From Bryobacterales bacterium (GTDB lineage Bacteria; Acidobacteriota; Terriglobia; Bryobacterales; Bryobacteraceae): DNA of 34,070 nucleotides. The notes beneath the pieces are model-generated. The model was not told the DNA's origin and did no database searches. It saw nothing but the letters and a program-made list of their open reading frames with translations. Of this stretch, positions 1 through 34,070 are shown piece after piece; positions within the stretch are counted from its first letter, which is position 1, and each line of letters begins with the position of its first letter. The stretch is from NCBI GenBank assembly GCA_016789785.1, contig JAEUQE010000077.1:1-34070 (forward strand), given 5' to 3'. Made by a program: the position numbers and the translations under genes.

Positions 1-107
1 CATCCATTTTTCACTACGGCACCTATACAGTCTCGGATTTGAAGCAGTATCTTGCCAAGCACGGCATCAGCGTGCGGCATGTCACCCCCGTGAGGCAACT
101 GAATTGA
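1..107 (+). CDS. hisF: Imidazole glycerol phosphate synthase subunit HisF, 3' end only
   Basis: The window opens inside this gene; the frame read from base 3 gives about 34 residues ending at TGA 105-107. The visible tail contains SIFHYGTYTVSDLKQYL, which matches the conserved HisF C-terminus (A-S-I-F-H-x-G-x-x-T/V-x-x-x-K-x-x-L). HisF is the cyclase half of imidazole glycerol phosphate synthase, making IGP and AICAR in histidine biosynthesis. The stop codon overlaps the TTG start of hisA by four bases (TTGA), so the two are probably translationally coupled. The call rests on a short tail plus the hisA neighbour. Confidence 0.85.
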   Translation, partial: SIFHYGTYTVSDLKQYLAKHGISVRHVTPVRQLN

Positions 108-799
108 TCATTCCCTGCATTGATTTGATGGACGGCAAAGTGGTGCAGCTTGTCCAGGGGCGCGACAAAGCGCTGGAAGGCGGTACGGTGGACGAGATGC
201 TGGCGAAGTTCGCCGCGTTCCCCGTGATTCAAGTGATCGATCTCGATGCGGCAATCGGCAAGGGCGAGAACGATGCACTGGTGGAGTATCTCGCATCGAA
301 GGCCGCCACTCGTGTCGGCGGTGGCGTGCGCACACCGGAGCGGGCTCGCAAACTGGTGGAGCAGGGCGCGACGCGAGTGATCGTTGGCACCGCGGCCTTT
401 CGCACCGACGGCATCAATCACGATTTGCTTCGAGAGATCGCGGACGCCGTGACTCCGGATCGAGTGCTGATTGCGCTCGACAGCAAGGATGGCCGGATCG
501 TGATCAAGGGCTGGCGGGAATCGACATCGTTGACGGCGGAAGATGTAGTGCGTGAGTTGGAGCCTTATGCGGGCGGCTTTCTTTGCACCTACGTGGACAA
601 AGAAGGCATGATGCAGGGCACCAACCTCGATTGGTTTCGGAGGCTGCGTGCGGCGACCACACGCGAGATCACGGCGGCGGGCGGCATCACGACGTACGAG
701 GAAGTATCTGCTCTGACGGCGATGAACGTGCATGCAGCGCTGGGGATGGCGATTTACACGGGCACGCTCGACCTCAACCGGCTCGCGTCGATGAATTGA
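104..799 (+). CDS. hisA: HisA, phosphoribosylformimino-5-aminoimidazole carboxamide ribotide isomerase
   Basis: 231-residue TIM barrel that isomerises ProFAR to PRFAR, the step just before HisF/HisH. The N-terminus IIPCIDLMDGK holds the catalytic Asp (D7); the second catalytic Asp is D126 in LIALDSKDG. Phosphate-binding loops are VGGGVRT (71-77) and TAAGGIT near residue 190. The TTG start is chosen because it keeps the conserved IIPCIDL start, overlaps the hisF stop, and has GAGG at 92-95 as ribosome binding site; the next ATG would remove the catalytic Asp. At 231 residues it is slightly short of the usual 240-245. The C-terminal part (ALGMAIYTG) is intact. Cytoplasmic. Confidence 0.95.
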   Translation: MIIPCIDLMDGKVVQLVQGRDKALEGGTVDEMLAKFAAFPVIQVIDLDAAIGKGENDALVEYLASKAATRVGGGVRTPERARKLVEQGATRVIVGTAAFRTDGINHDLLREIADAVTPDRVLIALDSKDGRIVIKGWRESTSLTAEDVVRELEPYAGGFLCTYVDKEGMMQGTNLDWFRRLRAATTREITAAGGITTYEEVSALTAMNVHAALGMAIYTGTLDLNRLASMN

Positions 800-839
800 C
801 GGGAACGCTTTTGTGCCGGGAGTCGCTGCGTAGGTTTTT

Positions 840-872
840 GGGGGAGTGCCGAAAAAACAGCATGTCTCCCCC
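840..872. other. Hairpin-forming inverted repeat between convergent genes
   Basis: GGGGGAG (840-846) and CTCCCCC (866-872) form a 7-bp perfect stem with a 19-base loop. It lies between the end of hisA (799) and the end of the minus-strand SDR operon (998), where a terminator would be expected. There is no T-run directly after the stem on either strand, so it is not a classical intrinsic terminator. I see no gene in the rest of 800-997. Confidence 0.3.
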
Positions 873-997
873 GCGTCAAAAAGGTTTCAGGTCTTGAACC
901 AAGATACAAACGTTGCTCTTGATGGACCATCCCCTGAACACAGTACGATGCCGCTGAAAATGCGGGAGCAATCGTATCTCCTCCATCTCTCGGGTTC

Positions 998-1738
998 TCA
1001 AATATCCGCCGGATGGCCCGCTGACAATCCGCCGTCCACCGCCAGCGAGGCGCCCGTGATGAACGACGCGTCACTCGACAGCAGAAAGCGCACCGCCTTG
1101 CCGATTTCTTCGGGTTCGCCCAGCCGGCCCATCGGATGCAAAGATCGAATGCGCTCCAACCGCTCCGGATCCTCGAAAATGCCTTTCGTAAGCCCGGTGC
1201 GCGCGAATCCTGGACACACGCAGTTGACGCGGATTCCGCGCGCAGCGTAATCGAGGGCCATGTTTCGCGTCAACGCGAGGATCGCGCCCTTCGACGCGGT
1301 GTAGACGGCGCGATTGCGATGCCCGATCAAAGCAACGGCCGAGGCGATGTGCACGATGCTGCCTCCCTGGCTCATTCGCGCAAGCGCGGCTTTCGAAGTC
1401 AGGTAGATGCCCTTCAGGTTGACGTTGATCACGCGGTCCCAACCGGCCTCATCCTGGTCGCCAAGCGGATTCCGCACCGCGATGCCGGCGGAAGTGACCA
1501 GTCCATCCACCTGCGGGATTCGCTCGAACGCCTGCTCCACTGAGAGCGAACTGCCCACATCCACGGCCTGGAAGTCGGCGTGGCCTCCGCTCGCAACAAT
1601 GCGATCGGCAGTCTCCTTCGTGGCGCTGGCATTCAGATCGAGAGCCCATACGAAGGCTCCAGCGGCCGCGCACAATTCCGCGCAAGCCCGTCCTATGCCT
1701 GATCCCGCGCCCGTCACCACTACAGTTTTGCCTTGCAT
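998..1738 (-). CDS. Short-chain dehydrogenase/reductase (SDR), classical type
   Basis: 246-residue NAD(P)-dependent oxidoreductase with Rossmann fold. Visible motifs: cofactor loop TGAGSGIG (9-16), acidic residue D34 after beta-2 (WALDL), which favours NAD over NADP, TSAG (82-85) in place of the usual NNAG, NVN (105-107), catalytic Ser133, and Tyr146-x3-Lys150 (YTASK). The C-terminus ends with the usual substrate/cofactor cap and VDGG. It is the second gene of a two-gene minus-strand operon, starting nine bases after the upstream SDR stop, with GAGG upstream of the ATG. Substrate cannot be told from sequence; 3-oxoacyl-ACP reductase-like or sugar/polyol dehydrogenase are both possible. Confidence 0.9.
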   Translation of the reverse strand: MQGKTVVVTGAGSGIGRACAELCAAAGAFVWALDLNASATKETADRIVASGGHADFQAVDVGSSLSVEQAFERIPQVDGLVTSAGIAVRNPLGDQDEAGWDRVINVNLKGIYLTSKAALARMSQGGSIVHIASAVALIGHRNRAVYTASKGAILALTRNMALDYAARGIRVNCVCPGFARTGLTKGIFEDPERLERIRSLHPMGRLGEPEEIGKAVRFLLSSDASFITGASLAVDGGLSAGHPADI

Positions 1739-1747
1739 CGCTTCGCC

Positions 1748-2476
1748 TCAGTAGAGAATCCAGCCGCCATCGACATTGAGGGTCTGCCCGGTCATTCCGT
1801 CGCTCCACGGCGACGCAAGGAACGCGCACACGCGCGCTATGTCGAGCGGCTGCAACCGCCGTTTCAGACTCTGCGACTCCAGAAAGGCGCGGCTCTGCTC
1901 CTCACTTACAAAGAACTTCTCGGATTCTGTTTGAATCGCGCCGGGGGTGATGCAATTCACGTGGATGTTCTGCTCACCGAGTTCCTTTGCGAGCACGCGG
2001 GTGAAGCCGATGACGCCGCCCTTGGCCGCAACATAGTGACTAAGCAACTTCACACCGAGGAAGAAGGTCACCGAGGAGATATTGATGATCTTGCCCGAGC
2101 CCTGCCGGATCATGTGCGGAGTGACAAGCTGGCACATGCGGAAGGTGCCTTTGAGATTGACGTCCTGCATCTCGTCCCACTGATCCTCGGTCATGTCGAG
2201 AAATGCCTGCCGCGGATAGATGCCGGCGTTGTTGACGAGAATATCGATGCGGCCGAAATGAGCCAGTGTCTGGTCAACGGCCGCGGATAGCGATGGGCGA
2301 TCTCGCATGTCCGCCCGCAGGGCGATCCCGTGGCAGCGCGACGCAGTGTGGGAAGCTGCAACACCATCGCGATCGAAGACGGCAACTTTCGCCCCTTGTT
2401 CGTGGAAAAAGAGCGCGATGGCCTCGCCAATCCCCGCGCCGCCACCTGTGACAACTGCAACCTTATCCTTCAGCAC
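1748..2476 (-). CDS. Short-chain dehydrogenase/reductase (SDR), classical type
   Basis: 242-residue SDR. Motifs: TGGGAGIG (10-17), acidic D36 after beta-2, NNAG (82-85), DVNLKG (105-110), Ser135, Tyr148-x3-Lys152, and VDGG near the end. The GTG at 2476 is chosen because the protein then begins MLKDKVAVVTGG, as SDRs do; the frame stays open another 42 codons upstream but those residues are not SDR-like. No clear ribosome binding site precedes this GTG, so the start is less sure than the identity. First gene of the minus-strand pair. It shares only family-level motifs with its neighbour, so the pair looks like two different oxidoreductases rather than a recent duplication. Confidence 0.88.
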   Translation of the reverse strand: MLKDKVAVVTGGGAGIGEAIALFFHEQGAKVAVFDRDGVAASHTASRCHGIALRADMRDRPSLSAAVDQTLAHFGRIDILVNNAGIYPRQAFLDMTEDQWDEMQDVNLKGTFRMCQLVTPHMIRQGSGKIINISSVTFFLGVKLLSHYVAAKGGVIGFTRVLAKELGEQNIHVNCITPGAIQTESEKFFVSEEQSRAFLESQSLKRRLQPLDIARVCAFLASPWSDGMTGQTLNVDGGWILY

Positions 2477-2641
2477 GGAGATAGCGTAGCATCCTGGCCG
2501 CCGTCCACCGCAACCCCTTTGCGGGAAGCGGGTTCTGACAATCGGATTCGTGTTCCATTTCCCTATTCTCCCGGTCATAGATTTCGGGTAGACTAGGGAC
2601 AACTGGTTCGATCGCTGAAAAAGGGGTGAGGGAGAAATTTC

Positions 2642-3982
2642 ATGTTATCCAAACACCACAAGATCTTTGCGGCCAAAACTGCCGCTATTCTCTCGGTTGT
2701 TCCCGTCCTGATGTACGCCTATGCAGGCGGACCCGACCCGCGGCATACCGGCGCACCGGGTGACCAGACGTGCGCGATGGCTGGATGCCATACGGGCACC
2801 CTGAATCCAGCGGGGGGAAGCGTGGCGATCGCTTTCGCCGGCGGTACCTCTTATACGCCGGGCCAGCGCCAGCGCGTGACAGTGACGATCACCGATGCGG
2901 CGCAGCGCGTGTTCGGATTCCAAGCCACCGCAAGGCTGGAGAGTAATCTCTCCGGAGGTCAGGCCGGCACATTTACACCTACTGACAACCGCACCGCGGT
3001 TCTCTGCGACGACGGCCGCGTCCGTCCAGCGGCTGGTTGCGGCACGCAGTTCCCCGTTGAGTTCATTCAGCACACGGGAACCAACCTGGCGCAGAACACT
3101 TTCACCTTTGACTGGACGCCGCCCGCCACCAACGTTGGCAACGTGCGGCTCTATGTCGCCGGTAACGCTGCGAATGGAAACGGGACCAATGCTGGCGACC
3201 GCATCTACACGTCGAGCATCACACTGACTCCAGCGGCTGGCGGCGGCGGATCGCGGCCCACCATCTCGCAAGGTGGAGTTGCCGACGGGTTCAATTTCGT
3301 GGCTGGCATCGCATCGAACACATGGACGGCGATTTTCGGCCAGAACCTCGCGTCCACTACGAAGACATGGGACGATGCGGTGCAGGGAACGCGCCTGCCG
3401 ACCACACTGGAAGGCGTCTCAGTCAGCGTCAACAACCGGCCAGCGACGATTTTCTTCGTCAGCCCGGGACAGGTCAACATTCTTACGCCAAACGATGATG
3501 CCACGGGCGACGTCAGCGTGGTGCTTCGCAATGCCAATGGAGAAAGCACGCCATTCACGGTCCGCAAGGCTGCGGTGAAACCTGCGTTCTATGCGCCCTT
3601 CAGCGCTGACGGACGTTTCCAGGTCACCGCCGTCGCGCTGGACGGCACGCTGGTGGGCAAAGTAGGCCCCGATCCGCGTGTGCGCCGCGCGGTGCGGCCC
3701 GGCGAAGTGATTCTCGTTTTCGGCACTGGCTTCGGCCCCACCAACCCGGTGGCGCCGACCGATCAAGTTGTCTCAGGGGCGCCTGCGATTACCTCGCAGG
3801 TGCGCATCCGTTTTGGGGAAACGGTTGCAAATTTTGCGGGCACTGGAAACCTGGTGGCCGCGGGGTTATATCAATTCAATGTCACGGTGCCTGCAACGTT
3901 GGCTGACGGCGACTATCCACTTCTCGCGGAGGTCGGCGGGGTCAGCAGTTCGAGCAACGTGTACATATCCGTGCAAAGGTGA
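2642..3982 (+). CDS. Secreted protein: N-terminal Cys-x4-Cys-His domain plus Solibacter-type C-terminal domain
   Basis: 446 residues. Residues 1-28 are a signal peptide (basic n-region, AILSVVPVLMYAYA). Just after it is CAMAGCH (C44, C49, H50), then a beta-rich domain to about residue 195 with SYTPGQRQRVTV and GFQATARL, resembling Reelin-like/'choice-of-anchor V' domains. A Gly-rich linker (GGGGS) leads to the C-terminal part (about 206-446) with FFVSPGQVNILTP and FGTGFGPTNPV, typical of the TIGR03437-like domain of Solibacter proteins. Good ribosome binding site GAGGGAG at 2628-2634. A paralogue follows after six bases. Function unknown; secreted, possibly surface-associated. The Cys-Cys-His motif may bind haem or just form a disulphide. 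Confidence 0.8.
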   Translation: MLSKHHKIFAAKTAAILSVVPVLMYAYAGGPDPRHTGAPGDQTCAMAGCHTGTLNPAGGSVAIAFAGGTSYTPGQRQRVTVTITDAAQRVFGFQATARLESNLSGGQAGTFTPTDNRTAVLCDDGRVRPAAGCGTQFPVEFIQHTGTNLAQNTFTFDWTPPATNVGNVRLYVAGNAANGNGTNAGDRIYTSSITLTPAAGGGGSRPTISQGGVADGFNFVAGIASNTWTAIFGQNLASTTKTWDDAVQGTRLPTTLEGVSVSVNNRPATIFFVSPGQVNILTPNDDATGDVSVVLRNANGESTPFTVRKAAVKPAFYAPFSADGRFQVTAVALDGTLVGKVGPDPRVRRAVRPGEVILVFGTGFGPTNPVAPTDQVVSGAPAITSQVRIRFGETVANFAGTGNLVAAGLYQFNVTVPATLADGDYPLLAEVGGVSSSSNVYISVQR

Positions 3983-3988
3983 GGTGTT

Positions 3989-5305
3989 GTGAATCACTGG
4001 AAAAAACTGCTGTTCGCAGGGCTGTCTATGCCGACGGTCATGCTATTTGCTTTCACCGCGGGTCCACCGCAGGCGCGAACCGGCGCCGAGGTCGACGGCG
4101 GATTGGCCTGTAACGCTTGCCATCGCGGCGCGGACCTGAACTCAGGTGCGGGCCGTATCACGATCACCGCGAGCCCTTACACGCCGGGTGTCCGGCAGAT
4201 GATCCGCGTACGCGTGGAACATCCGGAAGCAACAAAATGGGGCTTCCAACTGACGGCGCGTTTCGATAGTGAGAAGACTCGCAAGGCAGGTTCGTTCACC
4301 GCGAATGCCGACATTCGCGTTCGCTGCGGAACCACCGGCACACAGGATGCGCCTTGCGGTGACGCGCTCGAGTTCGCGAGTCACACCGCGGCATCGGTCT
4401 CGGCCGGCACCACAGGCGGCAGAACGTGGGAAGTGGAATGGACGCCGCCGGCCTCCGCATCGGGAGCGATCGTTTTCTACGCCGCTGGAAATGCCGCCAA
4501 CAACAGCGGCACGAACGCGGGCGACTTCATCTACACGGCCAGCGCGACCATACAGCCGGCTTCGGGCGGACCTCGCCCTGCCATCACGCGTGGCGGAGTG
4601 GCCGAAGGCTTCAACTTCACCACCACCGGGGTCTCCAGCCACACCTGGATCGCGATCTTCGGCAGCAATCTCGCACCGTCCACCACGACGTGGGATGATG
4701 CGATCCGCGACGGCGCACTGCCGACTTCTCTCGCCGGCGTTTCGGTGCGTGTGAACAACCGGGCGGCGCCGATCTTCTTCGTCAGCCCCGGGCAGGTGAA
4801 CGCACTTGCGCCGGTGGACGATGCCGTCGGCGACGTCAACGTTGTAGTAAGTAACGCCAACGGCGATTCCGAACCCGTGGTCATTCGCCGTGCCGCGGCA
4901 TCACCCGCCTTCTTCGCGCCGTTCAGCCAGAACAATCGCTTGTTCGTGCTGGCGGTTGCGACAGACGGGACACTGCTCGGCAAGGTGGCGATGGGTTCGG
5001 GAGCACGCCGTGCGGCCCGCCCTGGAGAGACGATTCAGCTCTTCGGAACGGGCTTCGGTGCGACGAATCCAGTTGCACCCGCGGATCGGATTGTCAGCGG
5101 CGCGCCCGCGTTGGTGACGAAGCCGACGATCCGGATCGGTGAGACGACGGTCGATTTTCCGGGCAACGGGAATCTGGTCGGCGCGGGTCTCTATCAGTTC
5201 AACATCACGATTCCGGCGACGCTTGCGGATGGCGACTATCCGATCGTGGCCGAAATCGGCGGTGTGCGCAGCGCGGCGACGGTGTCCATTTCGGTGGCCC
5301 GTTAG
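3989..5305 (+). CDS. Secreted paralogue: CXXCH-containing N-terminal domain plus Solibacter-type C-terminal domain
   Basis: 438 residues, the same architecture as the gene just upstream. Signal peptide 1-24 (KKLLFAG...MLFAFTAG), then CNACH (C41, C44, H45), which is an exact CXXCH c-type haem motif, then SPYTPGVRQMIRV, WGFQLTARF and a WTPPASASG stretch. The C-terminal half has FFVSPGQVNALAP and FGTGFGATNPV. The GTG start at 3989 lies six bases after the upstream stop, with GAGG in 3981-3984, so the two are one transcript. Tandem duplication followed by divergence is the simplest reading. Whether haem is attached cannot be decided from sequence; one motif in a beta-rich domain is unusual for a cytochrome. 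Confidence 0.8.
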   Translation: MNHWKKLLFAGLSMPTVMLFAFTAGPPQARTGAEVDGGLACNACHRGADLNSGAGRITITASPYTPGVRQMIRVRVEHPEATKWGFQLTARFDSEKTRKAGSFTANADIRVRCGTTGTQDAPCGDALEFASHTAASVSAGTTGGRTWEVEWTPPASASGAIVFYAAGNAANNSGTNAGDFIYTASATIQPASGGPRPAITRGGVAEGFNFTTTGVSSHTWIAIFGSNLAPSTTTWDDAIRDGALPTSLAGVSVRVNNRAAPIFFVSPGQVNALAPVDDAVGDVNVVVSNANGDSEPVVIRRAAASPAFFAPFSQNNRLFVLAVATDGTLLGKVAMGSGARRAARPGETIQLFGTGFGATNPVAPADRIVSGAPALVTKPTIRIGETTVDFPGNGNLVGAGLYQFNITIPATLADGDYPIVAEIGGVRSAATVSISVAR

Positions 5306-5323
5306 TCCGAGTTTGCAGTTTAC

Positions 5324-6136
5324 GTGAGAAGGTGGGCTCCCGTAGCCCACCTTTTCTATGTGATCCCTCTGTTGTTGTTATTCCAACTCGCTCCGGGTTG
5401 CCCTTCCGACGTCACTGCTCCCTGCTACACTGCCGCCACAGTGGTGAACTCCGCCACCAATCAGCCTTTGCTCGCTCCCAATGGCATGGCCACCATCTAC
5501 GGAGCATTCCTCTCTTTCTCCACGAAGGCCCTCACGCCCGCCGATCTTTCCGGCGGCATGCTCCCTGTCCGCCTTCCCGGCACCGGGGTAACGGTACTGA
5601 TCGACGGATGGGCCGCACCCGTGTGGTATGTCTCGCCAGGGCAGATCAATTTCCAGGTGCCCTCGAATCTCCGCGGCGGGCAGGAGGTTTCATTGGTGGT
5701 GGCGCGCGACGGGAAGGCAGGCCCCACAGTCACGGTGCGTTTGGCCGAGGAGTCACCCGGACTCTACGCGGCTGATCCCGAGACCGCAATTGCGGTGCGC
5801 CTCGACGGGTCGGTCATCAGCCGGCAGCAACCCGCGCGCCGGGGTGAGATCCTGCTGCTGTTCGCCAATGGCCTGGGACGTACCGTTCCCGATACCCCTT
5901 ACCGGATGACGCCGTTGAGCGCCGCGCCGATCGCGAAGCTGTCCGAATTCCGTGTGCTGCTCAACGGCATCGAACTCACTCCCGATCGTGTGCCCTATGT
6001 GGGCGCGGTACCAGGCTTCGCGGGGCTTTATCAAATCAACGTCATGGTTCCGGAAGACGCTCCGGAGATGCCGGAGATCCAGGTCCGGATTGGGAGCGCG
6101 GTGAGCCCTCGGGCGTTGCGGCTGCCGTTGAGATAG
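5324..6136 (+). CDS. Secreted protein consisting mainly of the Solibacter-type C-terminal domain
   Basis: 270 residues. From the GTG at 5324 the protein has a full signal peptide (MRRWAPVAHLF then a long Leu-rich core up to about residue 22). The mature part is a stand-alone domain with APNGMATIYG, WYVSPGQINFQVP and FAGLYQINV, the same family as the C-terminal halves of the two upstream genes but without the Cys-Cys-His domain. An in-frame GTG at 5360 is an alternative start; it would skip the basic n-region. Neither start has an obvious ribosome binding site. A strong hairpin (5329-5353) sits in the first codons of the longer form. Function unknown. Confidence 0.65.
   Translation: MRRWAPVAHLFYVIPLLLLFQLAPGCPSDVTAPCYTAATVVNSATNQPLLAPNGMATIYGAFLSFSTKALTPADLSGGMLPVRLPGTGVTVLIDGWAAPVWYVSPGQINFQVPSNLRGGQEVSLVVARDGKAGPTVTVRLAEESPGLYAADPETAIAVRLDGSVISRQQPARRGEILLLFANGLGRTVPDTPYRMTPLSAAPIAKLSEFRVLLNGIELTPDRVPYVGAVPGFAGLYQINVMVPEDAPEMPEIQVRIGSAVSPRALRLPLR
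5329..5353 (+). terminator. Strong hairpin with T-tract, terminator or attenuator
   Basis: AAGGTGGGCT (5329-5338) pairs perfectly with AGCCCACCTT (5344-5353) over 10 bp with a 5-base loop (CCCGT), and TTTT spans 5352-5355. It lies 24 bases after the stop of the second paralogue (5305), where an intrinsic terminator would be expected, yet inside the first codons of the next gene if that starts at 5324. Confidence 0.6.
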
Positions 6137-6140
6137 TACG

Positions 6141-6160
6141 AAACAGGCAGAAACAGGCAG
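6141..6160 (+). repeat. Perfect 10-bp tandem direct repeat
   Basis: AAACAGGCAG occurs twice head-to-tail, just after the stop at 6136 and upstream of the candidate promoter for the PEP-CTERM gene. It may be a regulator site or chance slippage. Confidence 0.6.
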
Positions 6161-6168
6161 CGCAAGGA

Positions 6169-6198
6169 TTGACTCACAGTTGTTAACCACGGTAGGGT
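6169..6198 (+). promoter_or_regulatory. Candidate sigma-70-type promoter for the PEP-CTERM gene
   Basis: TTGACT (6169-6174) matches the -35 consensus in five of six positions; TAGGGT (6193-6198) with an 18-base spacer is a weak -10. The start codon is at 6249, giving a leader of about 45 bases. Sequence-only guess. Confidence 0.3.
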
Positions 6199-6248
6199 AG
6201 GAACAACGCGCCGGGCTTCCTCCGGCTGCGGTTCCTTCAGGAGTCTTC

Positions 6249-6878
6249 GTGCGAACTCTCACTGTATTCGGTCTGTTGGCATTGGCTTACGCGGCGCCGG
6301 CCGCCACCATCTCAACCACCAGTAGCGGCGGAATCGGGCTCATCAACGGCGGGCCTCACACCGTCGACATTGTCCTTTCGGACCCGCGGATCATCACCGG
6401 AAACTTCTTTGTTTCCCTGAATAACCTGGCGCACACTTGGCCCGGTGACCTGGTGGTCACCGTCACCCATGTGGAAACGGGGACCACCGCGACTTTGTTC
6501 GATCGGATCGGACTCCCTCAGTCTACGTTTGGTTGTGCTACCGATTTCTCTCTCGGAAACTACACGTTCTCGGATTCGGGCTCCGGCCCCCTGCCGTGCC
6601 CGCCCAACCCGATTCCTGCCGGCACGTATCGAGCTTCCAGGCCTGACGACACGGCGGTCTTCATTGCCAACACGTTCAACGGCCTTGCGGCCACAGGCAC
6701 GTGGCGTCTTTCGATCACGGACTTTTTTCCTGGCGGAGACAGCGGCTCGCTCGTCAACTGGACACTGAATCTCGACGTCGCCGACGCGGAGGTGCCCGAG
6801 CCAGGCACTTTGGCCTCGGTTGCACTTGGGTTGGCCGCCGCCGCGCTCTGGCGCCGCCGCACGCAGATGCGAAGCTGA
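6249..6878 (+). CDS. PEP-CTERM sorted exported protein with a proprotein-convertase-P-like domain
   Basis: 209 residues. Signal peptide 1-19 (VFGLLALAYAAPAA). The body is beta-rich and contains NNLAHTWPGDLVVTVTH, an aspartate-rich segment and FNGLAATGTWRLSITDFFPGD-like text (GTWRLSITD and GDSGSLVNWTLN), as in P/Homo B beta-sandwich domains that accompany subtilases; no protease domain is present. The C-terminus VPEPGT, hydrophobic AAAALW stretch, then RRR is a PEP-CTERM sorting signal, recognised by an exosortase and linked to exopolysaccharide export. GTG start at 6249 preceded by AGGAG (6239-6243) with five-base spacing. The gene ends 11 bases from the convergent regulator. The protein is probably released or cell-surface anchored after exosortase processing. 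Confidence 0.82.
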   Translation: MRTLTVFGLLALAYAAPAATISTTSSGGIGLINGGPHTVDIVLSDPRIITGNFFVSLNNLAHTWPGDLVVTVTHVETGTTATLFDRIGLPQSTFGCATDFSLGNYTFSDSGSGPLPCPPNPIPAGTYRASRPDDTAVFIANTFNGLAATGTWRLSITDFFPGGDSGSLVNWTLNLDVADAEVPEPGTLASVALGLAAAALWRRRTQMRS

Positions 6879-6889
6879 TTCGTACTGGC

Positions 6890-8257
6890 TCAGCGCAACT
6901 GCCGGGCCAGCACAACTTCCGATGCGCTCGCCGCTCCCGCCATCGAGGAGAGCTTGATCAGAATTTCAAACTGCGCCGGGACCGTCGCATCCACTCCAGC
7001 CTTCTGGAGAATCGCTGCCAGACGGGCGCCATCCACTGCCAAGTCAGCGGCGGCTTCCGTGCCTTCCATGTTCGTCCCCGCCACCAGGAGCACATGGCCG
7101 GACTGGCCGGGATTCCTCAGGAGGGCGATCATGGCGTAGGACTCTCCGTTTCCTCCGGTAAGCGCCGTCGGAACATATTCCACGGGCTGGCGGTTCGTGG
7201 CATGGCGATCCCGGCAAATCTGCTTGCGATGCGCGGTGTTGTACTCAATGGAAAGTCCCACGTGATTGCGGAATAACTCGACCCACGGGTTCGCGTAAGA
7301 ACTCCCTAACAGCATGAAGTTATCCGGAGTGCGAAAAGTGCGGATCTGCATCATCTTCGCCGGCGCCACCAGGAACTTTCCCGGCGCCGCGGCCGCGATC
7401 CCCGCCACGGACGCGGCGATGGATGCATCGGCCGCCGAGGTGAACTGATTCCTGACCAACAATTGCGCGGCCTGCGCGTCTCGTGCATCCAGATCGCGGG
7501 GAACGTAGTTTCTCGATGCGTACTCCGCCAGCGGAATCCTCCGTCCTACCAGATCCTGCAGCGCCGCGAAGCTCGTATCGGAAGTCACCAAGTAAGTGGT
7601 GCGGTCGGGCGTGAATAACTGTAACCAGGGAAGGGCATGGGCCTGGGATTTCGCCGCGGGCGCCGCCTTGCGCAACTCCACATTCTGCCACCCGAGCACG
7701 CACGCCAGCACGCCAAGAAGCACGCACGCATAGGCGAGCCAGGGTGCCGGCGATGGAACCCTTGGTGTCAACGGCTCGCGCGGAGTGGGCGTGGCGGGGG
7801 CCGCAGTCAAGGCCGGAACGAGCAGTGGCGCTGCTTCCGCCAGGACTGGCCTCGTGCCCGGCTGGGCGGTGTCGGACACCTGAAACTCCGGGATGTAGCT
7901 GCCCTGTGGAAGCCCAATCCGGACCCGTCCCTTGCCAGCGGTGGAGTAGTGCTCAGCCAGACGCTTACGGACGTCGGTGGCTGTCACCCGAACGATGGAG
8001 TCCTCGTTGGTATCATAGGCTGCCGGCCGCGAAAACAGATCCACGCCGATCGATCGTTCCTTCAACTGGTCAAACCGGCCGTCGAGCGCGAGGTCGACCA
8101 CGTGACTCAGGAAACGTTGGCTTCGATGACTGCTGGAAAAACAGGAACCAGCGAGGATCAGTTGCAGCTCTTCCCGGATCGCCGGCGCCATGGCCGCATG
8201 GCCAGTGACTTTGGCGATGGCGGCAGTCTGCGTTGCCTGATCTACACGGCCAGCCAT
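6890..8257 (-). CDS. Membrane-anchored regulator-like protein with acidobacterial N-terminal domain
   Basis: 455 residues. Residues about 25-130 form an alpha-rich domain with SQRFLSHVVDLAL, LKERSIGVDLFSR, DSIVRVTATDVRKRL and GLPQGSYIPEF, a module found in many acidobacterial membrane regulators and in proteins with TPR or TolB-like repeats; it resembles a winged-helix/response-regulator type domain. A Pro/Ala-rich linker leads to one membrane segment (WLAYACVLLGVLACVLGW, about 175-192). The roughly 255-residue C-terminal part would be extracytoplasmic and has no domain I can name. Start ATG at 8257 with AGAGGGGGAT upstream. Divergent from the TonB receptor, which suggests it controls that receptor in response to an external signal; this is inferred from position. 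Confidence 0.7.
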   Translation of the reverse strand: MAGRVDQATQTAAIAKVTGHAAMAPAIREELQLILAGSCFSSSHRSQRFLSHVVDLALDGRFDQLKERSIGVDLFSRPAAYDTNEDSIVRVTATDVRKRLAEHYSTAGKGRVRIGLPQGSYIPEFQVSDTAQPGTRPVLAEAAPLLVPALTAAPATPTPREPLTPRVPSPAPWLAYACVLLGVLACVLGWQNVELRKAAPAAKSQAHALPWLQLFTPDRTTYLVTSDTSFAALQDLVGRRIPLAEYASRNYVPRDLDARDAQAAQLLVRNQFTSAADASIAASVAGIAAAAPGKFLVAPAKMMQIRTFRTPDNFMLLGSSYANPWVELFRNHVGLSIEYNTAHRKQICRDRHATNRQPVEYVPTALTGGNGESYAMIALLRNPGQSGHVLLVAGTNMEGTEAAADLAVDGARLAAILQKAGVDATVPAQFEILIKLSSMAGAASASEVVLARQLR

Positions 8258-8333
8258 ATCCCCCTCTGCTGTGGAGAGTATATCATGCCGCGAATCGTGT
8301 GTGGCATTGCGGTTACACCGGGCTTCGCGGGAA

Positions 8334-8349
8334 CGTTACAGCCGTAACG
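8334..8349. promoter_or_regulatory. Short palindrome in the regulator/TonB receptor intergenic region
   Basis: CGTTAC (8334-8339) and GTAACG (8344-8349) are perfect inverted copies separated by AGCC, a 16-bp site with the size of a dimeric repressor/activator site. It sits between two divergent start codons (8257 and 8457). Confidence 0.35.
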
Positions 8350-8408
8350 GTCAACATTTTCAACAGGTTGCTCCAGAACGCTACAAGCCTATTGAGCCTT
8401 GTTGACCG
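8348..8408. promoter_or_regulatory. Spaced 9-bp inverted repeat upstream of the TonB receptor gene
   Basis: CGGTCAACA (8348-8356) is repeated in inverse orientation as TGTTGACCG (8400-8408), 43 bases apart, ending 48 bases before the receptor ATG. It could be paired operator half-sites with looping, or a stem in the leader RNA. It overlaps the 16-bp palindrome by two bases. Confidence 0.35.
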
Positions 8409-8456
8409 GAGATATTCCTCGTACATTTGGGAATGACCAAGAGGGGGTCAATTCGA

Positions 8457-11400
8457 ATGTTGAAAAACCTGACCACGATGTTGGGGTTGCTCGTCCTGCT
8501 GAGCGCCTCGCTGTGCGGACAAATGAACCGCGGCACGATCACCGGTCTGTTGACTGACCCATCCAGCGCAGTTGTGCCCGGCGCTACGGTGGTGGTTCAA
8601 AACGCCGGCACCGGATCCCGCTACGAAACCACAACTACCGAGACCGGCCAATACACGGTGCCCAACCTGCCTGTCGGCGAGTATGAAGTCATCTTCACCT
8701 CGCCGAATTTCAAGAAGCTCGTCAAAACGGGGATCACTCTGGGCGCGACCCAGGTGCTGCGCATTGACGCAACGCTGGAGGTTGGCCAAGTGGCCGAATC
8801 GGTGTCGGTCACGGCGGAGGTGCCGCGCATTCAGTCGGAAACCCGCGAGGTGGGCACCAGCCTCGACAACCAGCAGCTTCGCGACCTTCCCCTTAGCTTC
8901 GCCGGCGCACGATCCCCGGAAATCTTCGCCTACAAGATTGCTCCGGGGGTCGCCGGCGATTTCTGGCAGTCCAGCATCAACGGCTCCATGCGCTTCTCGA
9001 AGGAAGTAATGGTGGACGGCGCTTCGGCCACCACCCAACTCGGCGGCGACTACACCACGGGATTCGTCTCCGTGGAGGCCATCGGCGAATTCAAAGTCGT
9101 CACCTCGGGGATGTCCGCTGAATTTGGCCGGTCCCAGGGCGGACTGTTCAACTTCGTGCTTAAGTCCGGCAGTAACGATCTTCACGGCAGCGCGGTCGGC
9201 ATGCTGCGCAACGAAGCGTTCAACTCGAATGGCTTCGCGAACAACGCGCGGGGTGTGCGCCGGCCGCTCGATCGCCGCCAACTCGGTGGAGGCAGCTTCG
9301 GCGGCCCGGTGTATCTTCCAAAGGTCTACAACGGACGCAATAAGACCTTTTTCTACACCGCCTACGAACGTTACCGGGAGCGCAATCTCGGATTCGGCTC
9401 ACCCAACCGCACCGTTCCCATTCCCGATTTCTATGAAGGTGACTTCAGCCGCCTGCTTGGCCCGTCCACCGGCCAGCGCGACGCCCTCGGCCGCGATGTC
9501 CTGCGCGGCGCCATCTACGACCCCGGCACCTTCCGCCGGCTCGACGGCGGGCGCTGGATCGGCGAAATGTTCCCCGGAAACGTGATTCCTCGCTCGCGAT
9601 TCAGCCAGGTTTCGCAGCGCGTCACCAACATCATGAAGCAGTACTATCAGCCGGTGGTGCGCCAACCCGACGGCCAGTTTGCGCTTATCAACAACGCGCT
9701 GTTTCCGATCGCCAACGCACCAGTCTTCGACAACCACCAGTTCTCACTGAAGATGGACCAGAACATCACGGACAAGCACAAGCTGACCGGATCCTATAGC
9801 TACGCGGTGAAGAACCGCAGTACGCTCGCCGACGCGGGTGGGATCTGGGCGCCGGGCGAGTCCGATGGCGGTCCCTTCTCGGCGGCGCGTTCCCAGCGGC
9901 TCGGAACCACTTACGCGCGCATCGCGCATGACTGGATTGCGACCCCCACGGTGGTCAACAACATCACCGCTTCGTTCAACTGGCTGCACGCGCCGACGCT
10001 GAGCCGCCACGTGGACGTGGATGGCGCAAAGGAGCTCGGCATCCGCAACCTCTCCACCTTCGGGTTCCCCACCATCAACTGGGGCGGTGGGCCGTTCGTC
10101 GGACTTACGAATCTCGGCGACCCCACGCGCGCCATTAATAACTTCATCCAGTGGGGCTTACTGGATACGGTCAGTTGGACGCGCGGCAAGCACTTCATCA
10201 AGTTCGGAATCGATATCCGCACCAATCAGCTCAACAACCGCGCCACGCAGGGCGGAGGATTCAACTTCGCGGCCCGCGGCACGGCGATTCCCGGTGAGGC
10301 TTTCGCGGGCAACCTCACGGGCTACTCCATGGCATCGTTCCTGCTCGGCGTTGTGGATAGCGCGGGTCTGAATGATCCCGTGACGCTCGGCGGCCGCCGC
10401 AAGTACTTCGGAACGTTTATCCAGGACGACTTCAAGGTGACCAGCCGCCTGACTCTGCAACTAGGCCTGCGTTGGGAATTCCAGCCGCCGATGTACGAAG
10501 TGAATGATCAGCTCTCCAGTTGGAGTCCCACGGCGCGCGATCCGCTCTCCGGCCTGTTGGGCGCTTATCAGTTCGCAGGTAAGTGCAACAGTTGTACCGG
10601 CAGGCGCTACTTCGGCACGCGGAGCTTCCGCGATTTCTCTCCACGTCTCGGAGTTGCCTATCGCATGAGCGACAAGACCACCTTGCGCGGCGGTTACGGA
10701 ATCTTCTTCGCCGGCGACCTGTTCAACGGCTTCAATGCTACTCCACTTGGCAAGGCAACCAACGTCCAGGCCGGCGGCACCTTCGCATTGGCGGCCGACC
10801 CGGTCCAACCCTGGTTCGGCATCTTCAATTGGGATAACGGGTTCCCCACCGACCGCTACGTCCCACCGGTTTTCGATCCCTCCTGGGCCCGCGCCAACGG
10901 CCCCGGAATGTTCGACCCCAACTATGGCCGGACGCCCTATGTCCAGGAATGGAACCTCAACGTGCAACGTGAGGTTTGGAACAAAGTGGTGGTCGACCTG
11001 GGTTACATTGGCAATAAGTCAACCGGCCTTTGGAATGGCACGCTGGAACGGTTGAATCAGCTCCCTGCTTCCGTGTTGACGCAATACGGGCGCGCGTTGA
11101 ACAATCCTGTGCGGAACGCCGCTGAAGCCGCGACCAACGGTGTCGCATACCCCTATGCGGGATTCAGCGGCACAGTCGCCGGCGCACTTCGGCCGTTCCC
11201 GCAAATCATCGGCATCGGCACCGTGAATAACTTCGGGGCAACACGTGGATTCGCGAATTACCATAGTTTCCAGATCACTGTAAACCGGCAGTTCGGCAAG
11301 GGCATGTCGATTTACGGTAACTACGTCTGGTCAAAGAACCTGTCGAATACCCGTTCGCTGATGATTGGCGACAATCCGGGTCCACTCGACTACTACAATC

Positions 11401-12011
11401 TCGCGTTGGAGAAGGCTGTGGTCGAGTTCGACCGGCGTCACGTCGGCAAGATCTTCGTCGATTACCAGTTGCCCTTCGGCCGCGGCAAGGCGTTGCTTTC
11501 GAACGCGGGCAAAGTGACGAACCTGTTGGTCAACGGCTGGTCATTCTCGGCGATTCTCAACTATTCCAGTGGGACGCCGCTGGGCTTCGGCGGGTCGTTC
11601 CCGCTCTCGGGCGGCTGGAACGGAGCGACGAATCGTGCCAATATCGTGGCGGGTAACCTCACAGTCCCGTTCGATAAGAGTAAGTTCAATCTGCTTGCCC
11701 CGCTCGACCCGGCGAACACGTTCCTCAACAAGGGCGTGTATTCCGATCCGGCGCCTTTGACTCTCGGAACATCCGCTCCGCGCTACGATCAGGCCCGCGC
11801 CTTCGGGATTCCGAACGAAGACTTCAGCCTGCATAAGAACGTGTTCTTCGGCGAAAAGTACCGGGTACAGTTCCGCGCGGACATGCTGAACGCGTTCAAC
11901 CGGTCGGTGCTCGGGGGGATCCAGACCGGCATCACCAGCCCGCAGTTTGGACAGGTCACGGGCATCGGCGGGACACGGCAGGTGCAACTCGGGCTCCGGC
12001 TCGACTTCTGA
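8457..12011 (+). CDS. TonB-dependent outer-membrane receptor with N-terminal carboxypeptidase-regulatory-like domain
   Basis: 1184 residues. Signal peptide 1-21 (TTMLGLLVLLSASLCG). Residues about 24-110 are a CarboxypepD-regulatory-like Ig fold (GTITGLLTDPSSAVVPGATV, TGQYTVPNLPVGEYEV). A plug domain follows (QLRDLPLSFAG, VMVDGASATTQLGG, FGRSQGGLFNFVLKSGSN), then a long 22-strand-type barrel ending VQLGLRLDF with the terminal Phe of outer-membrane proteins. This is the giant 'Oar-like' receptor type common in Acidobacteria, thought to import large substrates such as oligosaccharides; the substrate here is unknown. The ATG at 8457 is chosen over one 30 bases upstream because of GAGGGGGT at 8441-8448 and an ordinary signal peptide. 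No SusD partner is adjacent. Confidence 0.93.
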   Translation: MLKNLTTMLGLLVLLSASLCGQMNRGTITGLLTDPSSAVVPGATVVVQNAGTGSRYETTTTETGQYTVPNLPVGEYEVIFTSPNFKKLVKTGITLGATQVLRIDATLEVGQVAESVSVTAEVPRIQSETREVGTSLDNQQLRDLPLSFAGARSPEIFAYKIAPGVAGDFWQSSINGSMRFSKEVMVDGASATTQLGGDYTTGFVSVEAIGEFKVVTSGMSAEFGRSQGGLFNFVLKSGSNDLHGSAVGMLRNEAFNSNGFANNARGVRRPLDRRQLGGGSFGGPVYLPKVYNGRNKTFFYTAYERYRERNLGFGSPNRTVPIPDFYEGDFSRLLGPSTGQRDALGRDVLRGAIYDPGTFRRLDGGRWIGEMFPGNVIPRSRFSQVSQRVTNIMKQYYQPVVRQPDGQFALINNALFPIANAPVFDNHQFSLKMDQNITDKHKLTGSYSYAVKNRSTLADAGGIWAPGESDGGPFSAARSQRLGTTYARIAHDWIATPTVVNNITASFNWLHAPTLSRHVDVDGAKELGIRNLSTFGFPTINWGGGPFVGLTNLGDPTRAINNFIQWGLLDTVSWTRGKHFIKFGIDIRTNQLNNRATQGGGFNFAARGTAIPGEAFAGNLTGYSMASFLLGVVDSAGLNDPVTLGGRRKYFGTFIQDDFKVTSRLTLQLGLRWEFQPPMYEVNDQLSSWSPTARDPLSGLLGAYQFAGKCNSCTGRRYFGTRSFRDFSPRLGVAYRMSDKTTLRGGYGIFFAGDLFNGFNATPLGKATNVQAGGTFALAADPVQPWFGIFNWDNGFPTDRYVPPVFDPSWARANGPGMFDPNYGRTPYVQEWNLNVQREVWNKVVVDLGYIGNKSTGLWNGTLERLNQLPASVLTQYGRALNNPVRNAAEAATNGVAYPYAGFSGTVAGALRPFPQIIGIGTVNNFGATRGFANYHSFQITVNRQFGKGMSIYGNYVWSKNLSNTRSLMIGDNPGPLDYYNLALEKAVVEFDRRHVGKIFVDYQLPFGRGKALLSNAGKVTNLLVNGWSFSAILNYSSGTPLGFGGSFPLSGGWNGATNRANIVAGNLTVPFDKSKFNLLAPLDPANTFLNKGVYSDPAPLTLGTSAPRYDQARAFGIPNEDFSLHKNVFFGEKYRVQFRADMLNAFNRSVLGGIQTGITSPQFGQVTGIGGTRQVQLGLRLDF

Positions 12012-12058
12012 TCCCGTCCGATCCCGCGACGCGCCGAAGTGATAGTCTCGAAAGAGAG

Positions 12059-12089
12059 CCGCGGGCCGGGCGTTCGGTCCTGCCCGCGG
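12059..12089 (+). other. GC-rich hairpin between receptor and lyase genes
   Basis: CCGCGGGC (12059-12066) pairs with GCCCGCGG (12082-12089), 8 bp with a 15-base loop. There is no T-run after it. It may attenuate read-through from the receptor gene (stop 12011) into the lyase (start 12107) or stabilise an mRNA end. Confidence 0.35.
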
Positions 12090-12106
12090 GTTACGGAACA
12101 CTATTT

Positions 12107-14650
12107 ATGAAGCTGAGGCTTCTGCTTGGTATCATGCTCGCGGCTGCCGGATACGGTCAGCCGCGCCTTCTTTTTTCGGAAGCGGACAGGGACCGGATCA
12201 ACGCTCTCGCCGCGCAACAATCCTGGGCATCGGCGGCGCGAACCGCGATTCTCCAAACCGCCGACGGCTGGCCCCGCACCTACACCACGCGATTTGGATT
12301 GGACACTCCGGCCATCCCGCCCGAGGGCGGTCAGTGGTGGCATCACTATGTGTGCCCCGTCCACGGTGTCCGGCTCGCCTACAGCCCGCCGAATACACAC
12401 CGCTGTCCGATTGACAGCCGTCAATTTACAGGTTGGCCGTACGACCAGGTGGTTTACTATGAACGTCATGGGATGCTGGGAACCACGGCTCGCGACCTTG
12501 GTCTGGCCTATCAACTTACTGGCCGCATCCAGTACGCCCAGGGCGCCGCGGCGATCCTGAAAGAGTACGCCGCAAAGTACCCCACTTACGCCCTTCACGA
12601 CATCAATAACCGCACTGCCCGCAGTGGCGCACGCATGGGGGCACAGACTCTCGACGAATCCATCTGGCTGATTGCCATCGCGTGGGCATATGACCTGATT
12701 CGCAACTCCGGGGCACTTACCGCCGAAGACCAGCGGACCATCGAGCGCGATCTGATTCGCGCATCCGCCGCCACGGTCCGTGGTAACGACATGAATATCT
12801 CGAACTGGCAATCCTGGCACAACGCCGGAATGGCCGCGGCGGGCTTCACGCTCAATGATGCGGATCTGATCCGCCACGCCATCGACGGTCCCAGCGGTTT
12901 CCGCTTCCAGATGCAGCGTTCCGTGGTGGATGAGGGTTTCTGGTATGAGGGCGCGTGGGGCTACCATTTCTACGCTCTCGATGCACTTACTCAGACCGCC
13001 GAGATGGCCACGCGCAATGGCATCGATCTGTGGACGCAGGAGCCGGTGCTGACGTCACTCTTCCGCACTCCGATGCGGCTGATGTTCCCCGATGGCTCGC
13101 TGCCGATGTTCAATGATACTGGTGCGTTGAATCTCTTCTCGCAGAGTAACTTGTACGAGACTGCTTACCGGCGTGCCCCGGATCCATCGTTTCTGAGTAT
13201 TCTGAACCGCGGCCGGGGCCGTGGCGCGCTGCTGTGGGGCGCCGAGGAATTGCCACCCGTGAGCAATGCTTCGGGCCAGGCGCAGAAGAGCGAAATCTTT
13301 GAGAGTGCCGGATTCGCGGTCCTCCGCACTCCATCCTCCGACCACACCGTCATGATGAAATTCGGGCCTCACGGCGGTGGACACGGCCATTACGACAAAC
13401 TCGGCATCATCAGTTACGCCAACGGTGGGCCAATGGCACACGATCCCGGCACTCAGGCGTACGCCGCTCCAACCCACGCTACCTGGGACAAGACCACCGT
13501 CGCGCATAACACGATGGTGGTCGACGAGCAACAGCAACGCGAAGCGGCGGGTAAGTTACTCTGGTGGCAGGTGGGCGAGGGGTTTAGCGCCGTTTCGGCC
13601 GATGCCGGTCCCGCTTATCCGCAGGCGCGCCTGACCCGGACGCTGGTCAATACCGGCCGCTATCTGCTCGATATCTCAGAGGCAACCGCGACGGACTCCG
13701 CCAGTCACACGTTTGACTGGGTGTACCACAACCCCGGAACGGTAAAGACAGACCTGGCGCTGGCGCCCTGGAACGAGTTCGGAAGGGCCAATGGTTACCA
13801 GCATCTTACGGGCAATCGGGGCGCTACCGTCAACGAGCCATGGAAGCTGACTTTCGATGGGACTCCAACTGCTCCGATCACTTACGGCACCATTTGGGCG
13901 AGCACTGCCGAGGTTCGGGCTAAGTTCGAAATCAGCACGGCGCAGGCGTTCCGCGGCCAGGCTTCGGCCCGCGCGGCGTATGAGTTCTCCGGTGCCGGCT
14001 ACTTACTCCTGACGACACCCTTACTTACCGGCGTCCCCCAGGAGAAGCCCGCCGCTCTGCGCATGCAGGTCTACGGCGACGGGTCGGGACACCGCCTCAC
14101 GCTGCGCCTCCACGATTCGACGGATGAACGGTTCGTTGCGACCGTTGGCGCCGTGAACTGGACTGGCTGGAAGGAAGTAGAGGTGCGCAATCCGGAGTCG
14201 TGGAGCCACTTTGGCGGCAACAACGACGGTGTGTTCGACGGTGCGGTGCGCAACGTGACGGTTGTGATTGACCGTGTCGCCAACGGGCCTGTCACAGGCG
14301 AATGGTTCATCGACGATGTCACACTCGACTTCGAAGGGGAGCCTCTCCTGGTTGCCGATTTCGAGGGTCATGTCCGTCATATGCGTTTGTGGATGCTCGA
14401 CTCTGATGGCGCCACCGTCATCACCGGGAATGGCCTGGGCTACGAACTCACGAAACCCATGCCATATGTCATGGCGCGGCGCAAGGGCGCTTCGGCGCGT
14501 TTCGTCACGTTGCTGGAGCCGTATCGTGACCAGCCGGCGATCCTCGAATTCCGGGAGACCGAACCGGGAGTCTATCTCATCCGCGGCGAGGAATTCACCG
14601 ATCATGTCGTGGTGCGGCCCGGCGGTGTCGATCTGGTCCAGGCACAATGA
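12107..14650 (+). CDS. Secreted heparinase II/III-type polysaccharide lyase (alginate lyase-like)
   Basis: 847 residues. Signal peptide 1-17 (LLLGIMLAAAGYG). Residues about 25-380 form an alpha/alpha toroid with NWQSWHNAG (233-241; Asn and His are the usual catalytic neighbourhood) and EGFWYEGAWGYHFYAL (276-291). The beta-sandwich heparinase II/III part starts near 395, with the metal/substrate motif GGGHGHYDKLG (423-433), DPGTQAY and TTVAHNTMVVD. An additional beta-rich segment (about 610-755, GWKEVEVRN, WFIDDVTLDF) resembles a carbohydrate-binding module. Such enzymes cut uronic-acid-containing polysaccharides by beta-elimination. The upstream TonB receptor suggests the products are imported. 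The exact substrate (alginate, glycosaminoglycan-like, other) cannot be assigned. Confidence 0.85.
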   Translation: MKLRLLLGIMLAAAGYGQPRLLFSEADRDRINALAAQQSWASAARTAILQTADGWPRTYTTRFGLDTPAIPPEGGQWWHHYVCPVHGVRLAYSPPNTHRCPIDSRQFTGWPYDQVVYYERHGMLGTTARDLGLAYQLTGRIQYAQGAAAILKEYAAKYPTYALHDINNRTARSGARMGAQTLDESIWLIAIAWAYDLIRNSGALTAEDQRTIERDLIRASAATVRGNDMNISNWQSWHNAGMAAAGFTLNDADLIRHAIDGPSGFRFQMQRSVVDEGFWYEGAWGYHFYALDALTQTAEMATRNGIDLWTQEPVLTSLFRTPMRLMFPDGSLPMFNDTGALNLFSQSNLYETAYRRAPDPSFLSILNRGRGRGALLWGAEELPPVSNASGQAQKSEIFESAGFAVLRTPSSDHTVMMKFGPHGGGHGHYDKLGIISYANGGPMAHDPGTQAYAAPTHATWDKTTVAHNTMVVDEQQQREAAGKLLWWQVGEGFSAVSADAGPAYPQARLTRTLVNTGRYLLDISEATATDSASHTFDWVYHNPGTVKTDLALAPWNEFGRANGYQHLTGNRGATVNEPWKLTFDGTPTAPITYGTIWASTAEVRAKFEISTAQAFRGQASARAAYEFSGAGYLLLTTPLLTGVPQEKPAALRMQVYGDGSGHRLTLRLHDSTDERFVATVGAVNWTGWKEVEVRNPESWSHFGGNNDGVFDGAVRNVTVVIDRVANGPVTGEWFIDDVTLDFEGEPLLVADFEGHVRHMRLWMLDSDGATVITGNGLGYELTKPMPYVMARRKGASARFVTLLEPYRDQPAILEFRETEPGVYLIRGEEFTDHVVVRPGGVDLVQAQ

Positions 14651-14806
14651 ACCCGATGGGCCGGCCCGGCATGACTGCAGACGCCCGAGGCGACGTGGCT
14701 GCGTTGTGCGGCGAAGGATGTAGGCTGGATCACGCGGCAGACGATCGTTGCCGATGGCGGTCGATCGTTGATGAGCCCTGAAGTGCCTCTCGTGTTCCAG
14801 CGGTAG
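14647..14806 (+). pseudogene. Frameshifted 3' relic of a short-chain dehydrogenase (SDR) gene
   Basis: Starting at the stop codon of the lyase gene, frame 1 reads NPMGRPGM and, after a frame change between about 14670 and 14681, frame 2 reads TPEATWLRCAAKDVGWITR followed by QTIVADGGRSL and a stop at 14804-14806. This is the C-terminal signature of an SDR (HPMGR-G-PEE...ITG-T-VDGG); the intact SDR at 998-1738 ends HPMGRLGEPEE...FITGASLAVDGGL. Only about 50 residues remain, with no catalytic domain, start or ribosome binding site. It therefore looks like the leftover end of a gene whose 5' part was lost when the lyase region was joined here. I see nothing else in 14807-14900 except the ribosome binding site of the next gene. 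Confidence 0.65.
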
Positions 14807-14900
14807 AAGAACTTCGCGCGCCGAGGGCGGTTGATCCCGCACTCCGCAATGTGATGGAATGTCTGCTGCTTTTTACCAGACGTTCTGGAGGGCGTTCGCC

Positions 14901-16070
14901 ATGACCATCAACCGCCGCGACGCGGTACGCGCTTTTCTGGGCTGGGCCGCGGGCTCGGGCTACGGACTCGCCCAAACCGACGATCCGCTCTACGGTCCCG
15001 TCAATGTCTTCGACTTCGCCGCGCTCGCGAAGAAGAAGCTGGATCCAATGGCATGGGATTATCTCGATGGCGGCGCGGAGGACGAAGCCTCGCTGCACGA
15101 TAATCGTGCCGTCTTCCGCAAGGTGATCATCCGTCCCCGCGCGTTGGTTGACGTGCACAAGATCGACATGTCGCTCGATCTGCTCGGGCGGAAACTGGAG
15201 TTTCCGATCCTCCTGGATCCGTCCGGTGGCAAGAACTGCTTCTATCCGAACGGCGAACTGGAGGTGTCGAAAGCCGCAGCCAACGCCAAGGCCCTTCACA
15301 TCACGAACGGCGGCATCGAAGACTTTCTCGAATCCGGCAAAGGTCCCGCCTGGTGGCAGGTGACCACGGGCGGCCAGTTGCAGAATCAGCAATCCATGCG
15401 CACGTTCGTCAAGCGGCTCGAAGCCATGGGCTGCTCCGGCATCTGCTTCACCATCGACATCATGCACGTTTCGCACCGCGAGCGCGACATCAAGAACAAA
15501 CTCGAACGCTCCTGGTGCGAGACGGGACTGCCGAAACGCGACGCAGAAGGCCGCATGCCCGCGGCGAAGAACCCTTGGCGCGTCGGCATCTATCCATCGC
15601 GTCCCTCGCCCACGCCGACTTGGAATACGCTGCGTGACCTCACCGCGATGACCAAGCTTCCGGTGATTGTGAAAGGCATCCTGATCGGTGAGGATGCCGC
15701 GAAGTGCGTCGAGTATGGCGCGAAGGGCGTGATGGTGTCGAATCACGGCGCACGGCAGCTTGACCATGTTGGTTCCACTCTGGAAGCACTGCCGGAAGTG
15801 GTGAAGGCGGCCGGCGGACGCATCCCGGTGATGATTGATGGAGGCTTCCGCCGCGGCACCGATATTCTGAAGGCGCTGGCTATCGGGGCGACAGCCGTCG
15901 CGGTCGCTCGCCCTTATCTCTATGGACTCACAGCGTTCGGACAACGTGGCGTGGAACGAGTGATCGAATTGCTGAAAACGGAACTCGCGCTCGATATGGG
16001 ATTGGCGGGCGTACCCACGCTCAGCGCCATTGACCCAAGCCTGGTGCGGTTCCGGGACGGGTCGCTGTGA
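14901..16070 (+). CDS. FMN-dependent alpha-hydroxy-acid oxidase/dehydrogenase, probably Tat-exported
   Basis: 389 residues of the glycolate oxidase/lactate dehydrogenase family (TIM barrel with FMN), which oxidises 2-hydroxy acids to 2-oxo acids. Motifs: MAWDYLDGGAEDEASLHDNR near the N-terminus, CFTIDIMHVSHRERD, the FMN/substrate lysine in PVIVKGI, the catalytic His and substrate-binding Arg in SNHGARQLD (family usual SNHGGRQLD), and MIDGGFRRGTDILKAL. The ATG at 14901 is chosen because GGAGGG lies at 14887-14892. This start gives NRRDAVRAFLG, a twin-arginine signal followed by a short hydrophobic run, unusual in this family. The end overlaps the cytochrome gene by four bases (GTGA), so the pair is coupled. 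Substrate unknown; glycolate or lactate are the obvious guesses. Confidence 0.88.
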   Translation: MTINRRDAVRAFLGWAAGSGYGLAQTDDPLYGPVNVFDFAALAKKKLDPMAWDYLDGGAEDEASLHDNRAVFRKVIIRPRALVDVHKIDMSLDLLGRKLEFPILLDPSGGKNCFYPNGELEVSKAAANAKALHITNGGIEDFLESGKGPAWWQVTTGGQLQNQQSMRTFVKRLEAMGCSGICFTIDIMHVSHRERDIKNKLERSWCETGLPKRDAEGRMPAAKNPWRVGIYPSRPSPTPTWNTLRDLTAMTKLPVIVKGILIGEDAAKCVEYGAKGVMVSNHGARQLDHVGSTLEALPEVVKAAGGRIPVMIDGGFRRGTDILKALAIGATAVAVARPYLYGLTAFGQRGVERVIELLKTELALDMGLAGVPTLSAIDPSLVRFRDGSL

Positions 16071-16645
16071 CGAGACGGCGTGTTCCCGGCACTGCCTGGA
16101 TTGCCGCCAGCATCGCTTTGCTCGCGCTGAGCGCCGCGGAGACGCCGGTCTTTCTCTCCCCGCTGGACGAATCGGTGATCGCGCCGGGCGCGTTGCGAGT
16201 GGTCGCCAAAGGAGCAGGCAAGGGCCGTCTGCTGCTTGATGGCAAGCCCTTGGATACCGCATCCCCGGTCGCCGGAGTGTTCCGCGCCGAAGTGCAACTC
16301 GCGCCCGGTCCGCACGAGTTGACTCTCGAATCAGAGGGCGGCGCGGCTAAGGTGCGGGTCTTCGCCGGCACCGAACATAACGGTTGGAAAATGTTCCGGC
16401 AACATCCGCCGGCCGCGGCGTGCGAATCCTGCCATGCCATCAAGAATGGCGAATGGGCAATGCAGCGCGCCTCGCTTGCGCCGCTGTGTTTCGCCTGTCA
16501 CGAGCGCGCGAAGTTCCCAGCCAGCCACACACACAACACCGACATCCTCGCCGACTGCCAGAACTGTCATCTGCCCCACGGCTCGCAGGCGAAGTCGCAT
16601 CTGGTGAAACCGAAGGAGACGGTCTGCAAGCAGTGTCACAGTTGA
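16067..16645 (+). CDS. Exported multihaem cytochrome c with four CXXCH motifs
   Basis: 192 residues. Signal peptide 1-24 (WIAASIALLALSAAE). Residues 28-100 are a small beta-domain (SPLDESVIAPGALRVVAKG, GPHELTLE). The C-terminal half carries four c-type haem motifs: CESCH (119-123), CFACH (141-145), CQNCH (164-168) and CKQCH (187-191), in the pattern of 'doubled CXXCH' domains. The protein should mature in the periplasm and move electrons. GTG start at 16067 overlaps the TGA of the oxidase gene, so both are made from one message; the natural reading is that this is the electron acceptor of that oxidase. HAD gene follows 20 bases downstream. Confidence 0.85.
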   Translation: MTRRRVPGTAWIAASIALLALSAAETPVFLSPLDESVIAPGALRVVAKGAGKGRLLLDGKPLDTASPVAGVFRAEVQLAPGPHELTLESEGGAAKVRVFAGTEHNGWKMFRQHPPAAACESCHAIKNGEWAMQRASLAPLCFACHERAKFPASHTHNTDILADCQNCHLPHGSQAKSHLVKPKETVCKQCHS

Positions 16646-16665
16646 GGTTGCTATCGTAGTAAGAA

Positions 16666-17364
16666 ATGCGCATTGAAGGAGCGCGGCGTGCGCTCGTTCT
16701 GTTCGATATTGACGGCACGCTGTTAAGCCGTTCGGGGCCGCATCATCGTCAGGCACTGGTTGACGCCGTAAGGGCCGTATCGGGCCTGGAAACCACCACG
16801 GACAACATTCCGCTGCAGGGCATGCTCGACAGGGATATTCTGCGGGCGATGCTGCTCAATGCGGACGCGAGTCCGCGTCGGATCAGCGCCTGGATGCCAC
16901 TTCTGGTGAAGCGCGCGCAGTGGCTGTATTCGCGGAACTGCCCGGAGGATTTGCGCGACCGTGTTTGCCCTGGCGTGGTGGATCTGCTCACGGCGCTGCA
17001 ACGCCGTCAGTCAGGCCGGGCGCTGGTGACGGGCAACCTGACCCAGATCGGATGGAAGAAGATGGAGCGTGCGCGGCTGCGGCACTACTTCCACTTCGGT
17101 TCGTTCGCCGAATTCGGGCGGACCCGGGGTGAGTTGGTACGAAAGGCAATCGCAGAAGCGCGGAAGTTGGGACATCACGGAAGGAACGCCACAGTGACCT
17201 TGATTGGCGATCACGCCAACGACATTCAGGCCGCCCGCGAAAATGGGATTCGCGTGGTGGCTGTGGCGACTGGTGTGATGCCGCTCGCGGAACTCGAACA
17301 GCACCGCCCCGACCTGGCGGTGCCGAATCTGACCGCGCTGGATGTAGAGTTCCTGTTTCAGTAG
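16666..17364 (+). CDS. HAD-family phosphatase, phosphoglycolate-phosphatase-like
   Basis: 232 residues. Motif I FDIDGT (13-18) gives the nucleophile D14 and acid D16; motif II is ALVTGN; motif III a lysine in VRKAIAEARKLG; motif IV TLIGDHANDI (Mg ligands). A helical cap lies between motif I and II (about 20-95), as in Gph-type C1 HAD phosphatases. Such enzymes hydrolyse small phosphate esters, e.g. 2-phosphoglycolate; true substrate not shown by sequence. The start ATG at 16666 has AAGAA rather than a good ribosome binding site. Six bases separate its stop from the methyltransferase start, so they likely share a transcript. Confidence 0.85.
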   Translation: MRIEGARRALVLFDIDGTLLSRSGPHHRQALVDAVRAVSGLETTTDNIPLQGMLDRDILRAMLLNADASPRRISAWMPLLVKRAQWLYSRNCPEDLRDRVCPGVVDLLTALQRRQSGRALVTGNLTQIGWKKMERARLRHYFHFGSFAEFGRTRGELVRKAIAEARKLGHHGRNATVTLIGDHANDIQAARENGIRVVAVATGVMPLAELEQHRPDLAVPNLTALDVEFLFQ

Positions 17365-17370
17365 GGGCGA

Positions 17371-18801
17371 ATGGAAGCACAGTCGTTATCCACAAAGAGG
17401 GCCGAGGTCGAGTTTCACAACTTTGCCTCGCTGGGAGAGCCGGAGCGCGCACTCAAGGTATACGCCGAAGAGAATCAGCGCCGAGGCAACCTCATCCAGC
17501 AGTTTGCCGAGTTCATCGGGCCGATGTCGCCATTTCTCGAGATCGGCTCCAGTGCCGGGCATTCCAGTTACATGATGGCCAACGAATTCGGCGCCGATGG
17601 TTTCGCGCTGGACATCTCGGCGGACGCACTGCGCCACGGCATCTTTCTGCAGGACGCATGGAAGCTCGATCGCGCTCCGGTGCGGATTGCGGGTGACGCG
17701 GCGAATCTTCCGTTTCGCGATGGCTCCTTGCGCATGGTGATGGCGTACCAGATGCTGAGCCAGTTCATGGACCTCGACAAAGTGTTTCGTGAAGTGACGC
17801 GTGTGCTTGCGCCAGGTGGCGTTTTCCTCTTCGCCGAAGAGCCGCTGAAGCGCATGTTGACGTTGCGGCTTTATCGCGTCGGCTACTACGAAACCATGAA
17901 GCCGTGGGAACGCAGGCTTCATGACTGGGGCCTGCTTGGTTATCTCGTGCGCGACGTCATCGGCGCGAACCAGGAAGAGAGCTTCGGAATCCGGCAAAAC
18001 CACACCATGGGATTGAGGGACTGGCACGCTCTCATCCAGCGCCACTTTGCCGATCAGCAGTATCGCATCTTCGTTCGCGCCCACGGCTGGGGGGAGCGTT
18101 TGATGCATCGGGCCGGCCGCAAGATCGACCGGTACGGAAGTGATTGGGTGCCCGCCCGCTTGCTGGGAGGCACGCTCGCCGCGGTTTGCCGGAAAGCCGG
18201 CGACCCGTTGCTAACGCCTCCTGACATGGTTCGCTTCGAAACGCTGTTACGCTGTCCCGACTGCCACTCGGACCTTCATCGCGATGCTTCCGATACACTG
18301 GGTTGCCGCAAGTGCGGCTATCAGTCGCCCAATGAAGGCGCGGTCTACAACCTGCTTCCCAGTGTGGAAAAGCGTGAACTCTATCCCGGCGATCGCGACG
18401 ATGTCATCGACTTCTGTCTCCCCAGCCACGAGGCACGTCTTGGCGAAGGATGGTATGAGTTGGAGGGTGTGTTCGGCAACAAGTACCGCTGGATCGGCCC
18501 GAAAGCCACGGCAGTCTTGAAGCGAGTGCACAACGTGCCGCACCGGATTCGGATTCGCGGCCACGCCAATGAACGCGCTTTCGAGCAAGGGGCGGTTCGT
18601 CTCGAGGTGCGTGCCAACGGAGAGCGAGTAGGCCAGTGGACGCTCGATCGCACCGGTCTGTTCATACTCGAAGCCGACGTCGCCGACGCAGCCGAGTATC
18701 AGGTCGAAGTGCTGGCGGCGCCTACATGGCAAGCGCCGCCTGACCGTCGTGTGTTCACGGTCAGCCTCAGCAATCTGCGCTTGGTGCCGCGCGAGAACTG
18801 A
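17371..18801 (+). CDS. SAM-dependent methyltransferase with zinc-ribbon and extra C-terminal domain
   Basis: 476 residues. The class I Rossmann methyltransferase part has FLEIGSSAGHSS (motif I, 55-66), D81 at the end of beta-2 (FALDIS), GDAANLPFRDGSL (108-120) and the post-motif VTRVLAPGGVFLFAEEP. After residue 280 a Trm112-like zinc ribbon has CPDC (295-298) and CRKC (312-315). The C-terminal 150 residues are beta-rich (WYELEGVFGNKYRWIG, IRIRGHANERAF, VRLEVRANGE). This architecture resembles methyltransferases of glycan or capsule biosynthesis, with the tail perhaps binding acceptor. Six bases after the HAD gene. Substrate unknown. Cytoplasmic. Confidence 0.78.
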   Translation: MEAQSLSTKRAEVEFHNFASLGEPERALKVYAEENQRRGNLIQQFAEFIGPMSPFLEIGSSAGHSSYMMANEFGADGFALDISADALRHGIFLQDAWKLDRAPVRIAGDAANLPFRDGSLRMVMAYQMLSQFMDLDKVFREVTRVLAPGGVFLFAEEPLKRMLTLRLYRVGYYETMKPWERRLHDWGLLGYLVRDVIGANQEESFGIRQNHTMGLRDWHALIQRHFADQQYRIFVRAHGWGERLMHRAGRKIDRYGSDWVPARLLGGTLAAVCRKAGDPLLTPPDMVRFETLLRCPDCHSDLHRDASDTLGCRKCGYQSPNEGAVYNLLPSVEKRELYPGDRDDVIDFCLPSHEARLGEGWYELEGVFGNKYRWIGPKATAVLKRVHNVPHRIRIRGHANERAFEQGAVRLEVRANGERVGQWTLDRTGLFILEADVADAAEYQVEVLAAPTWQAPPDRRVFTVSLSNLRLVPREN

Positions 18802-18804
18802 CCG

Positions 18805-18845
18805 CTACACGGGACCACTACACAGGGACTACTACACAGCGACGG
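18805..18845. repeat. Three imperfect 13-14 bp tandem units between convergent gene ends
   Basis: CTACACGGGACCA (18805-18817), CTACACAGGGACTA (18818-18831) and CTACACAGCGACGG (18832-18845) are near-copies. The last unit contains the stop codon and last residues of the aminotransferase gene on the minus strand; the first follows the methyltransferase stop by three bases. It looks like slippage duplication at the gene 3' end. Confidence 0.55.
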
Positions 18846-20022
18846 GCTGTTGCGCGAAGATCGCCTTGGCCGCTTCCACGCCGCTTGCCTTCACAGTGAA
18901 GCCTTCTTCGCGCAGCGCCTGCTCCAGGCCACTGAGCAGCAACACGACGTTCTCTTCGGTCGCCAGCGGACCCATGATCCCGACGCGGAAGATCTTGCCC
19001 GCCAGCGGACCAAAGCCGCCGAGGATCTCGATGTCGCTCAAGGCCAGAAGCCGCTTGCGCACCTTCAAATCGTCGATACCTTCGGGTACACGCACGGTGT
19101 TCAAGTTCCAGATGCGCCGCCCTTCGGCGACGTGCATCGCAAGCCCCATCGCCGTGACACCGGCTACGAAAGCATCGTGCGATTGCTTGTGCCGCGCGAG
19201 GCGATTCTCAAGCCCCTCTTCGGCAATGCAGATGAGCCCTTCGCGCAGTGCATAGAACAGCGAGATCGGCGCGGTGTGGTGATAGCGATGAGCGCCCTCG
19301 TAGTAGTCGGCGAGAAGTTTCAGATCGAGGTACCAATCGGCCGGGGTGGACTGACGGTTCTTCAGGACAGCCATCGCGCGCGGCGATACAGTGACGGGTG
19401 CAAGACCCGGAGGGCAACTCATGCCCTTCTGCGTGCACGAGTAGGCAATGTCGATGCCGTTCGCATCCAGATTCACGGGCATCGCGCCGAGCGACGTCAC
19501 GCAATCCGCAATCACCAGTGCACCCACTTCATGCGCCGCTTCGCAGATAACCTTCGAGCTTTGATAGACACCCGTCGACGTTTCGGCTTGCACAAAGCCC
19601 ACCACCGCAGGCTTCTCGCGGCGAATCGCTTCGGCGGCTTCGGCTTCATCGAAGCCCTCGCCCCAGGGCTTCTCGACACGAACGAGATTCGCGCCCTGGC
19701 GGCGGCCCATTTCGGACATACGGTCGGCGAAGAAGCCGTTGGCGAAGACAAGGAACTTCGAGCCTGGTTCCACAAAGTTCGCGACTGCGGTTTGCATTCC
19801 GGCGCTTCCGGTGCCCGACATGGCGAGCGTGAATTCATTCGTGGTGCCGTAGCACTGCCGCAGCAGACGGCGGCAATCCTCGACGACTTCAAAGAAGTAC
19901 GGATCGAGGTGGCTGACAACGGTCTTGGTCATCGCCTGATACACACGTGGCTCCACCATCGTCGGGCCGGGTCCGAACAGTAGCCGGCGCGGCGGGTTTA
20001 ACGGAGCAAGGGTCTGAGACAT
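18832..20022 (-). CDS. Class V aminotransferase, alanine-glyoxylate/serine-pyruvate type
   Basis: 396 residues, PLP-dependent. Motifs: LLFGPGPTMVEPRV near the N-terminus (substrate loop), SGTGSAGMQ (69-77, phosphate pocket), D173 in IADCVTSLG (contacts the pyridine N), and K199 in SCTQKGMSCPPG (Schiff base lysine). YHHTAPISLFYALREGL and the late FRVGIMG are also typical of alanine-glyoxylate aminotransferases, which convert glyoxylate plus alanine (or serine) into glycine plus a keto acid. Length fits the family. ATG at 20022; an upstream GAGG is 12 bases away, slightly long. It is convergent with the methyltransferase. Confidence 0.9.
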   Translation of the reverse strand: MSQTLAPLNPPRRLLFGPGPTMVEPRVYQAMTKTVVSHLDPYFFEVVEDCRRLLRQCYGTTNEFTLAMSGTGSAGMQTAVANFVEPGSKFLVFANGFFADRMSEMGRRQGANLVRVEKPWGEGFDEAEAAEAIRREKPAVVGFVQAETSTGVYQSSKVICEAAHEVGALVIADCVTSLGAMPVNLDANGIDIAYSCTQKGMSCPPGLAPVTVSPRAMAVLKNRQSTPADWYLDLKLLADYYEGAHRYHHTAPISLFYALREGLICIAEEGLENRLARHKQSHDAFVAGVTAMGLAMHVAEGRRIWNLNTVRVPEGIDDLKVRKRLLALSDIEILGGFGPLAGKIFRVGIMGPLATEENVVLLLSGLEQALREEGFTVKASGVEAAKAIFAQQPVAV

Positions 20023-20478
20023 GAAGGGACGTTACCTCGGATTATGCGGTTTGCCCATGTGCCATACGGTAGGGATAACTGACATGGGCTCTCTTGATCT
20101 TCCCACAGTTGCTTCGGGGCGCCTCGGGCCTGCGTGAAGTGCTGCCCGCCTCACCTGGGCGCAGCCTACCGTCTCAGCCTCCGGTCTGCCGTGTCTCCGG
20201 CTGTCCGGGATTGCGGAGTCCGCTCGATTCCTCATTCGACTGACGGTAGCCAGCACCCGAGGCCAACCGGCGCCCTGGCCACATCAACAGGCGTAAACGC
20301 TGACCACTCTGTTTCGGCGTCGATGCAAAAGAAAACGTACGTCCTGCTCAACCCGGCATGCTCCGTGGCAGATGTGATCAACCTGTGAGTTGCTCCAGAT
20401 CATCTCGGCTAAAGCGAGCAGATTCGGCGTGCCGATCGGAGGCTCTCACGTTCAGTTCCGCGCCATGCGACATTTCTG
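20023..20478. other. Gene-free stretch of about 450 bases with one inverted repeat
   Basis: No convincing gene on either strand: open frames here are short and their translations have no recognisable motifs, and I see no ribosome binding sites. GCCCATGT (20053-20060) and ACATGGGC (20082-20089) are perfect inverted copies separated by 21 bases, about 30 bases upstream of the aminotransferase ATG, and may be a regulator site for that gene. A 21-codon frame at 20322-20387 ending in TGA lacks translation signals. Confidence 0.5.
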
Positions 20479-20518
20479 TTGCTTTCCAACAGGAATTGAT
20501 TCATACTCCTGTTGGAAA
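20479..20518 (+). promoter_or_regulatory. Candidate PadR autoregulatory operator over a promoter
   Basis: TTTCCAACAGGA (20483-20494) and TCCTGTTGGAAA (20507-20518) form a perfect 12-bp inverted repeat with a 12-base spacer. A weak promoter fits the same place: TTGCTT (20479-20484), 17 bases, then CATACT (20502-20507). The repeat ends nine bases before the padR-type ATG and its right arm contains GGAAA, the only Shine-Dalgarno-like stretch. Binding here would block transcription; pairing in RNA could also mask the start. PadR proteins commonly autoregulate through dyads, but the known ATGT/ACAT core is not present. Confidence 0.6.
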
Positions 20519-20527
20519 CCTACACGA

Positions 20528-20875
20528 ATGGCATCGCCCGACAAGCAAGACGTTTGGCAGGGCACTTTGGCCCTGATGATTCTCCAGACGCTGAAGATCC
20601 TGGGCCCTCAACACGGGTACGGTATCGCCCGCCGGATTGAGCAGACAAGTGAGAGTCTGCTTTCGATCAATCAAGGGACTCTCTACCCAGTCTTGCTCAA
20701 GCTGGAACAGGAAGGCAGCGTTGCCTCGCAATGGGGAATCTCGGAAAACAATCGCCGGGCGAAATTCTATCAAATCACGGAAGCTGGGAGGAAGCAGCTT
20801 GAGGTGGAGACTCACCAATGGAAGCAGACCACCGACTTGATGTCCCGGTTCCTTGCTCTTGGGGGAGAAGTATGA
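20528..20875 (+). CDS. PadR-family transcriptional regulator (acidobacterial short type)
   Basis: 115 residues. Winged-helix DNA-binding domain: GTLALMILQTLKILGPQHGYGIARRI (helices 1-2 with the HGY motif) and GTLYPVLLKLEQEGSVAS (recognition helix), followed by the wing with RRAKFYQITEAGRKQL, then a short C-terminal helix. The ATG at 20528 starts at MASPDKQDV; longer frames upstream run through the palindrome and lack PadR similarity. Its stop overlaps the ATG of the permease (ATGATG at 20872), so both are one operon. In this family pair, PadR probably controls the permease genes in response to a small molecule; the ligand is unknown. Confidence 0.9.
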   Translation: MASPDKQDVWQGTLALMILQTLKILGPQHGYGIARRIEQTSESLLSINQGTLYPVLLKLEQEGSVASQWGISENNRRAKFYQITEAGRKQLEVETHQWKQTTDLMSRFLALGGEV

Positions 20876-23487
20876 TGCGATCGCTCCGCAGCGGATGGAA
20901 GCGCCTCCTTGGTACGTTCGCAGGATCGCGAGACGATGCTGCGCTGACGGAAGAGATCGAGGCTCATCTTCAGATGCAGACCGAAGACAATCTCCGGCGG
21001 GGGATGTCTCCGCGGGAGGCGCGCCGAGCGGCCATCTTGAGATTCGGCGGCATTGAACCCATCAAGGAGAGTTACAGGGATCGGCGTGGTATTCCAATCC
21101 TCTTGGCCCTGCGGCAGGATATACCCTACGCGCTGCGGTGCCTTTGGCAGAATCCCGGTTTCGCCGCGCCTGCAATCCTGTCGCTTGCGCTCGGCATTGG
21201 TGTAACTTCAGCGATCTTTGCGGTTGCCAACGAGGTCTTGTTGAGAGAACTGCCATACCCCGCGCCCAAGCAACTCGCTACTGTTTCCCTGGGTGGTGCC
21301 ATTAGCGCTCCGTGGTTCGACGCCTTTCGCAAGGAAGCGCGCTCCCTGGAAGACGCAGCATTGTTCACATCCTGGCACTTCAACCTGTCCAGCGGGGGCG
21401 AACCAGAGCGCATTCCGGCTGCGCGAGTGTCTCCGGAGTTGTTTCGCATTCTGGGAACAAGCCCTCAACTCGGACGTGTGTTTGGCTCTAGCGAGGACCG
21501 AAAGGGGCAGGAGGACGTGGTCGTTCTCGGCGACCAGATATGGAGGCGGCGATTCGGCGGTGATCCGAACATCCTCGGCCAAGCACTCCTCCTCAATGGC
21601 ATTCCCCACACCGTAGTCGGGGTGATGCCACCCGGCTTTCGTTTTCCGGAGGGCCCAGAGCATCGCGCGACAGTTGGCCCCTTTCCCCCGGCCGAGATGT
21701 GGCGTCCCATGTCTCTCGCCGATTGGGAGCGGACATGCAAAGGATGTTTCAATTTCGCGATGCTGGCGCGTCTGCGAACAGGTACCAGTGCCAATAGTGC
21801 CACCGCCGAACTCGCCGGGATTCTGAGACGCCACGGCGCATCGCAGAAAGTTCAGGATTCCCTGAGAGTTCTGAATCTTCATGACGCGATCGTAGGCAAG
21901 GTGCGGCGCCCGCTCCTCGCCCTGTTCGGAGCGGTCGTCCTTGCCCTGCTCATCGCATGTGTCAACGTGGCGAACCTTCTGCTGGCTCGTTCGCTGAGCC
22001 GCAGCGGGGAAATGGCGATCCGTTTGTCGCTTGGCGCAACGCCGGCGCGCCTGACTCAGCAAGTGCTGACCGAGACGTTAACTCTGGGTGTCTGTGCTGG
22101 AGTCCTTGGAGTTCTGTTCGCCGTAGCGGCTGTCCGTGGCCTGGTGCTGTTGGCTCCTTCAGAGATGCCGCGAGTCGCTGCCGCATCGGTGAACTGGAGC
22201 GTCGTTGCATTTGCCTCTGTTTTGGCGCTTCTATCCGCCGTAATCTGCGGCACAGCGCCCGCCATTCTGGCGACGCGCGGCTCATTCGGAGGTGGCATGA
22301 AGGCTGCCACGCGCAGGGTCACGGCTGCGCCTTCCAGACTGAGAGCGTCGCTTGTCGTATCGCAAGTGGCCTTGTCGCTTGTGCTCGTGGCCGGCTGTGG
22401 ACTGTTCGCTGCGAGCTTCTTCAAGGTGTTGCAGGTCCAACTCGGCTTTCAACCGGAGCGGGTTCTCACAATGCGCATGTCGCTACCCGAACGGTATTAT
22501 GATGATCGCCGCCGAGAGGCGTTCGTGGAGCAATTGGTGGCACGCTGCCTTAATCTACCGGGCATCACCGCAGCCGCGGTCACCAGCACACTGCCATTGA
22601 CCGGCGAGGCAGAAGGTTGGGGGCTAGTCGCCGAGAACAGCCCGCGACCGGACGACTGGGTAACGGCTCGGGTACGGGGCGTTACGCCCGGGTATTTCCG
22701 CACACTCGGCATCAGTCTTATCGCCGGACGGGACTTCGACGACCAGGATCGCGACACCAACAGGGTCGCAATTGTGAGCGAGAGCCTGGCACGCAGGCTC
22801 TGGCCGGGAGTAGCCGATCCGATCGGGCGCCGACTTGCCGGCAATCGCGCAGTTACGATCGTTGGCATCGCTGGTGACACGCGAGCGTCTGGAATCGACT
22901 CTGACGTGCGGCCGTATCTCTATGTGCCGTTCGCGCAGTTCACGCCGCCGGAGTTCTCCCTCGCGGTCCGCACCCTGGCCGAGCCAGCAGCCGTGGCCGG
23001 CGCAGTCAAAGCGCAGATCCGGCATCTTGACCCGCATCAGCCCGTGACCCACATTGCCAGCATGGATCAGATTGTCTCGAACGCGGTCGCCCCGAGACGC
23101 TTTCCCGCAGTGCTGATGAGCGTCTTCGCGGCATTCTCCCTGACTCTGACCGCAATTGGGGTTTTTGGTGTTCTCTCATACTCAGTGGCTCAGCGAACCC
23201 ATGAGATCGGAATCCGAATGGCGCTTGGAGCCACACAAAGAAGTGTTGTGACCAGCGTCCTGCGGCAAGCCGCCCTCCTGGTCGGCGCCGGTGGGGCGCT
23301 CGGGCTGCTCGTTGCCCTGCAGTCTATTCCCCTGTTGCGAGGTTTTCTGTACGGTGTCGATGCGATCGAGAGCACGATTGTACTGGCCTGCTCGGCAGTG
23401 CTGGCGGCAATTGGGGTGGCTGCCAGTATTGTGCCGGCTTGGCGTGCGGCCACGCTCGATCCACTCCGATGCCTTCACCATGAATGA
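20872..23487 (+). CDS. ABC transporter permease of the MacB/FtsX type with acidobacterial N-terminal domain, no ATPase domain
   Basis: 871 residues. The N-terminal cytoplasmic part (about 1-80) has the helical 'ALTEEIEAHLQMQTEDNLRRGMSPREARRAA' type sequence, seen in ADOP-family permeases. Membrane segments: one near 98-120, a first FtsX group of segments about 345-510 (VVLALLIACVNVANLLLA), and a second at the end (about 745-865, FGVLSYSVAQRTHEIGIRMALGA). Two large periplasmic MacB-like domains lie between them. The ATPase must come from elsewhere; none is in the window. ATG at 20872 with GGGGGAG at 20861-20867; overlaps the PadR stop. Likely roles: macrolide/peptide/lipoprotein efflux or mechanotransmission, regulated by the PadR neighbour. 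Confidence 0.88.
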   Translation: MMRSLRSGWKRLLGTFAGSRDDAALTEEIEAHLQMQTEDNLRRGMSPREARRAAILRFGGIEPIKESYRDRRGIPILLALRQDIPYALRCLWQNPGFAAPAILSLALGIGVTSAIFAVANEVLLRELPYPAPKQLATVSLGGAISAPWFDAFRKEARSLEDAALFTSWHFNLSSGGEPERIPAARVSPELFRILGTSPQLGRVFGSSEDRKGQEDVVVLGDQIWRRRFGGDPNILGQALLLNGIPHTVVGVMPPGFRFPEGPEHRATVGPFPPAEMWRPMSLADWERTCKGCFNFAMLARLRTGTSANSATAELAGILRRHGASQKVQDSLRVLNLHDAIVGKVRRPLLALFGAVVLALLIACVNVANLLLARSLSRSGEMAIRLSLGATPARLTQQVLTETLTLGVCAGVLGVLFAVAAVRGLVLLAPSEMPRVAAASVNWSVVAFASVLALLSAVICGTAPAILATRGSFGGGMKAATRRVTAAPSRLRASLVVSQVALSLVLVAGCGLFAASFFKVLQVQLGFQPERVLTMRMSLPERYYDDRRREAFVEQLVARCLNLPGITAAAVTSTLPLTGEAEGWGLVAENSPRPDDWVTARVRGVTPGYFRTLGISLIAGRDFDDQDRDTNRVAIVSESLARRLWPGVADPIGRRLAGNRAVTIVGIAGDTRASGIDSDVRPYLYVPFAQFTPPEFSLAVRTLAEPAAVAGAVKAQIRHLDPHQPVTHIASMDQIVSNAVAPRRFPAVLMSVFAAFSLTLTAIGVFGVLSYSVAQRTHEIGIRMALGATQRSVVTSVLRQAALLVGAGGALGLLVALQSIPLLRGFLYGVDAIESTIVLACSAVLAAIGVAASIVPAWRAATLDPLRCLHHE

Positions 23488-23807
23488 CGCACGAATCGGA
23501 CGGGCAGCCTCATACAGATCCTGGAATACTCTCCCGAACCGGTTCATCGGCCGGCCACGCTCGCCCTTGAACTGAGTCCTTCATGATTCGCTCCGGCGCC
23601 AGCGAAACGGCGCGGTCCAATCGCTCCGATCCCCAAAATGCCAGTGAGCCCCCCTCCTCTCAGGCGATCTACCTAGCCATACCGAGACCCACCCAACCCC
23701 CACCGGACGAATCTCCCGCGCCCGCCTAGGTGGATTCACGCGTAGTAAGACCGCCTCCAGAGCCCTACTATGGGACGAGGACCGGAGATCAAGCCGGGAG
23801 ACTACCT
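23488..23807. other. Gene-free spacer of about 320 bases
   Basis: No frame has family motifs or a ribosome binding site until GGGAG at 23796-23800, which serves the next gene. The strand is rich in C-runs (around 23649-23700). I see no hairpin with a T-tract and no repeat that I would defend. An open frame of the next gene extends to GTG 23730, but see that entry. Confidence 0.5.
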
Positions 23808-26800
23808 GTGCGGTGCCTTTATTGCGGCAAAAAACTCGCGCTCTTGAGAAAGCTGACGGACAGTGAATTCTGCTCCGACACGCATCGCCGTCTTTACCAG
23901 CAGGAACAGGAGAAGATGGCCCTGGCGCGGCTTGTGGACGCGCAGCAGAGATTCTCTCGCATCGTCGGCCCTGTCCCCACCACAACCGAGAAAGCGAACG
24001 GGAAACTCAACGGGAAGCCGAAAGTGAATGGCGTGGCGCATGAGCCGCACTTCATCGCTCAGGATGAGGAAATGCGCGGATTCGTTCCGCAGATGCCGGC
24101 CCCACGCACGATGGGCGGGCATCGCGCGATCGCGTTCTTCCCCGAATTGAATGTCAACGATCCTGCGATTCCGCCCTTTGAAGCCGTCTTTTCCGCCGAG
24201 CCCCGCCGGGCTGTGCGCGTCGACCTCACTCTCGGGCCGGTAGCACATGCCCGCCACCTGCTTCCTGTGCCGTTCGAATGGGAGAACGCTGCAAAACCGG
24301 TGATCCCGAGCAGTCTTTTGTCTGTGGCGGGAGAGATCGGCGTCACCTGCGACCAGTTGGCCTCCGAACCTGCCGGAAGGGTGGCTGTGGGATGGATCTT
24401 CGAACCGGTTGCCGTGAGTATCGCGGGAATGCGTGCCGAACCGGCGGAACCTGTTCCGTTCCCGAGCGTATCCGCTGGGGTGCCCCAGCCAGATCTGCGC
24501 TTGTCGGGGTTCGCCCTCGGGATGCGAGTCCCGATGTCCGCGGCCACTCTGCCGTGCGAAGTCAAGCCCTCGGCTCCGAAGCAGGCAGGTGTGGATCCGA
24601 TTCTGGAGGCCGGTCTGCCCCAAGGTTTGGACCAACTGCGCCGGCGGCTGACGGCGGACGCGGCTTGGCAGACTTCGGGTTCGCCCGTTTCCTCGCACCC
24701 AGTGGCGTCCCGTGAAGACGAGTCTCCGGCACTTGAGCCTGTGCAGCCGGTATCCGCGCTGCCGGCCCTGGAAGCTGCGCCGCCCACGGGCGACTCGCAG
24801 CCGATCGCGCCTCGAACGGAAAGTCTGCATATGCCGGCTCCGGAGGCGCCTGCCGCCGGTACTCGCCTTTTCCGGCTGAAGCCGTCCGAGCGTGTTCACC
24901 TCCGCCAGCTTCCGATGCGCAAGCCGAGGCTAAGGGAGATGTTCTTCCCGCTCCCGCGTCTGGGCGGATTGCCCGAAATGGCGGGGCGCGTGTGGCGGGC
25001 TGCCAACCCGCGTCATCGCGATCCCAACCAGGAACTGCCCGCACTTTCCTGGATCGTCAAGACGGTTCACAATCCCCAGCCGGTCGCCAGGCAGACAACC
25101 GCATGGCGCGACTTGCCATTCCAGTGCGCGCTTCTGCCGTCCTTGCCGGCGTATCTTCCCGTGCAGGCTTTCCACGCCAGCTCCGACTGCAGTCTTCATC
25201 AGGCGCACCGCGTGGATATGCTGTTGCCGGTCACCAGTTGTGGCCCTTCCCCCGTGCACCATCCCATGGAACTTCCCCTGGAATGGATGGCCAGCCGCGA
25301 AATCGCTTGTTCGCCGCGAACGCCCGAAAGCGTCGCGCACATGGAGGTTTCGCTGGTTTCTCCGGGCCGCCAACATGCTTTGCAAGCCTCCATGGCTACC
25401 GGACAGTACGCCATGAGGCAAATGGACACGGTGCCCTCCGCTTACGACCTCATGGGTTATCGCATGACCCCTCAAAGTAGAGCAGCCTCGCCATCTTTTG
25501 TCCTGCGTCAAACCAGTGCGCTGGCCACCATCGAAGCAACCAGTGGGTTGCTGGCAAAGGCGCCTCTGATGGTGGAAGATCTCGCACCCTGTGCTTCGGA
25601 CCGCGACCTAGTTCCGATCGTCTGCCCTGTCAGCCATGTGGCGCACGATTTCTACCCCGCGGCGAAGGACCGTATGGTGCCGCTCGGGTACGGTACCAGT
25701 TCGGCTGTGTCGATGGCCGACCTCGGCCCGAGCTACAAGGACTTGAAGTCACTGTGGCCGGAACCGGTCCGGCAGCTTCCCCGTATGCGCACGTCCGTGG
25801 TGGAAGATCCCGCCGTGCGCGAGGCGGTGAAAGCGATGCCCTCCGCGGAGAGGAGTTGGCGTCCGAATGTCACGGCCAAACTGCCTTCGCTTCCCGCCAT
25901 TCAGTTCTCGCGGCTGCCCGATTGGAAGTGGGTGACGTTTGTTGTACCGGCGTTGCTTCTAGTCGCTCTGGTGACCGTGTTCACTCCGGACTCACCGGAG
26001 CAGACCGCCGATCTGAATGAACCTGGTGTAGAACAGGGCTTGGAACCAAGCGCTGATTCGCAACAGGCAGCGGAAAAGAACCTGACAGCTTCGGCCAAAC
26101 GGCCGGGGGCTGGCAAGAAAATGGCGCCGCCCACGGATGCGGCAGTTGACCCTGCGCCCGTTGCCTCCTCTGACCCGGCAGCCATCGAAACCGCACCTGC
26201 GCCGGTTGCCGAAGTGCTCGCAGCGCCCGTCGAAGGCGGAGCACCCAAGAAGGCCAATTTCCTAACCGCCAGCCTGAACAGTTTCCGGCAAACGCTGAGG
26301 AAGCGGGCGGCCATCTCCTTCAGTGATGATTTCCGTAGCGGTCTGGCCGAATGGGAAGGCAAGGGGGATTGGTCGAAGCAATGGTCCTATGATGGCGCGG
26401 GTTTCGTGCTCACGGGGCCGCTGGCATTGTATCGTCCGAGCATGAGCCTGTCAGATTACGACATGAATCTCCTCGCTCAGGTCGAAAAGAAGAGTATCGG
26501 GTGGGTGTTCCGGGCCCGTGATCTTGGAAACTACTACGCAACGAAGATCACACTGACCAGGGGCGGACCTCTCCCAGAAGCTGTCGTGGAGCGTTACGTG
26601 GTGATTGATGGCAAGCAGTCCTCTTATGTGCGGCGGCCGCTACCAGTGCAGGCGCGGGTGGATACCGTGTATCCGATCAGTCTCAATGTGAAAGGTAGCG
26701 ACTTCACACTAAGGGTTCAGGGCCAAGTTGTCGATTACTGGAGTGACAGCCGTTTGAAATCGGGAGGCGTGGGCTTGTTTAGCGCGAAAGGCGAGCAGGC

Positions 26801-26906
26801 GCGAGTGCGATGGATCGAGGTTTCGCACCAATACGACACGCTCGGGCGGCTGTGTGCGTTCCTGGCGCCGTACAGCATTACGGGGAGAGAGGGGAGTTCG
26901 AGATGA
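23808..26906 (+). CDS. Very large protein with N-terminal zinc ribbon, membrane segment and C-terminal lectin-like domain; function unknown
   Basis: 1032 residues from GTG 23808, chosen for GGGAG at 23796-23800 and because the protein then begins at its zinc motif; GTG 23730 is possible but lacks a site. Zinc motif: C3-x2-C6-x15-C22-x3-H26 in CLYCGKKLALLRKLTD and EFCSDTHRR. Residues about 60-700 are low-complexity, rich in Pro and Met, with no known domain. One membrane segment at about 707-727 (WVTFVVPALLLVALVTVF), then a disordered Ala/Pro-rich linker. The last 190 residues (SFSDDFRSGLAEWEGKGDW, YYATKITLTRGGP, LNVKGSDFTLRVQGQVVDYW) resemble concanavalin-A-like/DUF1080-type jelly rolls. Its end overlaps the TPR gene by four bases. 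The zinc part would be cytoplasmic and the lectin-like part outside. Confidence 0.72.
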   Translation: MRCLYCGKKLALLRKLTDSEFCSDTHRRLYQQEQEKMALARLVDAQQRFSRIVGPVPTTTEKANGKLNGKPKVNGVAHEPHFIAQDEEMRGFVPQMPAPRTMGGHRAIAFFPELNVNDPAIPPFEAVFSAEPRRAVRVDLTLGPVAHARHLLPVPFEWENAAKPVIPSSLLSVAGEIGVTCDQLASEPAGRVAVGWIFEPVAVSIAGMRAEPAEPVPFPSVSAGVPQPDLRLSGFALGMRVPMSAATLPCEVKPSAPKQAGVDPILEAGLPQGLDQLRRRLTADAAWQTSGSPVSSHPVASREDESPALEPVQPVSALPALEAAPPTGDSQPIAPRTESLHMPAPEAPAAGTRLFRLKPSERVHLRQLPMRKPRLREMFFPLPRLGGLPEMAGRVWRAANPRHRDPNQELPALSWIVKTVHNPQPVARQTTAWRDLPFQCALLPSLPAYLPVQAFHASSDCSLHQAHRVDMLLPVTSCGPSPVHHPMELPLEWMASREIACSPRTPESVAHMEVSLVSPGRQHALQASMATGQYAMRQMDTVPSAYDLMGYRMTPQSRAASPSFVLRQTSALATIEATSGLLAKAPLMVEDLAPCASDRDLVPIVCPVSHVAHDFYPAAKDRMVPLGYGTSSAVSMADLGPSYKDLKSLWPEPVRQLPRMRTSVVEDPAVREAVKAMPSAERSWRPNVTAKLPSLPAIQFSRLPDWKWVTFVVPALLLVALVTVFTPDSPEQTADLNEPGVEQGLEPSADSQQAAEKNLTASAKRPGAGKKMAPPTDAAVDPAPVASSDPAAIETAPAPVAEVLAAPVEGGAPKKANFLTASLNSFRQTLRKRAAISFSDDFRSGLAEWEGKGDWSKQWSYDGAGFVLTGPLALYRPSMSLSDYDMNLLAQVEKKSIGWVFRARDLGNYYATKITLTRGGPLPEAVVERYVVIDGKQSSYVRRPLPVQARVDTVYPISLNVKGSDFTLRVQGQVVDYWSDSRLKSGGVGLFSAKGEQARVRWIEVSHQYDTLGRLCAFLAPYSITGREGSSR

Positions 26907-28546
26907 GTCAAAAGAAGCGCGGAGAAAAGGATATGTCGAGACAGGGTTCGGCCTTTCCGGAGTCCGGAGACTTAGCAGCCACTTACGCGCGGGCTCTCGC
27001 GAAAGCCGTCTCATTGCACCTGGAAGGGAAAGCCAAAGAGGCGCTCAAGGAATTGGACAACGCCGTCAACAACGGCGCGGATTCGCCCGAGGTCCACTCG
27101 GCGCGCGGTCATCTGCAGTACGAACTGGAACTCTACGACGAAGCCGTACAGAGCTATTCGCGCCTGCTTGCGCTCGATCCGCGGCACCAGAACGGCAACT
27201 TCAACCTCGCGGTCTGCCTGGAGAAGCTCGGCCGCTGGGAACATGCTTCGCAGCAGTTTGAAAAAGCTCTCGAAGGGGATCCGCAGCGTCTGGAAGCGTG
27301 GCTCGGCCTAGGCATCTGCCGTCTGCACTGCGAAAAAGCCGAACAGGCGTTGGATGCTTTCGAACGCTGCCTGTCACGCGACGCCGAGCACGAAACGGCG
27401 CGCTTCGGCAAGGCAGTTGCCCTGCAGTATCTGTGGCGTTTCGACGAAGCCGCGGAACTCTATCGCAGCATCCTTGAAAAGAATCCGAACTCGGAAGAGT
27501 CGTTGGTGAACCTGATCACCATCGGCATGGCTCGCAAGGACGAGAAGATGATTCGCGAGCACTCCGAGCGCCTGCTGCAGATCCGCCCGTTCTCGCAAGC
27601 CGCTCTGGAAGGGCTCGCCACGTGCGCCTTCTCCGGCAACGACTTTGAAGCCGCGGCGCGCTGCTGCCAGAAACTCGTCGAGTTCACCCCGAATCACTTT
27701 GAGCGCTGGTTCAACCTGGGCGTCGCCTATCAGAAGACGAACCGGCTCGATCAGGCAGCGCAGGCTTACTCCGAAGCCGTGCGCGTTCGCCCCGACGCCA
27801 AGCAGGCCCACGTCAATCTCGGCATTGTGCGCCAGGAACTCGGCGATCTGAAGGGCGCCCGCGAAGCCTATGAGCGCGCACTGCAGCTTGCGCCCGACAT
27901 CCCCGAGATTCTCTACAACCTCGGGTCGGTTCTGGAACAGCAAGGGCAGAAGGACGATGCGGAGAAGCTCTATACCCGCCTGCTGGTGAAGAACCCCGAT
28001 TGGGAAGATGCGTGGTTCCGCCTCGGCTATTTGCGCATCACGCGCGGTGATTATCACGGCGGCACCGAGGCTTTCGAGGCCTGTCTGCGCAAGAAGACCA
28101 GTTGGCCGGAAGCGCAGGTCAATCTCGGCCTTTCCTATTGGAAGATCGGCGACCGTGATTCCGCTCGCCGCGCCTATGAATCGGCTGTCGACACGCAGCC
28201 GGCATCGGTTGACGCATTGCGCGGACTCGCCGCACTGGCGATTGAACGCGATGACTACGACCAGGCGCTCGAATTCCAGGCCCGCCTCATCGACCTCGGC
28301 GAACGCAGCCCCGAACTGTTTTACAACACGGGTCTGCTCCTCCAGAAGTCAGGCCAGCTTGAGGACGCGATTCGCTTGTACAAAGAAGCTCTGGCCGAGC
28401 GCCCGAACTTCGCCGAAGCGTTGCTCAATCTGGGGCATGCTTTGAAGTCCAAGGGTCAACAGGACGAAGCTCGCACCTACTGGAAGCAGGCGCTCGACGC
28501 GAAACCCGAACTCGCTCAGGGCTACTTCGAGCCGGCGCACACCTAA
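26903..28546 (+). CDS. TPR-repeat protein
   Basis: 547 residues. Begins MSQKKRGEKDMSRQ; from about residue 25 to 540 it is a run of some 14-15 tetratricopeptide repeats of 34 residues, e.g. FNLGVAYQKTNRLDQAAQAYSEAV and LNLGHALKSKGQQDEARTYWKQAL, with canonical W/L-x2-L-G-x3-A/Y and Pro-32-type positions. No signal peptide or catalytic domain, so a cytoplasmic scaffold is likely. The ATG at 26903 is chosen: GGGGAG is upstream and it overlaps the previous stop (ATGA). Translational coupling suggests it works with the zinc-ribbon membrane protein, perhaps by binding its cytoplasmic region. TPR proteins with this many repeats are also found in glycan-related or O-GlcNAc-transferase-like proteins, but no transferase domain is present. 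Confidence 0.85.
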   Translation: MSQKKRGEKDMSRQGSAFPESGDLAATYARALAKAVSLHLEGKAKEALKELDNAVNNGADSPEVHSARGHLQYELELYDEAVQSYSRLLALDPRHQNGNFNLAVCLEKLGRWEHASQQFEKALEGDPQRLEAWLGLGICRLHCEKAEQALDAFERCLSRDAEHETARFGKAVALQYLWRFDEAAELYRSILEKNPNSEESLVNLITIGMARKDEKMIREHSERLLQIRPFSQAALEGLATCAFSGNDFEAAARCCQKLVEFTPNHFERWFNLGVAYQKTNRLDQAAQAYSEAVRVRPDAKQAHVNLGIVRQELGDLKGAREAYERALQLAPDIPEILYNLGSVLEQQGQKDDAEKLYTRLLVKNPDWEDAWFRLGYLRITRGDYHGGTEAFEACLRKKTSWPEAQVNLGLSYWKIGDRDSARRAYESAVDTQPASVDALRGLAALAIERDDYDQALEFQARLIDLGERSPELFYNTGLLLQKSGQLEDAIRLYKEALAERPNFAEALLNLGHALKSKGQQDEARTYWKQALDAKPELAQGYFEPAHT

Positions 28547-28606
28547 CGGCTCATCGCGGAATGGCGCCCGAATCGAGGGCCGCCTCAACAGGATTCAGGA
28601 AGCCAG

Positions 28607-28636
28607 TGGCGGCTGCCCGGAGAGGGTCAGCCGCCA
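28607..28636 (+). terminator. Candidate terminator hairpin after the TPR gene
   Basis: TGGCGGCTG (28607-28615) pairs perfectly with CAGCCGCCA (28628-28636) over 9 bp with a 12-base loop. It is 61 bases after the TPR stop. The following TCTGTGTTCC is only partly T-rich, so this may be a weak intrinsic terminator or part of the leader of the next operon. Confidence 0.45.
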
Positions 28637-28777
28637 TCTGTGTTCCAGGGGCGCAGTCAAGTGACGCCGTCCACTGCCGTCCGCTGTCGCACCAAAGGGC
28701 TGCGCGCGAGCATCTGATACCATAAGGGAAAGCACCATTTCCAAGGCAACTCAGCGTTGCCCCGAAAGCTTCACTCC

Positions 28778-29488
28778 ATGCATCGTGAATATGTAAAGTG
28801 GTTCAGCCCCACGTTGAACCGTGACATGGAACTTCTGATCCATGGCCACGGCGGCATGCCGTATCTCGTCTTCCCCACATCCATGGGCAAGTTTTACGAA
28901 TTCGAAGACCGCGGCATGGTGCGCGCAGTAGCCGGGAAAGTCGCCGCGGGTCACGTCCAGTTCTTCTGCATCGACAGTGTCGACAGTGAAAGCTGGTACA
29001 ACAAGGGCGCGCATCCCGGCTACCGCATCTGGCGGCACATTGAATACGAGAACTACATTCTGAACGAAGTGCTTCCGATGATTCGCCATCGCAACTGGGC
29101 TCCGCGCATCGGTGTCACCGGCGCGAGTTTCGGCGCATATCACTGCGCGAACTTCGCCTTCCGGCATCCCGATCTGGTCAGCGACTGTGTGGCGATGTCA
29201 GGCGCCTACGATATCCGGCAGTTCCTTCACGGCTACAGCGATCAGAACGTCTACTTCAACTGCCCAACCGACTTTCTGCCGAACCTCACCGATCACGAAA
29301 CGCTCACCCGGCTGCGAGCGATGCGCATCATCCTCGGCACCAGCGATTGGGACATCTGTCTGGGTGACACACAGCGCCTGTCGGGCATCCTCAACAGCAA
29401 GGGTGTGCCGCACTGGCTCGACATCTGGGGAGGGGGCCGTTTGCACGATTGGCCGCTGTGGCAGGAGATGACACAGAAATACTACTAA
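28778..29488 (+). CDS. Alpha/beta-hydrolase-fold esterase (COG4947-like)
   Basis: 236 residues from ATG 28778 (MHREYVKWFSPTLNR). The TTG at 28757 is possible but adds only seven residues. Visible: GHGGMPYLVFPTSMG (oxyanion side), the nucleophile elbow GASFG with S117, ILGTSDWD (acid D190 or D192), and GRLHDWPLW with H223 as catalytic His. These fit putative esterases related to esterase D and Fes. No signal peptide, so cytoplasmic. First gene of an operon with amide ligases (gap 63 bases to the ATP-grasp). A role in releasing or transferring an acyl/amide product of those ligases is inferred from context only. Confidence 0.82.
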   Translation: MHREYVKWFSPTLNRDMELLIHGHGGMPYLVFPTSMGKFYEFEDRGMVRAVAGKVAAGHVQFFCIDSVDSESWYNKGAHPGYRIWRHIEYENYILNEVLPMIRHRNWAPRIGVTGASFGAYHCANFAFRHPDLVSDCVAMSGAYDIRQFLHGYSDQNVYFNCPTDFLPNLTDHETLTRLRAMRIILGTSDWDICLGDTQRLSGILNSKGVPHWLDIWGGGRLHDWPLWQEMTQKYY

Positions 29489-29551
29489 CGTGAAAAGCGT
29501 CTGGCGCTGGCGAGGCAATCCCTCCGCGGCGTCCGGCGGCAAAGGAGATTC

Positions 29552-30484
29552 ATGCGAAAGATCGGAATCCTGTTCGGGATGGAAGACACATTCCCCTGGG
29601 CACTTATTGACCGCATCAACCAGATGGCGGTTGAGGACGTAAGGGCGGAGGTTGCCCGCTTCGACGCATTCAAGATGGCGGTGCCTACAGGCTACCGCGT
29701 CATCATCGACCGCATTTCGCAGGACGTCGAGTTCTACCGGGCGGCTCTCAAGAACGCTGTGCTCGGAGGCACTATCGTCATCAACAATCCGTTCTGGTGG
29801 ACGGCTGACGACAAGTTCTTCAACTACGCCGTGATGTCGAAAACAGGCGTGGCGATTCCGAAAACTGTCGTTCTGCCGCAGTTTAAGAATCCCACCGGCA
29901 CCACCGCCAAGTCGTTCCGCAATCTGAACTACCCTCTCAACTGGGACGAAGTGTTTTCTTACGTAGGTTTCCCCTCGTTTCTGAAACCCTATAGCGGAGG
30001 CGGCTGGAAGAGCGTCTACAAGGTCACGTCGCCCGACGAGTTCTTCAAGGCCTATCACGACACCGAGTCACTGTGCATGACGCTACAGGAAGGCATCGAG
30101 TTTGATGACTACTTCCGCTGCTATGTGATCAATCGCAAGAAGGTTCACATCATGCGGTACGATCCGCGCCAGCCGCATCAGGACCGCTACGTGAAGAATC
30201 CTCCTCCCATCGCGCCCGACATGCATCAGCGCGTCGTCAACGATTGCCTGACCATCTGCCGCACGCTCGGCTACGATCTCAATACCGTGGAGTTCGCGGT
30301 GCGGGATGGCGTCCCGTATGCGATCGACTTTCTGAATCCGGCGCCTGATGCCGACCTCTATTCGGTTGGCGAAGAGAACTTTGAGTGGATCGTGCAGGCG
30401 GTCGCGGAGATGGCGATTGAACGTGCGCTGAGTGACGAGAATCCCGGCCAGGATCTGCGCTGGCAGGCATTCCTCAACGCCTGA
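29552..30484 (+). CDS. ATP-grasp family carboxylate-amine/thiol ligase
   Basis: 310 residues. N-terminal Rossmann-like domain (IGILFGMEDTFPWALID); the ATP-grasp fold begins near 90. Key residues: K145 in PSFLKPYSGGGWKSVYKV (nucleotide-binding lysine and glycine loop), E180 in LQEGIEFDDYFRCYVI (adenine-binding hinge), and D259/N262 in AIDFLNPAPDADLY (Mg2+ site). Such enzymes join a carboxylate to an amine or thiol using an acylphosphate. Ribosome binding site AAGGAG precedes the ATG closely. The gene next to it codes a GCS2-type ligase. Substrate unknown. Confidence 0.88.
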   Translation: MRKIGILFGMEDTFPWALIDRINQMAVEDVRAEVARFDAFKMAVPTGYRVIIDRISQDVEFYRAALKNAVLGGTIVINNPFWWTADDKFFNYAVMSKTGVAIPKTVVLPQFKNPTGTTAKSFRNLNYPLNWDEVFSYVGFPSFLKPYSGGGWKSVYKVTSPDEFFKAYHDTESLCMTLQEGIEFDDYFRCYVINRKKVHIMRYDPRQPHQDRYVKNPPPIAPDMHQRVVNDCLTICRTLGYDLNTVEFAVRDGVPYAIDFLNPAPDADLYSVGEENFEWIVQAVAEMAIERALSDENPGQDLRWQAFLNA

Positions 30485-30582
30485 AGGCCCTGTTCGCCTG
30501 CGATCGCGCTTGTGACTTTGGAGACTCCGCGGCCTTGGAGTGCGCTGCTCCGCCGCGGGATAAACTTGAACAGGGAGGACCC

Positions 30583-31722
30583 GTGCGTCCCAGTTTCACG
30601 CTTGGCATCGAAGAAGAGTATCAGACCATTGACCCGGAAACCCGCGACCTGCGTTCGCATATCGAAACTGAGTTGTTGAACCAGGGCAAGCGCGTTCTCA
30701 AGGAGCGCGTGAAGGCGGAACTGCATCAGTCCGTGGTCGAGGTGGGCACGGGCATCTGCAAGAATATTCAGGAAGCGCGCGCGGACCTGCACGAACTTCG
30801 CAGCAGCATCATCGATCTCGGCCGGCGCAACGATCTGCGGATCGCCGCCGCCAGCACGCATCCCTTCGCCGATTGGAAGACGCAGGAGATCTACCCCGAC
30901 CCGCGCTATCACACCATCGTCGAAGATATGCAGCAGGTGGCGCGCGCAAACCTGATCTTCGGTCTGCACGTACACGTCGGCATCGAAGACAAAGAAACCG
31001 TGATTCACATCATGAACGCGGCGCGTTACTTTGTCCCGCACATTCTCGCGCTCAGCACGAACTCGCCGTTCTGGCTTGGTCTGGACACGGGTCTGAAGAG
31101 CTATCGCTGCAAGGTCTTCGACAAGTTCCCGCGCACGAACCTTCCCGATTACTTCAGCAGTTACTCCGAATACGAGAACATGGTAAAGCTGCTGATCCAG
31201 ACCAACTGCATCGACAATGCAAAGAAGATCTGGTGGGATCTGCGGCCGCATCCCACCTTCTCCACGCTTGAGTTTCGCGTGATGGATCTTCCCATGCGTC
31301 TGGATGAAACGATCGCCATTGCGGCGTTGATCCAGGCCACGGTGGCGAAGTTGTACAAGCTCTACGAAGCCAATCAGGGTTTTCGCCTGTATCGCCGCAT
31401 GCTCATCATGGAGAACAAATGGCGGGCGGCGCGCTACGGCAAGGACGGCAAACTGATCGACTTCGGGAAACGAATTGAAGTCCCCTTCCAGAGCCTAATG
31501 GATGAGTATCTGGATCTGGTGGACGACGTTTTGGATGATCTCGGCTCCCGCGAGGAGATCAACTACATTCGAACGATTCTGGAACGCGGTACTGGTGCCG
31601 ACCGGCAACTCCGCGTGTTCCGTGAGACCGGCGACCTGCGAAAGGTTGTCGATTACATCATTGAAGAAACTGAGGCGGGCCTGGCTTCATCTACCGGATT
31701 GGGAGCCGCCGCAGTGGGCTAG
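30583..31722 (+). CDS. GCS2/YbdK-type carboxylate-amine ligase
   Basis: 379 residues. GLGIEEEY-type N-terminus (TLGIEEEYQ, 6-14) matches the glutamate-cysteine-ligase 2 family, whose first acidic residues bind Mg-ATP. Further motifs: AELHQSVVEVGTGICKN, FGLHVHVGI (metal/nucleotide His), STNSPFWLGLDTGLKSYR, and IWWDLRPHPTFSTLEFRVMD (active-site loop). YbdK proteins form an amide bond with glutamate or another amino acid; the true reaction is often unknown. The GTG at 30583 is chosen for AGGGAGG at 30572-30578; the longer ORF start is not supported. Two bases separate it from the peptidase gene. Confidence 0.9.
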   Translation: MRPSFTLGIEEEYQTIDPETRDLRSHIETELLNQGKRVLKERVKAELHQSVVEVGTGICKNIQEARADLHELRSSIIDLGRRNDLRIAAASTHPFADWKTQEIYPDPRYHTIVEDMQQVARANLIFGLHVHVGIEDKETVIHIMNAARYFVPHILALSTNSPFWLGLDTGLKSYRCKVFDKFPRTNLPDYFSSYSEYENMVKLLIQTNCIDNAKKIWWDLRPHPTFSTLEFRVMDLPMRLDETIAIAALIQATVAKLYKLYEANQGFRLYRRMLIMENKWRAARYGKDGKLIDFGKRIEVPFQSLMDEYLDLVDDVLDDLGSREEINYIRTILERGTGADRQLRVFRETGDLRKVVDYIIEETEAGLASSTGLGAAAVG

Positions 31723-31724
31723 AC

Positions 31725-32753
31725 ATGAACAAAGAAATTCTACGCAACACCCCTTTTGATCCCGAACTTTCCATTGGTGCGAGGAACGCAGTGCGTACCT
31801 GCCTCGGAATCCAGCCCGATGAGAAGACAACGCTGATCGCCGATCACACTTGCATTGAGATCGCGGCGAGCCTCACCGTTGAGCTGGACGCGATTGGAGC
31901 GAACTACCAGGCGTTCATCCTGGAAGAGTTCGCGCCGCGGCCACTGGCTGACATGCCGGCGCAAATTCTGGCGGATCTGGAGACCAGTACCGCGTCCATC
32001 TATGCCGTCTACGCGCAGCGAAACGAGTTGAAGACCCGCATGCAGATGATGTCGGTGATCAACCGCCGCCACATTCGTCATGGGCACATGGTCAACATCG
32101 ACAAGCAGATCATGCTCGAAGGAATGCGTGCGGACTTCATCAAAGTGGATGAGATCTCCATCAAAGTGCGCGAAATTGCGCGTCACTCGAAGTACATCCG
32201 CGCGAAGACGCCCGCGGGCACCGATATCGAAGCCCGCATCTCGCCGCACTACAACTGGCTCAAGACCAGCGGCCTGATCACGCCGGCCAAATGGGGCAAT
32301 CTTCCTGGCGGCGAAGTCTTCACGACGCCCGAGGAAGTCAACGGCACGTTCGTCATTGATGGCGTTGTCGGCGATTACCTCTGCGCGAAATACGGTGATC
32401 TGCGCGATACGCCGCTCAGTGTTCATATCAAGAGTAACCGCCTCACGGGCGCGGAGTGCGCAAACGCCGAACTGCGCGACGCGTTCTGGGCCTACACGCA
32501 CACCGATGAGAACAGCGATCGCGTGGGCGAATTTGCGATTGGTACGAACATCGCGATCCGCGACGTCATCGGCAATATCCTGCAGGACGAAAAGATCCCT
32601 GGCGTGCACATCGCGTTCGGCAATCCGTATGGTGAGCACACCGGCGCCAAGTGGCACTCGTCGACACACATTGATGTGGTTGGACGCAAGTTCGACATTT
32701 GGGCGGACGACCGTCAGATCATGCGTGCGGGCCAGTTCACACTCGAGCAATGA
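31725..32753 (+). CDS. M29-like aminopeptidase (AmpS/T family), short form
   Basis: 342 residues, compared with about 410 for typical M29 aminopeptidases; the N-terminal domain is shortened. The metal-site pattern is kept: E197 in NLPGGEVFTTP, E269 in VGEFAIGTN, H295 and Y302 in HIAFGNPYGEHTGAKW, and H311/H315/D317 in WHSSTHIDVVG. This predicts a two-metal exopeptidase releasing N-terminal residues. Its end overlaps the ATG of the second ATP-grasp gene (ATGA at 32750). In this operon it may trim or mature a peptide-like product, or recycle it; that is inference. No signal peptide. Confidence 0.85.
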   Translation: MNKEILRNTPFDPELSIGARNAVRTCLGIQPDEKTTLIADHTCIEIAASLTVELDAIGANYQAFILEEFAPRPLADMPAQILADLETSTASIYAVYAQRNELKTRMQMMSVINRRHIRHGHMVNIDKQIMLEGMRADFIKVDEISIKVREIARHSKYIRAKTPAGTDIEARISPHYNWLKTSGLITPAKWGNLPGGEVFTTPEEVNGTFVIDGVVGDYLCAKYGDLRDTPLSVHIKSNRLTGAECANAELRDAFWAYTHTDENSDRVGEFAIGTNIAIRDVIGNILQDEKIPGVHIAFGNPYGEHTGAKWHSSTHIDVVGRKFDIWADDRQIMRAGQFTLEQ

Positions 32754-33943
32754 TCTCCAGGTTGCGGCAGCAGTTCAATGAGCGCTTCACGGCGGAGCGG
32801 TACGAGGCGTTTCTGCGCGATGTCGATCGTGAGATGCGAACGCACGTTTCCTACCGGCAGTGCGAGACGCCGTGCTTCTTCACAAAAGAATTGCTGGATC
32901 GTCTGGCGCTCGCGGGCCGGGAGTTGGTGGCGCAACTTCTTGCGAACTCCAGCTACATGCAGGCCTCAACGGCCATCATCCCGGACCGTTTCTGGGTGCC
33001 CAACGAAGCGCCGCAACCAATGTTCGTGCAGGCCGATTTCGGTTTGATCCGCAACGCTTCCGGTGAGTATGAACCGCGTCTGGTGGAGATTCAGGGCTTT
33101 CCATCCCTGTATTGCTATCAGCCGCGGTTCGCGCGCCAGTACATTGAGAGTTACGATCTGCCCCGTTCGCTCCGCTACTTCTACGGCGATCTGAACGAAG
33201 AGAGCTATCGCACCTTGTTATCGCGTGCGATCCTCAGTGGCCATCGGCCTGAAAACGTCGTTCTGCTGGAGATCGATCCTCAGCAACAGAAGACGCTGCC
33301 CGACTTTCACGCCACCGAAGATCTGCTGGGCATTCCATTCGTGTGCATCACGAAGCTTCGCAAGGATGGCAACAAGCTTCTCTACGAACGCGATGGCCGC
33401 TGGATTCCGATCCATCGCATCTACAACCGTGCCATCGTGGACGAGTTGGAGCGCAAGCAGATCAAGCCGCCGTTCGCCTTTCATGATGATCTGGAGGTGG
33501 AATGGGCGGGCCATCCGAATTGGTTCTTCCGTCTGAGCAAGTATTCGATTCCCTACTTCGACCACTACAGCGTGCCGCGCACCATGTTCCTGCACGAAGT
33601 GAGATCACTGCCGGAGGATCTGGAGAATTGGGTATTGAAGCCGTTGTTTTCGTTTGCCGGGCTGGGCGTCTTGGTAGGTCCGACGCGGGAACAGGTAGAG
33701 AGCATTCCCGATGATCAGCGCTCTCAGTACATTCTGCAGGAGCGAGTGCGGTTTGAGTCCATCATCGACACGCCACATGGCGCTACCACGGCGGAGATTC
33801 GCGTGATGTATGTCTGGCTGGATGACATGCTGCCGGTGACCACCATCATTCGCATGGGCCGCGGCAAGATGATGGGTGTGGATCACAACAAGAACATGGA
33901 GTGGGTAGGCGGATCCGCGGGACTCTACCCGGTGGAAGAATGA
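32750..33943 (+). CDS. ATP-grasp-like ligase, second in the cluster
   Basis: 397 residues from ATG 32750, which overlaps the peptidase stop. The order of features recalls the circularly permuted/glutathionylspermidine-synthase-like ATP-grasp proteins: an early LVEIQGFPSLYCYQP, IYNRAIVDELE in the middle, then the nucleotide-binding WVLKPLFSFAGLGVLVGP with K297 and E331 in ILQERVRFE, and finally RVMYVW and TTIIRMGRGKMMGVDHN at the end. Predicted carboxylate-amine ligase; partner unknown. No signal peptide. ATGA overlap with the exported gene that follows makes five or more genes co-translated. Confidence 0.75.
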   Translation: MISRLRQQFNERFTAERYEAFLRDVDREMRTHVSYRQCETPCFFTKELLDRLALAGRELVAQLLANSSYMQASTAIIPDRFWVPNEAPQPMFVQADFGLIRNASGEYEPRLVEIQGFPSLYCYQPRFARQYIESYDLPRSLRYFYGDLNEESYRTLLSRAILSGHRPENVVLLEIDPQQQKTLPDFHATEDLLGIPFVCITKLRKDGNKLLYERDGRWIPIHRIYNRAIVDELERKQIKPPFAFHDDLEVEWAGHPNWFFRLSKYSIPYFDHYSVPRTMFLHEVRSLPEDLENWVLKPLFSFAGLGVLVGPTREQVESIPDDQRSQYILQERVRFESIIDTPHGATTAEIRVMYVWLDDMLPVTTIIRMGRGKMMGVDHNKNMEWVGGSAGLYPVEE

Positions 33944-34070
33944 TCTCGCGCCGTGATTTGAGCAGCGTGCTCACTATCCTCGCGGCATCACCCGCGGTTG
34001 CTCAACAAGCGCAGCAGAGTAGCGAGCCTCCGCGCATCGCGAAGGACACGCTGATTGCGGCGTTGAAGGT
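33940..34070 (+). CDS. Start of an exported protein, cut by the window edge
   Basis: ATG 33940 overlaps the stop of the preceding gene (ATGA). The visible 43 residues begin MISRRDLSSVLTILAASP with AVAQQ next, a signal peptide with twin-arginine features, followed by a linker and IAKDTLIAALKV. The last piece resembles the start of some acidobacterial amidase-signature proteins, but I cannot name the family with confidence. It is the last visible gene of the amide-ligase operon. Confidence 0.6.
   Translation, partial: MISRRDLSSVLTILAASPAVAQQAQQSSEPPRIAKDTLIAALK

Follow-up and report, generated by a model that had tools for sequence, protein, structure and literature searches.

A conserved operon of three predicted amide ligases and two hydrolases in Acidobacteriota, with a possible role in the synthesis of a small peptide-like metabolite

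Organisation of the operon

The 3' end of the window, by which the whole 34,070-nt stretch of DNA analysed is meant, carries an operon of six consecutive genes on the plus strand. Gene A (28778..29488; PF00756) encodes an alpha/beta serine hydrolase of 236 aa and is followed by gene B (29552..30484), encoding a 310-aa ATP-grasp ligase with a RimK/LysX fold, as judged from its structure model. Gene C (30583..31722; GTG start) encodes a GCS2/YbdK-type carboxylate-amine ligase (NF010039 and GCS2 models), gene D (31725..32753; PF02073) an M29-type metallopeptidase of 342 aa, and gene E (32750..33943) a 397-aa circularly permuted ATP-grasp ligase, placed in the glutathione synthetase/YgiC class through its structure model. 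Gene F (33940..34070), of which the 5' part lies before the window end, encodes an exported-looking amidase, so labelled from the resemblance of its N-terminus to genes in two close relatives (L001 and L002). The open reading frame (ORF) list and the sequence bear out the row of genes described in the initial annotation, with gaps of 63 (A/B), 98 (B/C) and 2 bases (C/D), and ATGA overlaps between D and E and between E and F. Shine-Dalgarno-like motifs precede B (AAGGAG; 29542..29547, plus strand) and C (GGGAGG; 30573..30578, plus strand). A promoter and terminator scan gave no signal exceeding shuffled sequences, while neither the Rfam scan at gathering scores nor the tRNA scan returned a match. 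No additional ligase was identified by Pfam scan among nine larger upstream ORFs in the window.

The region just upstream of the operon (23730-28546) holds two large genes, for a protein of 1058 aa that matches no Pfam family and for a TPR protein, which occupy the same place in L001. Elsewhere in the window (8427-14650), a heparinase/alginate-lyase-like protein is encoded after a TonB-type outer-membrane protein that has a regulatory-like domain; these are possibly a polysaccharide-use pair.

Protein families and conserved residues

Residues were considered invariant when conserved in at least 98% of loci, with matches covering less than ~85% of the query excluded and genome G050 counted twice (L094 and L130). 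The catalytic and metal-binding roles given to them in A to E are those we take from familiar motifs. Protein A matches PF00756 (25 bits; cut-off 22), and S117 (within GASFG), D192 and H223, each invariant across 53 loci, are the probable catalytic triad. Protein C matches both the NF010039 carboxylate-amine ligase model (552.5 bits; cut-off 371) and GCS2 (PF04107; 209 bits; cut-off 21), has 1tt4 and YbdK (1r8g) as relatives in the PDB, and retains E26-E27-E28, H145 and H147 (counted from 30535, where the frame starts) in 73 loci. The match of D to PF02073 (M29; 46.5 bits; cut-off 27) covers positions 203-355 of the 406 in the profile. Its residues E269, E289, H295, H315 and D317, invariant in 73 loci, presumably represent the Glu/Glu/His/His/Asp five-ligand metal pattern of M29, as assigned by motif. 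The only PDB sequence match of D is the dioxygenase NicX; kinship with this enzyme is less likely, since E269, E289 and H295 align with Pro, Ala and Asn in NicX. The esterase, GCS2/YbdK and M29-like labels first given to A, C and D are thus upheld by scores above the family cut-offs. A gene follows E in both L001 and L002, as F does in the window; the L001 counterpart is a PF01425 amidase (270.7 bits), the first 43 codons of F resemble the N-terminus of this amidase, and a similar N-terminus occurs in L002. The earlier labelling of the sixth gene as exported agrees with an N-terminus that, by eye, appears to be that of an exported protein, as does the N-terminus of the L001 amidase.

The two ATP-grasp proteins were placed by their folds. 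For B, no Pfam family exceeded its cut-off and the RimK subfamily model TIGR00768 scored 27.4 bits, below its cut-off of 143.4, while the structure model has the RimK family fold, with RimK and LysX/ArgX as nearest structural neighbours. Residues K145, Q179, E247, D259 and N262 of B are invariant across 62 loci. No sequence model passed its cut-off with E, the sole match being to a different ATP-grasp family (PF14397; 18 bits; cut-off 31.4). Fold searching with the structure model assigned E, over its full length, to the circularly permuted ATP-grasp fold of the glutathione synthetase/glutathionylspermidine synthetase (GspS)/YgiC class. Searches of PDB sequences with E, both by single sequence and by profile, gave no match, and hhalign against YgiC alone was equally negative, so that the substrate class of E is drawn from the fold. 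K297, E349, R351, D378 and N380 are among its positions invariant across 94 loci. At the inferred metal site, Q115 apparently replaces the Asn that is usual in the permuted class, and the chemistry of E may thus differ. The database holds no fewer than 7,998 protein clusters related to E. The initial annotation proposed ligases of three kinds, which stands, for B and E through structure models only, but it listed E simply as a second ATP-grasp, and E, being circularly permuted, is not of the type of B; it missed both the permuted class of E and the replacement of E by another ligase described below. Overall, the active sites of A to E are apparently intact, as far as can be told from their sequences.

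Conservation of gene order in Acidobacteriota

A contig search with E found at least 576 relatives, and the best 80 of these, all titled as Acidobacteriota lineages, were retained. The order A-B-C-D-E on one strand was observed in 46/80 loci, including two with one gene split into two matches, and many of the remaining loci are cut by contig ends. Where at least 9 kb was available upstream of E (46 loci), A-B-C-D-E occurs in 35 loci, B-C-D-E in three, C-D-E in five and E alone in three, with at least C-D-E in order in 43/46. In the genomes of the three loci with E alone (L070, L077 and L015), B, C and D sit together elsewhere. The initial annotation had named a lack of conserved synteny as the outcome that would count against it; the order is instead kept in 35/46 loci. 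Distances between any two of these neighbours, taken from match end to match end, vary across loci from overlaps to ~4 kb, and the gene order is thus not due to tight packing alone. All five genes are under purifying selection, with pN/pS per gene of 0.09-0.40 against three relatives (L001-L003), for which synonymous sites are near saturation. The five proteins diverge in a correlated manner (Mantel r 0.81-0.90 in the seven pairs, out of ten, that were tested; 43 loci and the window), as expected if all five descend together.

In many Terriglobia loci (for example L008:11341-19464) E is followed by a block encoding a TPR-containing protein kinase, a PIG-L/NEW3 protein (about 930-970 aa), a permease for amino acids and an MFS protein. 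The kinase, PIG-L and permease clusters occur in 46/80, 40/80 and 32/80 loci, respectively. This block was left out of the system because it is absent after E in seven loci (L001-L003, L025, L032, L070 and L075) and follows E in L015, where A to D lie elsewhere.

Distribution in the wider phylum and a substitute for E

The five proteins were further traced in a sample of 149 genomes of the phylum, using identity thresholds set after the tables had been viewed; genomes with short or distant matches were dropped before co-occurrence was counted. Full-length E was retained in 16/149 genomes (of 18 with matches), B at ≥40% identity in 40/149 (of 47), C at ≥50% in 41/149 (of 47), D at ≥42% in 10/149 (of 37) and A at ≥38% in 37/149 (of 51). 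Seven of the 16 E genomes carry a second E clade, 38-41% identical. Among the seven stretches of this clade, only L090 has B-C-D-E together, with A divergent, as A also is in L092 (B-C-E). One other gene separates C and E in L093 (with B) and L094. Several kb separate E from C-B or B-A in L089/L131 and L091/L132, and E stands alone in L095. Among the 120 matches listed for the L094 protein, in most cases nameless, eight carry a Thermoanaerobaculia name and one an Acidobacteriota name. In four genomes of this clade (L089/L131, L090, L091/L132 and L092) the E relative lies within a much longer open frame of 601-768 aa; no Pfam match was found in 4/4 of these, which may be fusions or chance open frames.

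In genomes without E, B is adjoined by another protein, termed X here (443-455 aa in the eight aligned), which was retained in 21 of the 39 genomes with matches. Two of the three X proteins scanned exceed the cut-off of CP_ATPgrasp_2 and one falls just under it. The profiles of E and X align with a probability of 62% (E-value 8e-5), rising to 86% (5e-6) when more E sequences are included. X is directly beside B in 11/21 X genomes. The order is B-X-C on one strand in 7/21 and A-B-X in G034; in G060 (B-X-C), a piece of A with stops precedes B at the contig end. Thirty-five genomes carry E or X, and B is present in 35/35, C in 30/35 and A in 31/35 of them. E and X occur together in two genomes, and neither is found in 5/40 B genomes. 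Fisher tests gave 4.5e-29 for the association of E/X with B and 4e-5 for the mutual avoidance of E and X among B genomes; these ignore relatedness and serve as description only, as both genomes and loci are related and the p values thus overstate independence. D is found in 8/16 E genomes versus 1/21 X genomes. On these counts, the stable unit comprises B and one permuted ATP-grasp, which C and A usually accompany; D occurs mainly with E. It would seem that two divergent permuted ligases, E and X, fill one slot.

C is present without B in 10/41 C-carrying genomes, and thus also works elsewhere. C-type ligases of 53-55% identity occur without B, E or X above the thresholds in G009, G025, G039, G041, G096, G106, G115, G124, G133 and G142, with G041 encoding a distant B (29% identity). 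A distant B (27%) followed by a distant A (30%) is also found in one genome of the phylum (L127). Plasmid searches with B and with E gave no match for either. Relatives of D were found in 15 plasmid records (≤37% identity), mostly named aminopeptidase, and the one context examined is without ligases. Relatives of A occur in 14 plasmid records. In 3/8 contexts examined (Peptoclostridium, Pararhizobium and Sinorhizobium RAC02) an ATP-grasp gene from a different family lies immediately upstream of the A relative, and none was found beside it in the other five (Thiodictyon and four Rhizobium records). The pairing of A with a ligase is thus recurrent, not universal.

Proposed function and alternatives

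A set of ligases of three folds together with two hydrolases, all apparently intact, points to turnover as well as ligase-driven assembly of a short peptide. The earlier proposal that the operon makes and processes a peptide-like metabolite is in part supported, in that it fits this complement of enzymes. For its other option, a peptide tag, ORFs ≥80 aa in the operon showed no carrier or target gene common to the loci. From it we infer candidate substrates, a product and roles for A and D. The operon may encode a self-contained, NRPS-independent cytoplasmic pathway for the synthesis and turnover of a small peptide-like metabolite, a reading that we consider evenly balanced between right and wrong. 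C would most likely activate the gamma-carboxylate of glutamate for coupling with an amino acid or amine; the class of C supports such an initial gamma-glutamyl bond. B could then attach a further residue via an acyl phosphate, and E, in line with its class, could cap the carboxylate of the peptide, using either an amino acid or an amine (a polyamine, for instance). D may trim or recycle the product from its amino end, while A may hydrolyse the product or an intermediate at an ester or amide bond. That C acts first, followed by B and then E, is a guess. A more specific version is doubtful, if conceivable: the product would be a hitherto undescribed gamma-glutamyl peptide-amine (polyamine) conjugate, a core metabolite in many Acidobacteriota, for which E and X would be interchangeable capping enzymes and whose level dedicated hydrolases would control. 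Against the pathway reading, D accompanies E in only half of the E genomes and the set is often broken up in the second clade; the genomes with C but no B (10/41) and the loci with E but no A to D nearby (3/46) also speak against it.

The enzymes could instead tag a protein or carrier, with B adding glutamate or another residue to a protein or amino-group carrier, C and E extending the tag, and D and A removing it. RimK adds glutamate to S6, and LysX/ArgX act on the amino-group carrier LysW. In favour of this reading, these enzymes are the nearest structural neighbours of B, and the encoding of hydrolases together with ligases would suit it. We nevertheless regard it as unlikely: clustering of ORFs ≥80 aa revealed no shared carrier or target gene in the operon, small ORFs that separate B from C in some loci (in clusters of 7 and 4 loci) either resemble membrane proteins or are of a different type, none of them being shared, and C, being close to YbdK, belongs to a class known for small molecules.

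The membership of C in the GCS2 class and of E in the glutathione synthetase class could also fit a low-molecular-weight thiol analogous to glutathione, with gamma-Glu-Cys formed by C and then extended by E or B with a last residue. This reading is weakened by matches to bshC (bacillithiol) in 22/23 genomes of the phylum examined and by the bacillithiol prediction for Acidobacteria from comparative genomics in the accessible part of PMC6282198, and appears quite improbable. The bshC matches speak for a different main thiol, next to which a second one may exist. The sole genome without a bshC match (G079) carries the full gene set.

In the Puu pathway, gamma-glutamylation is a step in the use of amines and is followed by later hydrolysis. 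A comparable pathway, in which gamma-glutamylation protects or activates amines during their use, would share the ligase and hydrolase logic of the operon and could draw on the amino-acid permease further downstream in many Terriglobia loci. However, no amine oxidase or dehydrogenase is encoded among A to F, three ligases exceed the need of such a pathway, and the permease also follows E in L015 without A to D nearby and may thus reflect ordinary chromosome synteny, so that this role too has little probability. Finally, independent genes acting alone, in an order inherited by inertia, would account for E without A to D nearby (3/46 loci) and for C without B, but are very improbable given that the order persists though spacers change widely, that B accompanies every E or X, and that X takes the place of E beside its partners in genomes that lack E.

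Abundant as they are in soils, Acidobacteriota are poorly understood in chemical terms. To return to the favoured reading of a pathway for a peptide-like metabolite, the five-gene unit, ordered in many Terriglobia and partial in a Thermoanaerobaculia-related clade, points to a metabolite that matters to the cells. The operon could lead to a new small molecule and to a function for the gene E family.

Comparison with known systems

As in glutathione biosynthesis (GCS and glutathione synthetase), ligases of the GCS2 and glutathione synthetase classes are combined here, in one operon, but this operon adds a RimK-like ligase, an M29-type peptidase and an alpha/beta hydrolase. B shares 13-17% identity with RimK and LysX/ArgX, below the RimK subfamily cut-off, and unlike the RimK and LysX/ArgX systems, A to F include no LysW or ribosomal-protein gene. 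The accessible part of PMC12568646 cites YgiC and YjfC as ligases that join peptides to spermidine. E would share its fold class with these E. coli proteins and glutathionylspermidine synthetase, as modelled, at 11-15% identity and with no sequence-level match, and differs from the YgiC/GspS class in its Gln at the inferred metal site. E furthermore adjoins the C/B set, while the neighbours of E. coli ygiC are tolC, ygiB and ygiD. The Anbu operon, as described in the accessible part of PMC6376114, comprises a glutathione synthetase-like ATP-grasp, alpha-E, a transglutaminase-like protein and Anbu. It likewise features a glutathione synthetase-like ATP-grasp in a conserved operon, and X matches CP_ATPgrasp_2, but alpha-E, the transglutaminase-like protein and Anbu are all absent from A to E by Pfam scan. 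The E-64 pathway (Cp1B), in the part of PMC12568646 available, differs in being fungal and in having an ANL-family amide bond synthetase as its second ligase.

Literature searching, with most subscription papers and the catalogue of Iyer et al. 2009 outside its reach, found no paper on this gene combination. That catalogue reportedly lists amidoligase gene clusters, including conserved operons of several amidoligases with peptidases, and the present operon resembles these in combining several amidoligases and peptidases. It is cited in PMC6376114, PMC8939145 and PMC4431377, as seen in their accessible parts. Operons joining several amidoligases with peptidases are thus of an already known kind, while the exchange of the permuted ligases E and X and the assignment of E to the YgiC class are new points.
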